From: Paenarthrobacter sp. PH39-S1
GTDB lineage: Bacteria; Actinomycetota; Actinomycetes; Actinomycetales; Micrococcaceae
Reading direction: 5' to 3'
Assembly (NCBI RefSeq): GCF_030063245.1
Contig: NZ_JASISR010000019.1
Location: forward strand, 1 to 64,000
Length of the DNA stretch: 64,000 nucleotides
The notes under the pieces were generated by a model. It was not told the DNA's origin. It did no database searches and saw only the letters and a program-made list of their open reading frames with translations. Position numbers and translations under genes: made by a program. The stretch's first letter is position 1; each line of letters starts with the position of its first letter. Positions 1 to 64,000 of the stretch are shown here, in pieces.

Positions 1-309
1 GCCTTCCCCGCAGCAGTACGCCGCATCATTTACACGACCAACGCGATCGAGTCGCTGAATTACCAGCTGCGTAAAATCATCAAGAACCGCGGGCATTTCC
101 CCAACGACACCGCGGTCGTGAAACTGCTCTGGCTGGCCATCCGCGACATCGAAGACAAACACGCCAGGCAACGAGGCAAGAAACAAAAGACCGACACGAA
201 CACGACCGGGCGGCACCTCGTTGAGGGGTCCTCCAGTCTCGGCTGGAACGCCGCCCTCGGCGCACTAGCCCTGGCCTACCCAGACCGGCTCGCCGGCCAC
301 CTGAACTAA
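1..309 (+). CDS. IS256 (mutator-type) transposase, C-terminal fragment
   Basis: The open frame runs from the first base of the window to a TAA at 307-309, about 102 codons. It carries the motif [10 protein letters not shown] (codons 11-20), typical of the C-terminal part of IS256/Mutator DDE transposases, which cut and paste the element. The 5' portion, including the first two catalytic acidic residues, is outside the window, so whether the copy is intact cannot be judged. It lies directly upstream of, and in the same direction as, the HNH gene it interrupts. Confidence 0.85.
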
Positions 310-345
310 ACAAAAAATAAACTACTTACACAGAAAAATTGACAA
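1..345 (+). mobile_element. 3' end of an IS256-family insertion sequence
   Basis: The window opens inside an IS. It contains the transposase C-terminus, then a short AT-rich tail (about 310-345) holding a terminal-repeat-like segment, TTACACAGAAAAATTGACA at about 326-344. The next bases belong to a DUF222-HNH reading frame with no start codon, so the IS boundary is placed near 345. The left end and the target duplication lie outside the window. Family is inferred from the transposase motif; the exact end is an estimate. Confidence 0.75.
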
Positions 346-1812
346 GCTCCAGCGAGAACCCGCAACTGGCTCGACGCCCTTGAGGCCAGATTGTTGGCCA
401 GGCTCAAGGACCAGGCGCTGAACGGGATCCGCACCGGTGACACCGGCCCCACCCAGGCCCACCTGAACCTGGCGGAGTCCGTGGCCATCATGGAAGCGGC
501 GACCACACTCAAACTCTCCGAGGGCCAAACGCATAAACTCCTCGATACCTCCTGCGCCCTGGTCGACACGTTCCCGGCAACCCTGGCCCTGATGGAAACC
601 GGGGCCCTCTCCCAGCCTTGCGCCGCCGTCCTGGTCGACCAGGGCCAGGGACTTGACGCCGCGGGCAGGGACATCTTCGAGACCCGGCTGCTCGAACGAG
701 CCCCGGAACTGACCCGGGACCAGCTCAACGGCCGGGCGCACCGGCTGCGGTGCAGGCTCGACCCGGAATCCCTGAGCGTGCGCCACCGCAGGGCCCTCGC
801 CGGACGGCGGATTTACCTGTCCCCGGGACCGGACGGGATGGCGTGGCTACATGCCCTGCTCCCGGCCGAGGCCGCGTTCTCCGCCCATAACCGGATCACC
901 GCGGCCGCGGCCACCCTGCAGGGCCCCGACGAGGAACGCACCCCGGCCCAGCTGCGCGCCGATGTCCTCACCGACCTGCTCATCAACGCCGGGGTCAGCA
1001 CGCTGGGCGCTGAAACCGTCCAGCTCCCCGAACCGTGCGGGAGCGCTCCGTCCAGAGGCGCGTTCCCGCGCTACCTGATCCGGCGGCCGGCCCCGAATCC
1101 CGGCCCGATCCCGGCCACAGGTCCCCGGATCCCGGCATCCCCACCCCATTTCCACAAGGACCAGCCCCCCGCCGGACACCCGCGCCCGGGCCGCTACCTA
1201 CGCCCTGGCGCCCCCACCACGGCATCACGCAACAGCCCGCCACCGGGGACCAGCCCACCACCGGGGACCAGCCCACCACCGGGGACCGGTCCGGACCTGG
1301 GCCGGGAGAAGATTGACTACCGTAGGATCAAGGCCGAGGTATTCATCACCATCCCGGTCTGGACCGCGATGGGTAAATCCGACGAACCCGGATATATGGA
1401 GGGCTACGGACCCATCCCAGCCGAGACCGCCCGCAGGATCACCGCCGAACAACCGAGCTTCTACCGCGTCCTGACCCATCCCCACACCGGAGCCAGGCTT
1501 TCCGTGGGCCGAACAGCCTACCGGACCCCGGCCGATATACGCCGCGAAAACCGGCTCCGCCACCCCACCTGCGAATTCCCCGGCTGCCTGCGCCCGTCCC
1601 GGAACTGCGACAACGACCACATCTTCGACTGGTCCAAAAACGGTGTCTCCAGCGGCACCAACACCGGACCCAAATGCGGCCCCCACCACCTGATCAAACA
1701 CAAGACCGGATGGGCCGACACCCGCCAGCCCGACGGCTCCCTGAAATGGCTCTCACCCGGCGGCAAAATCTACACCACCCGCACCGACGACCTCGACATC
1801 GCCCCCTTCTGA
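346..1812 (+). pseudogene. DUF222/13E12-type HNH endonuclease, 5' end removed by the IS
   Basis: This frame resembles the large actinobacterial DUF222-HNH family, multi-copy putative nucleases of unproven role. The C-terminal HNH nuclease module is intact, with CEFPGC, the NDHI segment and a CGPHH motif (about 1580-1700). The frame is open back to a TGA at 340-342 inside the IS tail, and no start with a ribosome site exists at the junction. A TTG at 391 could only start a shortened protein of 473 residues. Compared with usual family members, several tens of N-terminal residues are missing. A proline-rich linker (about 1080-1300) separates the DUF222 and HNH parts and contains a short tandem repeat. 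Confidence 0.75.
1240..1286 (+). repeat. 18-bp tandem repeat in the DUF222-HNH linker
   Basis: About 2.6 copies of CCACCGGGGACCAGCCCA begin at 1240, 1258 and 1276, encoding the hexapeptide PPPGTS repeatedly. The period is a multiple of three, so copy-number change keeps the frame. It lies in the disordered linker before the HNH domain. Confidence 0.8.
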
Positions 1813-1937
1813 GAGACGGCCCCTGTCCTCACCTATCGGACGCTCTGATTGCAGCTCTGCCCGTCACCAGCCGTCCCGCCTGAATCCCGGATAGTCCGTG
1901 GTCCCTGGCCGAAGACAAACATGAAAGAATCTACGGT

Positions 1938-4586
1938 ATGGCAGACCACATCCCGGGCACAGACACGCCCGCCACGACTTCGTCCAATGTTCCCGAGAAA
2001 CCCGCATTGGAGGGGCTTGAAGCAGTCCTGAGCAAGCGCTGGCGTGAGGAGGGAACCTATAAGTTTGACCGGAACACCAGCCGGGAGCAGGTCTACTCGA
2101 TCGACACTCCCCCGCCGACGGCCTCCGGATCCCTGCATGTAGGACATATGTTCTCCTACACCCAGACCGACGTACTGGCACGTTACCAGCGGATGCGCGG
2201 CAAGAACGTCTTCTATCCGATGGGCTGGGATGACAACGGGCTACCGACCGAACGGCGTGTACAGAACTATTACGGAGTCCGCTGCGACCCGAAACTGCCC
2301 TACGAAGCCGGTTTCACGCCGCCGGCCCAGCCGGCGAAGAATGAGCGCGACTTCATCCAGATCTCGCGGCGCAACTTCATTGAACTCTGCGAGGTCCTGG
2401 CGGTGGAGGACGAGAAGGTCTTCGAGGACCTGTTCAGCACCTTGGGGCTGTCGGTCGATTGGGAACTCACCTACCGCACCATTGATGATGCCTCCCGCGC
2501 CGTGAGCCAGCGCGCGTTCCTGGCCAACCTGGCCGCCGGCGACGCGTATATGGCCGAGGCCCCCACGCTCTGGGACGTCACGTTCCGGACCGCCGTGGCG
2601 CAGGCCGAGCTGGAGGACCGCGAGCGTCCCGGCGCCTTCCACCGCGTCGCGTTCCACCGGCACGACGGCGAAAAGGTCTTCATCGAGACCACCCGCCCGG
2701 AGCTGATTCCGGCCTGCGTTGCCCTGGTGGCGCACCCGGATGACGAGCGCTACCAGCCACTCTTCGGCACCACTGTCACCTCCCCGCTGTACGGCGTCGA
2801 GGTCGAGGTCAAGGCGCATCCGCTGGCCAAGCCCGACAAGGGCTCCGGCCTGGTCATGGTCTGCACGTTCGGCGACCTGACCGACGTCACCTGGTGGCGC
2901 GAGCTGCAGCTCCCCACGCGGGCGATTGTGGGCCGTGACGGGCGCATTCTGGCCGACACTCCGGCATGGGTTAAGGGCGACGGCGTCGCTCATTACGAGG
3001 CGCTGGCCGGCAAGACCACCTTCAGCGCCAAGGAGACGGTGGTCGCCCAACTGCGCGACAGCGGCGATCTGGACGGCGAACCGAAGCCGATCACGCATAC
3101 AGTCAACTTCTATGAAAAAGGCGACAAACCACTGGAAGTCGTCACCAGCCGCCAATGGTATCTGCGCAATGGTGGCCGGGATGCGGACCGGCGTGAACGT
3201 CTGATCGGCCGGGGCAAGGAAGTCGCCTTCCACCCTGCGTTCATGCGCTCGCGCTATGAGAACTGGGTGCAGGGCCTCAACGGCGACTGGCTGGTGTCGC
3301 GGCAGCGCTTCTTCGGTGTGCCGATTCCGGTTTGGTACCCGCTCGACACCGCCGGCAATCCGGACTACGAGCAGCCGATCCTGCCCACGGACCAGGCGCT
3401 GCCCGTCGATCCGGCTGCCGAACCGGCCCCCGGTTATGAGGAGGCACAGCGCGATCAGCCCGGCGGATTCACCGGGGATGCCGATGTCTTGGACACCTGG
3501 GCCACGTCCTCGCTGACCCCGCAGATTGTGGGCGGCTGGAGCCGGGACGAGGACCTCTTCGCGAAAGTCTTTCCCTTCGACCTTCGCCCGCAGGGCCACG
3601 ACATCATCCGGACCTGGTTGTTCTCCAGCGTGGTCCGGGCCGATGCCCTGCAGGGGGTTGCAGCGTGGAAGCACGCCGCCATTTCGGGCTGGATCCTGGA
3701 CCCGGACCGCAAGAAGATGTCCAAGTCCAAGGGCAACGTGGTGGTTCCCACCGATGTTCTCAAGGACTTCGGCTCGGACGCGGTACGTTATTGGGCGGCT
3801 TCGGCCAAACTCGGCGCGGACACCGCCTACGAAATCGGACAGATGAAGATCGGTCGCCGGCTGGCGATAAAGCTGCTCAACGCCTCGAAGTTTGTGCTGA
3901 ATCTGGGTGCCACCGAGGCCTCGGTACTCACCGGGACATGGGCGGCCGGTGACCATCCAGTGTCCAATCCGTTGGATGCTGCGCTGCTCGCTCAGCTGGC
4001 CGACGTCGTCGACCAGGCAACGTCGGCGTTCGAGACCTACGACTACGCCCGGGCGCTGCAGCTGACCGAAACGTTCTTCTGGTCATTCACCGACGATTAT
4101 GTGGAACTCATCAAGGACCGTGCCTACGGTGCTGCCGGTGACGTGGAGCAGGCATCCGTGCTCGCGGCCCTCGCCACCACCTTGGAAGCACTACTGCGGC
4201 TGTTTGCCCCGTTCATCCCGTTTGCAACCGACGAGGTCTGGTCCTGGTGGCGCAAAGGGTCTGTGCACCGTGCACCGTGGCCGGCAGCCTACCGGCCCGC
4301 AACCGGCGCTGCGGGCGAGAGTGCCGGTGACATCACTATGCTGGCCACCGTCGGTGCGGCCCTCAGTGGGATCCGCAAGGCCAAGTCCGAGGCCAAGGTT
4401 AAGCAGCGCACAGAAGTCCTCAGCGCGACCATCGGCGCGCCGGCCGGTGCGCTGGCCCGACTGCAGGCAGGGATCGGCGACTTGAAGGCCGCCGGCAACG
4501 TCCGCGAACTCACGCTGATTGAGGGCGCCGAACTGTCCGTCGACGCCGTGGTCCTCGCACCGGCCGAAGAGCCCGCCCAGGCTTAG
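1938..4586 (+). CDS. valS: valine--tRNA ligase
   Basis: This 882-residue class I aminoacyl-tRNA synthetase attaches valine to tRNA-Val in the cytoplasm. The class I signatures are clear: HVGH at residues 67-70 after PPPTASGSL, and KMSKS at 593-597. An editing (CP1) domain lies between them and an anticodon-binding domain follows. The size fits the shorter valyl enzyme of actinobacteria. The ATG at 1938 is the first start giving a normal N-terminus; its ribosome site is weak. A long hairpin (4591-4656) follows the stop and separates it from the convergent DsbA-like gene. I see no T-box in the 125 bp leader. Confidence 0.95.
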   Translation: MADHIPGTDTPATTSSNVPEKPALEGLEAVLSKRWREEGTYKFDRNTSREQVYSIDTPPPTASGSLHVGHMFSYTQTDVLARYQRMRGKNVFYPMGWDDNGLPTERRVQNYYGVRCDPKLPYEAGFTPPAQPAKNERDFIQISRRNFIELCEVLAVEDEKVFEDLFSTLGLSVDWELTYRTIDDASRAVSQRAFLANLAAGDAYMAEAPTLWDVTFRTAVAQAELEDRERPGAFHRVAFHRHDGEKVFIETTRPELIPACVALVAHPDDERYQPLFGTTVTSPLYGVEVEVKAHPLAKPDKGSGLVMVCTFGDLTDVTWWRELQLPTRAIVGRDGRILADTPAWVKGDGVAHYEALAGKTTFSAKETVVAQLRDSGDLDGEPKPITHTVNFYEKGDKPLEVVTSRQWYLRNGGRDADRRERLIGRGKEVAFHPAFMRSRYENWVQGLNGDWLVSRQRFFGVPIPVWYPLDTAGNPDYEQPILPTDQALPVDPAAEPAPGYEEAQRDQPGGFTGDADVLDTWATSSLTPQIVGGWSRDEDLFAKVFPFDLRPQGHDIIRTWLFSSVVRADALQGVAAWKHAAISGWILDPDRKKMSKSKGNVVVPTDVLKDFGSDAVRYWAASAKLGADTAYEIGQMKIGRRLAIKLLNASKFVLNLGATEASVLTGTWAAGDHPVSNPLDAALLAQLADVVDQATSAFETYDYARALQLTETFFWSFTDDYVELIKDRAYGAAGDVEQASVLAALATTLEALLRLFAPFIPFATDEVWSWWRKGSVHRAPWPAAYRPATGAAGESAGDITMLATVGAALSGIRKAKSEAKVKQRTEVLSATIGAPAGALARLQAGIGDLKAAGNVRELTLIEGAELSVDAVVLAPAEEPAQA

Positions 4587-4590
4587 CCCA

Positions 4591-4656
4591 CGCATCGACT
4601 AGGCAGTAGATGTCGTTCTCAGGCTCGAGAAGGACATCTACTGCGCGGTCGATGCG
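4591..4656. terminator. long imperfect hairpin between convergent valS and DsbA-like gene
   Basis: Two 30-nt arms (4591-4620 and 4627-4656) pair with only four mismatches around a 6-nt loop AGGCTC. The inner core is CAGTAGATGTC / GACATCTACTG. It starts four bases after the valS stop and sits between two converging genes, so it can act as a terminator in either direction, although neither side has a U tract. Its length is far beyond an ordinary terminator stem. Similar long hairpins occur at 16643-16707 and 46173-46250. Confidence 0.6.
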
Positions 4657-4676
4657 GTTTATGGGGCTAAACGGGC

Positions 4677-5312
4677 CTAACCGAACTGCGGGCTCTCCGT
4701 CCGGGTGCGCTTGATTTCAAAGAAGTATGGGAAGCCGGCCAGGGTGACCGTGGCATCCCAAAGACGCCCGGCATCCTCGCCACGCGGTATGCGGGTGATG
4801 ACGGGGCCGAAGAATGCCGTCCGGTTGAAGGAAACAACCGGCGTTCCGACGTCCTGCCCGACCAGGTTGATCCCTGCTTCGTGGCTGGCACGCAGTTGCG
4901 CGTCGTAGCTGTCCTTCGAGGCATAACCGGCCAGGTCGGCCGGTAACCCTACCTCGGCAAGGGACTTGGAAATGACCTGATCCAGATCCTCAATGCCTTC
5001 GTGATGGATCAGCGTGCCCATGGCGTCGTAGAGCGGTTTGACCACCTGGTCGCCGTGGAGCTCTTGGGCGGCGATGACGACCCGGACCGGTCCCCACGCA
5101 TTCTTCAGGAAATTCCGGTAGTCCTCCGAAAGCCCGTCGCGCCCATCGTTGAGGACGGCAAGGCTCATCACGTGCCACCGCGTGCTGATCCGCCGAACCT
5201 TCTCCACTTCGCCGATCCAGCGCGAGGTGGCCCAAGCGAACGGACCCATGGGATCAAACCAGAAATCAGCTGTATCGGTTCCGGGGTTGGCAGTACTGGC
5301 AGCTTCGGTCAC
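4677..5312 (-). CDS. DsbA-family protein related to mycothiol-dependent nitroreductase Rv2466c, lacking the redox cysteines
   Basis: This 211-residue thioredoxin-fold protein matches the mycobacterial Rv2466c family along its length, with FWFDP near residue 17, HVMSLAVLN, VGQDVGTPVV and the C-terminal RTRTESPQF. In Rv2466c the active site is a CxxC motif; here the corresponding segment reads GPFA (residues 23-26). I find no cysteine anywhere in the protein, so thiol chemistry of the usual type is not possible. The start is a GTG with a GAGGAG ribosome site. Gene length and frame are intact. It may bind a ligand, act structurally, or use a non-thiol chemistry; function is unknown. Confidence 0.8.
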   Translation of the reverse strand: MTEAASTANPGTDTADFWFDPMGPFAWATSRWIGEVEKVRRISTRWHVMSLAVLNDGRDGLSEDYRNFLKNAWGPVRVVIAAQELHGDQVVKPLYDAMGTLIHHEGIEDLDQVISKSLAEVGLPADLAGYASKDSYDAQLRASHEAGINLVGQDVGTPVVSFNRTAFFGPVITRIPRGEDAGRLWDATVTLAGFPYFFEIKRTRTESPQFG

Positions 5313-5532
5313 AATTATCTCCTCGTCGGATGGTGGCGGGCAGGCAAACGCTTGTATCCCACCCGATTAAGAACAACCTTTCAGGACAACGTATTCCGGC
5401 GTGCCACGATTCCCCGTGCGGCGGGCCGGCTGTCATTTTCCGAAGGCGACCGCGCGGAATGCCCAAAGTCCGTCTGTCCCAAAGTCGTCTGTACTGATGC
5501 GAAGCGCGGGGCCAAAAAAAATCGAGACCGGA

Positions 5533-6822
5533 TCAGGCGGATTTATTGCGGCGCTTGGCCACCACATCGTGCGGAATCAGCGTAGGCTCGGCCGACTTGT
5601 TGACCACCTCGGCGGTGATGACCACACTGGCAATGTCATCCCGGCCGGGCAGGTCAAACATCACCGGCTGCAGCACTTCTTCCATAATGGCCCGCAGCCC
5701 GCGGGCTCCGGTTCCGCGTTCCAACGCCTGGTCGGCAATGGAATCCAGTGCGTCGTTTTCAAAGACCAACTCCACGCCGTCGAGCATAAACATCTTCTGG
5801 TACTGCTTGACCAGGGCATTCTTGGGTTCGGAAAGGATCTGGATCAGGGCCGGCCGGTCCAGATGCGAGACCGTGGTGATCACCGGAAGGCGGCCGATGA
5901 ATTCGGGGATGAGCCCGAACTTGAGCAAATCTTCCGGCATCACGTCGCCATAGCTGGCTTCCTCGCGCTTAAGCGCACTCAGCGGGGCGCCGAAGCCGAT
6001 CCCCTTCTTGCCAGCCCGCGAGCCGATGATTTCCTCCAGCCCCGCGAAGGCCCCAGCCACGATGAACAGCACGTTGGTGGTATCGATCTGGATGAATTCC
6101 TGGTGCGGGTGCTTGCGGCCGCCCTGCGGCGGGACCGAGGCAACGGTTCCCTCGAGGATTTTCAGCAGTGCCTGCTGAACTCCTTCACCGGAGACATCCC
6201 GGGTGATGGACGGGTTTTCGCTCTTGCGTGAAATCTTGTCGATCTCATCGATATAGATGATGCCCTGCTCAGCCTTTTTGACATCGTAGTCGGCGGCCTG
6301 GATGAGCTTGAGCAGGATGTTTTCGACGTCCTCGCCGACGTAGCCGGCTTCCGTCAGCGCGGTGGCATCGGCGACGGCGAACGGCACGTTGAGCCGACGG
6401 GCCAGGGTCTGCGCGAGATAGGTTTTACCGCAGCCAGTCGGTCCGATCAGCAGGATATTGGATTTGGAGAGTTCGACGTCTTCGTGGGCGCCCCCCTCGG
6501 CCAGGGCATTGCCCTTGGAACTATGACCGGCTTGGATCCGCTTGTAATGGTTGTAGACCGCCACTGCCAGCGAACGCTTGGCGGGCTCCTGCCCAATGAC
6601 GTATTCCTGCAGGAAGGCAAAGATTTCACGTGGCTTGGGCAGTTCAAAACTGCCCAGATCCGCCACCTCGGCCAGTTCCTCTTCGATGATTTCGTTGCAG
6701 AGTTCAATGCATTCATCGCAGATATAGACGCCCGGGCCGGCGATGAGCTTCCGGACCTGCTTCTGGCTCTTGCCACAAAAAGAACACTTCAGTAGATCAG
6801 TGCTCTCGCCCAATCGAGCCAT
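5533..6822 (-). CDS. clpX: ATP-dependent Clp protease ATP-binding subunit ClpX
   Basis: This 429-residue AAA+ unfoldase recognises substrates and feeds them to ClpP. The N-terminal zinc-binding domain has cysteines 13, 16, 35 and 38. Walker A is GPTGCGKT (127-134) and Walker B lies in [10 protein letters not shown]. The ATG at 6822 is chosen because it gives the canonical MARLGEST start and has AAAGGG upstream; an upstream in-frame start would add 24 unconserved residues. It follows clpP2 and clpP1 in the same direction, the common actinobacterial arrangement, and the whole block probably acts as one protein-quality-control unit. Confidence 0.96.
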
Positions 6823-7008
6823 CTGTGTTTCCCTTTCGTGTCTGGCACAAATACGCTTCCGGCCCGTCGCCGGACCTGCAGCCGGTGCGGTCAATCAAGC
6901 TCCCCACCATGCCTCCACTCTAAGCCACAAAGCCCGTCATGGCCGGAAACCAAACGCCGGGGCGGCGCACTTTTTGTCCGCTGCCCCGGCGCGCGGGATG
7001 TCCCGCCG

Positions 7009-7680
7009 CTATTTGGTGATGGCCTGCGGTTTGATCTTCCGCGGTGCCAGCACCTCGTCGATCAGACCGTATTCCTTGGCTTCCGCCGCGGTGAGGATCT
7101 TATCCCGCTCGATGTCGTTGTTGACCTGCGCCGGCGTCCTGCCGGAGTGATGGGCCAGCGTCTCTTCGAGCCAGGTCCGCATGCGCATAACCTCATTGGC
7201 CTGGATTTCAATGTCCGAGGCCTGGCCGCCGTCGCCGCCGGACAGCGCCGGCTGGTGGATCAGAACGCGGGCGTTGGGCAGCGCCAGGCGCTTGCCGGGG
7301 GCACCGGCAGCCAGCAGGACCGCTGCGGCGCTTGCCGCCTGGCCCAGGCACACGGTCTGGATCTCCGGACGAACAAACTGCATGGTGTCATAAATGGCGG
7401 TCATGGCTGTGAACGATCCGCCCGGCGAATTGATGTACAGCGTGATGTCGCGGTCCGGATCGGTTGACTCCAGCACCAGCAGCTGCGCCATCACATCGTC
7501 CGCCGACGCATCATCGACCTGCACGCCGAGGAAGATGATGCGGTCTTCAAACAGTTTGGTGTACGGATCCTGGCGCTTGAAACCGTAGGGCGTGCGCTCT
7601 TCAAACTGCGGCAGCACGTACCGGTCGGTGGGCATATTGGCGGCGAAGCCACCCGCTGACGCTCCGAAATTGTAGGTCAT
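7009..7680 (-). CDS. clpP2: ATP-dependent Clp protease proteolytic subunit (ClpP2-type)
   Basis: This 223-residue serine peptidase subunit has catalytic Ser117 (in GQAASAAA), His142 (LIHQPA) and Asp193. It has an N-terminal extension relative to its partner. In actinobacteria ClpP1 and ClpP2 form a mixed two-ring barrel that works with ClpX or ClpC. The ATG at 7680 has AGGAG 10 bases upstream. It lies between clpP1 and clpX, all on the minus strand, and is probably co-transcribed with clpP1 (52 bp between clpP1 and the clpP2 start). Confidence 0.95.
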
Positions 7681-7732
7681 GATTCTCTAAGCTCCTGAAG
7701 TAAGTGGGGACGGCGTTGGACGGTGGGTTGGG

Positions 7733-8356
7733 CTATTCCTGTGCGGTACCGCCACCACCGGAGACGCTTCCCGCATGAGCTGCGATCTTGTCGAAGAAGC
7801 CGTATTCCAGCGCTTCCTCCGCCGTGAACCACTTGTCGCGGTCGTTGTCCTTGAGGATTTTGTCCACTGTCTGACCGGTCTGCTCGGCGGTCAGCTCCGA
7901 CATGACCTTCTTCATGTGCAGAATCAGCTCCGCCTGGATCTTGATGTCCGACGCGGTGCCGCCGATGCCGCCGGAGGGCTGGTGCATCAGGATCCGCGCA
8001 TGCGGAGTCGCATAACGCTTGCCCTTGGTGCCCGAGGAGAGGAGGAACTGGCCCATCGAAGCGGCCAGACCGGTCGCCACAGTGACCACATCATTGGGAA
8101 TGAATTTCATCGTGTCGTAAATCGCCATGCCCGCGGTCACCGAGCCGCCAGGCGAGTTGATGTACAGGAAGATGTCCTTGTCCGGATCCTCCGCCGAGAG
8201 CAGCAGCAGCTGGGAGCAGATCACATTCGCGTTGTCATCGCGGACCTCGGAGCCCAGCCAGATGATCCGCTCCTTGAGCAGACGGTTGAAGATGTAGTCG
8301 TCGCGGCCGGCGGGGTCCGCAGTAGCCATCGTCGGGGCTGTGGTTTGCTGTGCCAT
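7733..8356 (-). CDS. clpP1: ATP-dependent Clp protease proteolytic subunit (ClpP1-type)
   Basis: This 207-residue ClpP has Ser100 (GLAASMGQ), His125 (LMHQPSGG) and Asp174. The MAQQTT start at 8356 is chosen because the family homology begins just after it and GAGAGG lies about 12 bases upstream; the frame stays open much further upstream but that part is not ClpP-like. It is first in the clpP1-clpP2 pair. A candidate ClgR operator lies about 155 bp upstream (8512-8522), consistent with the ClgR control of clp genes known in Corynebacterium and Streptomyces. Confidence 0.95.
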
Positions 8357-8507
8357 GGTGAAATTGCCTCTCGCTCGTGACTGCGTGCCGGTTCCACAAC
8401 TACGGAAACGAGGCACTGTCATCACTGTTATCGCTGAACGTCTCTGCTGAACATCTCTTCTTGGACAGTAGCCGTTTCGACCGACATTTTGTTTCGTGAA
8501 ACCGTAC

Positions 8508-8525
8508 TGTTCGCTGACGGCGCAT
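8508..8525 (-). promoter_or_regulatory. ClgR-like operator upstream of clpP1P2
   Basis: CGCTGACGGCG at 8512-8522 fits the published ClgR core CGCYNANRGCG exactly, and the four bases before it fit the WNNW flank; the other flank fits poorly. ClgR activates clpP1P2 in related actinobacteria. The site lies about 155 bp upstream of the clpP1 start. No clgR gene is in the window, so this is a motif-based call. Confidence 0.5.
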
Positions 8526-8678
8526 CGTGGCCGGCAGGGCGGACGACGCCGCCGCACACCGGCTTAAAGCGCGGCGCCGCCGGTCCCCATAGGAACCAGC
8601 GGCGGCCGTCTTTGCTGCCATGCAGTTTCGGCTATGATTCGGCTCCCACGCCGACGGCCCGGATCAGCCGTAGTTCAA

Positions 8679-8698
8679 AGCGGCGGAATCACGCCGCT
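8679..8698 (-). terminator. hairpin after tig
   Basis: AGCGGCG (8679-8685) pairs with CGCCGCT (8692-8698) across a 6-nt loop, 12 bp after the tig stop on the minus strand. There is no U tract beyond a short TTT, so termination strength is uncertain. Confidence 0.45.
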
Positions 8699-8710
8699 GG
8701 TGGCAGGGCG

Positions 8711-10114
8711 TCAGAAGCGGGCCGCGCCCGGATCGTCGACGGCGGGAGTCTCAGTGACATCTTCGGCCTCGGTGGATTCGACCGCTTCCAGCTCGGCGTC
8801 TTCCACCGTCTCCGACTCGGCGTCGCCGGCGCTGACAAAGCTGCTCAGGTCCACCGCGTCGCCGTTGGTGTCAGTGACCGTGGCCTGGGCCAGGACGGCC
8901 GCCAGCGCCTTACGGCGGCGCACCTCAGCGACAATCATCGGGACCTGACCGCTGGAGTCAAGCATCTGCGCGAACTGGTTCGGCTCCATGCCGTACTGGC
9001 TGGCCGAGGAAACGATGTAATCGATCAGCTCGGGCTGGCTGACGCCGATTTCCTCCTTGTCCGCGATGGTATCCAGGATGATCTCGTTGCGGAACGCACG
9101 CTCCGTGTTGGACTTAACCTCTGCGCGGTGCTCCTCGGTGTCGTGGCCTTCGCCGCCGTGGCCGCCTTCACCGTTAAAGTGCTGCTCGATCTGGTCGGAA
9201 ATGACGGATTCGGGCACCGGAACATCGATCAGTTCGATGAGCTTGTCCAGGACCTTGTCCCGGGCCTCAATGCCCTGATCAACCGTCTTGGCTTCGGCCA
9301 CCTGCTTGGCCAGGTTGGCGCGCAGCTCGGTCATGGTGTCGAACTCGCTGGCCAGCTGCGCAAAGTCATCGTTGGCCTCGGGAAGCTCGCGCTCCTTGAC
9401 GGAGCGGACCGTCACCGTGACCTGGGCCGCCTCGCCGGCATGATCTCCGCCGGCCAGTTTGGTGTCGAACACGGTCTCTTCGTCAACACTGAGTCCGGCG
9501 ACTGCGTCATCGAGGCCCTCGAGCATAGTTCCGGCGCCCACCTCGTAGGACAGGCCGGAAGCCGAATCCACGTCTTCGCCGTCAATCTTTGCGGCAATGT
9601 CAATGGAGAGGAAGTCCCCGGTGGCAGCCGGGCGGTCCAGCGGCTTAAGCGACCCAAACCGGCCACGCAGTTCGTTCAGGGCCTTCTCGAGGTCCTCATC
9701 TGCAGTCTCGGAGGCCTTCACCTCAACTTCGATTCCGCTGTAGTCCGGCAGCTCAATCTCCGGACGGACATCGACCTCGACGTGGAACTTCAGTTCCCCG
9801 TCGGTCGCACTCGGATCCGGAACTTCGGTGATTTCAACCTCGGGGCGGCTCAACGGATGGATGCCGGCTTCTTCAACGGCGGCCTGGTACCAGCCGTTAA
9901 GGCCGTCATTGACAGCTGTCTCCAACACGTAGCCGCGGCCCACGCGCTGGTCGATCAGGCGGTTGGGGACTTTGCCCTTACGGAATCCCGGCACCTGAAC
10001 CTGAGTAGCAATCGTCTTGTAAGCCTCATCAATGCTGGGCTTCAATTCCTCGAGCGGAACCTCGACATTGAGCTTGACCCGAGTGGGTGTGAGGTTTTCG
10101 ACGGCGCTCTTCAC
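8711..10114 (-). CDS. tig: trigger factor, ribosome-associated chaperone and peptidyl-prolyl isomerase
   Basis: This 467-residue protein has the ribosome-binding N-terminus with the GFRKGKVP loop, a central FKBP-type domain ([10 protein letters not shown] onward) and a C-terminal chaperone domain with a long acidic tail rich in Glu and Asp, as in other actinobacteria. The GTG at 10114 starts the conserved [15 protein letters not shown]-terminus and has AGGAG 9-13 bases upstream; an ATG five bases before it is out of frame. It lies upstream of the Clp genes in the same direction, and just downstream of tRNA-Pro. Confidence 0.95.
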
Positions 10115-10193
10115 AGCATGTACTCCTGAATGGTCGATTTGTGAGTGGTGATCAGCAGCAAGTTCCGTCCTGTGTTTCCGGAACAATGCTGAG

Positions 10194-10266
10194 TCGGGGC
10201 GACAGGACTCGAACCTGCGGTCTCCTGCTCCCAAAGCAGGCGCGCTAGCCACTACGCTACGCCCCG
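10194..10266 (-). tRNA. tRNA-Pro(TGG)
   Basis: A 73-nt cloverleaf: acceptor CGGGGCG / CGCCCCG, anticodon stem CCTGC / GCAGG with loop TTTGGGA giving anticodon TGG, and T arm with GTTCGAGTC. The 3' CCA is not encoded. Confidence 0.93.
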
Positions 10267-10346
10267 TAGTGCACCGGCAAGTCTACGGCCAAAATCCCTC
10301 TCATGCACAATCCCCAATGCGGGCGCAGCGCAGACCCGGTGCACAT

Positions 10347-10375
10347 TTGACAGTACCCGCCCCCCGTATGATGTA
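10347..10375 (+). promoter_or_regulatory. possible promoter for tRNA-Gly
   Basis: A perfect -35 hexamer TTGACA lies at 10347-10352. A TATGAT at 10367-10372 is only 14 bp away, while the 17-bp-spaced hexamer GATGTA is poor, so the call is weak. It would give a leader of about 80 nt before tRNA-Gly. Confidence 0.3.
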
Positions 10376-10464
10376 GTTGTACCCGGCGGAACGCTCCGCC
10401 GGCGGGAAAGCGGCCGGGCAGTGCGGCGGTACCGCCTTCCTTACTTCCCTTCGGCATCACTCCT

Positions 10465-10535
10465 GGGGGCGTAGCTTAATGGTAAAGCCTCAGTTTTCCA
10501 AACTGATGACGCGGGTTCGATTCCCGTCGCCCCCT
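10465..10535 (+). tRNA. tRNA-Gly(TCC)
   Basis: A 71-nt cloverleaf: acceptor GGGGGCG / CGCCCCC, anticodon stem TCAGT / ACTGA with loop TTTCCAA giving anticodon TCC. CCA is encoded at 10536-10538. A strong terminator follows. Confidence 0.95.
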
Positions 10536-10553
10536 CCATCCCAGTTTTGACCT

Positions 10554-10579
10554 CCCCCGGCGGCGCCGGGGGATTTTTT
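10554..10579 (+). terminator. Rho-independent terminator after tRNA-Gly
   Basis: CCCCCGGC, a GGC loop and GCCGGGGG (10554-10572) are followed by ATTTTTT, a classic stem plus U tract 19 bp after the tRNA. Confidence 0.85.
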
Positions 10580-10686
10580 GCCTTCAGCAGGAAACGAGGG
10601 CGAGCCGTAGAACCATATGCGTATGACCAGCCACCGGAAGCGGAGTCCGCGTCAGCCCATTCAAGTCCGCGGGAGCCGCGTCTGCG

Positions 10687-11784
10687 TCAGCACTGGCAGG
10701 CCGGGCACCAGTACAATTTCCGGTTCCCTAGTTCCGTCATTGCTACCGGTGTTCGGCAGATCCGGCAGGGCAACCCCTCGCGCTTGTACACATAGTGCGC
10801 GTCGCCCACCGCCACCGGCAGGGTCGGCGATGTCCGGTCGGCGGAAGCGGTGGTAATGATCCGTCCGTCCCGGACGCCGTCGCCCATCACGGACAGGATG
10901 TCCCGCCACAAGCCGGCAAGCCGCTCCGACGGCAGCGCAGTGCCGGGCAGCCATGGATCGAGGCGCCGCCGGAAGAGCACCTCGGCACGGTAAACGTTTC
11001 CCACACCCGCAAGAACCTGCTGGTTCATCAGCAGCAACCCCACCGCCGCCCGGCTGGCACCGGCGCGACGGATAAACTCCAGCTCGTCGCCGGGACGATT
11101 GTGCAGCGGATCCGGCCCCAGCGCCGCGACGGCGGCCGCGGCTTCCACCGGCGTCAGCACCTCGCAGGCGGTGGGTCCGCGCAGGTCCGCCCAGCCATGG
11201 TCCGAGACGAGCCGGACGCGCACGGCGCCTTTGGGCTCCGGCGGACCCGCATACGCTGCGGAACCCACGGCTACAGCGGCGGCGGCACCAACGCTGCGTG
11301 CACGTCCCGCGGCGGCGGACATGCCCACGGCCGCAGCGGCCGCGGCGGCGGCACCAACGCTGCGTGCACGTCCCGCAGCGGCGGACATGCCCACGGCCGC
11401 AGCGGCCGCGGCGGCGGCACCAACGCTGCGTGCACGTCCCGCAGCGGCAGACGTGCCCACCGAGCCTGCGCCGGCGTCCGCGGCAGGAATCTCCCGCTCC
11501 CCGATCCGCCGCGGCGCGCCGATGCTGGACGCCCCCGTGAACGATTCATCCCCGCCGAAGTCCCACGCACCATACAGACCCAGGTGCACGCGGAGCACGA
11601 GCTCGTTCCCGAAGCTCAAAAACAGCTGCTTGCCGTGCGCGGCTGCGTGCTCCAGCACGTGACCGTCCAGCCGGGCCGCTCCGGCGGTGAAGCGCCCCTG
11701 TGGACTGGAGAGCCGAAGCCGGTGCCCCGCGAAGACGTCCTGGAATTGACGCGCCAGCCGATGGACGGAGTGACCTTCAGGCAT
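10687..11784 (-). CDS. Fpg/Nei-family DNA glycosylase/AP lyase with an in-frame minisatellite
   Basis: Base-excision repair enzyme: the catalytic Pro2-Glu3 (MPEGHSVHRL), a Lys52 suited to beta-elimination, the H2TH segment QQVLAGVGNVYRAE, and a C-terminal zinc finger (Cys340, 343, 360, 363). It is closest in style to actinobacterial Nei-type enzymes. At 365 residues it is longer than usual because residues about 109-174 form an alanine-rich insert of three 22-residue repeats, placed inside the N-terminal beta-sandwich domain. The insert is in frame and the catalytic parts look intact. The ATG lies four bases after the rpiB stop, so the two are probably co-transcribed. Confidence 0.9.
   Translation of the reverse strand: MPEGHSVHRLARQFQDVFAGHRLRLSSPQGRFTAGAARLDGHVLEHAAAHGKQLFLSFGNELVLRVHLGLYGAWDFGGDESFTGASSIGAPRRIGEREIPAADAGAGSVGTSAAAGRARSVGAAAAAAAAVGMSAAAGRARSVGAAAAAAAAVGMSAAAGRARSVGAAAAVAVGSAAYAGPPEPKGAVRVRLVSDHGWADLRGPTACEVLTPVEAAAAVAALGPDPLHNRPGDELEFIRRAGASRAAVGLLLMNQQVLAGVGNVYRAEVLFRRRLDPWLPGTALPSERLAGLWRDILSVMGDGVRDGRIITTASADRTSPTLPVAVGDAHYVYKREGLPCRICRTPVAMTELGNRKLYWCPACQC
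11266..11463 (-). repeat. 66-bp tandem repeat inside the Nei-type gene
   Basis: Three near-identical 66-bp units: the marker CACCAACGCTGCGTGCACGT recurs at 11286, 11352 and 11418, exactly 66 bp apart. Each unit encodes about VGMSAAAGRARSVG plus an alanine run. The period is a multiple of three, so unit gain or loss preserves the frame. Confidence 0.9.
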
Positions 11785-11787
11785 GCC

Positions 11788-12270
11788 CTACCGGACAACC
11801 TCGCCGGTTGTTTCGTACGCGGTGATCTTGGCGATGCGGCGCACGTGGCGTTCGTCCCGGCTGAAAGGCTCCGCCAGGAATGCCTCAATGATCCGCGTGG
11901 CCTCGTCGACGCTGTGCTGGCGTCCACCCACCGCGACGACGTTCGCGTCATTGTGCTCGCGGGCCAGTTTCGCCGTGTCCAGGTTCCAGGCCAGCGCGGC
12001 CCGGACACCCTTGACCTTGTTGGCCGCGATCTGCTCCCCGTTACCGGAGCCGCCCAGCACAATGCCCAGCGCGTCAACGCCGGCTTCGATGTCCGTCACC
12101 ACGGCACGGGCGGCATTGATGCAGAAGGCGGGATAGTCGTCCTGGGCATCGTAAATTTTTGGCCCATGATCCACCATCTCGTATCCGACGGCACCCAGAT
12201 ACTCGATCAGGTGCGCGCTCAGCTCCATGCCGGCATGGTCTGTGGCAATGTGGATGCGGGAGGGGCTCAT
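11788..12270 (-). CDS. rpiB: ribose-5-phosphate isomerase B
   Basis: This 160-residue RpiB/LacAB-type isomerase interconverts ribose 5-phosphate and ribulose 5-phosphate in the pentose phosphate pathway. It shows the ATDHAG N-terminal motif and the phosphate/anion loop GGSGNGEQIAANK. It is complete, and its stop lies just upstream of the glycosylase gene on the same strand. Confidence 0.93.
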   Translation of the reverse strand: MSPSRIHIATDHAGMELSAHLIEYLGAVGYEMVDHGPKIYDAQDDYPAFCINAARAVVTDIEAGVDALGIVLGGSGNGEQIAANKVKGVRAALAWNLDTAKLAREHNDANVVAVGGRQHSVDEATRIIEAFLAEPFSRDERHVRRIAKITAYETTGEVVR

Positions 12271-12312
12271 GGCATGTCCTTTTCGTGGCTGTATCTGGTT
12301 CCGGCTTCCAGC

Positions 12313-13317
12313 CTACAAGTTTCCCGGACTACCTGACGGCGGCGCTCCCGGGCCCGCTCCCGGTTCCCAGCCGTGGAAACTCCCGTTGAGCAGCGCCGCT
12401 AGCGCTTCCGCCCGGTCGGTGTCCGGGGCACCGATAATGGCGGCGGTACCGCTTTCCAGACGGACGACGACGGCGGGGCCGCTGGCCGCCAGGTAAGACA
12501 CCGTGCCGCCGCGCCGGCGCAGGCCCCAGCCGCCATAGTCCCGGGCCCGCGTATCCAACGCTGCCGCGGCCTGCACATCGGCGGCCCGGCAATGCAGGGC
12601 CGGAACCACCCCGGCTATCAGCACCGTGGCCCCGTCACGATCGGCATCCACGAGTGCCGTCAGGAAAACGACGGCGGCCAGAGCCAGCGCCAAGACCAGT
12701 GCCCCAAGCCAGGGCAATGCCAGCGCGATCAGCACACCCGGCAGGGCGCCAGCCAGCAGAATCATGATCAGCACCGAGCTTCGCGGATGCACCCAGTACA
12801 TCAGCCGGTTACGGGCCAGGGCAGGATCCAGCTCCACCCGCAGCGCCTCCTCGTCGCGCTGCGTCCACTGTTCAGCCGGTTGGTACACCAACGCAATGAC
12901 CACGCCCAGCGCCAACGCCGCGCCGCTGCCCATCGCGAGCACGATCGGATCCGGCTGCGGCCCTGGGTGCCGGCCGGCGCCGGCCTGCGCCACCAAGGTC
13001 GAGCCGAACAGGGACGTCAAAAACAGTTCCGCGGTGAACGCGGTCCCGAGCAGGGCCCTTCGCGCGGTACGCGGCAGGGACGTCCTGGCCGCCTGGCTGC
13101 CGAAGGCAATTCCCGCCAGTGCGATGCACCCGGCGCTGAACGCCAGATATCCGACGGCGGGCAGCGGAGAACCGCCGAACGGCAGGACCGCCCCGAGCGG
13201 GATTTCCCCGCGCAGCGTGTATCCGGCCAGACCAAAACTGATGGCGAGCAGCAGCGGGAAAATGATGGCAAACCGCAGCGCCCGGCGGTCGGTCCCCCGA
13301 TTCTCCCCCGACTCCAT
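12313..13317 (-). CDS. hypothetical membrane protein
   Basis: This 334-residue protein has an N-terminal transmembrane helix (about 15-37), further hydrophobic helices at about 55-80 and 85-110, and a pair near 180-240, then a soluble C-terminal domain of about 90 residues ending in a Gly/Pro-rich tail. The ATG at 13317 is chosen because GAGGGAG lies upstream; an in-frame ATG at 13383 lacks one. I do not recognise the family. It is divergent from pepN across 262 bp with no other gene. Confidence 0.65.
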   Translation of the reverse strand: MESGENRGTDRRALRFAIIFPLLLAISFGLAGYTLRGEIPLGAVLPFGGSPLPAVGYLAFSAGCIALAGIAFGSQAARTSLPRTARRALLGTAFTAELFLTSLFGSTLVAQAGAGRHPGPQPDPIVLAMGSGAALALGVVIALVYQPAEQWTQRDEEALRVELDPALARNRLMYWVHPRSSVLIMILLAGALPGVLIALALPWLGALVLALALAAVVFLTALVDADRDGATVLIAGVVPALHCRAADVQAAAALDTRARDYGGWGLRRRGGTVSYLAASGPAVVVRLESGTAAIIGAPDTDRAEALAALLNGSFHGWEPGAGPGAPPSGSPGNL

Positions 13318-13579
13318 GTGCGCTCCCTCACGATTTTTGCGGCTGTCGTTGCGGCCGTGCCGGATATTCTCCCGTTGGGCCACCGGTAAGTCACCGATTG
13401 CGCAGGTAAGCCCAGCCGGTTAGTTCCACCCTAGGCCTCGGAGTGCCCCGGCGGTTATGCCGTCGGCATGACAAATTTGACGCCCTCCCGCAGCAAAAGA
13501 CATTCAGTGGAACAATGAGTCCACAATGCCGTGGTCCGACACACCGGGGGCATCACCGCCGAACAATGGAGCCGATACT

Positions 13580-16153
13580 ATGTCTGACAACCAACCGTCC
13601 GGGATGAACCTGACCCGTGCCGAAGCCCGCGAACGGGCCGGTATTGTCGCCGTCGACTCCTACCACGTCACGCTCGATCTGACCCGCGGAGATGCGGTCT
13701 TCTCCTCGACCACCGTGGTGCATTTCCGCGCCACTGCCGGCGCGTCCACCTTCATCGACGCGATCACCGCCACTGTGCACTCGGTGACCTTGAACGGCGT
13801 CGAACTCGATGCAGCCGAGGTCTCCGACGGCGTGCGCATTCAGCTCCCCACCCTGGCTTTGACCAATATCCTGACCGTGGTGGCGGACGCCCCGTACATG
13901 AACACCGGCGAGGGCCTGCACCGCTTCGTGGACCCGGTGGACAACGAGGTCTACCTCTACAGCCAGTTCGAGGTCCCGGACAGCCGGCGTATGTTCGCCG
14001 TCTTCGAACAGCCGGACCTCAAAGCGCCCTTCAGCTTCAACATCACGGCCCCGGCCCACTGGGACGTCATCTCCAACTCTCCCACTCCGGCACCGCTCGC
14101 CGTCGGCACGTCCGCGACCTGGAACTTTGCACCCACCCCGGTGATCTCCTCCTACATCACCGCGCTGATCGCCGGACCCTACCAGAACGTCCGCGGCGAG
14201 CTCACCAGCTCCGACGGCCGGACGATCCCGTTGGGCGTCTTTGCGCGCAAATCCCTGATGCAGTACCTGGATGCCGAGAATATCTTTGAACTGACCCGCC
14301 AAGGCTTCGAATTCTATGAAAAGCAGTTCGGCACGCCGTATCCGTTCGCCAAGTACGACCAGCTCTTCGTCCCGGAATTCAACGCCGGCGCGATGGAAAA
14401 CGCGGGAGCGGTGACGTTCCTGGAAACGTATGTATTCCGCTCCAAGGTGACCGATGCCGTCGTCGAACGCCGCGCCATCACCATCCTGCACGAGCTGGCC
14501 CACATGTGGTTCGGCGACCTGGTGACCATGCGCTGGTGGAACGATCTGTGGCTCAACGAGTCCTTCGCGGAATTCATGTCCACGCTCGCGGCGGCGGAAA
14601 ACACCCGGTACACCAACGCCTGGACCACGTTCTCCTCGATGGAAAAGTCCTGGGCCTACCGGCAGGATCAGCTGCCCAGCACGCACCCCATCGTGGCGGA
14701 GATCAAGGATCTGGAAGATGTCCTGGTCAATTTCGACGGCATCACCTACGCCAAGGGCGCCTCGGTGCTCCGCCAGCTGGTGGCCTGGGTGGGCCAGGAG
14801 GAGTTCATGGCCGGGGTGCGCGCCTACTTCGGCAAACACGCCTGGGGCAACACCGAGCTGGCGGATCTGCTCCGTGAGCTGGAGATCTCCAGCGGCCGCG
14901 ATCTGAAGGACTGGTCGTCGCTATGGTTGGAAACGGCCGGCGTGAACACCCTGCGCCCGGAAATAACCGTGGATGACGACGGCGTCATCACCGGCTTTGC
15001 CGTGCTGCAGTCGGCCGTTCCGGAGCACCCCACCATCCGCCCGCACCGGGCCGCGATCGGTTTCTATGATCTGGCCGGCGCAGATGAGAGTTATTGCGGC
15101 AAGCTGGTCCGTACGCACCGCGTGGAGCTGGATGTCGACGGCGAACGCACGGAGGTTGCCGAGCTGACCGGCCGCCGCCGCCCCGCCCTGGTACTGCTGA
15201 ACGACGGCGATCTGGCCTACGCCAAGGTCCGTCTCGACGAGGCCTCGCTCAGCTTCGCAAAGGCGCATCTGAAGGACTTCGCCGACTCACTGCCGCGCAC
15301 GCTGGTCTGGGGGTCGGCCTGGGACGCCGCGCGCGACGGCGAAACGCCGGCCCGCGAATACGTGGACCTCGTCCTGGCCAACATCGGTTCGGAATCCGAC
15401 TCTTCCGTGGTTACCGTGCTGCTGCGCCAGCTGACCACGACCCTGATGTTTTACGTGGCCGAGGAGCACCGGGGGGCTGTCACGGTCCGGACCGGGGATG
15501 CGCTCTGGACGCTCGCGGGGCAGGCGGACGAGGGGTCTGATTCGCAGCTGCAGTTCGTGAAGGCCTTCGCCGCGCTGGCACGCACCGGTGAACAGCTGGA
15601 CGCGGTGGCACGGCTGGTGGCGGGCGGCGGCGGTCCGGCCGGCGTTGAGGTCGATCAGGACTTGCGCTGGGAGCTGGTGTCCTCACTGGTGGCCGGCGGA
15701 CGGATGGGAGAGGCAGACATCGATACCGAGCTGGGCCGCGACCGCACCCAGACCGGCCAGCTGGCGGCCGCCGGAGCCCGCGCTTCCATCCCCACGCCTG
15801 AGGCAAAAGCGGCCGTCTGGAACTCTGTCGTCGTTGACGGTGATATGCCCAATGCCGCCCAGCGGTCAGCAATCGGCGGCTTCACCCGGGTCAACGACAC
15901 GAAGCTGCTCGAGCCTTTCGTGGCCAAGTATTTCGCCTCCATCCGCAAGGTCTGGGCCGCCAAGTCGCATGAGATCAGCTCCACCATCGTCACCGGTCTC
16001 TACCCGTCGCAGCTGGTCTCGCAAGGCACCATCGACGCCACGGACGCATTCCTGACCGAGTTGGGCAGCGACACGCCATCACTGCGCCGGCTGGTGCTGG
16101 AAAGCCGCGACGGCGTGGTGCGCGCGCTCAAGGCCCGGGCCGCGGACAAGTAG
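13580..16153 (+). CDS. pepN: aminopeptidase N (M1 zinc metallopeptidase)
   Basis: This 857-residue cytoplasmic M1 peptidase removes N-terminal residues from peptides. It has the GAMEN exopeptidase motif (about residues 270-274) and the zinc site HELAH (about 304-308) with the second glutamate in LNESFAEF. A long C-terminal ERAP1-like helical domain follows. The ATG at 13580 is chosen because GGAG lies about nine bases upstream; an in-frame ATG at 13526 would add 18 unconserved residues. osmC follows after six bases and is probably translationally coupled. Confidence 0.94.
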   Translation: MSDNQPSGMNLTRAEARERAGIVAVDSYHVTLDLTRGDAVFSSTTVVHFRATAGASTFIDAITATVHSVTLNGVELDAAEVSDGVRIQLPTLALTNILTVVADAPYMNTGEGLHRFVDPVDNEVYLYSQFEVPDSRRMFAVFEQPDLKAPFSFNITAPAHWDVISNSPTPAPLAVGTSATWNFAPTPVISSYITALIAGPYQNVRGELTSSDGRTIPLGVFARKSLMQYLDAENIFELTRQGFEFYEKQFGTPYPFAKYDQLFVPEFNAGAMENAGAVTFLETYVFRSKVTDAVVERRAITILHELAHMWFGDLVTMRWWNDLWLNESFAEFMSTLAAAENTRYTNAWTTFSSMEKSWAYRQDQLPSTHPIVAEIKDLEDVLVNFDGITYAKGASVLRQLVAWVGQEEFMAGVRAYFGKHAWGNTELADLLRELEISSGRDLKDWSSLWLETAGVNTLRPEITVDDDGVITGFAVLQSAVPEHPTIRPHRAAIGFYDLAGADESYCGKLVRTHRVELDVDGERTEVAELTGRRRPALVLLNDGDLAYAKVRLDEASLSFAKAHLKDFADSLPRTLVWGSAWDAARDGETPAREYVDLVLANIGSESDSSVVTVLLRQLTTTLMFYVAEEHRGAVTVRTGDALWTLAGQADEGSDSQLQFVKAFAALARTGEQLDAVARLVAGGGGPAGVEVDQDLRWELVSSLVAGGRMGEADIDTELGRDRTQTGQLAAAGARASIPTPEAKAAVWNSVVVDGDMPNAAQRSAIGGFTRVNDTKLLEPFVAKYFASIRKVWAAKSHEISSTIVTGLYPSQLVSQGTIDATDAFLTELGSDTPSLRRLVLESRDGVVRALKARAADK

Positions 16154-16159
16154 CCCTCC

Positions 16160-16630
16160 ATGGCCCTGCATGAGCATCACTACGCAATTACCGTTTCGTG
16201 GACCGGCAACCGCGGCACCGGCACCTCCGGCTACCGCGAGTACGGACGCGGGCATGATGTCACCGCCGCCGGGCTGCCGACCCTGCACGGTTCCGCGGAC
16301 CCGACCTTCCACGGCGACCGGGACCGTTGGAACCCTGAGCTGCTGCTGCTCACCGCCTTGGCCCAGTGCCACATGCTCTCTTACCTGCACGTCGCAGTGA
16401 ACCACGGGATCGTGGTGACCAACTACCGCGACGAAGCTGTCGGGGTAATGCGGTTGAACGCGGATGGCAGCGGGCAGTTCATCTCCGCGACACTACGGCC
16501 GGTGCTGACGGTGACGGACCCAGCACACCTCGGGCTGGCCGCCGCGCTGCACGAGGAAGCCGCGCAGAAGTGCTTTATCGCCCGCAGCGTCAACTTCCCA
16601 GTGCACCACGCACCCACCGTCACCGCCTGA
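16160..16630 (+). CDS. OsmC-family thiol peroxidase-like protein
   Basis: This 156-residue protein has the OsmC/Ohr fold signature: WNPELLLLTALAQCHML with Cys70 and a second cysteine, Cys138, in the helix EEAAQKCFIARS. OsmC proteins reduce organic hydroperoxides with these two cysteines. It begins six bases after the pepN stop without its own strong ribosome site, suggesting coupling. A long hairpin follows its stop. Confidence 0.88.
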   Translation: MALHEHHYAITVSWTGNRGTGTSGYREYGRGHDVTAAGLPTLHGSADPTFHGDRDRWNPELLLLTALAQCHMLSYLHVAVNHGIVVTNYRDEAVGVMRLNADGSGQFISATLRPVLTVTDPAHLGLAAALHEEAAQKCFIARSVNFPVHHAPTVTA

Positions 16631-16642
16631 CCCCTGCCCCCT

Positions 16643-16707
16643 CCTTCGGGTGAGTGGGGAGATATACCCCTCTAAACGGGGCGTATCTCCCCCACCCACC
16701 CGAAAGG
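16643..16707. terminator. long imperfect hairpin after osmC
   Basis: Arms 16643-16670 and 16678-16707 pair almost fully (three mismatches and two single-base bulges) around the 7-nt loop TCTAAAC. The core is GGGGAGATATACCCC / GGGGCGTATCTCC. It fills the space between osmC and the convergent epimerase pseudogene. There is no U tract. Compare the hairpins at 4591-4656 and 46173-46250. Confidence 0.6.
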
Positions 16708-17235
16708 TTATGCGGTGGTATGTTGGGTGGCCTTCCACGCCAGGACCAGCCGCCGCTCCTTGTCTGCGCTCAACCCGGCCCGACGGTCCCGGTCGAGACC
16801 GCGGGCACGTTCGTCGGCCAGAGTGTCTTCCCTCGTTAGGTCAAAAGGCCGCGGCGCCAGCCCGCGGGCCAGCGCCGGCCAGTAGCCGAACCAGTCGCTG
16901 ACGTCCCCCGGTCCGGCGATCAGGCACGGACGGCAGATATGAAGCCGGGGCTCAACGGCGTCTGAACTCAGCCGCTCACAGGTGACCTTGGCCTCCCCGT
17001 AGTCGCGGACCTGATCCAAACTCCAGGAGACGTCGACCACTTCATCCCACTCGCCGTCGAGCCCTCGATAGACCTCGATGCCGAGCGAGCGGTCCGCCTG
17101 CACAAAACCAACCCCCGCCGGCGGCTGTCCCGCCGTCCCCCTGGCCACGCAGGTCACCTCATGTCCGCGTTCCACCACCTGCCGGGCGAGCTCCGCGGAG
17201 AGGGAAACCGTTCCGCCCAGAATGAGAATGCGCGT
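16708..17235 (-). pseudogene. NAD-dependent epimerase/reductase, decayed
   Basis: Remnant of an SDR-type epimerase. The Rossmann start reads ACG-RILILGGTVSL: the codon at 17235-17233, which sits at the right distance after GGGAGA and where ATG is expected, is ACG. Downstream, the family segments VDVSW and YGEAKV, normally separated by tens of residues including the catalytic region, are joined after only a few residues. After FGYWPALARG the sequence leaves the family (frameshift or deletion). A GTG at 17178 could start an ORF of 156 codons but would lack the cofactor site. Confidence 0.75.
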
Positions 17236-17322
17236 ACTGTCTCCCTACGGCGCTAGGCTTGACAGCAGGGGAAATCTGCAGGACAAGCTCTGCAGAACAA
17301 GCAACGGGAAGGCACAATCGTA

Positions 17323-18021
17323 GTGACGTGGAATTGGGACCTGGTCTGGAGCCGGCTGCTGGCTGTCGGGTTCGTTGTACTGGTCAGCTTAATCATCTGG
17401 GCCGTCTTGACGCTCATCATTTCGCGCATTGTCCGGCGGATCCGCATCGGCAGCAGCATCCTGAATGTCCGCGGCCTGAAATGGGCCCAGCCGGTGCTGC
17501 GCACCCTCGACAGCGAACGCAGGGTTAAGCGCGCGGAGACCATCGGTTCACTGCTCAACTCCGTAGTGACGGTGGTGATCGTGGTCATCGCCGTCATTTA
17601 CGTGTTGCAGAGTCTGGGCGTCAATATCGCCCCGGTCCTGACCAGCGTCGGCATTTTTGGCATCGCTATCGGCTTCGGCTGCCAGCAGCTGATCCGGGAC
17701 TTTCTGGCCGGCATCTTCATCACCATGGAGGACCAGTACGGAATCGGCGACGTGATCGAGACAAGTGAGGTGGTCGGCGTGGTGGAGTCCGTGGGACTGC
17801 GGATCACGCGGGTCCGCGCCGTGGACGGCGCTATCTGGTATCTGCGCAATGGCGAGATCCTGCGGTTAGGCAACCGCTCCCAAGGCGATTTCATTGCTAC
17901 CGCTGCCGAGGGTCCGGCCGATGCCGCCGGCCAGACGGCGGTCGACGCTCACGACAATGCCCGTGACGAAATGGCACACCAGTCCGACGGCGGCGCAGCC
18001 ATTGCGCGTCGGGTTCAGTAG
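17323..18021 (+). CDS. small mechanosensitive channel of the MscS family
   Basis: This 232-residue membrane protein has one N-terminal helix (about 8-37), a second at about 84-106, and the pore-lining helix and beta-domain region ending in [22 protein letters not shown]. It is shorter than MscS: after the beta domain there is only a hydrophilic tail, and the alpha/beta vestibule domain is not seen. It would release solutes on osmotic downshift. The GTG at 17323 has GGGAAGG upstream. A globin gene follows after 14 bases, so the two are probably one operon. Confidence 0.85.
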
Positions 18022-18035
18022 GAGGCGGGCGGCTC

Positions 18036-18554
18036 ATGGCCGGCGATACCAGCACAGCAGATAATTCCGTCCCCGTTCGGGCAGCGGTGGATTCCAACGT
18101 GCCCGCCGTCCCTCTGGTGACGACTGAGCGGCAGCACGCACCGGCGGCCCGGACCAGCGCGGGCACCGGGACGCCCGCCAGCGGGGAGAGTTTCTACGCC
18201 GCCGTCGGCGGTCACGAAACCTTCGTGAAACTGGTGCATGTCTTCTATCAGGGCATTGCACAGGACCCGCTGTTGCGGCCGATGTACCCGGAAGACGATC
18301 TGGGCCCCGCGGAGGAACGGATGCGCATGTTCCTCGAGCAGTATTGGGGTGGTCCGAGAACGTATCTGGAACAGCGCGGCCACCCTCGGCTGCGGATGCG
18401 CCACATCCCGTTCGCCGTGACGCCGCAGGCCCGCGACCGCTGGCTGCTGCACATGCGCGCCGGCGTGGACGCGGTGAATCTACCCCCACTTTACGAGGCA
18501 ACACTTTGGGACTATCTGGAACGCGCGGCCCACTCCATGGTGAACTCGGCGTAA
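18036..18554 (+). CDS. glbO: group II truncated hemoglobin (trHbO-like)
   Basis: This 172-residue globin has a disordered N-terminal extension of about 50 residues, then a 2-on-2 globin: Tyr71 (B10 position), the YWGGPRTY segment with Tyr110, proximal His123 in RMRHIPFAV, and Trp136. These match group II truncated globins, which bind O2 and may handle NO or peroxides. It lies 14 bases after the MscS gene, same strand. Confidence 0.9.
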
Positions 18555-18653
18555 GGGCTCCACCCTCCCCTTCGCCACAGTCCGGCGGGCGGCCGGCAGT
18601 CCTCGCGCGCCGCGGGCAACCGTTTGACGGCCCTGCTCCTGTGCTGGGACCGG

Positions 18654-19322
18654 TCAGATGATTGCTGCCGGCCGGATCAACACATGCCCGCGTCCGGTGC
18701 TCAGGCGCAGCCAACGCTCGGAGCCGAACAACACCGCAGTTTCGTCCGGTGCCACGAATCCCAGCGCGTACGCTGCAAAGGCCGCACCCGCGGGCAGGGC
18801 CGGGGCGATGCCGGGAACAGGCCGCCCCCAAACGGCTGCCCGTGCATTGTTGACGATCATCGCCCCCGGATTCACGGGAATTATCTGTGCCACCTCCCGG
18901 ACACCGTCCTTGGCCACCCGGATGAGGGTTTCGGCATCGATTTCCTGCAGCCGGTCCCAACCTCCGCGCGGTGCGCTGATACCGGCCCAGGATTCGTGGA
19001 CCGTCATCGGGGGCACCGCCAGCCGGACGTCGTCGGCCGCCATTCGCGCCAGACGGTCGGAGACCGCGGCCAACGGCACGGTCACGTCCACGTCAGACGG
19101 GGTGTGCAGGGCCATCGTTCGCAGCCCCAGAACCGTCGGGGTTCCCTCGCCCAGCAGCTTCGGCCGCATCACGCACACATACGCCGCCAGCACGGAACCG
19201 ACGGCCTGCAGCCGGACGGCGCCGTCGTCGGCCGCTCGTGCGCGGGAAATGAAGGTGCGCAGATCCGCTACGGTTCCCGCGTCGGCAAGCTCTAGGGTCT
19301 GCTGCGCTGTCGACGTTGTCAT
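18654..19322 (-). CDS. conserved hypothetical protein
   Basis: This 222-residue soluble protein has no membrane segment or motif that I recognise. Its ATG overlaps the stop of the upstream thioesterase gene by four bases (ATGA), so the two are translationally coupled. It may serve in the same pathway as that thioesterase, but nothing in the sequence fixes a role. Confidence 0.7.
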   Translation of the reverse strand: MTTSTAQQTLELADAGTVADLRTFISRARAADDGAVRLQAVGSVLAAYVCVMRPKLLGEGTPTVLGLRTMALHTPSDVDVTVPLAAVSDRLARMAADDVRLAVPPMTVHESWAGISAPRGGWDRLQEIDAETLIRVAKDGVREVAQIIPVNPGAMIVNNARAAVWGRPVPGIAPALPAGAAFAAYALGFVAPDETAVLFGSERWLRLSTGRGHVLIRPAAII

Positions 19323-19912
19323 GAGCGGACCCGTGCCGTGGAGCCCGCTGCCCTAGAATCCGCTGCAGTAGAGCGCGCCGTCGCAGAGCCCCCTGTCGGG
19401 GAGAAATTTGGAGCCGCTTCCACTGCGGCGTCCGGCCAAGGCCGGCGGCGAAAGGACACCGGATCGCCGAGCCACGTTTCCAGGGCATGGCGCTGGTGGG
19501 CACTGAGCCGGACCGGACGCCCCGTCAGGCGGGAAACCATGACCACACCCGAGCTGGCTTGGGCGTAGATCACGGAGTCATCCTTCTCCCCCACGGTGTA
19601 GCCGAATTCGAAGCTGGAGCCTCCCAGCCGGGTGACCCAGATGTTGACGAAGACCGGCTCCGGCCGGAACACCAACGGCGCCAGGTACTCGATCTCATGC
19701 CGGCCCACCAAGGTATACAGATCCTCGCCGACCAGATCGTCAAACGACTCGTCGGGGCCCGTCCCGGGCGCAGCCGCGGCTCCCAGCGGCGTGTGGAAAA
19801 GCTGCACCCGTCCGTCCTCCAGATACTGCAGATACGTCACGTTATTCACATGTCCGTAGGAATCAATATCGCCGAAGCGGATCTGCACGGGAATCTGGAT
19901 CATTGTTGCCAT
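19319..19912 (-). CDS. acyl-CoA thioesterase, hotdog fold (4HBT)
   Basis: This 197-residue protein starts with the 4HBT signature RFGDIDSYGHVNNVTYLQY, where the aspartate (FGDID) is the usual catalytic acid. It would hydrolyse acyl-CoA thioesters. The fold occupies about the first 150 residues and a low-complexity Ser/Ala/Arg tail follows. It is coupled to the downstream hypothetical gene by a four-base overlap and is divergent from tesB. Confidence 0.88.
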   Translation of the reverse strand: MATMIQIPVQIRFGDIDSYGHVNNVTYLQYLEDGRVQLFHTPLGAAAAPGTGPDESFDDLVGEDLYTLVGRHEIEYLAPLVFRPEPVFVNIWVTRLGGSSFEFGYTVGEKDDSVIYAQASSGVVMVSRLTGRPVRLSAHQRHALETWLGDPVSFRRRPWPDAAVEAAPNFSPTGGSATARSTAADSRAAGSTARVRS

Positions 19913-20005
19913 TCATCCATCATCCCGCAGCCGCCCGAAGCCAACCAATCGTGTTTCCTGCCACGAATGTTTGAGCACCTCGGGATTGACACATAGAGTC
20001 TTTTC

Positions 20006-20926
20006 ATGACTGACTCCCCCGCGGTACAGGACCCAATGACCACTCTGCTGGAGCTGCTGGATCTCAGTGAGGCCGATGGAGCCCATACCGACGAGGAGAT
20101 CTTCGTTGGCGTCTCGCAACCGCAGCCCGCCCAGCGTGTTTTTGGCGGCCAGGTCCTCTCCCAGTCCCTGATTGCAGCCATCCGGACCGTGGACGAGAAT
20201 CGGCCGGTGCATTCGATGCACGGATACTTCCTGCGTCCGGGCGATGCGGACCAGCCGATCACCTTCGGCGTACAGCGGCTGCGCGACGGGCGGTCATTCT
20301 CGGCCCGCCGCACCCACGCCTATCAGAACGGCGTCCCGATCCTGTCCATGATCGCGTCCTTCCAGGTTCCCGATATCGGCATCGACCATCAGGACCAGAT
20401 GCCGCAGGATGTTCCCGACCCCGATTCCCTGCCCAGTGCCGCGGAATTGCTGGGCAAATTCGACCACCCGGTCGCTCAGTCCTGGGCCTTCGGGCGTCCG
20501 TTTGATATCAGGCACGTCGAGAGCAGCATTTATCTGAGCGTGGACGGCATCCGCGCGCCTCATCAGGGTGTGTGGATCAAAACCGTTGGTGCCATGCCCG
20601 ACGACGCCAATCTGCACCGGGCGGCGCTGGCCTATGCCAGCGACTACACGCTGCTGGAGCCGACCCTGCGCCGGCACGGCATCAGCTGGATTTCCAAGGG
20701 CCTGAGCATCGCCAGCCTGGACCACGCCATGTGGTGGCACCGCCCGGTCCGCGTTGATGACTGGCTGCTGTATGTCACCGAATCCCCCAGCGCTTCCGGG
20801 GCACGCGGACTTAACACCGGTAAAATCTTCAACCGCGCCGGACAGTTGGTGGCCTCCGTGGCGCAGGAGGGCATGATCCGGGTCCCCGTGGAAACCATTA
20901 CGGCCGGGGACCAGGGCGCGCCGTGA
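20006..20926 (+). CDS. tesB: acyl-CoA thioesterase II
   Basis: This 306-residue double-hotdog thioesterase has the TesB signatures VFGGQVLSQSLIAA, HSMHGYFLRPGD, FSARRTHAYQNG, and SLDHAMWWHRP near the C-terminus. It hydrolyses medium- and long-chain acyl-CoA. The gene is complete. It ends before a perfect hairpin (21044-21074) that separates it from the convergent ettA. Confidence 0.93.
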   Translation: MTDSPAVQDPMTTLLELLDLSEADGAHTDEEIFVGVSQPQPAQRVFGGQVLSQSLIAAIRTVDENRPVHSMHGYFLRPGDADQPITFGVQRLRDGRSFSARRTHAYQNGVPILSMIASFQVPDIGIDHQDQMPQDVPDPDSLPSAAELLGKFDHPVAQSWAFGRPFDIRHVESSIYLSVDGIRAPHQGVWIKTVGAMPDDANLHRAALAYASDYTLLEPTLRRHGISWISKGLSIASLDHAMWWHRPVRVDDWLLYVTESPSASGARGLNTGKIFNRAGQLVASVAQEGMIRVPVETITAGDQGAP

Positions 20927-21043
20927 TCTGCCTCCGTCGCTTCATATGGTGCGGACAAGTCGTGGCCGACGAGTCAGTGCCGTCGAGTCAGTTCCGATAA
21001 CGCAGAGCCGATAACGCAGTGCAAAGAAAGCAATGCGGAGAAC

Positions 21044-21074
21044 GCAATGGCCGGTCCACGGGACCGGCCATTGC
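21044..21074. terminator. perfect hairpin between tesB and ettA
   Basis: GCAATGGCCGGTCC (21044-21057), loop ACG and GGACCGGCCATTGC (21061-21074) form a 14-bp perfect stem between two converging genes. No long U tract, but position and stability suit a bidirectional terminator. Confidence 0.65.
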
Positions 21075-21126
21075 TGTCGCCGGCTACGTTCGCCGTCGTA
21101 CTCCTCCAGCGGAGTACCCCGCTGGC

Positions 21127-22809
21127 CTAGCCGCGGGTGAGCCGGCGATGCGTCACACTGTGCGGCCGGGCGGCGTCGGCACCGAGGCGCTCGATCTTAT
21201 TGGCCTCATACGAGTCGAAGTTCCCCTCGAACCAGTACCAGCTGGCCGGACTGTCATCGGTGCCTTCATAGGCCAGGATGTGGGTTGCCACCCGGTCCAG
21301 GAACCAACGATCGTGCGAGACGACGACGGCGCAACCGGGGAAATCGAGCAGCGCATTTTCCAGGCTGCTCAGCGTTTCGACGTCCAGGTCGTTAGTGGGC
21401 TCATCGAGCAGCAGCAGGTTTCCGCCCTGCTTCAGGGTCATCGCCAGGTTCAGCCGGTTGCGTTCACCACCGGAGAGCACGCCTGCCTTCTTCTGCTGGT
21501 CAGGTCCCTTGAAACCGAAGGCGGCAACATAGGCACGGGAGGGCATCTCCACCTGGCCCACTTGGATGTAGTCCAGGCCGTCGGAAACAACCTCCCACAA
21601 GGTCTTGTTCGGGTCGATCCCGCCGCGGCTCTGGTCCACGTACGAGACCTTCACGGAGTCGCCGACCTTGAGTTCGCCGCCGTCGAGCGGTTCCAGACCG
21701 ACAATCGTCTTGAACAACGTCGTCTTGCCAACGCCGTTGGGCCCGATGACGCCGACGATTCCGTTGCGCGGCAGGCTGAAGGACAGCCCGTCGATCAGCA
21801 CGCGGTCCTCATACCCCTTCTGCAGGTTCTTCGCCTCAAGCACCACGCCGCCCAAGCGCGGGCCGGGCGGAATCTGGATCTCCTCGAAGTCCAGTTTCCT
21901 GGTACGGTCCGCCTCGGCGGCCATCTCCTCGTACCGGGCCAGACGCGCCTTGGACTTGGTCTGGCGGCCCTTGGCGTTGGAACGGACCCAATCCAATTCC
22001 TCCGTCAGACGCTTCGCCTGCTTCGCGTCCTTCTTGCCCTGGACCTCCAGACGAGCACGCTTCTTCTCCAGATAGGTGGAGTAGTTGCCCTCATAGGGGT
22101 ACAGATGGCCGCGGTCAACCTCGGCGATCCACTGCGCCACGTGGTCCAGGAAGTACCTGTCGTGGGTGACGGCAAGCACGGCGCCGGCGTAGCTGGTCAG
22201 ATGCTGCTCCAGCCACAACACACTTTCCGCATCCAAGTGGTTGGTTGGCTCGTCCAGCAGCAGCAGGTCCGGATTCTGCAGCAGCAGCTTGCACAAGGCC
22301 ACGCGGCGGCGCTCACCACCGGAGAGCACCGTGACATCCGCGTCACCCGGGGGGCAGCGCAACGCATCCATGGCCTGTTCCAGCTGAGAATCCAGATCCC
22401 AGGCATCCGCCGCGTCAATGGCCTCCTGCAGCTTGCCCATCTCCTCGAGCAGCACATCAAAGTCAGCGTCAGGGCTGGCCATCTCTTCGGAAATCTCGTT
22501 AAAACGCTGAATCTTGCCGTGGATCTCGGCGACGCCTTCCTGGACATTGCCCAGAACGGTCTTTTCCTCATTTAATGGCGGCTCCTGCAGCAGAATCCCC
22601 ACCGTGTATCCGGGGCTCAGCCGCGCCTCACCATTGGAAGGCGTATCGAGTCCGGCCATAATCTTCAAAATGGTGGACTTACCCGCACCGTTCGGCCCCA
22701 CGACGCCGATCTTGGCGCCGGGGAAGAACGACATGCTTACGTCGTCAAGGATTACTTTTTCGCCAACAGCCTTACGGGCCTTGGTCATTGTGTAGATAAA
22801 TTCCGCCAT
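21127..22809 (-). CDS. ettA: energy-dependent translational throttle protein, ABC-F family
   Basis: This 560-residue soluble protein has two ABC ATPase domains: Walker A GPNGAGKST and signature LSGGERRRV in the first, GPNGVGKTT and LSGGERNR in the second, joined by the P-site tRNA-interaction linker. EttA binds the ribosomal E site and gates translation according to ATP level. The length and N-terminus (MAEFIYTMTKARK) match the family, which makes EttA more likely than an antibiotic-resistance ABC-F. Confidence 0.94.
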   Translation of the reverse strand: MAEFIYTMTKARKAVGEKVILDDVSMSFFPGAKIGVVGPNGAGKSTILKIMAGLDTPSNGEARLSPGYTVGILLQEPPLNEEKTVLGNVQEGVAEIHGKIQRFNEISEEMASPDADFDVLLEEMGKLQEAIDAADAWDLDSQLEQAMDALRCPPGDADVTVLSGGERRRVALCKLLLQNPDLLLLDEPTNHLDAESVLWLEQHLTSYAGAVLAVTHDRYFLDHVAQWIAEVDRGHLYPYEGNYSTYLEKKRARLEVQGKKDAKQAKRLTEELDWVRSNAKGRQTKSKARLARYEEMAAEADRTRKLDFEEIQIPPGPRLGGVVLEAKNLQKGYEDRVLIDGLSFSLPRNGIVGVIGPNGVGKTTLFKTIVGLEPLDGGELKVGDSVKVSYVDQSRGGIDPNKTLWEVVSDGLDYIQVGQVEMPSRAYVAAFGFKGPDQQKKAGVLSGGERNRLNLAMTLKQGGNLLLLDEPTNDLDVETLSSLENALLDFPGCAVVVSHDRWFLDRVATHILAYEGTDDSPASWYWFEGNFDSYEANKIERLGADAARPHSVTHRRLTRG

Positions 22810-22863
22810 GCATCAAGGCTAGCCGGTGCCGGAGCATAACTCACATTCCCCGCACCTGACGGT

Positions 22864-22929
22864 CCCGGTCTGCGGCCGGCCCAGTCCCGGTCTGCGGCCG
22901 GCCCAGTCCCGGTCTGCGGCCGGCCCTAC
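22864..22929 (+). repeat. 22-bp tandem repeat between ssb and ettA
   Basis: Three head-to-tail copies of CCCGGTCTGCGGCCGGCCCAGT (starting at 22864, 22886 and 22908), the last slightly altered. Each contains the palindrome GGCCGGCC. They lie directly after the ssb stop and 55 bp before the ettA start on the minus strand. Confidence 0.9.
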
Positions 22930-23504
22930 TAATAAGGCGGGTCAGCCGCCAGAACCTCCCCCGTTGACTCGTTCACCAGTCCGACACCGTCCAGGGCGGA
23001 CACATCATCAGGAACGTCCAACGCCCCCGTTCCCTGCTCGTCAGTAGAGTCCGTCGCCGATCCGGACCCACCGTCCTGACCAGGGCCACCGCCCTCCTTC
23101 AGCCCACCGTCGTCCTCTGCGGGAGCAGCCGCCTCCTTGCGTGGCGCGGTACTGCGCTGGAAAACCGCAGTTCCCCAGAACAAGTCGTGGCCCAACGTGT
23201 CGGCATCAAGGTCGGCCGATGTCCCGGTCTTCCCGTCGTCCTTGATCCACTGCCGCAGTTTCAGCCTGCCGGTCACGATGACCCGCTGACCCTTATTGAC
23301 GCTGAAGGCCGTGTTCTGGGCCAGCTGGCGGAACGTGGAGACGTGATACCAATTGGTGTCTCCGTCCACCCACTCGTTGGTGGCTTTGTCCTGCTTCCGC
23401 TCAACGGACCCCAGCTCAAAGCTCGCTATACATACGCCCGCGTCTGTGGTGAAGCGCCGAACCTCGGTTGCAACGAACCCCCGGACCGTAATCACATCGC
23501 TCAT
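22929..23504 (-). CDS. ssb: single-stranded DNA-binding protein
   Basis: This 191-residue OB-fold protein (MSDVITVRGFVATEV, then DTNWYHVSTF and KGQRVIVTGRLK) binds ssDNA. The C-terminal half is a long acidic Gly/Asp-rich tail ending in DPPY, not the usual DDDIPF-like tip that recruits partner proteins, so it is probably an accessory SSB rather than the replicative one beside rpsR. The ATG at 23504 has GAGGAAAGG upstream. Confidence 0.88.
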   Translation of the reverse strand: MSDVITVRGFVATEVRRFTTDAGVCIASFELGSVERKQDKATNEWVDGDTNWYHVSTFRQLAQNTAFSVNKGQRVIVTGRLKLRQWIKDDGKTGTSADLDADTLGHDLFWGTAVFQRSTAPRKEAAAPAEDDGGLKEGGGPGQDGGSGSATDSTDEQGTGALDVPDDVSALDGVGLVNESTGEVLAADPPY

Positions 23505-23754
23505 CGCTATGCCTTTCCTCGTGCCACCGATGGCGGCCCTGTGCAGATGCTTCAAGCAAACTGTGCGGCAGACTTGTTGGCCAGAGGCGACGCACCTTCT
23601 GTGTGGATGCTGCTCGGCATCTTGGCCTGTGGAGGAGGGAACGTGATAATGGAGCTTGAGGAAAAGCGGGGACGGCTGCCCCGTGCGCGGGACACAGCCT
23701 CCCTGACAATGGCCGGACCGCTGATCAGCCCAATCACTGTTGCTGGCCGGAAAG

Positions 23755-23827
23755 TGCCCCCGACGCGACTCGAACGCGTAACCTACGGATTAGAAGGCCG
23801 TTGCTCTATCCATTGAGCTACGGGGGC
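23755..23827 (-). tRNA. tRNA-Arg(TCT)
   Basis: A 73-nt cloverleaf: acceptor GCCCCCG / CGGGGGC, anticodon loop CTTCTAA giving anticodon TCT, and T arm with GTTCGAGTC. CCA is not encoded. It sits at the edge of the decayed accessory region, which lies on its 5' side. Confidence 0.93.
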
Positions 23828-24304
23828 GACCTTGAAATACTACTACGTGGCCCCGCCCACCACGCTCACGACAGGCGGCGGCAGCAGGGCAGCTTTCACC
23901 GGTCCCCTGAATAATTCCCGTTGATGGCGCTACAGCGCGCCATCGGCTGACCTCTTGAGTCTGGGCAATCCGTAAACGTAAGCCGCCCTTGCACTTGACC
24001 GGATCGGTGGCCCCGACACCAGCACCACATCTGGGACAGGACAATGACCATGTTGACCGGTGGACAGCAGAGCCCGAACGAACCGGACGCTAACGGAATC
24101 ACTTATACAGGCCCAGCTAGGCCGCCAACTGGTTCCTCGAATTCGCGGGCTCCGGTGATCCAGGGGAGGCCAGGAAAGACGGAACCGTAGCTGTCGGCTG
24201 GATCCTCCAGAACGGTAGCGCTCACCGAATTCAAACGCAGACCCGGACGCTCCGGGCCTGCAGGCTCGAATCGAAGGGCGGATGAGCTTGCGTTCAAGCG
24301 TCAC
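23828..24304. other. non-coding or unrecognisable stretch
   Basis: About 480 bp beyond tRNA-Arg. Frames on both strands are open over parts of it, but none has a ribosome site and start, and none resembles a protein family I know. Given the decay on its right side, it is probably old gene debris. Confidence 0.5.
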
Positions 24305-24510
24305 CATGTATGGGTCAATGGTTACGTCCAGGCCAGAACCCACGGGGATGTCGCTGGTAGAAGCACATGATCCGCTGCTTGCCGAGGACTTCACTGCCGT
24401 CGGTCCGCTCGGCATTGTCCTCAGCAAGCAGGACTGACTGCGGCGCTACGCCAACGGCCGACGGAATAGTCCGGCTAACCCTGATAGTGGACGGCGATGG
24501 AAAACTGGCG
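24305..24510 (+). pseudogene. NTF2/SnoaL-like protein remnant
   Basis: Two adjacent frames together read like an NTF2-like (SnoaL) domain: GYVQARTHGDVAG in one frame (from 24314), then DPLLAEDFTAVGPLGIVLSK in another (from 24369), a segment typical of the family. The TGA at 24435 falls where a tryptophan codon is expected before LRRYANG. So a frameshift, a stop and loss of the 3' end are all present. Family recognition is from memory of the motif. Confidence 0.5.
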
Positions 24511-24559
24511 GGCGCACATGTGAGCGCGATCGGCGCGCGGCCCACCCGAATTTATCCTT

Positions 24560-24872
24560 CAGGCAGCCGCTGGGTCCTTCCTGGCCGCCGGCGGAAAGGC
24601 TGTCCCAGAACCTGTCGACCTCTTCCTGCGTTTCAACAACTGATGTGGAACGATATGGCCTCGCTGAACGTGAATTCCGGACCACCGTTGAGTGCCACGA
24701 ATTCCTGCCCCTCAAGTACAAAGTTAATGGTCATCGCCTGCCCTTCCGGCCCCGGCCCGACCTTGCCGTACCGGGCAACACTCAAGATCTCTGAATTCCT
24801 GAATATCGACGTATAGAACTGCGCCACAACCGGCGGGAATTCGCCCGGAACCAACCGCACTGCCGGCTGCAC
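24560..24872 (-). pseudogene. PhnB/VOC-family protein, frameshifted
   Basis: The minus strand encodes AQFYTSIFRNSEIL, EGQEFVALNGGPEFTFSEAI and FHISC, classic for PhnB-like VOC proteins, ending at a TGA. One base later the other frame continues ETQEEVDRFWDSLSAGG and GPSGCLKDKFGW. One extra T near 24638 (TGTTGAAACG for TGTGAAACG) explains the break. Beyond that, the C-terminal part is lost and the N-terminus is also unlike the family. Confidence 0.72.
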
Positions 24873-24967
24873 CTCTTTAGGGTGGCGCCGGCGCAGCGGA
24901 AAGGAAATACGTCAGCACGACGGCGGCGCGCCGGTGTAGGCGCTACCCACCGTCGTCGCTCGTCCTC

Positions 24968-25882
24968 ATGAGCACCGCGGTTTCGGGCCGCCACGGTGCC
25001 GAGGCCGGGTCCGCCGGCGGTTCGCGGGCCGGACACAACAGGATCAGCGGCGGCGCCTTGATCAGAACCGTCACGGCTGTGCCGGCGGAGGTTTTCAGGG
25101 TCCCAGCCGACGAGGTTAAGGCAGTGGTAGCCGACGACGGCGGGCCGGGGCTGAGCCTATGCGTTCCCATCGTGGTTCCCACGCTCGTGGAGGTGGCCCG
25201 TGATCCCGGTCTGGTCCGGGCGTGGTGATCCTCCTTATTCTCCTCTGGATCGGCACCGAGACCGTGTTGTCAATGACCGGCCGCACGGCGCTGCTGGTGT
25301 CGCCGCCGACGATCGGTCCTTGGCTGTCCGGACTTCCCGGGTCGGGTCTGGCCGCGCGGCGCCGGCTGGACGACACCGGGGACACCCTCGCCGGGGTGGT
25401 GATCGGAAGATATCGTCTGCAGGGGAACTCGAGGTGCCCGGCGCCCCCATCGGTGCTGAAGTCAACATGACAGCGTTCTGGGGTCACCACCTGCCCAGCC
25501 TGTCCGCCGGACTCCGACAAACGCTGGCGGATGCCTTGGCCACCCACACCAAACTGAATTTCGCAGCCATCGATATCGGCATCACCGACCTGCGGGAGGA
25601 CTCCGGCCCAGATGAAGGGACGAGCGCATGAGGATTACCGATGAGCTGCACCGGCTGATCCTTGGGCTGGACGGCGTCAGCACCGTCTACCCGGCCGATC
25701 CGTCGCGGCGAACCGCGGACGGCCGCCTGGCCGCAACCCTGACGCCCGGAGCCTCGGCGCCGGAGCCGGCCATCGTGGATCTGCGGATCGCTGATTCCCT
25801 GGCCACCGTGCGAATCCAGGCCGGACCGATGGGGGCCCCTGCCGGGTCGTGTGGTAATCACCGTTTCGCAGCAAGCCGCTGA
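24968..25882 (+). pseudogene. remnants of an Asp23/Gls24-like envelope-stress gene set
   Basis: Four consecutive open segments look like decayed members of an actinobacterial Asp23/Gls24 cluster. 24968-25228 reads ALIRTVTAVPAEVF and VPTLVEVARDP but stops where the conserved C-terminus should begin. 25222-25470 starts like a short membrane protein (VILLILLWIGTETVLSMTGR) and loses frame. The end of 25200-25631 (AFWGHHLPSLSAGLRQTLAD onward) is unrecognised. 25628-25882 (MRITDELHRLILGLDGVSTV) shifts frame before its end. Family assignment is tentative; that these are broken is better supported than what they were. Confidence 0.45.
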
Positions 25883-25959
25883 AATGCTTTGGAAATCCTG
25901 ATGCCGGCGGCCGGTCTGCCCGTCAGGCCGCCGGAACGGGATCGTTTGGCTATATCGAA

Positions 25960-26500
25960 GAGCGCCGAACGGATGGAACCCGGGGTGAGGATCGATGAAT
26001 GTGTTCCCACAGACATATCGTCCGCGGACTACTTGCAAAACCTCATTCTCGACAGTAAGGATGTTGAGGATCTCCTGAACGGCTTCGCCGGATTCTCGGC
26101 GCGGAGCCTGTCCTTCCCGGAGTGCGAGGTGGTCTGCGGCGTCACGCTCCTGCGAAGGAAACGGGCGAGGACCGTGGCCAGCAGCGGCCAACGAGCACTC
26201 GAGATGGACGAAATCCAGTACAGCTACGACGACGGGCCGTGTCTTAGCGCTTCCCGGGAACGCATCACCCAGCCGGAATCAGCCTGGCCGAGAATTATGT
26301 GTCGCAGACCGCCACCGCACTGCGGTTGATGGTGCGTTTTGCCCAGCGTGCTGCCAGAACGGTGGCTGAAGATCCGCCCGGCAGCGCCCGGGGAATCCCC
26401 CGTGGAATCCCCCCGGGAAATCATGTCGACGGGAATGCCGCGGCGACTTATCATTGGAAGACACGGTCGGTGAAGGTGAATGCACCTGCCGCGTGAGTTT
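25960..26500 (+). pseudogene. GAF-ANTAR-type regulator, internally deleted
   Basis: The frame from about 25970 encodes the N-terminus and part of a GAF domain seen in actinobacterial GAF/ANTAR antitermination regulators: YLQNLILDSKDVEDLLNG, GVTLLRRKRARTVASSG and YDDGPCLSASRE. After about 26265 it jumps, in a different frame, to AENYVSQTATALRLMVRFAQ, normally some 60 residues further on. The RNA-binding ANTAR domain is missing. A short duplication of GGGGAATCCCCC type lies at about 26390-26420. The product cannot be functional as a regulator. Confidence 0.7.
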
Positions 26501-26576
26501 CATGCAACACGGAAGGTGGCCGGCGCTGCCGGATTCGAGGGCGCAGTCGACCGCGGGTAATGCCGAGGAGGATCCC

Positions 26577-26999
26577 ATGGCTGAGACGAACGCGCCGAAA
26601 GGCGACCGCATAGGCAACGATTACCAGCGTGGCCCGAATCCCGATCCGGGCGGCGCGATCGATACGGGCGACAGCGCGGTGCCGCCGTATGAGGACAGAA
26701 GCGACGGGAACAACCGACCTAGGGACGGAACTGCCCGGGCCATGGGCAGCAAGGCGCCGCTGAAAGAGCCCGCTCAGCCCGGATCGGATACAACGCCGGA
26801 GGACGCTGCAATGGCTCCCAAAGATGTGGGCGAGAGCATCGGGCGGCGCGGCGAGGACGCGGCGGACAAGGACGGCAAAGAGTCGGGCAGGGAAGATACC
26901 GGCCGCAAGGGCAAGACAGCGCGCCCAACGGGGACGTCCGGGCCGCGTGACGAGACCAGCATCCAGCCTCAGGAGGGCAATACCGGAAAGTCCAACTGA
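26577..26999 (+). CDS. small hydrophilic disordered protein
   Basis: This 140-residue protein is rich in Gly, Asp, Lys, Pro and Arg, with no cysteine after the start and no hydrophobic core, in the style of LEA-like or stress-associated disordered proteins. The ATG at 26577 has a near-perfect AGGAGG site; the longer open frame upstream belongs to the decayed GAF gene. It converges on the catalase gene across a hairpin (27076-27096). Function unknown. Confidence 0.7.
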   Translation: MAETNAPKGDRIGNDYQRGPNPDPGGAIDTGDSAVPPYEDRSDGNNRPRDGTARAMGSKAPLKEPAQPGSDTTPEDAAMAPKDVGESIGRRGEDAADKDGKESGREDTGRKGKTARPTGTSGPRDETSIQPQEGNTGKSN

Positions 27000-27075
27000 T
27001 GTCCTGAGCTGCTGTCTGTCCGGAGCCACCCTCGGACGTGAGTCACTGTCGGGCGGGCGCGAGGCACTGTCGGGT

Positions 27076-27096
27076 GGGCCGACGCAAAGTCGGCCC
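27076..27096. terminator. hairpin between convergent small gene and katE
   Basis: GGGCCGAC (27076-27083), loop GCAAA and GTCGGCCC (27089-27096) form a perfect 8-bp stem between two converging genes. Two copies of CACTGTCGGG lie just before it. Confidence 0.55.
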
Positions 27097-27144
27097 CCCC
27101 GACGGCAGGTGCGATCAGCCGCTGCCTCGCTCTGTCCGCTGGCC

Positions 27145-29352
27145 TCACTCCTCGCTAACGCGGAACCGGTTCCAGACACGGTGTTCGGTGAGCAGTTCGC
27201 CCACGGCCGTCACCACGTCGTCGGACTCACCGAGCACTAGGCCCTCCGCGGCTCCGTCGATTCCGGCCGCGGCCAGAATCGCTGCAGCGCTTCCCCAGCC
27301 GCCGATGGCTTTGGCATGGCGGAAGGCCTCGGTGACCATAAGGAGTATCCGGGGATCCACGGGACCGCGGGGAATTCCGGCCGTGGCAGGCTCGACGGGC
27401 ACTGCGCCCGCGGCAGGTTCCGCCGAGGCGGAGGTAGCCAGCAGAATCGCGTCAAACTCAGTGGATCTCGCCGTCAGATAAGTCCGCTGCACCGGCTCTT
27501 CGGTGTTTCCCAGTGTGCCCGCGGCCGGAGCGATAATCAGCGGCACCATGCCGGCTGCCGCTATCGCGTCCCGGGCCGTGATCACTTTGTCCGTGTCGGT
27601 GCCGTCATCGGTCAGTATGCCGATGACGCGCCCGTCCGTCGGCCATTTCCGGCCGATTTGCGATACGGCCGGGCTCGGCTGCGGATTCCCCGGCTGCTGC
27701 TCCGGCTCGGGCGCGGGGAGGCCCAACCCGGCGGCCACACCGGCGCAGAGCCCGGCATCGATGTTCGCCAGCGACTTCAGCTGCCGTTCCCGGATTGCTG
27801 TTTCATAGCACTTACCAAGTTCGAAGGTGTACGCGTCGATAGTGTGTCGCTGTTCCACTGCGGTCAGGCTCCGGTACAACAGCGTGGCCTGACTATAGTG
27901 GTCATCAAAAGTGGCGGGCGCTTGTCGAACGTTGATACCCGCGGCAACTTCCTGCGGGATGTCGATGAACGCGGCATCCGCTACTCCGGCGTGGAAGGGA
28001 CAGCCGCCGTCGAGGGAGTTGGGACGGTACGGAGCAACGCCTGCGTGATCCGCCTGCTGGTACATGCCATCACGGAACATATCGTTAATCGGGGCCTGGG
28101 GCCGGTTGATGGGGAGCTGGGCAAAATTCGGGCCACCAAGGCGGCTGATCTGAGTGTCCAAGTAAGAGAATAGGCGCGCCTGAAGCAACGGATCGTTGGT
28201 GACATCTATCCCGGGCACCAGGTGGCCCGGATGAAACGCCACCTGCTCCGTTTCCGCGAAGTAGTTCACCGGGTTGGCATTGAGCGTCATCAACCCGACG
28301 GCTTGAACCGGGGCCAGTTCTTCCGGAATGAATTTCGTGGGATCCAGCAGATCGATCCCCTCGAACATTTCGTCTTCGCTGTCCGGGAAGACCTGCAGCC
28401 CCAGCTCCCACTCCGGGAACGCGCCGGATTCGATGGCATCGGCCAGGTCCCGGCGGTGGTAGTCCGGGTCCATGCCGTTGATGATCTGTGCTTCCTCCCA
28501 TACCAGTGAGTGCACGCCCAGCCGTGGTTTCCAGTGGAACTTCACCAGAGACGTCGTGCCCTCGGCGTTGATCAGCCGGAAGGTATGCACCCCGAAGCCT
28601 TCCATCATCCGGTACGAACGCGGAATACCACGATCGGCCATGAACCACAGCGTATGGGCCTGGGCCTCGGTGTGAAGCGACACGAAGTCCCAAAACGTAT
28701 CGTGGGCACTCTGCGCTTGCGGAATTTCCCGGTCCGGGTGTGGCTTCGCCGCATGCACCACATCAGGGAACTTAATGCCGTCCTGTATGAAAAACACCGG
28801 GATGTTGTTCCCGACCAGGTCAAAGGTTCCCTCATCGGTATAGAACTTCGTAGCGAAACCCCTGGTATCCCGGACGGTATCCGCAGAGCCGCGGGAACCT
28901 ACTACGTTAGAGAACCGGACAAAAACGGGTGTCTCTACGTCAGCGGCCAGAAAGCCTGCCCGAGTTATGTTCGCCGCTGAACCATACGACCGGAACACCC
29001 CATGCGCTCCGGCCCCGCGCGCGTGAACCACCCGCTCAGGAATACGTTCGTGATCGAAGTGCGTGATCTTTTCGCGCAGGTGGTGGTCCTGCAGCAGGGT
29101 GGGACCTCGCGTACCTGCCTTCAGGGAATGGTCCGTGTCGCTGATCCGGGTGCCCTGCGCCGTCGTTAGATATGCGCCTGACTGCGACCTGGATCCCTCC
29201 GGCTCGCCGGTTGGGGTACCCGTGGGCGAAACCAGCTCCGGCCCGTGCTGATCCGGTTTCGGAGGCAGAGGGCTGTGCGGGACGGTTTGCTCTTGAACCT
29301 GCGGCGGCTCCGCAGACGGTGCCCCGGGAATGGGCTTCTGAGATGGCGACAT
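27145..29352 (-). CDS. katE: large-subunit catalase (HPII type)
   Basis: This 735-residue heme catalase converts H2O2 to water and oxygen. The heme-site His110 lies in RVVHARGAGAHG, the distal Asn in VGNNIPVFF, and the proximal Tyr region is FSYLDTQISRLGG. After about residue 560 a flavodoxin/DJ-1-like domain follows, as in E. coli HPII. The N-terminal 60 residues are Pro-rich and variable. The ATG has a perfect GAGGAGG site. It is the main intact gene in an otherwise decayed stretch. Confidence 0.95.
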   Translation of the reverse strand: MSPSQKPIPGAPSAEPPQVQEQTVPHSPLPPKPDQHGPELVSPTGTPTGEPEGSRSQSGAYLTTAQGTRISDTDHSLKAGTRGPTLLQDHHLREKITHFDHERIPERVVHARGAGAHGVFRSYGSAANITRAGFLAADVETPVFVRFSNVVGSRGSADTVRDTRGFATKFYTDEGTFDLVGNNIPVFFIQDGIKFPDVVHAAKPHPDREIPQAQSAHDTFWDFVSLHTEAQAHTLWFMADRGIPRSYRMMEGFGVHTFRLINAEGTTSLVKFHWKPRLGVHSLVWEEAQIINGMDPDYHRRDLADAIESGAFPEWELGLQVFPDSEDEMFEGIDLLDPTKFIPEELAPVQAVGLMTLNANPVNYFAETEQVAFHPGHLVPGIDVTNDPLLQARLFSYLDTQISRLGGPNFAQLPINRPQAPINDMFRDGMYQQADHAGVAPYRPNSLDGGCPFHAGVADAAFIDIPQEVAAGINVRQAPATFDDHYSQATLLYRSLTAVEQRHTIDAYTFELGKCYETAIRERQLKSLANIDAGLCAGVAAGLGLPAPEPEQQPGNPQPSPAVSQIGRKWPTDGRVIGILTDDGTDTDKVITARDAIAAAGMVPLIIAPAAGTLGNTEEPVQRTYLTARSTEFDAILLATSASAEPAAGAVPVEPATAGIPRGPVDPRILLMVTEAFRHAKAIGGWGSAAAILAAAGIDGAAEGLVLGESDDVVTAVGELLTEHRVWNRFRVSEE

Positions 29353-29640
29353 GTTTCCTCCTCGGTGCTTACTTCTTGGACGCGTCCTAACCCCCGTATG
29401 ATCAGCGTGCTTATCACCCTAAGGCTCGGGGCGGCGCAGATTCAAGGACCCGTAACTGTTGCAGGAGCCGCGCTGGTGTACGACAAGTCACGGCCCGTGC
29501 TCTCCCCGTCGGATACGGCGAGGTTATACGAAACATATCAGCTTGCTTACTAAAAGAGGCATAATCCCCAGCGGGACCCTCGAAGCCCGGACGAAGGGGC
29601 CCGAGGCGGCTGACGAGCTTTTTGGAAGGACATGTTCATG
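29353..29640. other. intergenic region upstream of katE
   Basis: This 288-bp region separates katE (-) from the dehydrogenase remnant (+). It is locally AT-richer around 29520-29565, with CATAAT at about 29560, which could hold promoters for the remnant. No ORF or strong hairpin is seen. Confidence 0.4.
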
Positions 29641-29845
29641 AAAGCAGTAGTGTTCAAAGCCCCTTACCAGCTTGCCGTGGAAAACGTGGCGGACCCTAAG
29701 ATCGCCGGATTCCGGCATGGTTTTGGGCCACGAGAACATGAGCAGCATCGCCGGCGGAAATGTCCCGTGAAGAAATACAACCGGGAACTCCGCCCTCTGA
29801 TCATCAGGGGCAAAGCCAAACCGTCGTGGATCGAAGCGCACGAAC
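29641..29845 (+). pseudogene. formaldehyde/alcohol dehydrogenase remnant (zinc MDR family)
   Basis: An ATG after a good GGAAGGA site begins MKAVVFKAPYQLAVENVADP, the N-terminus of a glutathione-independent formaldehyde dehydrogenase-like MDR enzyme. The next segment, MVLGHENM, is the zinc-binding GHE motif in another frame, and soon after comes the C-terminal segment VKKYNRELRPLIIRGKAKPS followed by WIEAHEL. More than 300 codons in between are missing. At about 29845 it runs straight into an iron-permease fragment. Confidence 0.78.
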
Positions 29846-29851
29846 TCTGCA

Positions 29852-30145
29852 GTGGCCTTGCTCGCGATCTGGGCTGCGACAGGACCGTTGCTCGGCTTCT
29901 CCGACACCTGGCAGCTGATCATCAACACGGGAACCACGATGATCACGTTCCTCATGGTTTTCATCATTCAAAACACGCAGACCCGTGACGCCGCCGCCGT
30001 TCAGGTAAAGCTCGATGCGATCATGCTCGAGCTTCAAATCAGCAACGCCAAGCTATACGACGCCGAGCACGAGGGGGAAGAACAGCTCGAAAAACAGCGC
30101 CAGCACCTTCGGGACGAGGCCAAAAACGGTTCAAACCATTCGTAG
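29852..30145 (+). pseudogene. low-affinity iron permease-like protein, N-terminally truncated
   Basis: The 97-codon frame from a GTG encodes WAATGPLLGFSDTWQLIINT, MITFLMVFIIQNTQTRD and a charged tail, as in the low-affinity iron permease family. The first transmembrane segment is cut to about ten residues, and the frame runs upstream into the dehydrogenase remnant without a ribosome site. The second membrane helix and tail are intact. A deletion probably joined the two genes, so expression of a working protein is unlikely. Confidence 0.7.
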
Positions 30146-30244
30146 TCCGGGATTTCATACCCCGCGGCGCAGGCCGCTGAGGGACGAAGCCGGCAGCAGA
30201 GACCCAAGGAACGGAGCATCAGGTATAGCCTGATCGGAACCGGT

Positions 30245-30327
30245 GCCGTCACGAAGGTGTAGAGGGCGCCGTCACGAAGGTGGAACCGGTGCCGTCACGA
30301 CGGTGCAGGAGGCCCGTCACGACGGTG
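30245..30327 (+). repeat. four phased direct repeats before the molybdopterin oxidoreductase
   Basis: The 15-mer GCCGTCACGAAGGTG, or its variant with C at position 11 (the last copy starting CCC), begins at 30245, 30268, 30291 and 30313. Spacing is 23, 23 and 22 bp, close to two helical turns. Each contains the partly palindromic CCGTCACGACGG. The array ends 13 bp before the ATG at 30341, so it overlaps the likely promoter or leader. It may be a regulator array or simply a minisatellite. Confidence 0.8.
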
Positions 30328-30340
30328 GAGAGGTTGAGCG

Positions 30341-32869
30341 ATGGTTGACCGGATTACGGACATTTGGGGCACACGGACACCGTTTGCCCGCGGCGAGAGT
30401 TGGCCGGTCAGGGTCGACCAGCTGCTGGCCGACGGCGTCGGCGAAGCGGATGTGGACCGGTGGGTCCAGTCCGCATGCGTCTTGTGCAGCAATGGTTGCG
30501 GCATGGACATCGCTGTGAAGGACGGTGCCATGGTCGGCGTCCGGGGCCGGGCTGTCGACGCCGTCAACCAGGGCCGGCTGGGACCTAAAGGACTCCTTGC
30601 CAGCTGGCAGGGTGTTGCCACCAAGGAACGCCTGACCCGCCCCATGATCCGGGAAAACGGCCGGCTCGTCGAGACCGACTGGGACACCGCGATGGAACGC
30701 ATCGTTGCCAGAAGCCGGTCGCTGCTGGCAGATAAGGGCCCGCTCTCACACGCCTTTTACACCAGCGGTCAGCTCTTCATCGAGGAGTACTACGCACTGG
30801 GCGTGATCGGCAAGGGTGGCATCGGGACCCCGCATATGGACGGCAACACCAGGCTGTGCACCGCCACTGCCGCCGCGGCGATGAAGGAGTCCTTCGGATC
30901 CGACGGGCAGCCCGGCTGCTATACCGACATCGACGAATGCGATGCCTTGTTCCTCTACGGCCACAATATGGCCGAAACGCAGACCGTGCTGTGGTCCCGC
31001 GTACTGGACCGGGTCACCGGTCCGGACCGGCCCGCCGTCGTCTGCGTTGATCCGCGGGAAACGGAAGTCGCACGCCTCGCGGACGTACATCTGGCGCTGA
31101 AACCCGGGACCAACCTTGCCCTGATGCACGGCCTGGTCCGCGAACTGTTTGCCCACGGTTGGAACGATGAGGATTTCGTCGCCCACCACACGCTCAATGT
31201 CGAGGAGCTCAGCGCCGCGGTGCAGCCATGGACGCCCGAGGAGGTGGCACGGACCTGCGGGGTGGAAGCCGACGACGTCCGCCGCGCCGCGGGGATCTTC
31301 GGAACCTCGCGGCGGGTTGTATCCACCGTGCTGCAGGGATTTTACCAGTCATCGCAGGCCACCGCCTCGTCCTGCCAGGTCAACAATCTGCACCTGCTGC
31401 GCGGCATGATCGGCCGGCCCGGCTGCGGGATACTGCAGATGAACGGTCAGCCCACCGCGCAGAACAACCGCGAGTGCGGGGCCGACGGCGATCTGCCGGG
31501 CTTCCGAAACTGGGAAAACCCCGACCACGTCAACGAACTGGCGGCCCTGTGGAATGTGGATCCGCAGGTGATCCCGCACTGGGCCCCGCCCACCCATGCA
31601 ATGCAGATCTTCCGCTACGCGGAGCAGGGATCCATCGGTTTTCTGTGGATCTCTGCGACCAATCCGGCCGTTTCCATGCCGGAGCTCCCCCGGATCCGGA
31701 AAATCCTGGCCAGTCCCGGGCTCTTTGTGGTCGTGCAGGACTTGTATATGACCGAAACCGCGCAGTATGCGGACGTGGTGCTGCCCGCCGCAGGCTGGGG
31801 CGAAAAGACCGGGACTTTCACCAACGCCAGCCGCACGGTGCACCTGTCGGACCAGGCGGTTGAACCGCCCGGGGAAGCACGCAGCGATCTGGATATTTTC
31901 CTGGATTACTCCCGCCGGATGGATTTCCGGAACAAGGGCGGAGCCCCGCTGCTGGACTGGGTTGGTCCGGAAGACGCCTACCGGGCTTGGCAGGACTGCA
32001 GCCGGGGCCGGCCGTGCGACTACACGGGGATCAGCTATTCGAAGCTCCGCGGGGGAAGTGGCATTCAATGGCCCTGCAACGAGGAGCATCCCGGCGGCAC
32101 GAAGCGGCTCTACGGAGACGGTATTTTCCCCTCAAACCCGGACTATTGCGAAACGTATGGTCATGACCTGCTGACCGGCGCCACGGTGGGACCGCAGGCG
32201 TTCCGTGCCATGGCTCCGGCCGGGCGGGCCCTGTTCAAGACGGCGCCGTACTCGCCCCCTCATGAAGAACCCGATGCGGACTATCCCTTCCGCTACACCA
32301 CAGGCCGCACCGTCTACCACTTCCATACCCGGACCAAAACCGCCCGCTCAAAGCCGTTGAACCGGGCCGCGCCGGATGCCTGGGTTGAGCTGTCGGTGTC
32401 GGATGCCGGACGGCTGGGGGTCGCCGAAGGCGACATTGTTTCGGTCCGTTCGCGTCGCGGGGAAATCGTGGTCCCGGCGCGCGTCGGTGATATCCGCTCG
32501 GGAACCGTCTTCGCGCCCTTTCACTACGGATACTGGGACGAATGCGGCAGCCCGGACGGACGTCCGCGCGCAGCCAACGAGCTGACCATGACTGATTGGG
32601 ACCCCGTTTCCAAGCAGCCCGTATTCAAAAGTGCGGCTGTACACGTTGAAAGGGTGGCCGCAGGAGCGGGACCCTCCGCTGCTCCGACGACGACGGCGTC
32701 CCGGCCGGCGTCGGCGGGTAGCGTTCCGGTGACGGTTGGCGGGCCGGAGGCACAGGCGCAGGAGACGTTCGCGCCGGAAGCCCTGCCCGCTGGTTCCGCA
32801 GGCACGGTTTCCGCAGGCCCAGTCCTCGGAGCCGCAGTTCCCGCAACCACAGTCGGGGAGCTGTCATGA
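30341..32869 (+). CDS. molybdopterin oxidoreductase (nitrate reductase/formate dehydrogenase-like)
   Basis: This 842-residue protein of the DMSO-reductase superfamily has an N-terminal [4Fe-4S] motif with Cys46, Cys49 and Cys53, but the position of the fourth ligand is Gly81 (GRLGPKG where GRLCPKG is usual). The Mo-ligand segment is NTRLCTATAA (Cys173), as in NasA/Nap and cysteine-type formate dehydrogenases. A C-terminal molydopterin-dinucleotide-binding domain (near 630-760) is present, followed by about 70 low-complexity Ala/Pro/Thr residues. No Tat signal is visible, so it is probably cytoplasmic. Its stop overlaps the next gene by four bases. The substrate cannot be told from sequence alone. 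Confidence 0.85.
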   Translation: MVDRITDIWGTRTPFARGESWPVRVDQLLADGVGEADVDRWVQSACVLCSNGCGMDIAVKDGAMVGVRGRAVDAVNQGRLGPKGLLASWQGVATKERLTRPMIRENGRLVETDWDTAMERIVARSRSLLADKGPLSHAFYTSGQLFIEEYYALGVIGKGGIGTPHMDGNTRLCTATAAAAMKESFGSDGQPGCYTDIDECDALFLYGHNMAETQTVLWSRVLDRVTGPDRPAVVCVDPRETEVARLADVHLALKPGTNLALMHGLVRELFAHGWNDEDFVAHHTLNVEELSAAVQPWTPEEVARTCGVEADDVRRAAGIFGTSRRVVSTVLQGFYQSSQATASSCQVNNLHLLRGMIGRPGCGILQMNGQPTAQNNRECGADGDLPGFRNWENPDHVNELAALWNVDPQVIPHWAPPTHAMQIFRYAEQGSIGFLWISATNPAVSMPELPRIRKILASPGLFVVVQDLYMTETAQYADVVLPAAGWGEKTGTFTNASRTVHLSDQAVEPPGEARSDLDIFLDYSRRMDFRNKGGAPLLDWVGPEDAYRAWQDCSRGRPCDYTGISYSKLRGGSGIQWPCNEEHPGGTKRLYGDGIFPSNPDYCETYGHDLLTGATVGPQAFRAMAPAGRALFKTAPYSPPHEEPDADYPFRYTTGRTVYHFHTRTKTARSKPLNRAAPDAWVELSVSDAGRLGVAEGDIVSVRSRRGEIVVPARVGDIRSGTVFAPFHYGYWDECGSPDGRPRAANELTMTDWDPVSKQPVFKSAAVHVERVAAGAGPSAAPTTTASRPASAGSVPVTVGGPEAQAQETFAPEALPAGSAGTVSAGPVLGAAVPATTVGELS

Positions 32870-33327
32870 AACTTCCCATGTATCTGGGTCTCCTGCACAA
32901 GGCCGAAGCCACGCTGGCCCGATCCTACCGCCAAATTGCCGAGGGCCACGGGGCGGAACCCGATATTCATTTCCTCTGCCTGACGTTGGCCAAGCAATGC
33001 GACGCCCATCAGCAGGCGCTGCAGCCCGTCGTCGCGCGCTACGGGGAGGTGAGCGAGGACGACGAGCCAGAGCGGCTGCATGCTGATGGCCTGACCGAAA
33101 CCCGCAGCGGGCCCGTCGGCCTGCTGCGGGACCTGCAGGACCTGTACCTGCTGGCCAACCTGGTGGACATCACCTGGACCATGGTCCAGCAGGCCGCTCA
33201 GGGGCTGCGGGACACCGAACTGCTGGACGTCGTCGGCCGCTGTGAAAGCGAAGCCAGCACCCAGCTGCGCTGGCTGACAACAAGGATGAAGCAGGCTGCG
33301 CCGCAGGCCCTGATCGCGGCCGACTAG
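32866..33327 (+). CDS. helical (ferritin-like?) protein coupled to the molybdopterin oxidoreductase
   Basis: This 153-residue protein begins inside the stop of the oxidoreductase gene (ATGA overlap), so the two are made together. It looks all-alpha. The first helices carry Glu14, His28, His35, and a Cys45-Asp46-Ala47-His48 group, suggestive of a metal-binding four-helix bundle, but the ligand set is not that of a known ferritin. It may be a small subunit, electron-transfer helper or maturation partner. I do not recognise the family. Confidence 0.7.
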   Translation: MKLPMYLGLLHKAEATLARSYRQIAEGHGAEPDIHFLCLTLAKQCDAHQQALQPVVARYGEVSEDDEPERLHADGLTETRSGPVGLLRDLQDLYLLANLVDITWTMVQQAAQGLRDTELLDVVGRCESEASTQLRWLTTRMKQAAPQALIAAD

Positions 33328-33569
33328 GCCGGCCAGATCCGGCCGCAGAAAAGCGACGGCGGCCGCGTTCTGTCACGGCGCCTTGCGTCACGTCACCGGG
33401 ACCGTCGGCCTCACCGGGCTGCACCTCCCAGCGCCCTTATTGAGGCACTGCATTGAAGCACTGTCCGGTCCCGGCTGCAGTTGCTCAGGTCACTTAGCAG
33501 TTGACCAGCGGCCGGATCCAGACCACAGTTAAGGGCACCACCAGTGTCGCGGCCGTACGGAGGACTCAG

Positions 33570-34685
33570 ATGAGCACGGAAAAAACGGATTCCAGCGCCG
33601 ACAGGGCCCGCACAGCACCCGCCCCTGACGACGCCCGGAAACCCGATTCGCCGACAAAAGTCAGCAAACAATCCTGGGCTTTCATTGGAAAAAAGACCCT
33701 GCGTGAGTTCACCAAGGACCAGTGTCCGGACCTTGCCGCCGGACTTACCTATTATGCGGTCCTTGCGGTTTTCCCCGCCCTGCTCGCCCTGATTTCACTG
33801 CTGGGAATCGTGGGGGAGGCCGAGAAGACCACGGCGGCGGCGCTGGAAATTGTGCAGAAAATTGCCCCCGGATCCACGGTGGAGATGATCAGAGGTCCAC
33901 TCACTGCGCTCACACATTCGTCCGCTGCCGGATTCGCCTTGATCAGCGGGATTGTGGTTGCACTGTGGTCCGCCTCCGGTTATGTGGGTGCGTTCGGGCG
34001 GGGCATGAACCGGATCTACGAGATTGACGAGGGGCGCCCGTTCTGGAAGCTGCGCCCGACCATGCTTGCCGTGACGGCCCTGGCCATCCTCCTGGTGGCA
34101 CTGATGGGCCTCATGCTGGTCCTGTCCGGACCGGTGGCACAGGCCGTGGGAGACGCCATAGGACTTGGCGGCGCCGCGGTGTTGGTGTGGAACATTGTCA
34201 AATGGCCGGTGCTCGTCTTCCTCGTCATCGTCGTCATCGCGATTTTGTACTACGCCACCCCCAACGTGAAGCAGCCGAAATTCCGGTGGATGAGCCTGGG
34301 CTCGCTGATCAGCCTGATCATTTTCGTTCTCGCTTCGCTCGGCTTTGCCTTTTATGTGGCCAATTTTAGCCATTATGACAAAACCTATGGGACCATCGGC
34401 GGTGTAATCGTTGCCCTGCTCTGGCTCTGGATTCTTAACATGTCTTTGCTCTTCGGAGCCGAGTTCGACGCCGAAGTTGAGCGCGGGAGGGAGCTGCAGG
34501 CAGGCATTGCAGCGGAAGAGTCGATCCAGCTGCCGCCCCGCGATACCAGGCAAAGCGAGAAAAGGGAGGAAAAAATTGCCGACGACGTCGCGCAGGGCCG
34601 CGCACTCCGCCGTTCGCAGCCGCAGCAGAAGCAGGAGGGCGCGAATCGGAAAGGGGCGGACCACGGCGGCCGCAAAAACGGATAA
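33570..34685 (+). CDS. YihY/virulence factor BrkB family membrane protein
   Basis: This 371-residue inner-membrane protein has the YihY/BrkB N-terminal signature (DQCPDLAAGLTYYAVLAVFP) and about six transmembrane helices between about residues 60 and 300, then a charged tail of about 70 residues rich in Arg, Gln and Glu. The ATG at 33570 is chosen for the GGAGG eight bases upstream. Family function is unsettled (transport or envelope). Confidence 0.88.
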   Translation: MSTEKTDSSADRARTAPAPDDARKPDSPTKVSKQSWAFIGKKTLREFTKDQCPDLAAGLTYYAVLAVFPALLALISLLGIVGEAEKTTAAALEIVQKIAPGSTVEMIRGPLTALTHSSAAGFALISGIVVALWSASGYVGAFGRGMNRIYEIDEGRPFWKLRPTMLAVTALAILLVALMGLMLVLSGPVAQAVGDAIGLGGAAVLVWNIVKWPVLVFLVIVVIAILYYATPNVKQPKFRWMSLGSLISLIIFVLASLGFAFYVANFSHYDKTYGTIGGVIVALLWLWILNMSLLFGAEFDAEVERGRELQAGIAAEESIQLPPRDTRQSEKREEKIADDVAQGRALRRSQPQQKQEGANRKGADHGGRKNG

Positions 34686-34855
34686 CCGAAAATCCGCTTC
34701 CGGTCTTGATTAAATAAGTACGCTTATGGTTAGCATTTGAGTACGCGCAGAACGGTGTCGGCGTCTTTCGCCGATCTTCAATCCAGCCGCTCAAAGCCCG
34801 CTGCACGGTAACCACCCGGTTGCCGGCGTCGGCTCATTCCAACGGAGGAATCAAG

Positions 34856-35716
34856 ATGAACAGCAGTAATTGGCCAGCAGATTCAACCGCAGATACTCCG
34901 ACCTCGCCTGCAAGTACCCCGACTTCACCTGCAAACACCCCGGCTTCGCCTTCATATACTCCGAGCGCCAAGAACGAGGCGCAGGAAGTCGGCCGCGAGG
35001 GCGCCGAAGCCGGGGCGCACGTCGCGCAAGTTGCCGGCGAAGAGGCTAAGAACGTGGCACAGGAAGCAGGCCGGCAGGCGAAGAACCTGGTCGGCGAACT
35101 TGGCGATGACCTTAGAACCCAGGCCGGAGCGCAGCAGCAAAAAGTCGCCGAAGGGCTGCGTTCCATCAGTGACGAACTACGAGGCATGGCCGACAATAAT
35201 ACGCAGGAGGCCGGCACCGCGACGCGCTGGGTCCACGAGGCGGCCCGCAGGGCTGGCGACGCCGCGGGCTGGCTGGACGAACGGGACCCGGGATCCCTGG
35301 TGGACGAGGTAAAGCGCTTTGCCCGGCGTCGCCCGGGGATGTTCCTGGCCGTGGCAGCAGGCGCAGGGCTGCTCGCAGGGCGGATGACCCGCGGCCTGGC
35401 GGGAGGTTCCAATGATCAGGATGCCGGCTACGGACGCCGAACGGGCACGACGCTGCCCCCGGCTCCCAGGGTTGCGCCGCCTGAGGCCATCAAGGTGCCC
35501 CCGACCGCCGAGTACCATCTGACTTCGGGATATCCGGCCGGAGCGGGGACCCCCGGAACGGCCGATGCCGGGTTGTATGAATCCTCCGCGTCCCTGGAGA
35601 CCTTCGCGGACGACGATACCACGATCGGCTACGATCCGGCGTCCGGTGGGGTTCCACCCACGGTGTATCCGCCGCTGCCGGAGGGCCCCGACGGCACCGA
35701 GGGGCGGTTGCCATGA
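34856..35716 (+). CDS. LEA-like/membrane-anchored stress protein
   Basis: This 286-residue protein opens with three 7-residue repeats (TPTSPAS, TPTSPAN, TPASPSY), then an amphipathic Ala/Gln/Glu/Lys helix with LEA-type character (EEAKNVAQEAGRQAKNL), then a short hydrophobic helix (FLAVAAGAGLLAGRM) and a Gly/Pro tail. The ATG at 34856 has GGAGG. Its stop overlaps the holin-X gene by four bases. With its two neighbours it forms an operon of small membrane-surface proteins common in actinobacterial stress regions. Confidence 0.7.
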   Translation: MNSSNWPADSTADTPTSPASTPTSPANTPASPSYTPSAKNEAQEVGREGAEAGAHVAQVAGEEAKNVAQEAGRQAKNLVGELGDDLRTQAGAQQQKVAEGLRSISDELRGMADNNTQEAGTATRWVHEAARRAGDAAGWLDERDPGSLVDEVKRFARRRPGMFLAVAAGAGLLAGRMTRGLAGGSNDQDAGYGRRTGTTLPPAPRVAPPEAIKVPPTAEYHLTSGYPAGAGTPGTADAGLYESSASLETFADDDTTIGYDPASGGVPPTVYPPLPEGPDGTEGRLP

Positions 35717-36174
35717 CCGACCCGCTGCACTCCTCTTCGGGAGCAACGGCCGCCGGTGGTCAGATACCTGAACGTACGAGCGCGGCCGAGGCCAAGGCCA
35801 CATCGACGTCGCTCGGCGATCTGCTCGGCGAAGTCAGCCAGGATATTTCCACCCTGATGAGGCAGGAGGTGGAACTCGCCAAGGCCGAACTCCGCGAGTC
35901 GGCCAGCCGGGCGGGAAAAGGCGCGGGAATGTTCGCCGGCGCGTCGGAGGCCGCACGGTTCTGCCTGCTCTTCCTCTCCGTTGCGCTGTGGGCAGCCCTG
36001 GCACAACCGCTCAGCGCGGGATGGTCGGCCGTGATTGTGGCCGTCATTTGGGCCATCATCGCCGCCATTCTGGCATTCATGGGTAAGCGCGAGATATCAG
36101 CCATCCGCGGGCTTCCCCGCACCACCGAAACCGTTCAAGAAATCCCCGCGGCGCTGAAGCCCGGAAAGGACTAG
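35713..36174 (+). CDS. phage holin family protein (actinobacterial holin-X)
   Basis: This 153-residue protein has the holin-X pattern: an amphipathic N-terminal segment (LLGEVSQDISTLMRQEVELA) then two transmembrane helices (about residues 75-98 and 100-122) and a charged tail. Despite the family name, it is a chromosomal protein with no phage genes nearby. It starts inside the upstream stop and ends two bases before the DUF3618 gene. Confidence 0.85.
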   Translation: MTDPLHSSSGATAAGGQIPERTSAAEAKATSTSLGDLLGEVSQDISTLMRQEVELAKAELRESASRAGKGAGMFAGASEAARFCLLFLSVALWAALAQPLSAGWSAVIVAVIWAIIAAILAFMGKREISAIRGLPRTTETVQEIPAALKPGKD

Positions 36175-36176
36175 TC

Positions 36177-36752
36177 ATGAGCCAGACACCTGAGGAAATC
36201 CGACGGGAAATTGACAACACCCGAGGCCGGTTGAGCACCGACGTCGACGCAATGGCCGACAAGGTCAATCCGGCCAACGTGGCCCACCGCCAGACCGAGA
36301 AGGTCCGCAACACGCTCCGCCAGACCAAGGAGCGGATCATGGGGGCTGCTGATGACACCTCGGATTCAGCGCAGCAGACGGCACAGGACGCCGGCGAGAC
36401 CGTCCGTTCGATGCCCGGCAAAATCAGCTCACAAACCCAAGGCAATCCCTTGGCCGCGGGTCTGATCGCCTTCGGCGCCGGTTGGCTGTTGTCGGCACTG
36501 ATTCCGGCCAGCGATGCCGAAAAGCACCTCGCCTCGGTTGCAAAGGACAAAGCACAGCCGTTGATCGACGAGGTCACGGATGCGGCGAAACAGGTCGCGG
36601 GCGATATGCAGGAGCCAGCTCGGAATGCCGTGGAGGAGGTTAAGGGCACGGCTCAGCATTCCGCGGAAACGATCAAATCGGAGGCCACCTCCGCTGCCTC
36701 TGATGTGGGCGACCGCGCCCAGGAGGCACGCGACAACCTGCAGTCCAGCTAG
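36177..36752 (+). CDS. DUF3618 domain protein
   Basis: This 191-residue protein begins with the DUF3618 signature (TPEEIRREIDNTRGRLSTDV). A central hydrophobic helix, LAAGLIAFGAGWLLSALIP, and a coiled, Ala/Glu/Lys-rich C-terminal helix follow. DUF3618 genes are regularly found with holin-X genes, as here. Last gene of the three-gene operon, followed by a perfect terminator-like hairpin. Confidence 0.88.
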   Translation: MSQTPEEIRREIDNTRGRLSTDVDAMADKVNPANVAHRQTEKVRNTLRQTKERIMGAADDTSDSAQQTAQDAGETVRSMPGKISSQTQGNPLAAGLIAFGAGWLLSALIPASDAEKHLASVAKDKAQPLIDEVTDAAKQVAGDMQEPARNAVEEVKGTAQHSAETIKSEATSAASDVGDRAQEARDNLQSS

Positions 36753-36771
36753 GCCTTACGGATCTGCGCTT

Positions 36772-36795
36772 GGGGCCCGGCTAGTGCCGGGCCCC
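36772..36795. terminator. perfect hairpin after the DUF3618 operon
   Basis: GGGGCCCGGC (36772-36781), loop TAGT and GCCGGGCCCC (36786-36795). Ten perfect GC pairs between converging genes, with no U tract. Confidence 0.65.
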
Positions 36796-36820
36796 GGCGG
36801 AGTTCCGCTGTAGGCCCCTG

Positions 36821-38014
36821 TCAGTTCACTGTAGGCTGCCAGGGCCGCAGTACCACCTTGATGCAGCCGCCTTCTTTCTTTTGGAACTTCTCATACATGG
36901 CAGGCGCCTCGTCCAGTCCGACCGTGTCAGTCACCAGATCCGTCACACCCAGCGGGTCCGAAGCGTCTTCGACCAAGGGCAGCAACTCGTCAATCCAGCG
37001 TTTGACGTTGCACTGTCCCATCCGCAGCTGGACCTGCTTATCGAACATGGTCATCAGCGGCATGGGGCTGATCCGGCCTCCGTAGACTCCGCTCAAGGAC
37101 ACCGTTCCACCGCGGCGGACCGCCTCCAGCGCGGCATGGAGTGCGCTCATCCGGTCCACTCCGACCGTTTCGATGGCCTTTCTGGCCAGTTTGTCCGGCA
37201 GCAGTCCGGCGGCGGTCTGTGCGAAGGCCTCCAAGGGTGCGCCGTGGGCTTCCATGCCAACGGCGTCCACCACCGCGTCGGGGCCTCTCCCGTCTGTCAG
37301 GTCACGGAGCCTGTCGCCGATGTCCTGGGCATAATCGAGCGTCTGCACTCCGTGCCGGCCAGCCATGGTCCGGCGTTCGGTGACCGGATCGACGCCAATG
37401 ACCCGAAAGCCGAGGTGCCTGCCGATGCGGGTGGCGAACTGGCCCACCGGTCCCAGCCCAAGAACGGCCAAGGTGCCGCCGTCGGGTACATCGGCATACT
37501 GCACAGCCTGCCACGCCGTGGGGAGAATGTCGGAGAGGAAAAGATACCGTTCGTCCGGAAGCTCCTGCCCCACCTTGATCGGACCGTAGTCGGCGTGCGG
37601 GACGCGCAGGTACTGCGCCTGGCCGCCAGGGACGGAACCGTAGAGTTCGGAATAGCCAAAAATCGCCGCACCAGTGCCCTGCTTGCGGACCTGCGTCACT
37701 TCGCACTGTGACTGCAGCCCCTTTGAGCACATGTAACAGTGCCCGCAGGAAATATTGAAGGGAATGACGACGCGGTCGCCCTTGTGCAGGTTCGTGATGC
37801 CGGTGCCCAGCTCCTCCACGATTCCGATGGGTTCGTGGCCCAGCACGTCGCCTTTATGCATATATGGACCCAGCACCTCGTACAGATGCAGATCGGAGCC
37901 ACAGACTGCACTGGAGGTGACTCGGATCACCGCATCCGTCGGTTCCTGGATGACCGGATCCGGCACCTCCTCCACACTCAGTGATCGCCGTCCCTGCCAT
38001 GTCAAAGCCTTCAC
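36821..38014 (-). CDS. zinc-dependent alcohol dehydrogenase (formaldehyde-dehydrogenase-like MDR)
   Basis: This MDR enzyme of about 397 residues has catalytic zinc ligands Cys38, His60 and Glu61 (VLGHEPIG) and a structural zinc lobe with Cys91, 94, 97 and 105. The NAD-binding motif is LGLGPVGQFA. Inserts resemble glutathione-independent formaldehyde dehydrogenases. The GTG at 38014 follows GAGGAGG; the in-frame extension upstream is not conserved. An old remnant of a related enzyme lies at 29641. Confidence 0.9.
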   Translation of the reverse strand: MKALTWQGRRSLSVEEVPDPVIQEPTDAVIRVTSSAVCGSDLHLYEVLGPYMHKGDVLGHEPIGIVEELGTGITNLHKGDRVVIPFNISCGHCYMCSKGLQSQCEVTQVRKQGTGAAIFGYSELYGSVPGGQAQYLRVPHADYGPIKVGQELPDERYLFLSDILPTAWQAVQYADVPDGGTLAVLGLGPVGQFATRIGRHLGFRVIGVDPVTERRTMAGRHGVQTLDYAQDIGDRLRDLTDGRGPDAVVDAVGMEAHGAPLEAFAQTAAGLLPDKLARKAIETVGVDRMSALHAALEAVRRGGTVSLSGVYGGRISPMPLMTMFDKQVQLRMGQCNVKRWIDELLPLVEDASDPLGVTDLVTDTVGLDEAPAMYEKFQKKEGGCIKVVLRPWQPTVN

Positions 38015-38236
38015 CACAACCTCCTCGTTGCCCCCGGCATGCGACCGGTCCATTGGGATACATCGACCTGTCGCCCGGTTGCATCGTCCGGTTTGGCATG
38101 CCCATGCATCCGGCCGAAATCCGGCCTGAGCCTAAACCTAACCCCTCCGGCCGCCAGGTGCTAAGCATGCTGGCGAAACGGGCGGGTTGGCGGGATACTG
38201 GATAGCGATAAGCGCAACGTCACTCAAGGAGACCAC

Positions 38237-38758
38237 ATGGACAGCAATCAGCCTTCCAAGGGCGGGACGGACGACGACGTCCTGGCCGGCTACCTGCACA
38301 TCCACCTGGTGGCGGCATCCTCCGGCGAGCGGTTGTTCGAACAATCGGTGAAAACGTGGAACGGAACCGGCCTCGAAGAGCAGCTCACGCGGATGACGGC
38401 GGACGTGGCCGCTGACAAGGAATCGCTGGAAACCATCAGCCACGAGCTGGGCCTGCACATGCCAGCGTACAAGGAGGCCGCGGCTTGGGTTGGCGCGCAG
38501 GCCTCCAAGCTGGGTCCGCTGAACCCGCTGCACCGCAGGGGCGGTCTGGGCAGTCAGCTGGAATTGGAGGCGCTGTTGAGCGCGGTGACCGGAAAATCCC
38601 TGCTCTGGAAGACGCTGCTCACCCTCGCGCAGGAAGACCAGCGCATTGACAAAGACCGGGTCGGAGCCCTGCTGGAGCGGGCGCAGAGACAAATTGCCGG
38701 GCTTGACGAAATGCTCAGGGCTACGGTCCCGGAACGCTTCCGGGTTTCGGATCACTGA
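38237..38758 (+). CDS. hypothetical helical protein
   Basis: This 173-residue soluble protein has predicted long helices (HIHLVAASSGERLFEQ, LTRMTADVAADKESLETI) that suggest a ferritin-like or DUF892-like bundle, without a ligand pattern that I can confirm. Good GGAG ribosome site before ATG 38237. Its last 38 bases overlap, tail to tail, the end of malQ. Function unknown. Confidence 0.65.
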   Translation: MDSNQPSKGGTDDDVLAGYLHIHLVAASSGERLFEQSVKTWNGTGLEEQLTRMTADVAADKESLETISHELGLHMPAYKEAAAWVGAQASKLGPLNPLHRRGGLGSQLELEALLSAVTGKSLLWKTLLTLAQEDQRIDKDRVGALLERAQRQIAGLDEMLRATVPERFRVSDH

Positions 38759-40994
38759 CGGGCTCCTGCACCGCCGCCACCAGTGCGGCAAAGCGCCGGT
38801 TATCGGCCAGTTCGTCGATCAGAACAGCCTTTCCGTCCGGACCTGCCAGCGGGATGCGCCAGTTCGGATATTCGTCGTGGGTGCCAGGTTGGTTCTGCGT
38901 CCGCCGCTCGCCGACGGCGTCCACCAGTGCGACACCGAGCAATGACGACGGCGTCGCAGCGGTGAAGGCGTACAGTGCCTCCACGGTCCGCTGCACGCGG
39001 GCTTCCTCAGGAACCGGGGCCCGTCCTTCGTCGTTGGCTCCCGCGTCTGCTGCAGGCCTGTCCCGGGCACCGTCGCCGGCCGCATCGGCCTCGTGCTCAT
39101 CCACCGGCAGGAATCCGCGCGCGCGCAGGAGGGCAAAAACGGCTTCCTGCGAGGCTGCGTCCGCGGCGCGCTCCAGTTCCACCGGCCGGCTGAGCAGCCC
39201 CAACGATTCCCGCAGCGCCACGTGTTCGCCTGCCAAATACCCGGCCGTGGGCGGGAGGTCGTGGGTGTTGACGCTGGTGAGGCAGGCCTGTCGGTATTTC
39301 TCCGGCGGCAACGGTGCCCCGTGCTCGCTTTCGAACCATAGGATGGACGTCCCGAAGATTCCGCGCTCGGCCAGGTAGTCCTGGACGGAGGGCTCAAAGA
39401 CTCCCAGATCCTCGCCGATCACGACCGCCCCCGCCCGCTGGGCCTCCAGCGCGAGTATCCCGATCAGCGCCTCATGATTGTAATAGACGTAGGCGCCCTC
39501 GCCCGGGCCGGTTCCCGCCGGGATCCACCAGAGCCGGAAAAGCCCCAGAATGTGGTCCACCCGGATGCCGCCGGCGTGCCGGAGAATGGTGCGGAGCATG
39601 TCCCGGTACGGGAGGTAGCCGGCTTCCTCCAGCCGCGCGGGATGCCATGGGGGCTGGCTCCAGTTCTGTCCCTGCTGGTTGAACATGTCCGGTGGCGCAC
39701 CCACCGTGACGCCGTGGGCCAGCACGCCGTTGAGGGTCCACGCATCGGCCCCGCGGGCATCCACCCCCACGGCCAGATCATGCACGACGCCGATCCGCAT
39801 CCCCGCGTCCTTCGCTGCCCGCTGCGCCGTCTGGAGCTGCTGATCGCAGATCCACTGCAGCCAGCGGTAAAAACCTATCCGCTCTCCCAATTCCTCCCGC
39901 TGCGCCTCTGCGTAGACCGTCTGCGGACCTGCGAGCCGATCCGCCCACTCCGGAGCACCCGGGGGGAACTTCTCGGTAAGGGCGCACCAGAGCGCAAAAT
40001 CCTCCAAGCCCTGTCCGTGGAACGTCACGAATGTCTTGAATTCACGCGCCCGCGCCGGACCGAGTTTGACTGCGTGGATATGTTCCAGCGCGGCGAGCTT
40101 CGCCGCATACGTGGCATCGCGGTCCAACATGTCCGCCTCATGGTTTGACCGATGGAGGCGTTCGGCGAGCAACTCGACCTCGGCCCTGGGACCGGCCGGG
40201 AGGTAGCCGTACTCCTGGATATTCTCGACGCGGATGTACAGCGGATGAAAGAATCGCCGGGTGCTGGGCAGGTAGGGTGAGGGTTCCACCGGAGGCACCG
40301 GCCCGCCAGCGTGCAGCGGGTTGACCAGCACAAATCCGGCTCCGTGCTGCGCACCGGAAATCACCGCCAGGTCCGCCAGGTCGGCGAAATCGCCGATCCC
40401 CCAGGAACGCGTGGACCGGACGGAATACAGCTGTGCGGTCAGACCCCAGCTGCGGTGCCCGGCCAGTTCCGCCGTCGTGCCCAGCCGCCGCGGCGTGATC
40501 ACCAGAGCGCACTCGGCCCAATCGCCGTCGTTCTGAGCATGCAGTACGTGCCATCCCAGCGGCAGGTCCTCCGGCACAGCGAAGGTGGCCCGGCCGGTGA
40601 GGACGCCGTCAATTTCCCGAGGCTCCACCCAGTCGTCGCGCTGCAGCACATCGCGGTGGCCGCCGTCCTCGGCGGTAATCCAGACGCTGACCTCGCTGCC
40701 ATGGGTGACGTGGACGGGGACATGGAATTCCTGTCCTTCCTGAAGAACGACGACGGGAGGCAGCAAGCGCCGCCACGGCACCTGGTCCTGCTTCAACAGG
40801 GAGCTGCGGATTTCCTCCGGCGTGTCCGCCGGAACATCCAGGGCCCGCAGGATCCGGCGCAGGGTGGCGGCCGCGACCTGCCGCTCAATGCCGTCCCAGC
40901 CGCGCTGGGACGTGCCCACTCCGTGCCCCCGTGCCAGCCGCAGCAGCGCCTGCGAATGTAGTGCGGTCGGGTCGGAATCCGGAGCATCAGTCAT
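38721..40994 (-). CDS. malQ: 4-alpha-glucanotransferase
   Basis: This 757-residue GH77 amylomaltase transfers maltodextrin segments in glycogen/maltose metabolism. The nucleophile region GIRVDHILGLFRLWW, the acid/base region VVIGEDLGVF and NTHDLPPTAGY are all present, and an actinobacterial N-terminal domain of about 150 residues precedes the barrel. The ATG at 40994 (MTDAPDSDP) is preceded by AGTAGGGC; a further in-frame start at 41048 is less likely. It converges on and overlaps the 38237 gene. Confidence 0.93.
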   Translation of the reverse strand: MTDAPDSDPTALHSQALLRLARGHGVGTSQRGWDGIERQVAAATLRRILRALDVPADTPEEIRSSLLKQDQVPWRRLLPPVVVLQEGQEFHVPVHVTHGSEVSVWITAEDGGHRDVLQRDDWVEPREIDGVLTGRATFAVPEDLPLGWHVLHAQNDGDWAECALVITPRRLGTTAELAGHRSWGLTAQLYSVRSTRSWGIGDFADLADLAVISGAQHGAGFVLVNPLHAGGPVPPVEPSPYLPSTRRFFHPLYIRVENIQEYGYLPAGPRAEVELLAERLHRSNHEADMLDRDATYAAKLAALEHIHAVKLGPARAREFKTFVTFHGQGLEDFALWCALTEKFPPGAPEWADRLAGPQTVYAEAQREELGERIGFYRWLQWICDQQLQTAQRAAKDAGMRIGVVHDLAVGVDARGADAWTLNGVLAHGVTVGAPPDMFNQQGQNWSQPPWHPARLEEAGYLPYRDMLRTILRHAGGIRVDHILGLFRLWWIPAGTGPGEGAYVYYNHEALIGILALEAQRAGAVVIGEDLGVFEPSVQDYLAERGIFGTSILWFESEHGAPLPPEKYRQACLTSVNTHDLPPTAGYLAGEHVALRESLGLLSRPVELERAADAASQEAVFALLRARGFLPVDEHEADAAGDGARDRPAADAGANDEGRAPVPEEARVQRTVEALYAFTAATPSSLLGVALVDAVGERRTQNQPGTHDEYPNWRIPLAGPDGKAVLIDELADNRRFAALVAAVQEPVSDPKPGSVPGP

Positions 40995-41113
40995 GCGCCC
41001 TACTCTATTGGGTCTGCGGTCGTCAGCGGCACCGAGAATGGAAGACAACGAGAATGGTTAAGCGCGGACCAGTGTTATTAGAGTGGCTCATGGAAGCAAC
41101 GGAAGGAACCACA

Positions 41114-41767
41114 ATGTCTCGCATTGCCATCATCGGAGGCCACGGCAAGATCGCCCTGGAACTCGCCCGGATTCTCACCGGCGCAGGACACGAAGTAAGC
41201 TCCCTGTTCCGCAACCCCGCGCACGGCGACGACGTCACGGCAACGGGCGCCACCGCCGTCATCGCCGACATCGAGAACCTTTCCGTTGCGCAGCTGACGG
41301 ACAAACTCGCCGGACACGATGCCATTGTCTTTTCCGCCGGAGCGGGCGGCGGCTCGGCGCCCCGCACGTACGCCGTGGACCGGGACGCGGCGATCCGGAC
41401 CATGGATGCCGCGGCGGAAGCGGGCGTGCGGCGCTATGTCATGGTGTCCTACCTGGGCGCCCGGCCGGACCACGGCGTGCCCGAAGACAACAGCTTCTTC
41501 GCCTATGCCGAGGCCAAGGCAGCCGCGGACAGCTACCTGCGGGGCACGTCTCTCGCATGGACCATTCTGGCTCCCAGCACGCTGACCCTGGCCGAGGGCA
41601 CCGGATCAATCGACACAGGACCGGACCTCGAAGGCACGGACGTGGCTCGCCAGGACGTGGCACGCGTGGCGGCCGGCGTACTGCACCGACCCGGGACCGC
41701 CGGCAGGACAATTGAGTTCAACAAGGGTGGCACGCCGATTGATCAGGCGCTGGACGCTCTCGGGTAA
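41114..41767 (+). CDS. NAD(P)-binding (SDR-atypical) oxidoreductase
   Basis: This 217-residue Rossmann protein starts MSRIAIIGGHGKIALELARI, followed by FRNPAH and an SDR-type active region with VSYLGARPDHG and YAEAKAAAD. It fits the NmrA/YwnB-like NAD(P)H-binding family, often flavin reductase-like. The ATG at 41114 has GGAAGG. The stop codon TAA is inside a 12-bp perfect hairpin. Confidence 0.88.
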   Translation: MSRIAIIGGHGKIALELARILTGAGHEVSSLFRNPAHGDDVTATGATAVIADIENLSVAQLTDKLAGHDAIVFSAGAGGGSAPRTYAVDRDAAIRTMDAAAEAGVRRYVMVSYLGARPDHGVPEDNSFFAYAEAKAAADSYLRGTSLAWTILAPSTLTLAEGTGSIDTGPDLEGTDVARQDVARVAAGVLHRPGTAGRTIEFNKGGTPIDQALDALG

Positions 41768-41793
41768 GCGCTCCGGACTTAGGAGCGCTTACC
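41763..41793 (+). terminator. hairpin overlapping the stop codon of the SDR gene
   Basis: GGTAAGCGCTCC (41763-41774), loop GGACTTA and GGAGCGCTTACC (41782-41793) form a perfect 12-bp stem. The TAA stop is bases 3-5 of the left arm. No U tract follows. Confidence 0.6.
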
Positions 41794-42022
41794 GGACCGG
41801 GCGTGCGGGCAGCGGTGGACGGGCATGGGGTGGGCCGAAGTCGTGGGGCATTCTCATCCCTGTTTGCTTTTTGGGTTGGGCGTCCTGCACACTTTTAACG
41901 GTCCGCCACGGCGGACCGCCTGCTTTAAACCCTCGACAGTTTCGCCCCAGTCAAGGGATAAAGCCCAACGGCGGCGTCGGCCACAGATCGGCGCGGACAC
42001 AACGATCAGAATCGGAAACACC

Positions 42023-42241
42023 ATGATTGAAACCACTTCAGACCATACCCTGCGGGTAACGGTCAACGACAAAGCCAACATGGACGACGAAATCAGCGCG
42101 GCCGTCGACATGGCGCGGGAGAACGCGATGAAGGACCGCCGGCGTGGCATCCTGGTCACCCGAGAGGGCTTGGCTTCCTTTACGGTCGCCGTCAGCGATG
42201 AGGTCCCATATGGGATTACCCAAGAAAAGTACGCTTGCTGA
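42023..42241 (+). CDS. small hypothetical protein
   Basis: A 72-residue protein (MIETTSDHTLRVTVND onward) with a predicted beta-alpha-beta pattern, no signal or membrane segment. GGAAA lies before the ATG. A 7-bp hairpin (41900-41917) lies upstream. The 255-bp gap before it holds no other gene. It converges with the GNAT gene three bases later. Function unknown. Confidence 0.6.
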   Translation: MIETTSDHTLRVTVNDKANMDDEISAAVDMARENAMKDRRRGILVTREGLASFTVAVSDEVPYGITQEKYAC

Positions 42242-42244
42242 CGC

Positions 42245-42808
42245 TCAGTGAGCCTTCCAGTCCCTGGCCAGCACCGCGTAAATCAACTCGGTGGTCCACT
42301 CACCCTTGAGGAAATAGTTCTCCGCCAGCCGGGCTTCGCGGAGCATCCCCAAGCGCTCGCAGACGGCCGTCGAGGCAGTGTTACGTTCGTCCAATCGGGC
42401 CTGTACCCGGTGGAAATTCAGCTGACCAAAGGCCAGGTCAAGCACGGCCGCCGCAGCCTCGGTCGCGTAACCATTGCCCCGTCCTGCCGGGGTTAACGTC
42501 CAGCCGATCTCGCCGGTTTTGGGCTCTTTGTCCGCGCCCAGATCCCATTTCAGGGCGATCTCGCCGAGAAACCCGGGTTTGTCGGCCGCCTCGATGGCAA
42601 ACGCCGCCCAATCACCGGGCTTGCTGAATCCGGCGTCGACGTACATCGCGATCCGTGCCATGCACTCGGTGTAGCTCCTCGGCTCGTTCAGTAAGTACCG
42701 CGCGGTATCCGGCAGCGACTGGTATGCGAAGAACGGATCAAGATCGGCGGCCGTGAAGCGGCGGAGCCGCAACCGTTGGGTGGCCGGGGGAAGGGGAAAT
42801 TCAGCCAT
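42245..42808 (-). CDS. GNAT-family N-acetyltransferase (RimJ/RimL-like)
   Basis: This 187-residue protein has the GNAT motif pattern: RLRLRRFTAADLDPFF, the acetyl-CoA binding region GRGNGYATEAAAAVL, and RLGMLREARLAENYFLKGEW typical of RimJ/RimL-like ribosomal or small-molecule acetyltransferases. The ATG at 42808 starts the conserved part. Confidence 0.88.
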   Translation of the reverse strand: MAEFPLPPATQRLRLRRFTAADLDPFFAYQSLPDTARYLLNEPRSYTECMARIAMYVDAGFSKPGDWAAFAIEAADKPGFLGEIALKWDLGADKEPKTGEIGWTLTPAGRGNGYATEAAAAVLDLAFGQLNFHRVQARLDERNTASTAVCERLGMLREARLAENYFLKGEWTTELIYAVLARDWKAH

Positions 42809-42891
42809 GGTCAGAGCGTACTCTCCGCTCTGCAGCACTACGCCCGTGCCGTGCCGTGCGCTACCGTGCCCTGCCCTGCTCTGCCCTTGCA

Positions 42892-43389
42892 TCAACCCTC
42901 GGCGGCGGTTTTGAGGTTCTGCAGTGTCCTGCGGATGTTGCCACGTTGAAATCCGGCGAAAGTCCGGCCGCGGGTGACGACCGCGTCGAATATCAGGGCG
43001 GCCACATCGGGCCAGGCCCGCCTGTCGTCGGTCCAGGTTTCCGTTACCCGCGTCCCCGCGTCCGCGGGCTCAAAACGATACTCCCAGGTGGCAATTGGTC
43101 CGCGCAGCCGCGGAGTCTCGAGCCCGATGGCATGCACCCTGAAACGGAATTGCCGTCCCCGCTCCGCCGCGGTCACGGTGCACTGGGTCGTCCATCCAAA
43201 CCGCCCGCGCTTGTTGCGCCCGTCGAAGACCATGCCCACATACGCATTCGCGCGCTCGTCATGGACGGTCGCGCCACGGTTTTCCGGGCTCCACTCCCCC
43301 ATCCGCGCCACGTCGCTGATCCGGTCGTAGAGCGCGGCCGGACCGGCGCCGATGATGATGCTCTCTGAGACGCTGAACGTGCGTTTCAC
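42892..43389 (-). CDS. SRPBCC (START-like) family protein
   Basis: This 165-residue protein has the polyketide-cyclase/SRPBCC pattern: SESIIIGAGPAALYDRISD, then MGEWSPENRG and WEYRFEPADAGTRVTETW, forming a hydrophobic ligand pocket. The GTG at 43389 has GGAGGGAG. The ligand is unknown. Confidence 0.82.
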   Translation of the reverse strand: MKRTFSVSESIIIGAGPAALYDRISDVARMGEWSPENRGATVHDERANAYVGMVFDGRNKRGRFGWTTQCTVTAAERGRQFRFRVHAIGLETPRLRGPIATWEYRFEPADAGTRVTETWTDDRRAWPDVAALIFDAVVTRGRTFAGFQRGNIRRTLQNLKTAAEG

Positions 43390-43678
43390 GCGGTGACTCC
43401 CTCCATAGGCCTGCCAGGGCGCAGAGCTGCGAAGGCCTACGCTACCGCCTCTGGTTGCCGCCGTGGGCAAGAGGACCAGGACCGGACGCCGGGCCCGCCG
43501 CCGCCCGCGCCTGGTCGGAACTTGGGTACCCGCCGCCACGACGCGGCCGCGTACACGGTCCGGCACTATTGACGGTGGTCCTCCCGGAGACGGCATAGAA
43601 TTGCGAGACTACGACATCAGCGGAACCGGGTCGCCGCACAAGCCGGCACCGGGGCGCGGGAGGGGATGCGGGACAGAC

Positions 43679-44524
43679 ATGACGGTGCTTATTGCCGGCT
43701 GCGGTGACCTCGGCACGGAGGCGGGCCTGCGGTTTGCTGCGGCAGGCCACCGGGTCGTGGGATGGCGGCGTCGGCCGCAGAACCTGCCGTCGGGCATCGA
43801 AGGGGAGGCCGTGGACCTGACCGGGGAGCTGCCGGCGGTTCCCGCAGACGCCCGGATTGTCGTCTTCACCACCGCGGCTGGTGAGCGGACCGAGGCGGCG
43901 TACCGTGCCAGCTACGTGGACGTCGTGGCAAAGGTGCTCGGTGCCTTCGAGCGCGACGTCGTCCGGCCGGAGCGGGTCCTCTTCGTTTCCTCCACGGCGG
44001 TCTACGGTCGATCCGGCGGCGGGAGTGTTGATGAACAGACCCCGCCCGAGCCGGCGACGGCGACCGCCCGGATCCTGCGCGAAGCCGAGGAACTGCTGCA
44101 CGCAATCCGGCCCGACGCCGTCGTACTGCGTTTGGCCGGAATTTACGGACCAGGACGCACGATGCTGATCGACCAGGTGTCCAGTGGCAGCGCCCGGATC
44201 CCCGAGGGGCCGCAGTGCACCAACCGCATCCACCGTGACGACGCCGCCGCCGCAATCGTTCACCTGACCACCGCGGTGCCGTCCCCCGGCACCATCTATC
44301 TCGGCACCGACGACTCCCCGGCGGAGCTCGGCGACGTCCTGACCTTTTTGGCCGGCGAACTCGGGCTGCCGCAGCCTCCCGTCGGAGCCGCCGGTGCTGC
44401 CGTGCGCGCCAGCAAGCGCTGCAGCAATGCCCTGCTGCGCGCCACCGGATTTAACTTCATGTATCCCAGCTACCGCGAGGGATATCGGGCGGTGCTGGCC
44501 GGCCACGGAGTGCGCCACGGGTGA
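43679..44524 (+). CDS. NAD-dependent epimerase/dehydratase-like protein
   Basis: This 281-residue SDR (YeeZ-like) starts MTVLIAGCGDLGTEAGLRFA, the NAD-binding motif, and contains LFVSSTAVYGRSGGGSVDE and RLAGIYGPGR. The usual YxxxK is not evident after VYG, as in other atypical extended SDRs. The ATG at 43679 follows a GGGA site. Divergent from the SRPBCC gene. Confidence 0.82.
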   Translation: MTVLIAGCGDLGTEAGLRFAAAGHRVVGWRRRPQNLPSGIEGEAVDLTGELPAVPADARIVVFTTAAGERTEAAYRASYVDVVAKVLGAFERDVVRPERVLFVSSTAVYGRSGGGSVDEQTPPEPATATARILREAEELLHAIRPDAVVLRLAGIYGPGRTMLIDQVSSGSARIPEGPQCTNRIHRDDAAAAIVHLTTAVPSPGTIYLGTDDSPAELGDVLTFLAGELGLPQPPVGAAGAAVRASKRCSNALLRATGFNFMYPSYREGYRAVLAGHGVRHG

Positions 44525-44736
44525 GGGCCGGTCGCAGCGCGCGCCCGGACGGCGGTCGGATGGTCGTTATGTGCCGGGGCGGGCGGATCCGCCGGCTGGT
44601 CTTCGGGCGCCTCGAAGCGCTCCACCGAAGGTGCGCAGGAGCCGACCCCCGGCCGCGAGCGCTGCAGGCGAAACGGTGACGACGTCGTCAATGGCGGCGG
44701 AGCCCTTTGTGCCCGACGGGGCTGCCAGCGGGACCG

Positions 44737-45732
44737 TTAGTCGGCTTCCGGCTGGGCCTCGGGCCAGTGGGCGGCCACCGGGCCGAGGTCCAGCCGGCCA
44801 TTGCGGTGCAGCCAATGCACCGCTTCCGCCACCGCCTGCAGCGAGGTGTACCGCGGCGCGTAGCCCAGAAGGTCGCCGGCCTTGGCGATGCTCATGGATG
44901 GACTGCGCGAGATGTGCTCGTAGGTAACGTCAGCGTGCTCGGTTGCCGTCATCTGCCGGAACTGTTCAAACGGCACACAGTTCAGGTTCGCCTCGCGTCC
45001 GAACCAGCCCGCCGCAGCTTCGGCGAAACCGCGCAGGGTCAACGCCCGCGGCGACACTACATGGAAGCTCTCCCCGATGGCTGCCTCCGGCGGGTCCAGG
45101 GCGAGCTGGAAGGCCTGCGCAACATCGTCGGCATGGACATGATGGACGGTTTCCAGCCCGAAATTGGGCAGCGTGACCCGCTCGCCGCGCGCCAGTTGCC
45201 GCCAGACGCCCGGATCCAGGTTGCCCGCAGGATTGATTACCGGCCACCCGGGACCGCTGATATGCCCGGGATGAAGGATGACCGCGCGCAGTCCGGATCG
45301 GGACTCACGCCATAGGAGTTCCTCGATCGCGGCTTTGCCGATGCCGTAACTGCCGCTCGGGCGCCGGGCGGCATCCTCGGTCACCGGGACCTCCACCGCC
45401 GGCCCGTGCACCCAAATGCTTCCGCAGTGGATCAGCAGGCTGCCGGCGCGGCGGAGCGCGTCCGCAAGCTGCTGCGCGGAGGATGGGGTAAAGCAGATCA
45501 TGTCAATCACGACGGCGGCATGCAGATCAGCGATCCGGGCGCCGAAGGTGCCGGCGTCGTCGTCGGCCTCCCGGTCTGCGGTAATCCGGGTAACCTCGGC
45601 CCACGCGGGATGCTCATGGTACGGCGAGCGCAGTCCCCTGCTGACGGCGATAACCTCATGGCCTGCTTGAACCAGCCGCGGGATCAAGTACCCGCCGACA
45701 TGCCCGGTGGCACCAATGACGACCACACGCAC
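44737..45732 (-). CDS. NAD-dependent epimerase/dehydratase family protein
   Basis: This 331-residue extended SDR has the motif MRVVVIGATGHVGGYLIPRL, then HCGSIWVHG and YGIGKAAIEELL, which supplies the YxxxK catalytic pair, and HPGHISGPGWPVINP. It would be an oxidoreductase or epimerase of a sugar nucleotide or related substrate. It converges on the preceding SDR with 212 bp that I cannot assign. Confidence 0.88.
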   Translation of the reverse strand: MRVVVIGATGHVGGYLIPRLVQAGHEVIAVSRGLRSPYHEHPAWAEVTRITADREADDDAGTFGARIADLHAAVVIDMICFTPSSAQQLADALRRAGSLLIHCGSIWVHGPAVEVPVTEDAARRPSGSYGIGKAAIEELLWRESRSGLRAVILHPGHISGPGWPVINPAGNLDPGVWRQLARGERVTLPNFGLETVHHVHADDVAQAFQLALDPPEAAIGESFHVVSPRALTLRGFAEAAAGWFGREANLNCVPFEQFRQMTATEHADVTYEHISRSPSMSIAKAGDLLGYAPRYTSLQAVAEAVHWLHRNGRLDLGPVAAHWPEAQPEAD

Positions 45733-45834
45733 TTTCCGCTCCTGTCTGCCGGAGGACTCCGGCGATCGCCATCCGAACGCGGTCCGGCTCAGCCGGTAAC
45801 GTCGGCGGCGTAGTATGTCCGGCTCCGTTAGCCC

Positions 45835-46032
45835 CTAGACGACGACCTCTTCGCTGTCCAGGAAGCCATCTTCGATGTCCCAGTCCACTACCGGAATCCT
45901 CACATGGGCATAATCGTCGGCGGGATCGTTATCCCGCACATGCCCCGGAGGGAGGTACCGGCGGGTCGCGGGGACCACGGCCGGGTTCAGTTCTGCAGAC
46001 TGTTGGGGGTGGTCATTCATTCCAGGGGTCAT
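45835..46032 (-). CDS. small acidic hypothetical protein
   Basis: A 65-residue protein, MTPGMNDHPQQSAELN onward, with an acidic C-terminus (DWDIEDGFLDSEEVVV). The ATG at 46032 has AAGGAG six bases upstream. Upstream ATGs in the same frame lack a site. No known family. Confidence 0.6.
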   Translation of the reverse strand: MTPGMNDHPQQSAELNPAVVPATRRYLPPGHVRDNDPADDYAHVRIPVVDWDIEDGFLDSEEVVV

Positions 46033-46172
46033 GTGCATCTCCTTCATTGGTGGGGCGATGGTGTTCACCCCACAGCGCGGTACGGCCTGTGGCTCGACCA
46101 TCCGGTACGGATCAGCACACCACGGCTCCCCGAAACCGTCAACCCCCACGCTGGCCCATCCGCGCATCCCCT

Positions 46173-46250
46173 CCCGACCCAAGTAGGTAGCAGATACTGC
46201 ACTCAAACGGCCGAATGGGTGCATCTGCTGCTACCCAGTTGGGACGGGGC
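46173..46250. terminator. long imperfect hairpin beyond the first mptB
   Basis: An inverted repeat with about 35-bp arms, CCCAAGTAGGTAGCAG near 46178-46193 matching CTGCTGCTACCCAGTTGGG near 46225-46243, about ten mismatches and a loop around AAACGGCC. It lies 28 bp past the mptB stop. Architecture resembles the hairpins at 4591 and 16643, including an AGATAC-type core. Confidence 0.5.
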
Positions 46251-46277
46251 GGAGGAGGCGGAACGGGCCGGGTCCGT

Positions 46278-47855
46278 TTAGAGCAGCTCGCCGGGGCGCA
46301 GGAACAGCACGCGGGTTTTGCGGTCGATGAAGACCATGTACAACGCGAACGACACGCCCACCACGATCGCCACCGCGCGCACAATTCCAATCGGGATCCA
46401 TTGAAAGACGCTCAGCTGGTCCGTCAGGGCGATCAGCATGAAAAACGCGGTCAGGAACAGCACCATGCGCAGCTGCCAGTTTTCCTTGATACCGACGACG
46501 CCGAACAACACGAGCAGCCAGACCATGTACCACGGCTGGATCATCGGTGCCAGGAGCACGACGGCGGCGAAGCCCCACGCCATCCGGCTTAGGATGGTAG
46601 CGCTATAGGTGCTTCCCAACGGGCCTCGGAACGCAAGCCAAACGACGGCGAACACGGACAGCACGGTCCCTACCAGGTCGACGGCGGACGTCACTGCGCT
46701 GCCCGGGGCACCGAACAGACCGGCCAAAAAGCCCAGCACCGCCCCCAGCATTCCTACCGGTGCGTACCAAATCCACACTGTCGAGGAGGTGCGCAGTGCG
46801 GCCACCCAGCCGAAGCCCAGACCGTTGACCATTCCGGCGACCCACAACAGGCCCATGGATAGTACAAAGGTGAGCGCCCAGCACCAGAATTTGCGTCCCC
46901 AGCCGGCCTTGGAGCCAGCCCACAGCAGGCCAACGAACGGCAGCGCAATCAGCGTGATTGGTTTAATCGCGATGGACGCCGTGACCAGCACGATGCCCAG
47001 GAACGGTCTCTTGACAGCGGCAAAATACACCCCGGCCACCACCAGCCCGAGCATGAGGGAATCATTGTGGGCGCTGGCAATGAAGTTGATCAGCAGGACA
47101 GGGTTCAGGACAGTCAGCCAGAGAGTGCGTTCGGCGTTGATCCCGTGCAGCGCCGCGAGCTTGGGCACAAAGACGGCCAGCAGCAGCACGCCGGCCACCG
47201 CCGCCAGCCGGAACGCGATGAGGGAAACCTCGGGAATTCCAAACCCCATCCAGACGGCGAACTGCTCGATCCACAGAAACAGCGGGCCATAAGGTGTGGG
47301 AGCCTCCGTCCAGAGCGTGTCCGGGCCAAGCTGGTAGTAGTTGTTCAGCGCCGAGATTCCGTTGGTGTACGGGTTAAGCCCCTGGCTCATCAGCCGGCCC
47401 TGGCCTATGTAGGCGTAAACGTCCCGGCTGAACAACGGAAGGGCGACGACGAGTGGCAGCGCCCAGAGCAGCAGCGCCTTGCGCAGCACGGGACGGGCGG
47501 ACTCATCCCAGACACTGATCCGCTGTGCCAGCCGCAGCCACGAGCGCACCAACAGAAGAGCCCCGAAACACAGCATCACGGTACAGCTGATGACTCCAAC
47601 CGGCGTCGTCCGCGCTGCAATGAATACCGGCGTCCGGATCAGCGCGGAACTGCCCGCAAGCCAACCGACGCCAATTGACCCCAGCACCATCAGGATGGAC
47701 GCAACAAAGCCCTGTACCAAGGCAACCTTCGTGGTCCCGGCTGCGCCGGCGTCGCCCTTGTGTGACCAGGCCACCAGCAGACCAACGATCCCGGACCGCC
47801 CGCCACTAACCGCCGAGCTAAGAGCCGGGGTCCCGCGCGGTTTGTCGGTCAACAT
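46278..47855 (-). CDS. mptB: polyprenol-phosphomannose-dependent alpha-1,6-mannosyltransferase, MptB family (copy 1)
   Basis: This GT-C membrane enzyme (about 525 residues) would add mannose from polyprenyl-phosphomannose to a lipomannan backbone. It has about twelve transmembrane helices and the family motifs PLFSRDVYAYIGQGRL, GLNPYTNGISALNNYY and PTPYGPLFLWIEQ near the first third. The ATG at 47855 follows GAGGACTC; an open frame reaches 47948 with ATG there, so the start is not certain. It mirrors the copy at 50854. Confidence 0.85.
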   Translation of the reverse strand: MLTDKPRGTPALSSAVSGGRSGIVGLLVAWSHKGDAGAAGTTKVALVQGFVASILMVLGSIGVGWLAGSSALIRTPVFIAARTTPVGVISCTVMLCFGALLLVRSWLRLAQRISVWDESARPVLRKALLLWALPLVVALPLFSRDVYAYIGQGRLMSQGLNPYTNGISALNNYYQLGPDTLWTEAPTPYGPLFLWIEQFAVWMGFGIPEVSLIAFRLAAVAGVLLLAVFVPKLAALHGINAERTLWLTVLNPVLLINFIASAHNDSLMLGLVVAGVYFAAVKRPFLGIVLVTASIAIKPITLIALPFVGLLWAGSKAGWGRKFWCWALTFVLSMGLLWVAGMVNGLGFGWVAALRTSSTVWIWYAPVGMLGAVLGFLAGLFGAPGSAVTSAVDLVGTVLSVFAVVWLAFRGPLGSTYSATILSRMAWGFAAVVLLAPMIQPWYMVWLLVLFGVVGIKENWQLRMVLFLTAFFMLIALTDQLSVFQWIPIGIVRAVAIVVGVSFALYMVFIDRKTRVLFLRPGELL

Positions 47856-48177
47856 CGATGAAGAGTCCTCTTCGGTAAGGAGATACGCGCTGCCTTTGGG
47901 GGCTCGCGGCAGGCAACGGTTGGCCTCGATATCGGCTGATCCCGCCACCCGAAGATGATGCTCGGGACCACGGCGATTCTAACACCGCGGGCGTGCGCCC
48001 ACACGGTCCCGGCGCCCACCTGCGGTAATATCAAGGGGCGGGAACTTTCCGTGCGCGGTTTTATCCCGCACCCCCGGCCTGCCGGCGGTCCCCTCCGCGG
48101 CGGCTGCACGAACCCGCCGGACACCGATCCGCTCCATGGCCAGCCACGGAGATCCATATTTGAGAAGGACTGCTCAC
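47856..48177. other. divergent intergenic region between mptB and GT87
   Basis: This 322-bp gap holds the promoters of two divergent genes. The mptB frame extends to 47948 and the GT87 frame back to 48136, but only weakly supported starts lie there. I see no RNA gene or repeat. Confidence 0.45.
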
Positions 48178-49497
48178 ATTTCTACGGACTCTTTCTTCGG
48201 CGCCTTGACGCGGGCCCGGCAACGTCTGCTGTCAGGCCCGGCGGCGGCGCGGCTCAATACCCCCCGGGGCCTGCTCTGGGGCTTTATAGCCATCCACCTG
48301 TTCTTCATCGGGTTCATGATGATCTGGGTCGTGCAGGGCCAGGCGTTCAGCGATACGTTCATTTACCGGGAATGGGCCGCCGCCGGGTTCCGTGATGAAA
48401 ATCTCTCCAGCGGTCCCAGCCCGTGGGTTTATCCGATCCTCGCGCTGCTGCCCATAGCGATCGCCGGAATCGCGGGCAAAGGGCTGTTTCTGCTGATCTG
48501 GGTCCTGATGATCACCGTCCTCAACGGCCTGGCGGTGGGTAAGCTCACCAACTGGGGCAAGAACCGCGGTACCATCCGGGCTGCTTGGTGGTGGCTGGTG
48601 TTCGTCCTCCTGATGGGCTGGCTCGGCTTTGCACGCGTGGACGGCCTGACGGCACCTCTCGTGCTCATTGCGCTCGTCTACGGCGTCGCCAACCCGTTTG
48701 TGGCCTCCGTGCTGCTCAGCATCGCGACATGGGTCAAGGTCTGGCCCGCCGCCGTCGTGCTGGCGCTGTTCACCGTCGTGAGGGAGCGACTTCGCGTTCT
48801 GGCTGCCGGCATTCTGGTCACCGCTGTGGTGGCGGCCGCGGCGCTGTCCCTGGGCGCCCTGCCCAAGCTGTTCCATTTCCTGACTGAACAAGGCGATCGC
48901 GGCATGCAGCTGGAGGCCACGTTCACCACGCCATGGCTCTGGCTGTCCGTGCTGAACGCCGGCGGCACACGGATGTACATGAATACGGACATCAACTCCA
49001 TGCAGGTCGACGGGCCCGGAACGGCCCTGATGTCCTACCTGATGCAGCCGCTGCTCATTGTTGCCGCCCTCCTGGTGGCCGGTCTGATCTTCTGGGCGCT
49101 GCATAACGGCAACCGGCACGGCGGACAAGGCGGCGGCGCGGACCGCACCGAGCTGCTGCTGGCCGGTTCGCTGACCATGGCGACGGCGTTCGTCGTCTTT
49201 AATAAGGTCGGCTCGCCTCAGTTCATGGTCTGGCTGGCCCCGGCCGTCGCCGTCGGCCTGGCGCACTGCTGGAAGGAATGGCGCGTTCCTGCCGCCATGC
49301 TGACCGGCATTGCCGTGGCCACGTTCTTTGTGTACCCGCTGTTTTATGACGCGCTGAGCCACAACAACCCGGTGATGGCGCTGGTGCTGACGATCCGGAA
49401 CGTGCTGCTGGTCGTGCTGTTCTGCTGGTCCGTTCGTAGGCTCGTTGTGCTGGGCAAGCGGGCTGAAAAGCCTGTCGACGCCATCAAGGAGTCCTAA
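48178..49497 (+). CDS. GT87-like membrane glycosyltransferase, copy 1, probably ATT start
   Basis: This GT-C polytopic protein (about 439 residues) resembles GT87/DUF2029 mannosyltransferases: a luminal loop with QAFSDTFIYREWAAAGF after the first helix, SPWVYPILALLP, and then about ten helices. No ATG, GTG or TTG has a ribosome site. An ATT at 48178 has AAGGA about ten bases upstream and begins ISTDSFFGALTRARQRL, matching the ATT-begun N-terminus of the paralogue. An ATG at 48136 without a site is the alternative. It probably forms an operon with the next gene. Confidence 0.8.
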   Translation: MSTDSFFGALTRARQRLLSGPAAARLNTPRGLLWGFIAIHLFFIGFMMIWVVQGQAFSDTFIYREWAAAGFRDENLSSGPSPWVYPILALLPIAIAGIAGKGLFLLIWVLMITVLNGLAVGKLTNWGKNRGTIRAAWWWLVFVLLMGWLGFARVDGLTAPLVLIALVYGVANPFVASVLLSIATWVKVWPAAVVLALFTVVRERLRVLAAGILVTAVVAAAALSLGALPKLFHFLTEQGDRGMQLEATFTTPWLWLSVLNAGGTRMYMNTDINSMQVDGPGTALMSYLMQPLLIVAALLVAGLIFWALHNGNRHGGQGGGADRTELLLAGSLTMATAFVVFNKVGSPQFMVWLAPAVAVGLAHCWKEWRVPAAMLTGIAVATFFVYPLFYDALSHNNPVMALVLTIRNVLLVVLFCWSVRRLVVLGKRAEKPVDAIKES

Positions 49498-49498
49498 G

Positions 49499-50794
49499 AT
49501 TTCCGTCAAATTCTTTGACCTGCTGCTTCGCGTCCGCGGTGCCCTGCTCCCGCCGGCCGCCGTGGCGTGGTTTTCACGCCCCGCCAGTGTCTGGTGGGGC
49601 TTTGCCGTGGTCCATCTGTATTTCCTTGCCTGGATGATGTCGTTCGTCATCCACGGCACTACGTTCAGCGACACGGAGCAGTACCGCCAATGGGCCCTGG
49701 CTGGTTTTAATCCGGCGGACATGGAAGGGAGCATCAGCCCCTGGGTCTATCCTGTTCTGGCGCAGATCCCCATTTTCCTTGCCAATGTTGCCGGCCCGGA
49801 CGTCTATTTGCTGATGTGGATGCTGATCATCACGGCGCTCAACGCCGGGGCCATGCTGTATCTGACCCGCGGTCCCCGCCGGAGGACCGGCATCGCGCCG
49901 GCCTGGTGGTGGCTGGTCTTCCTGATCTTTATGGGCTACCTCGGGTTTGCCCGGGTGGAAGGCATCACCGCCCCGATTGTCCTGGTGGCGCTTCTCTTTG
50001 CCGCCAGGCGGCCGCTGGTGGCTACGGTGCTGCTGAGCATCGCGACCTGGATCAAGGTCTGGCCCGCGGCCGTCATCGCGCCGATTGTGATCGTCAGCCG
50101 GAAGCGGGTGAAAATCATCGCCACCGGTGTCCTGGTCAGCGCCGTCGTGCTGCTGGGCACGTATCTGGCCGGCGGTGGAAAGTATCTGTTCGATTTTCTG
50201 ACCAACCAAGGCGAGCGGGGCATGCAGTTGGAGGCTACCTTCTCCACGCCGTGGGTCTGGCTGAGCGTCTTCCATCTGGGCGGATCAAAGATCGCGGATA
50301 ATCTTGCCATCAATTCAACCGAGGTCTACGGGCCGGGCGCATCCGCCGCGGCGTTTCTGATGCAGCCGCTGTTCCTGCTGGCGGCGCTGGTGGCGGCGCT
50401 GCTGCTCGTCTGGGCGCTGCACCAGGGTGCCGAACGCGAGGAACTGTTCCTGGAGGGCGCCCTGATGATGACCACCGCGTTCATCGTGTTCAACAAGGTG
50501 GGATCACCGCAGTTCATTATCTGGCTGGCGCCGGTGGTCATCGCGGGGCTGACGCACGACTGGGCCCGCTGGAAGGTCCCCGCCGCGCTGCTGATGGCCA
50601 TTGCCATCACCACATTCGTGATCTATCCGCTGTTTTATACACCGCTGATCCACGCGAACCCCGTGATGGCGGCAGTGCTGAGTACCCGCAATGTACTCCT
50701 GGTGGTGTTGTTGTACTGGTCCGTGCGCCGCACGGTTGAGCTGGCCCGCAGGCCGCGACCGGTTTCCGGCGCCCTCACCGCCGCGGCCAATTGA
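49499..50794 (+). CDS. GT87-like membrane glycosyltransferase, copy 2, probably ATT start
   Basis: Paralogue of the preceding gene, about 431 residues, with the same layout (GTTFSDTEQYRQWALAGF and SPWVYPVLAQIP). The frame starts with ATT at 49499, right after the previous gene's TAA (49495-49497), with GGAG seven bases upstream in the end of that gene. There is no other start between it and the first helix. The only upstream in-frame ATG or GTG lies inside the preceding gene. Tandem duplication of the two is evident. Confidence 0.8.
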   Translation: MSVKFFDLLLRVRGALLPPAAVAWFSRPASVWWGFAVVHLYFLAWMMSFVIHGTTFSDTEQYRQWALAGFNPADMEGSISPWVYPVLAQIPIFLANVAGPDVYLLMWMLIITALNAGAMLYLTRGPRRRTGIAPAWWWLVFLIFMGYLGFARVEGITAPIVLVALLFAARRPLVATVLLSIATWIKVWPAAVIAPIVIVSRKRVKIIATGVLVSAVVLLGTYLAGGGKYLFDFLTNQGERGMQLEATFSTPWVWLSVFHLGGSKIADNLAINSTEVYGPGASAAAFLMQPLFLLAALVAALLLVWALHQGAEREELFLEGALMMTTAFIVFNKVGSPQFIIWLAPVVIAGLTHDWARWKVPAALLMAIAITTFVIYPLFYTPLIHANPVMAAVLSTRNVLLVVLLYWSVRRTVELARRPRPVSGALTAAAN

Positions 50795-50853
50795 GCCGCA
50801 CATTCCGGGCATCCAGTCAGGCGGCCCAACCATGTGGCCGCAATCAGACGGCC

Positions 50854-52650
50854 TTAGTCAGAACGCCGTGCGGGTGGACGCGGCTCGACGGACACGCCGC
50901 CCTTGGAGGCCAGCGGCACCAGTGTGATGGCCTCGGTCGCCGGCGCCTCCAACACCGCCGCCGGGGCAACCCAGGCCTTCGTGCCGCGCAGCAGAGCGGA
51001 CAGCCCCCTATGCAGGAGCAGTTTCCTGGTGTGCACATCGATGAAGAGCAGATAGAAGATGAAGCCCAGCGCCACCAAGTACGCCAGCGTGGAGGCATGG
51101 AACTGCAGTTGCACGAAGGACCAAACCGAGAGCTGGTCCTGGGCCCCGAACACCACGAAGAACGTGATGATCACGTACAGGGACTTGATCTGCCAGTCAT
51201 TGCGGATACCCGTGACGGCGAGGAACGGGATGAACCAGAGAACGTACCAAGGCTGGATGATCGGCGACAGCATCACCACCGCGGCAAAGGCCAGTGCCAT
51301 CCGGCGGATCAGCTTTGAGTAGTCACCGCGGAACATCAGGAGAACCACCAGCCCGACGCCGGCATATTTGAGCCCCGTCCGCAGAATCCCAGCCAGCATC
51401 CCCCCGTGCAGACCGAGCACGTTGGCCAGAGCCTCCACCCGTTGCCCGAGGAACCCGGACGGTGAATAGCCGGTGTAGCCGGGGGTGGGATCCAGGATGG
51501 CCCAGACCCAGCCCAGTCCCAGGTTGTAAGGGATGCCGCTGAGCGCCAGCACGCCGAAGCTGATCGCCGCCGTCGCCCCCCAGAAGAGGAACTTCCTGCC
51601 CAGCGACGCGGCGGGACCGGCCCACAGCAGCGCGATGAAGGGCAGCAGCAGCACGGTGATCGGCTTGACACCGATGGACGCGGTCACCAGCAGGATGCCC
51701 CAGATCGGGCGTTTGGTGGCGGCGAGATAGGTGCCAGCGACGGCGAGCCCCACCATCAGCGCGTCATTGTGCGCACTGGCGACAAAGCTGATCAGGAAAA
51801 GCGGGTTTGCCACCGATATCCACAACGCGCGGGCGCCGCTGAGACCGTGCAGGCGCGCCAGCTTGGGCACGTAAAGCACACACAGGGCGACGCCGGCCAC
51901 GGCGAGTAGCCGGAACAGGAAGACCGAGGTGTCGGGCTGGGCGCCGGTGAACTGCACGACGGCGCGTTCGAGCCAGAGGAAGTAGGGCCCGTACGGGGTC
52001 TTCGCTTCCGCCCAAGCCGGGTCCGCGCCGAGGGCAAACCAGTTGCTGAGCGCGGAAATACCCGTGGTGTAAGGGTTCAGGCCCTCCAGAACCAGCCTGC
52101 CCTGCCCGGTATAGGCGTAGACATCGCGGGAAAAGATCGGCACGGCGAAGAGCATCGGCGCCGACCACGCCCCGATCGCGATCACCACCGAGCGTAGGGC
52201 GCCCGGTCCCCAGTTCTGCAGCCGCTGACCCAGCCGGAGCCACGACCGCATCAGCAGCATCGCACCTAGGGTCAACAGCACCGTGGAGGTCGTGACGCCC
52301 CACCCCTCGGTCCGCAACGAGATGACCACGGGGTTGCGGACCATCGGCGAGCCGTTGGCAATCCAGCCGGCGCCGATGGAGCCGACAAACATCATCAGCG
52401 ATCCGACAAAGCCCTCAACGATGGCGAAGTAGGCCTTCGGCTTGACGGGTTCGCCGGTCCCGCCCGCAGGCGAACCGGCCGGGCCCGACGGTGCAGCCAC
52501 GGATGTGGCGTGCGATGCCGCCGCAGCCGGAGCTGTCGACGTAGGCTCGGGCACGGCCCCCACGACGCCGGGCTGCGGGGCCGACGGGTCGCCGTCGACC
52601 CCCGTCTCGGGCCGGTCTCCCGTGCTCACGCGCGAATCGCCTGCCGTCAT
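50854..52650 (-). CDS. mptB: polyprenol-phosphomannose-dependent alpha-1,6-mannosyltransferase, MptB family (copy 2)
   Basis: This 598-residue paralogue of the 46278 gene has the same GT-C motifs (PIFSRDVYAYTGQGRL, GLNPYTTGISALSNWF, KTPYGPYFLWLERA), about twelve to thirteen helices, and an N-terminal disordered Ser/Pro/Ala stretch of about 70 residues. It converges on the GT87 pair from the other side, making a mirror arrangement. In Mycobacterium and Corynebacterium MptB works early in lipomannan synthesis; here the exact polymer is inferred. Confidence 0.88.
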   Translation of the reverse strand: MTAGDSRVSTGDRPETGVDGDPSAPQPGVVGAVPEPTSTAPAAAASHATSVAAPSGPAGSPAGGTGEPVKPKAYFAIVEGFVGSLMMFVGSIGAGWIANGSPMVRNPVVISLRTEGWGVTTSTVLLTLGAMLLMRSWLRLGQRLQNWGPGALRSVVIAIGAWSAPMLFAVPIFSRDVYAYTGQGRLVLEGLNPYTTGISALSNWFALGADPAWAEAKTPYGPYFLWLERAVVQFTGAQPDTSVFLFRLLAVAGVALCVLYVPKLARLHGLSGARALWISVANPLFLISFVASAHNDALMVGLAVAGTYLAATKRPIWGILLVTASIGVKPITVLLLPFIALLWAGPAASLGRKFLFWGATAAISFGVLALSGIPYNLGLGWVWAILDPTPGYTGYSPSGFLGQRVEALANVLGLHGGMLAGILRTGLKYAGVGLVVLLMFRGDYSKLIRRMALAFAAVVMLSPIIQPWYVLWFIPFLAVTGIRNDWQIKSLYVIITFFVVFGAQDQLSVWSFVQLQFHASTLAYLVALGFIFYLLFIDVHTRKLLLHRGLSALLRGTKAWVAPAAVLEAPATEAITLVPLASKGGVSVEPRPPARRSD

Positions 52651-52830
52651 TTTTCTACAGTCCTCTGGTGCCCTAAGGCGATCGTTCGCAGCTGGTCAAT
52701 GGAGGGTCAGGGTTGAGTCAAGTGATGAGCCATTTTAGCACCGGGACACGCACGGGTCCGGGATCCAACGGGCATGTGACCAGCACCATCCGCCCGAGGT
52801 CCGGCGCCGGCGTCACGGTACATTTGACTG

Positions 52831-53433
52831 GTGCCTATATCAAACGAACGAATTGTATGGATTGACTGCGAGATGACGGGCCTGGACCTGAAGGCGGATG
52901 CCCTCATTGAGGTGGCGGTCCTGGTCACCGACTCGGAACTGAACATCCTGGGCGAAGGCCTGGACGTCGTGATCCGGCCGGAAGCCGAAGCGCTGGCCCA
53001 GATGAACGACTTTGTCAGGGACATGCACACCACCTCCAAGCTGCTCGACGAGCTCCCGCATGGCCTGTCCATGGCGGAGGCCGAGGCGCAGGTGCTCGCC
53101 TACATCAAGATGTATGTGCCGGAGCCAAAAAAGGCACCGCTGGGCGGCAACTCCGTCGGGACGGACAGGATGTTCCTGGCACGCGACATGCCCGCCGTCG
53201 TCGAGCATCTGCATTACCGCGTCGTTGACGTATCCACCATCAAGGAACTTTCCCGGCGCTGGTATGCCCGGGCCTACTTCCAGTCCCCGCCGAAGTTCGG
53301 CGGCCACCGTGCCCTGGGCGACATCCAGGACTCCATCAACGAACTGAAGTACTACCGCGAGGCGGTCTTCGTCCCGGCCCCGGGCCCCGATTCTGCCACC
53401 GCCAAAAAGATTTCGCAGCGGTTCAAGGGCTGA
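52831..53433 (+). CDS. orn: oligoribonuclease
   Basis: This 200-residue 3'-5' exoribonuclease of the DEDDh family degrades 2-5 nt RNAs. The motifs WIDCEMTGLD (Asp and Glu ligands), RDMHTTSKL, and GGHRALGDIQDS are present. GTG at 52831. The gene is complete and precedes tRNA-His. Confidence 0.95.
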   Translation: MPISNERIVWIDCEMTGLDLKADALIEVAVLVTDSELNILGEGLDVVIRPEAEALAQMNDFVRDMHTTSKLLDELPHGLSMAEAEAQVLAYIKMYVPEPKKAPLGGNSVGTDRMFLARDMPAVVEHLHYRVVDVSTIKELSRRWYARAYFQSPPKFGGHRALGDIQDSINELKYYREAVFVPAPGPDSATAKKISQRFKG

Positions 53434-53604
53434 TAGACGGCCTATTAACGGCTCTTTTTCGGCCGGAAAGCCCGGAATCCCGGGCATCGGGCAGAGCTAG
53501 CTGGGAACGGTCCGCAGAATATGTCACGAGTACCCCAAAACAGCAGGTAGACTATTTGCCGTTGCCTTATCCATTTCGGAGTCATCCGGAGCGGAACGGC
53601 GCAT

Positions 53605-53678
53605 GGTGGGATTAGCTCAGTTGGCAGAGCGCCTGGTTGTGGTCCAGGAGGTCGCGGGTTCAACCCCCGTATCTCACC
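53605..53678 (+). tRNA. tRNA-His(GTG)
   Basis: Acceptor GTGGGAT / ATCTCAC with G-1 at 53605, anticodon stem CCTGG / CCAGG and loop TTGTGGT giving anticodon GTG. The discriminator is C and CCA is encoded at 53679-53681. Confidence 0.93.
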
Positions 53679-53883
53679 CCAAAGGTTGTGAGGGTGCTGC
53701 GAAAATGTGCCGCTCATGTCGACAAAGGCCGCGCTGGAAGTATCCGGTGCGGCCTTCGTCATGCCGAGGTGTTGTCTCAGTTTCATGGTTACGTGTTATC
53801 CCGAAGTGTCATCTGACGGTGGCCCTGTCCCGCGGCCGCCGGCCAGGAACCCCCCGTCCCGGAATGCAGGAGGAGCCTCCGAC

Positions 53884-55038
53884 ATGCAGCGCCATCTCTA
53901 TGAGGAAGACCATGAACATTTCCGCGGCGTGGCGCAGGAGTTCAACGCGCGCGAAATTGCCCCGCACTACGCACAATGGGACGCTGACCATCTGATCTCC
54001 CGCCGGATGTGGACGGCAGCGGGCGACCAGGGGCTGCTGGGCCTGGCTGTCCCGGAGGATTTCGGCGGGATGGGCCTGACGGACTACCGGTTCCGCTCCG
54101 TGCTGGATGAGGAATTTGCCAATGCCAACCATCTCGCCGTCTCGCTGGCGTTCCACCTGCACGATGACATGGTGCTCCCACATCTGCTGGCCTACGGCTC
54201 GGAGGATCTGAAGGGCCGCTGGCTGCCCGGCATGGTCACCGGAGAGACGGTCACCGCAATCGCCATGACCGAGCCGGGTGCCGGCAGCGACCTGCGGGGG
54301 GTGCGCACCAAGGCTGTGCGGGACGGAGATGACTGGCTGATTTCCGGCCAAAAATCCTTCATTGGCAACGGAATTTCCGGCGACGCTGCACTGGTGCTGG
54401 CGCGGACCGACGGCGGCACCGGCCGCGGCGCCCGCGATTCCTATTCGTTGTTTATGGTTGGCAAGGGCGAGGGCTTCAGCACCGGCAATCAGCTGGACAA
54501 GATGGGCCTGAAGGCCTCCGATACCGCCGAGCTGTTCTTTGACAGCGTACGGGTGCCGGCCGGCGACCTGGTCGGCCAGCCCGGCCGGGGACTCGAATAT
54601 GCGACCGCCCAGCTCCCACAGGGCCGGCTGGCGATCGCCGTGGCCGCCGCCGCCGTCGCCCGTTCCGTCTACCAAGCCACGGTGACCTATACCAAGGACC
54701 GCAACGCCTTTGGCGAGCGGATCATTGACTTCCAGAACACGCGGTTTGCAATGGCGGACATCCTGACGGAGGTCGAGGTCACCGAAGGCTATGTCGACAG
54801 GGCCATGCTGGCATTCAACGACGGCGGCCTGGACGCGGCGTCGGCGGCGCGCGTCAAGCTCTGGGCCAGCGAGCGGGTCAAGTCCATCACAGACCGCTGT
54901 CTGCAGCTGCACGGCGGCTACGGCTACATCCTGGAATACCCGGTGGCGCAGGCGTTCCTGGCGTCCCGGCTGCTGACCATTTTCGGCGGCACCAACGAGA
55001 TCATGCGCGACGTCGTCGGGCGTGAGATTGCCCGCTGA
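53884..55038 (+). CDS. acyl-CoA dehydrogenase
   Basis: This 384-residue flavoenzyme catalyses the first step of fatty-acid or branched-acyl beta-oxidation. Family motifs: MTEPGAGSDLRGVRT for FAD/acyl binding, GRLAIAVAAAAVARSVYQ, and the C-terminal QLHGGYGYILEYPVAQ, with a Glu in EYPV as in many ACADs, and FGGTNEIMRDV. The ATG at 53884 has AGGAGG. The antisense ORF across this region is a shadow. Confidence 0.93.
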   Translation: MQRHLYEEDHEHFRGVAQEFNAREIAPHYAQWDADHLISRRMWTAAGDQGLLGLAVPEDFGGMGLTDYRFRSVLDEEFANANHLAVSLAFHLHDDMVLPHLLAYGSEDLKGRWLPGMVTGETVTAIAMTEPGAGSDLRGVRTKAVRDGDDWLISGQKSFIGNGISGDAALVLARTDGGTGRGARDSYSLFMVGKGEGFSTGNQLDKMGLKASDTAELFFDSVRVPAGDLVGQPGRGLEYATAQLPQGRLAIAVAAAAVARSVYQATVTYTKDRNAFGERIIDFQNTRFAMADILTEVEVTEGYVDRAMLAFNDGGLDAASAARVKLWASERVKSITDRCLQLHGGYGYILEYPVAQAFLASRLLTIFGGTNEIMRDVVGREIAR

Positions 55039-55089
55039 CCCCGCCGCCGTCCTCCGCTCACGCTCACCTTCACGCTCCAAGGGACCACA

Positions 55090-55662
55090 ATGACCGTTCA
55101 GCCCATTACCATTTTGGGCGAGCCCGTCCTGCACCGCCGTGCCGACGAGGTCCGCACCTTCGACGACGCGCTCAAGTCCCTGGTTGCGGACATGTTCGAG
55201 ACCATGGACGTGGCAAATGGCGTGGGGCTGGCCGCCCCGCAGATCGGGGTGGGGCTTCGGATCTTCACCTACCACATGGAGAATAACGACGGCGTTCCCG
55301 ACCGTGGCGTGCTGGTTAACCCCTCGATTTCCCTCGGCAGGATCTCCGGCAAGGCCCCCGATCCGGAGGAGGAAACCGAAGGCTGTCTTTCCGTTCCCGG
55401 CGATCACTTTCCGCTTAAACGGGCCGAGTGGGCGCGGATCACGGGTTTCGACGCCGGCGGCAACCTGCTCGAGTTCGAGGCGACCGGGTGGTTCGCCCGC
55501 TGCATGCAGCACGAGTACGATCACTTGGACGGCAAACTGTACGTGGACCGGCTCAACGACCGTTATGCCCGCAAGGCCAAGCGGCTGACGAAGGAGCAGG
55601 GCTGGGGCGTCCCGGGGCTGACGTGGATGCCGGGCGTGGATCCGGACCCGTTCGGGCACTGA
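55090..55662 (+). CDS. def: peptide deformylase
   Basis: This 190-residue iron-dependent enzyme removes the formyl group from nascent N-termini. Motif 1 GVGLAAPQ (44-51), motif 2 EGCLS (97-101, with Cys99 a metal ligand) and motif 3 HEYDH (141-145). The ATG at 55090 is preceded by AAGGGACC. Complete. Confidence 0.95.
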   Translation: MTVQPITILGEPVLHRRADEVRTFDDALKSLVADMFETMDVANGVGLAAPQIGVGLRIFTYHMENNDGVPDRGVLVNPSISLGRISGKAPDPEEETEGCLSVPGDHFPLKRAEWARITGFDAGGNLLEFEATGWFARCMQHEYDHLDGKLYVDRLNDRYARKAKRLTKEQGWGVPGLTWMPGVDPDPFGH

Positions 55663-55743
55663 GGGAGTCCGTCCAGCCCATCCATCCCGGCGAGACCGCC
55701 GATCCCGTCTGGATTGGCGATCCCGTTGGATAGGCTGAGGACC

Positions 55744-56616
55744 ATGACTTCCCCGCCGTCGCTGACCACCGACCAGATTCTGTCGTACCTGGCGGTGGAA
55801 CCGGCCGACCGCCGCGACTGCGTGGCGCTGCTGCAGGGCTCTCCCGGCCCGGGCGCCGTCGTGGTTCTGGCTGCGCTGAACGAACGACTGGGCACGGCTT
55901 CCGGGGAGCCGCCCCGCCTCGAGGTGGCCGAGACAGACTGGATCGAAGGATTCCTCCGCTTCACCCCCGAGCTCGTCCAATGGCATGCGGAGCTCGGGAT
56001 TCCGGATGGGGTCACCCGCGCGACGCTCGCCGATGTCGGCCGGAACCTGGACATCAACCGCCGTGTGCACGGGCGCTTCGGCCTGGACACCTTCCGCTGG
56101 CTCACGCATCATTACGCCGGAAGCATCTTCCAGCTCGGGCGGCTGCAGTACCTGATGCACCAGGGCCAGGACAGTCCTCCGGAAGCCGCGGCCGGCACCG
56201 GCGGGATTCCGGGGGCAGCCGCGGGCGAGTGGCTGCTGGGCATACATATTCCGGAATCCGGCGGCCTGGCTCCGCTCGCGGTGCAGGCAAGCCTGGAGCA
56301 GGCACGGCCGTTCTTCGCCCGTTATTTCCCGGAGCGGCCGGTCCGGATCGCCGACTGCGCTTCCTGGCTGCTGGACCCCTACATTCCCACCCACCTCGAC
56401 GCGGACTCGAACATTGTCCGCTTCGCCCGCCGCTTCACCCCCTACTGCCGGCCCATTGACACCCCCACCGACGCGGTGTACTTCACCTTCCGGACCCGCA
56501 ACATGACGGATCTGGCCGGCTTGCCGCGCCGCACGGCGCTGCAGCGGATGGTGCTGGAGCGGATCGACGACGGCGGCTGCTGGCAGCTGGCCTACGGTTA
56601 CCTTCCGCTTCCCTAG
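55744..56616 (+). CDS. acyltransferase-domain protein (NAT_N/GNAT-like)
   Basis: This 290-residue protein shows a helical N-terminal half and a GNAT-like C-terminal half (LLGIHIPESGG, QARPFFARYFP and the tail RMVLERIDDGGCW) of the kind annotated as acyltransferase domain-containing in actinobacteria. The ATG at 55744 follows GAGG. The substrate is not known. Confidence 0.72.
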   Translation: MTSPPSLTTDQILSYLAVEPADRRDCVALLQGSPGPGAVVVLAALNERLGTASGEPPRLEVAETDWIEGFLRFTPELVQWHAELGIPDGVTRATLADVGRNLDINRRVHGRFGLDTFRWLTHHYAGSIFQLGRLQYLMHQGQDSPPEAAAGTGGIPGAAAGEWLLGIHIPESGGLAPLAVQASLEQARPFFARYFPERPVRIADCASWLLDPYIPTHLDADSNIVRFARRFTPYCRPIDTPTDAVYFTFRTRNMTDLAGLPRRTALQRMVLERIDDGGCWQLAYGYLPLP

Positions 56617-56723
56617 AGTCATCGGGGGTCAACTGCGGTAAACTAGGTATTTTGGCCACCCCGCCCCGGCCTACTCACCACCACAGCACAGCACGGAACC
56701 AACGCAGCAGCGAAAGAAGCACA

Positions 56724-58355
56724 GTGTCCCAAGACGTCATCTCCCCCGCCCGTGTCAATGAGATCCGCGTCAATAAGATCACTGGCCAGGCGGCACGTCG
56801 GCGCACCTTCGCCGTAATTTCACACCCGGATGCGGGAAAGTCCACGCTCACCGAAGCCCTTGCCCTGCACGCCAAGGTTATCGGTACTGCCGGCGCCACC
56901 AACGGAAAATCGAACCGCAAGGACACAATTTCCGACTGGATGCAGATGGAAAAGGACCGCGGCATCTCGATCAGTTCCGCCGCGCTCCAGTTCTCCTACC
57001 GGGACACCGTAATCAACCTGCTGGACACTCCCGGCCACGCGGATTTCTCCGAGGACACCTACCGCGTGCTGGCCGCCGTCGACTGCGCCGTCATGCTTGT
57101 GGACGCCGCCAAGGGCCTGGAAACGCAGACCATGAAGCTGTTCGAAGTGTGCCGGCAGCGCGGGCTGCCGATCATCACGGTGATCAACAAGTGGGACAGG
57201 CCGGGACTGGACACCTTGGCGCTGATGGACGAAATCACCGAACGAACCGGTCTGCTGCCGATGCCCCTCACTTGGGCCGTCGGCATCGCCGGCGATTTCC
57301 GCGGCGTTTGGGATCTGAAGCGGGACCGCTTTGTCCGCTTCACCCGCAACAACAGCGGCGCCAATATCGCTTTGACAGAGTACTACACGCCGGCAGAGGC
57401 CGCCGTCAGCGAGGGGGACGTCTGGACCGACGCGGTGGACGAGGCCGGCCTGGTTTTGGATTCCAACCTGTCCTTCGACCCGGCGAGTTTCTATGCCGGC
57501 AAAGCCACACCGATCCTCTTCTCGTCGGCCGCGCTGAACTTCGGCGTCAAGGAACTGCTGGACACCCTGGTCGACTTCGCCCCGCCCGCGGCGCCCCGCC
57601 CCGACGTTGCGGGTGCCCTTCGGCCGGTGGCTGCGCCCTTCTCCGGCTTCGTCTTCAAGGTCCAGGCCGGGATGAACCAGGCGCACCGGGATCACGTTGC
57701 CTTCGTCCGCGTCTGCTCGGGGATCTTTGAGCGCGGCATGGTGGTCACGCAGACCCGCACCGGCAAGTCCTTTGCGACCAAATATGCCCAGCAGGTCTTC
57801 GGCCGTGAGCGCGAGGTAATTGACGAAGCTTTCCCAGGCGACGTCGTCGGACTTGTCAACGCCTCGGCGCTGCGTGTCGGCGACAGCCTCTATCTGGAAG
57901 ATCCCGTCGAGTTCCCCGCCATCCCGCTGTTCGCCCCGGAACACTTCCAGGTTGCGCGGTCCAAGGACCCCAGCCGCTACAAGCAGTTCCGCCGCGGCAT
58001 TGACCAGCTCGAACACGAGGGCGTCATCCAGGTGCTCCGTTCCGACCTGCGAGGAGACCAGGCACCCGTACTCGCAGCCGTCGGACCGATGCAGTTCGAG
58101 GTGGTGGAGGACCGCATGACGCACGACTTCAACGCGCCGATGCGCTTCGAGCGGCTGCCCTACACGCTCGCCCGGCTTACCACGGCAGAGGCCGTCGACA
58201 CCCTGGGCCTGGTGCACGGCGCGGAGGTCCTGGTCCGCTCCGACGGCGAATATCTGGCGCTGTTCAACGACGTTTGGGCGCTTCGCCGGGTGGAGAAAAA
58301 CAACCCGGACCTGACCCTGCTGGCCATCGGGACACAATCCCGCAGCGGGTCCTAA
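56724..58355 (+). CDS. prfC: peptide chain release factor 3
   Basis: This 543-residue translational GTPase recycles RF1/RF2. P-loop SHPDAGKST (33-41), DTPGHADF, and NKWDRPG are intact. The GTG at 56724 gives the conserved start VSQDVISPARV; an upstream TTG at 56652 lacks a ribosome site. The antisense frame is a shadow. Confidence 0.94.
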   Translation: MSQDVISPARVNEIRVNKITGQAARRRTFAVISHPDAGKSTLTEALALHAKVIGTAGATNGKSNRKDTISDWMQMEKDRGISISSAALQFSYRDTVINLLDTPGHADFSEDTYRVLAAVDCAVMLVDAAKGLETQTMKLFEVCRQRGLPIITVINKWDRPGLDTLALMDEITERTGLLPMPLTWAVGIAGDFRGVWDLKRDRFVRFTRNNSGANIALTEYYTPAEAAVSEGDVWTDAVDEAGLVLDSNLSFDPASFYAGKATPILFSSAALNFGVKELLDTLVDFAPPAAPRPDVAGALRPVAAPFSGFVFKVQAGMNQAHRDHVAFVRVCSGIFERGMVVTQTRTGKSFATKYAQQVFGREREVIDEAFPGDVVGLVNASALRVGDSLYLEDPVEFPAIPLFAPEHFQVARSKDPSRYKQFRRGIDQLEHEGVIQVLRSDLRGDQAPVLAAVGPMQFEVVEDRMTHDFNAPMRFERLPYTLARLTTAEAVDTLGLVHGAEVLVRSDGEYLALFNDVWALRRVEKNNPDLTLLAIGTQSRSGS

Positions 58356-58436
58356 GGACCGGACGGCAGGCCTCCCAAATCCTGCGTCGCCCCGGCGGGG
58401 CACCCGGGGCATCGTCCCGGCGGCGTCATCGGGCCG

Positions 58437-58625
58437 CTAGTTTTCCTTCATCACCCGCTGCAGATCCTGCGCCGCGGTGGTCCGCAGCTCCTCCAGCTGG
58501 GTAAGCCGCTTGTGGTCAATGTCCCCTTTGGTGTAGTCGCGCTGCGCCTGCGTCAGCTGCCGATTGGCCTCGTCCAGATTATCCTGGGCCCTCTTGACGG
58601 GATCTACATGCTGAAAATTGCTCAT
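58437..58625 (-). CDS. small coiled-coil protein
   Basis: A 62-residue protein, MSNFQHVDPVKRAQDNLDEA onward, that is almost entirely charged helix with heptad-like Leu/Ala spacing, typical of a short coiled coil. The ATG at 58625 was chosen because the alternative adds an unconserved decapeptide. No function is known. Confidence 0.6.
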   Translation of the reverse strand: MSNFQHVDPVKRAQDNLDEANRQLTQAQRDYTKGDIDHKRLTQLEELRTTAAQDLQRVMKEN

Positions 58626-58705
58626 ACCCGCATCATTGCATCGTTTCCCTAACACCGCCAGAACGCCGCGCGGCTGCCAGCTGTGCCATCCGCGGCGTTC
58701 CGGGT

Positions 58706-59704
58706 TCAGGGACCATACCCGGACTCCAGCGTCTGCTGCCGGGGGCAGGCTGAGAGCACGCGTTTCATGGCATCCTTCTCCGCCTGCGTCAGCCAGAGCC
58801 GGTACGCGGCCTTCACAGAGATCTGCCGCGCCACATACCGGCAGCGGAACGCCCTGTTGGGCGGCAGCCAGGTGGCGGCGTCGCCGTCGCTCTTCTGGAC
58901 GTTGGTGGGGCCATCCACGGCCAGCAGATTCAGCGGATCATTGGCCAGACTTTGGCGCTGCTCGACGGTAAGCTGCTGGGCCCCGGTCTGCCAAGCATTA
59001 CCCAGCGCCACCACGTGGTCGATCTGAATGGCCTTACTGCTCTGCGCGCCCCGGCTGAAATCCAGCTCCTCGCCGGTATAGGGATCCGCCAGCTTGCCCG
59101 AAACCCACAGGCAACCCGAACCGGTGACCAGCTGCCCCTGCATCAGATCCCGGGCCAGAATGTCATTGCGCGTGTCGCAGCCGTTCCGGTCGACATCGAG
59201 CCACGCCTCGCCGAAGGCGAGCCGGTCGTAGGTGTTCCTCGGCGCCCGGCCCTTGACCTCCAGGATCTCGAGCACGCTCAGCGCCGCCGCCGAATGTACC
59301 CGCACAATCGGGCTACCGAGCCCTTTCCAACCAGACTCGACCACCAGCGGTCCCTGCTCCGCGAGCGTCGTAGAGACAGGATTGAGCGGCCCCCAGGTAT
59401 AGAGCCACGCCAGCAGCGCCACGGCCAGAGCGAACGCGGGAACGGCGACGGCCAGCACCCGCGGCCGCCGTCCCGGCCGGACGGTACGGCGGGAATCCTG
59501 AGCGGACCCGGCGGGGCTGGCACTTCGGTGCCCAGAGGGGTTTGCACCCCGGTGCCCGGAGGAGCCGACGCGTTCGACGAGACCCGCACTGAGGAACCGG
59601 TGAGAACGGCCGGACCCGCGGGCGCGCCCGACTGATCGGGGAGACGTGGTTCCTGGTGACATCGCCGCTGCCTGAGTACTGGTGGAATGCTGACTGACTG
59701 CCAC
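58706..59704 (-). CDS. membrane-anchored HNH (DUF1524/GmrSD-like) endonuclease
   Basis: This 332-residue protein has an N-terminal disordered part, one transmembrane helix (about 83-105) and an extracellular domain with the DUF1524 HNH motif IQIDHVVALGNAWQTGAQ and DPLNLLAV, then ATWLPPNRAFRCRYVARQ. Secreted nucleases of this type degrade external DNA. The GTG at 59704 has no strong ribosome site, so a start closer to the helix is possible. Confidence 0.82.
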   Translation of the reverse strand: MAVSQHSTSTQAAAMSPGTTSPRSVGRARGSGRSHRFLSAGLVERVGSSGHRGANPSGHRSASPAGSAQDSRRTVRPGRRPRVLAVAVPAFALAVALLAWLYTWGPLNPVSTTLAEQGPLVVESGWKGLGSPIVRVHSAAALSVLEILEVKGRAPRNTYDRLAFGEAWLDVDRNGCDTRNDILARDLMQGQLVTGSGCLWVSGKLADPYTGEELDFSRGAQSSKAIQIDHVVALGNAWQTGAQQLTVEQRQSLANDPLNLLAVDGPTNVQKSDGDAATWLPPNRAFRCRYVARQISVKAAYRLWLTQAEKDAMKRVLSACPRQQTLESGYGP

Positions 59705-59885
59705 TCAGTGTAGGCAGGAGCCACGACACCGTGCCGACGATATCCACACCTTAAACCCGGGGTGCTCCAAATGGGGCAGGAATGCCGATTTGACCCCATT
59801 AAGCGCACCTCAGAGAGTCGGTGCGGGATAATAGATGCCGGCATTATGCGGAACTGGGGCTGTCGCGCGCCTGGACCTTTGGGCT

Positions 59886-60277
59886 GGATGGGTTGGCCGA
59901 TACGCCGGGTTCTGTCATCCCGCTCCGTTACCAGCGCGGGAGTGGCGGCCATCCATCTACGAACGCCGTTGCCGACGCCCTCCAGCGGCCTACCCAGACA
60001 CTCGGGCGAGCAGCCCTCAAACATGCCCTGTCTGGCCTTGCTCCCGGTGGGGTTTACCTAGCTTCCCTGGTCACCCAAGGAACTGGTGGTCTCTTACACC
60101 ACCGTTTCACCCTTACCTGCCTGCACACGTGTTTCCACGCAGCGGGCGGGCGGTCTGTTTTCTGTGGCACTTTCCTGCGGGTTACCCCGAGTGGGCGTTA
60201 CCCACCACCATGCTCTGTGGAGCCCGGACGTTCCTCGAGCCACTTTCGTGACGCGCGGCCGCCTGGCCAACCCATCC
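59886..60277 (-). ncRNA. rnpB: RNase P RNA, type A
   Basis: The minus strand has the conserved GAGGAACGTCCGGGCTCC, the AAGGGTGAAACGGTG core and the 3' end CAGAACCCGGCGTATCGGC. The terminal helix P1 is formed by GGATGGGTTGG at the 5' end and CCAACCCATCC at the 3' end. About 392 nt. ORFs drawn over it are not real genes. Confidence 0.93.
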
Positions 60278-60285
60278 AGCTCTAC

Positions 60286-60291
60286 AGTCTA
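60286..60291 (-). promoter_or_regulatory. possible -10 element of rnpB
   Basis: TAGACT lies on the minus strand 8 bases before the predicted 5' end of rnpB. The -35 position has no good TTGACA, as is common in actinobacteria. Confidence 0.4.
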
Positions 60292-60398
60292 CTGCCCCAC
60301 CGGCGGTGCCCGACGACGTGGATGCACGGCGACGACTGTGTCCGACGACGGCGGGCCGGCCGGCCGTCGTCGGGTCCGGTCTGTGGTCGCAACTGTAC

Positions 60399-61877
60399 CT
60401 AGCGGACGGAGCAGGCCAAGGGACGCACCCGGTCCACGGCCGGGAAGGCCGGCGGATTCGCCCCGGCCATTTCCTCCATCACACGGACCACCTGGCAGCT
60501 GTAGCCGAATTCATTGTCGTACCAGACGTACAGCACCAAATGCTTATCCGTGCTGATCGTGGCCAGCCCATCCACAATCCCGGCGCGGCGCGAGCCGATA
60601 AAATCGGTGGACACGACCTCGGGGGAATCGATGAAGTCGATCTGCTTGTGCAAGTCCGAATGCAAGGACATATTGCGCAGGTAGGTGTTGATCTCTTCCT
60701 TGGTGGTGCCGCGCTCCAGCGTGAGGTTCAGGATCGCCATCGAGACATCGGGCGTGGGGACGCGGATCGAGTTGCCGGTCAGTTTCCCTGCCAGCTCCGG
60801 CAGCGCCTTGGCCACGGCTTTCGCCGCGCCGGTCTCGGTCAGCACCATGTTCAACGCGGCGGAACGGCCGCGGCGGTCACCTTTATGAAAGTTATCTGTA
60901 AGGTTCTGGTCGTTGGTGAACGAATGCACCGTCTCCACATGTCCGTGAATAATGCCGAACTTGTCGTTGACCGCTTTGAGCACGGGTGTGATGGCGTTGG
61001 TGGTGCAGGATGCGGCCGTGATGATTTTGTCCGTAACGCTGATGGCGTCGTGGTTGATGCCGTGCACGATGTTCTTCAGCTCGCCCTTGCCCGGGGCCGT
61101 GAGCAGCACGCGGGCAACGCCGCGGCTGAGCAGGTGCTGGGACAGGCCGTCGGCATCGCGCCAGCGGCCGGTATTGTCCACCACCAGGGCGTCATGAATG
61201 CCGAAGGCGGTGTAGTCGATGGTGGCGGGATTGTCCGAGTAGATGACCTGGATCAGCGTGCCGTTGGCCAGGATGGTGTTCTGCTCCTCATCCACCGTAA
61301 TAGTGCCCACAAACGGGCCGTGCACGGAGTCGCGTCGCAGCAGGCTGGCCCGCTTGACCAGGTCCTGGTCCGAGCCGCGGCGAACCACAATGGCGCGCAG
61401 CCGCAGCCCGTCGCCGCCGCCGGCATGCTCGATCAGGATCCGTGCCAGCAGCCTGCCGATCCGTCCAAAGCCATAGAGCACGACGTCGGTGCTGTTGCGC
61501 TCGTCGGTGCCCTGGCGGTCGACGACGTCGGCCAGTTCGGCGCGCAGGAATTCGTCCCGCGTCCTGCCTGCACCTTCCTGCGCATAGAGGAGGTTCAGCT
61601 TGGCAAGATTGATCGAAGCCGGGCCCAGTTTCAGGGCGCTCAGCGCCTGGAGCAGCGGCAGCGTCTCCTCGGGGCGGAGTTCGACGTTGTCGACGTGGCG
61701 GGCGAAGCGGTGCGCCTTCAACACGCTGATGGCGGACTGGTTGATCAAGCTGCGGCCGTGGACAGAAATGACCACGTTGTTTTCCCGGTACAGCCGGCCG
61801 ATCAGGCCAATCATTTCTTCGGCCAAGGCCTCGCGCCTGATCCAGATGTCCAGAGCTACATCAGAGGTCGGTTTCAC
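60399..61877 (-). CDS. gapB: glyceraldehyde-3-phosphate dehydrogenase, long GapB-type
   Basis: This 492-residue enzyme has an N-terminal extension of about 130 residues (with RREALAEEMIGLIGRLYREN), then a full GAPDH: a Rossmann start VVLYGFGRIGRLLAR and catalytic Cys291 in AASCTTNAITPVLK. The size and extension match Corynebacterium GapB, an NADP-linked gluconeogenic type. The GTG at 61877 follows AAAGGGAAA. Confidence 0.9.
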   Translation of the reverse strand: MKPTSDVALDIWIRREALAEEMIGLIGRLYRENNVVISVHGRSLINQSAISVLKAHRFARHVDNVELRPEETLPLLQALSALKLGPASINLAKLNLLYAQEGAGRTRDEFLRAELADVVDRQGTDERNSTDVVLYGFGRIGRLLARILIEHAGGGDGLRLRAIVVRRGSDQDLVKRASLLRRDSVHGPFVGTITVDEEQNTILANGTLIQVIYSDNPATIDYTAFGIHDALVVDNTGRWRDADGLSQHLLSRGVARVLLTAPGKGELKNIVHGINHDAISVTDKIITAASCTTNAITPVLKAVNDKFGIIHGHVETVHSFTNDQNLTDNFHKGDRRGRSAALNMVLTETGAAKAVAKALPELAGKLTGNSIRVPTPDVSMAILNLTLERGTTKEEINTYLRNMSLHSDLHKQIDFIDSPEVVSTDFIGSRRAGIVDGLATISTDKHLVLYVWYDNEFGYSCQVVRVMEEMAGANPPAFPAVDRVRPLACSVR

Positions 61878-62183
61878 AGATTTCCCTTTCCTGTCCCAAC
61901 CGGAAACGCCTTCGGTGCCGGCCGCTTGCCGGATCCCCTCGGTGCGGACACGGCGCCCGGTCACGCGGCGCGGATTGCCGAACGTTCCGGGAAATTCATC
62001 CTGCGGTCAAACGCGGGATGAGGTGAGCGGTGAGTTTTCGGGCCGCCCTGCCCGCTATTCATTCTAGATGAGGTGGCGCCTGCATGGCTCATCGGATGGC
62101 CGAACGTGCTAAGGATCACGTCCAGGGAACGACCCGCACGTTCCGCGCGGCGACCGCGGTGCCGCACCGGTTAGGCTCATCGG
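61878..62183. other. intergenic region upstream of gapB and yaaA
   Basis: This 306-bp divergent region holds the promoters of gapB (-) and yaaA (+). Open frames here are extensions of gapB with no homology. No structure was found. Confidence 0.4.
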
Positions 62184-62960
62184 GTGCGTATTCTGCTGCC
62201 GCCTTCCGAAGGCAAAACTCCGGTCCTCTCCGGCTTCCCCCTCCGTCTCGATGAGCTTCACTTCCCGGTGTTGAACGCCGCTCGGGCGCAGGTGATGGAG
62301 GCGCTGGCCCATGTTTCCGGCAAAGACGATGCGCTGACCCATTTGGGTGTCGGGGCATCGCTTGCTGTCGAGGTGGCCCGGAACATCCGGCTGGGGACCG
62401 AACCGGCGGCGGAAGCGCACCGGGTCTATTCCGGCGTGCTCTACGATGCGCTGGGCTACCGCACCCTCTCCGCCGCCCAGCGGCGCAAGGCGGACGAGGC
62501 AGTCGTCGTGATGTCCGGGCTGTGGGGTGTGATCGGCTTCGCGGACCGGATTCCGGCCTACCGCCTCTCGATGGCAGTCGGCCTGCCGGAACTGGGCAAG
62601 CTGGCGGCCTACTGGAAGCCGCGGCTGGCGCCGGCACTGGAGGAATTCGCTGCCGGGCATCTGCTGGTCGACTGCCGTTCCAGCACCTACGCCGCCGCCT
62701 GGGCTCCGCCGGCAGCCCAGACCGTGGCCGTGAATGTCTTTCGGGAGATCGACGGCAAACGGACCGTCGTTTCACATTTCGCCAAGCACACCCGCGGGGA
62801 GTTGGCACGCGAGCTGCTCACCCGACCGGGCAAGGCCCCACAGACGCCCGCACAGCTGCTCAAATTTGCCGGCACTCCCGCGTTTCACGGGCGCTGGGAG
62901 GCCGAACTCATCCCGGGGACGACACGGAAGGCACACTCGCTGAATCTCATCCTGCGCTAA
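62184..62960 (+). CDS. yaaA: peroxide stress protein YaaA
   Basis: This 258-residue DUF328/UPF0246 protein begins MRILLPPSEGKT, with conserved YSGVLYDALGY, MSGLWGVIGFADRIPAYRL and VVSHFAKHTRGELAR. YaaA lowers free iron and protects DNA during peroxide stress in E. coli. GTG start at 62184. Complete. Confidence 0.93.
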   Translation: MRILLPPSEGKTPVLSGFPLRLDELHFPVLNAARAQVMEALAHVSGKDDALTHLGVGASLAVEVARNIRLGTEPAAEAHRVYSGVLYDALGYRTLSAAQRRKADEAVVVMSGLWGVIGFADRIPAYRLSMAVGLPELGKLAAYWKPRLAPALEEFAAGHLLVDCRSSTYAAAWAPPAAQTVAVNVFREIDGKRTVVSHFAKHTRGELARELLTRPGKAPQTPAQLLKFAGTPAFHGRWEAELIPGTTRKAHSLNLILR

Positions 62961-63137
62961 CAGCTTCTCCTCTGCCCGGATCGCCCGCCGCGCGGCCGGT
63001 GGCTGGTGGCTGGTCGCTGGCAGACCATCCTGCGCACCGTTGGGTGTCGGCGCGGCGCACGATCGACTCCTGCGCACTGTAGCGGGCCAACTCCGCGCAG
63101 CTTTAGCCGCACGGCCGACCCGGCAGCGTTTATGGCG

Positions 63138-63176
63138 GGTCGACCAGGGCGACAAGCTCAACCAGCGGGTTAGCCG
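63138..63176 (+). repeat. REP-like element
   Basis: GGGCGACAAGCTCAACCAGCGGG at about 63148-63170 matches the common actinobacterial interspersed motif TCGACAAGCTCAACCA closely, in the spacer just beyond the C4 zinc-ribbon gene's stop. Only one copy was found in this window. Confidence 0.35.
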
Positions 63177-63177
63177 G

Positions 63178-63915
63178 TCAGCTCCACTCCGCCGAGCGGA
63201 CCAGGATGCAACCGGCGTCCGGGCACATGACGAGGTCGTCGTCGGCTGCCTTGCGGATGTCCGCGAGGTCTCCCGGACTAAGTTGCATCCCGGAGCCCTC
63301 CGAAGTTCCGTGGAAAAGCCTCGCCGCGCCGATTCCGCGTTTGGTCAAAGCCCGTTCGTAGATGGCCAACAACGCGGCATCGAAGGACGCCGCGAGTGCG
63401 GTCCGGTCCCGGACCACGGCCGAACGCTCTGCGGAAACCTCGGCCAACTGCGCATCCACGTCATTGCGGATGGTACCGAGCGAGCCGTCAATGTCATCCA
63501 CCACGCCCTGCTGCTTGGCCGCCCGGGCCGCGGAGCCCTCGAGCCGTTCCATCAGCTCCAGCTCAATGTCCTCAAGAGTGGAGCGCCGCCGGGCGAGCGA
63601 TTCGAGCTCCTTCTGCCAAGCGACCAGATCCTTGGAGAGGCCGCTGCCGCTGTTGAGCCGGGCCTCGTCACGGGTTATCCGGGTGGCGACCTGCTCCACA
63701 TCTGTCTCGGCACGGGTCAGTTCACGCTGGGTGTCGGCCGCCTCGGTGGTCCGGACGACCAGGTCGCTTTGTGCCACGGCCAGGCCGGCGTACAGATCGG
63801 TCAGACGCGGGTCTTCCCGCAGTATTTTGGCGCGGTTGTCCAGCTGCTTGATCTTCGCGTCCAGTGCCTGCAATTCCAGCAAACGTAACTGCTCCGCGGG
63901 TTCTGCCTTCGCCAT
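63178..63915 (-). CDS. C4-type zinc-ribbon-family coiled-coil protein with a degraded zinc site
   Basis: This 245-residue protein has long heptad coiled coils (residues about 10-170, with RRSTLEDIELELMERL) and a C-terminal zinc-ribbon-like part. In related proteins two CxxC pairs hold zinc. Here the first pair reads SEGS (about 205-208) and the second is CPDAGC (231-236). It is usually found next to a Nif3-like gene; only about eight codons of a possible upstream gene end (TAA at 63975-63977) are visible here. Function poorly known. Confidence 0.82.
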   Translation of the reverse strand: MAKAEPAEQLRLLELQALDAKIKQLDNRAKILREDPRLTDLYAGLAVAQSDLVVRTTEAADTQRELTRAETDVEQVATRITRDEARLNSGSGLSKDLVAWQKELESLARRRSTLEDIELELMERLEGSAARAAKQQGVVDDIDGSLGTIRNDVDAQLAEVSAERSAVVRDRTALAASFDAALLAIYERALTKRGIGAARLFHGTSEGSGMQLSPGDLADIRKAADDDLVMCPDAGCILVRSAEWS

Positions 63916-64000
63916 CGAAATCCTCTCGGTGTGCCGGCGCCCAGCAAAACGCGGCCGCCCTTCTACGTCCTAGGTTACGTCCAACCCGCGCCGCCACCGC

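Follow-up and report, generated by a model that had tools for sequence, protein, structure and literature searches.

Two adjacent genes for GT87 membrane glycosyltransferases in the window (the whole stretch of 64,000 nucleotides analysed here) very probably start translation at AUU codons, as judged from the comparison of their start regions among relatives. The same comparison indicates that selection for an output that is low or adjustable has probably maintained the AUU start, which ranks among the weakest known. The host genome of the window belongs to an Arthrobacter-like actinobacterium and is 4.65 Mb in size. Gene 1 is located at 48178..49497 on the plus strand (start ATT at 48178-48180, assigned by comparison, and stop TAA at 49495-49497), and its paralogue, gene 2, at 49499..50794 on the same strand, with its start ATT (49499-49501) one base past the gene 1 stop. 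The two tandem genes encode proteins that are approximately 55% identical and have N-termini that align, and both pass the curated cut-off of 25 bits for PF09594, the model of GT87 (35.7 bits for gene 1, scanned from 48160, and 31 bits for gene 2). The earlier note, made from the letters of this DNA, had described them as adjacent GT87 paralogues with aligning N-termini, and this description is borne out. Its assignment of ribosome sites to the two ATT codons also agrees with our results: a Shine-Dalgarno (SD) sequence AAGGA is present at 48165..48169 on the plus strand, 8 nt ahead of the ATT of gene 1, and AAGGAG at 49486..49491 on the plus strand, within the last codons of gene 1 and 7 nt ahead of the ATT of gene 2. 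The further claim that ribosome sites are lacking at all of the usual starts does not hold for gene 1, since a rival TTG at 48160..48162 (plus strand) is in frame and has GGAG at 48148-48151, 8 nt upstream.

The GT87 pair lies between two opposite-strand genes for MptB-like mannosyltransferases, and positions 46278-52650 of the window form a four-gene mannosyltransferase cluster. One of the flanking genes, at 46278..47948 on the minus strand, is divergent from gene 1 (NF038066, 106.4 bits against 40); this interval is the longest open reading frame as listed, and the probable start is inside it. The other, at 50854..52650 on the minus strand, is convergent with gene 2 (NF038066, 102.3 bits against 40). 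Because MptB-like genes flank both sides, a role of the pair in lipomannan-type glycan assembly is likely, and the same neighbours suggest that the pair performs polyprenyl-phosphomannose-dependent mannosyl transfer. No match of the GT87 proteins to any solved chain was found by phmmer with E up to 1. PimE of mycobacteria is a member of GT87. It is a GT-C mannosyltransferase in which an essential Asp close to the N-terminus, D58, sits on the first outer segment, at its tip (PMC12041525). An invariant Asp is found after the first membrane helix in both proteins of the pair (D59 of gene 1 in 58/58 and D58 of gene 2 in 73/73); these residues are numbered from the ATT and, judged by position, may correspond to PimE D58.

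The following data have been used for the comparison of starts: genome contigs of relatives were scanned with the gene 2 protein, and the best 80 of 126 loci were taken, giving 81 rows together with the window. The GT87 pair is present in all of these 80 named relatives' loci (in L046, L047, L062 and L107 in pieces), and among named relatives, Arthrobacter terrae Z1-20 (L036) and Arthrobacter sp. H14-L1 (L037) are the nearest. For gene 2, the start column of the 81 rows contains ATT in 72, ATC in two and ATG in two, and five rows are unassigned, namely L096, which has ATG four codons upstream of the column, and four Kocuria loci with unalignable N-termini. For gene 1, ATT is found in 51 of the 81 rows, ATC in 10, ATG in five, GTG in four and others in 11, the last being mostly Paenarthrobacter-like loci with an adjoining TTG. 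Sequencing error or a one-strain oddity is ruled out by ATT or ATC in 74/81 rows of gene 2 and 61/81 of gene 1. With ATT at both sites in most of the 80 loci, the comparison across relatives upholds the proposal of ATT initiation in both genes. The loci with ATT span genera including Arthrobacter, Pseudarthrobacter, Paenarthrobacter, Kocuria and Sinomonas, and the single-copy relatives in genus code g7 (L031, L032, L034 and L035) have an SD and ATT too. The SD is retained along with the codon: AAGGA in all 61 ATT/ATC loci of gene 1 and AAGGAG in 71 of the 74 of gene 2. The gap from the gene 1 stop to the gene 2 start is 1 nt, in the +1 frame, in 75 of the 81 rows (the best 80 of 126 loci and the window). 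In the GT87 homologue of L033, GTT TCC GTG follows GAGGAG at the usual spacing, and its start is either GTT in place of ATT or the GTG, which would then have a long spacer.

Usual starts are found elsewhere in the family of sequences, i.e. in gene 1 of Kocuria, in gene 1 of Paenarthrobacter-like loci (TTG) and in distant relatives that were assignable by eye. Start labels given by eye are TTG in seven gene 1 rows, ATG in gene 1 of L090 and gene 2 of L096, and those of 11 added loci. In nine Kocuria loci, ATG or GTG is present at the position of the gene 1 ATT, where the codons of L104-L106 were read by ungapped extension of the alignment, and gene 2 of L094, L095 and L096 has ATG one base past the gene 1 stop, where others have ATT. 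The earlier note had regarded ATG at the same place in orthologues as evidence against an ATT start. Such orthologues do occur, as these loci of Kocuria gene 1 and of gene 2 show, but a usual codon at the same place confirms the start site instead. Among the gene 2 orthologues with ATG, no SD is found in L094 and L023, only 4-mers in L095 and L096, and AGGAG in L019, L021 and L022; these weaker and varied SDs fit a trade between SD and codon in a small sample. In the other families of the order, no SD-backed ATT was noticed by eye in 17 start regions of GT87 homologues.

Several features of the reading frames place initiation at the ATT. ATG, GTG and TTG are all absent from the stretch between the Ile codon and the in-frame stop preceding it in 47 of the 74 ATT/ATC loci of gene 2 and in 15 of the 61 of gene 1. 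In the window, the sole in-frame usual codon upstream of the gene 2 ATT is TTG 49445, 18 codons up. Upstream usual codons of gene 1 are SD-backed in only 14/61 loci and at scattered positions, and among downstream usual codons in the first 90 columns, none is SD-backed in at least 30% of rows. Codon periodicity of gene 1 is absent upstream of the ATT (0.50/0.49/0.52 for the three codon positions) and present downstream (0.81/0.90/0.69), with third-base variability going up after the ATT. The share of ATT was analysed in full-length rows, which are 58 of the 61 and 73 of the 74 Ile-start rows of genes 1 and 2, respectively. ATT accounts for 71/73 at the gene 2 start, compared with 3-36% at 14 other columns with at least 90% Ile, and for 48/58 at the gene 1 start, compared with 2-28% at five such columns; among all internal Ile codons, it accounts for 14.1% in gene 2 and 14.4% in gene 1. 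The excess at the start columns is not what one would expect of an internal Ile codon, but a start codon might show it. Since the rows used for SD, periodicity and ATT share were picked for ATT or ATC, the informative quantities there are the split between ATT and ATC, the SD and the periodicity. Usual starts upstream or downstream of the ATT are disfavoured by these comparisons.

A start of gene 1 at an upstream usual codon, either TTG 48160 or a codon at -9 that is perhaps leaderless, would make the ATT an internal codon, and we consider this quite improbable. The TTG lies six codons up with GGAG at 8 nt, and GTG, TTG or ATG is present at codon -9 in 30/61 loci; however, the -9 codon is SD-less in all 30, and the 15 stop-blocked loci of gene 1 and the nine Kocuria loci with ATG or GTG in place of the ATT also stand against an upstream start. 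TTG 48160 itself is missing from the nearest relatives, in which this codon is CCG (L036) and TCG (L037). Because both keep AGAAGGA and the ATT nevertheless, the TTG looks incidental, and having GGAG, it could be used additionally in this strain. Still less credible is a prfB-like frameshift (+1) on the stop codon of gene 1 (AAG GAG TCC TGA N ATT), which would produce a fusion protein and make the gene 2 ATT internal. The +1 frame with a 1-nt gap in the 75 of 81 rows, as well as the SD-like AAGGAG adjoining the gene 1 stop, are what such a frameshift would need, whereas as many as 10 different triplets precede the stop in these 75 rows, giving no conserved slippery site, and gene 1 has the same SD-ATT layout without any gene reading in. 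Furthermore, ATG occupies the same place in L094, L095 and L096, and the retained codon is ATT and not ATC.

With initiation at the AUU preferred, the remaining alternative concerns its significance. A plain AUU start with no regulation would set the output at a low and constant value, which has been proposed for pcnB, or would be near-neutral behind a strong SD, and we regard this as rather unlikely, though clearly less so than the two alternatives above. The strong SD, present in nearly all of the ATT loci, could offset the codon, and constant low output fits the retention of ATT as well as regulation does; against the neutral version, ATT holds against the steps to ATG and ATC in most lineages. 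A start-codon tree was constructed by FastTree with 167 rows, of which 161 have a start label and six do not; broken or split sequences (L046_g1, L047_g1, L062_g1, L075_g1, L107_g1 and L107_g2) are omitted. The start labels of these 161 rows can be explained on the tree by only eight switches between an Ile-type and a usual start, and ATT is found in 59/59 rows of one branch of gene 2. In a reconstruction of start codons with 36 genome triplets, a change from AUG to AUU was observed once in 61,358 starts (PMC5622118). Since ATT has withstood, in most lineages, the one-base change that would give ATG as well as the change towards GC that would give ATC, neutrality is unlikely, and the long persistence of a weak start with an SD that is nearly invariant points to weak initiation as the selected property. 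The retention of AUU by relatives thus suggests that weak, adjustable production of GT87 enzymes is under selection.

In the explanation that we prefer, the AUU of both GT87 genes would be read by ordinary fMet initiation, aided by strong, well-spaced SDs, and the weak codon would be selectively kept, by which the membrane mannosyltransferases are held at a low level. The GT87 level would track initiation stringency, i.e. active IF3, like that of infC. Since gene 2 starts one base past the gene 1 stop, it is probably also supplied by termination-reinitiation from gene 1. IF3 represses non-canonical starts in E. coli and Streptomyces (PMC5472188). A link with IF3 is plausible in this lineage because the infC gene of the own genome also starts with ATT; and the ATT or ATC of infC in the lineage, together with the repression of Streptomyces sigR by IF3 (PMC5472188), makes IF3 sensitivity of the GT87 genes likely. 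From this analogy, we lean towards the view that the pair is IF3-responsive in vivo. In an E. coli reporter, re-initiation was lowered by extra IF3, and this was ascribed to a weak SD (PMC2268962), whereas gene 2 has a strong SD; the effect may matter for gene 2 because of its start one base past the gene 1 stop. The explanation as a whole, composed of AUU starts, SDs and selection for low output following IF3, appears reasonably probable to us.

Because infC is involved in this explanation, Ile-type starts of other genes were compared. All 29 infC genes collected from genomes of the order (L116-L144) start with ATT (16) or ATC (13), and ATC is found in nine of the ten genomes outside the family. 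The infC of the own genome (L131) has an ATT start that is preceded, at a distance of one codon, by an in-frame TGA, and a usual start is therefore impossible between the two. For a wider search, 1.2 Mb each of two genomes (G065 and G136) was screened, with 799 orthologue pairs of at least 55% identity. An SD-backed usual start was found in both members of 433 pairs, and of the 366 pairs without it, 32 have an SD-backed Ile pair. Candidates were judged by offsets and scores; six were read as sequence, as were 19 rows of a second filter for stop-blocked cases. Two genes survived, one being GT87 gene 2 and the other of the Stealth type, and one candidate near 1041525 is ambiguous. The last, on G065:C1, has a conserved AGGTGAGGTA ATT TCT TTG in both genomes, starting with ATT or, more likely, TTG. 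The screen is an insensitive one, in that it missed GT87 gene 1 (TTG in G065) and infC and its SD rule was blank for 366/799 pairs. The Stealth-type gene has all of the regions CR1-CR4 (L219, G065:C1:680667-682253, minus strand) and is present in the own genome as L288 (G000:C56). Among the Stealth homologues of Micrococcaceae (29 of the 46 listed), 14/29, including L288, have an SD-backed ATT (nine) or ATC (five), and in eight of these 14 the stretch that follows the upstream stop lacks any usual codon; the others have GTG or ATG starts, and some are unassignable. As far as seen, the Ile-type start is rare and found on infC and surface-glycan genes. Since the cases are so few, the surface-glycan theme may be due to chance. 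We propose only tentatively, as a possibility on the doubtful side, that Micrococcaceae have an AUU/AUC class tied to IF3, small in size and consisting of infC, the pair of surface mannosyltransferases and the Stealth-type gene for a surface-polysaccharide enzyme, through which initiation stringency sets envelope glycans.

To our knowledge, only a handful of bacterial genes outside infC have conserved AUU starts. Among the matches listed in the open-access literature, neither for GT87 genes nor for relatives of Arthrobacter was an AUU start found to be reported. Here, two paralogues keep AUU side by side over dozens of species and several genera, and the ATG and GTG replacements in sister lineages are ready-made natural controls. 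The question of which genes IF3 sets, and why surface glycan enzymes are among them, becomes directly testable. For databases, the N-termini of the proteins of this pair are probably misannotated wherever only ATG, GTG and TTG are allowed.

Among the closest known systems is the autoregulated infC, which has AUU or AUC with a strong SD and is conserved as in the GT87 pair, with ATT in E. coli and ATC in Streptomyces (PMC5472188); the pair differs from infC in encoding membrane enzymes and not a regulator, and no feedback loop is implied. Streptomyces sigR resembles the pair in its strong SD, conserved non-canonical start and misannotated starts. Its codon is GTC in 32/34 species and GTT in two, and its repression by IF3 was measured (PMC5472188), while the GT87 genes have ATT and their response to IF3 would follow by analogy. 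In Staphylococcus aureus, cvfC1 (AUU) and ccpN (AUA) have conserved non-canonical starts with an extended SD, like GT87, and their reporters gave about 10% of the AUG output in one medium; they are single genes of other function, and infC of this species starts with AUA (PMC13009471). In E. coli, AUU limits pcnB, a non-regulator gene (Binns and Masters 2002, as cited in PMC13009471 and PMC1780047). pcnB is one gene, whereas the GT87 genes are two tandem paralogues, the second of which adjoins the stop of the first, and such a tandem adjoining pair is unusual in comparison with infC, pcnB, sigR, cvfC1 and ccpN.
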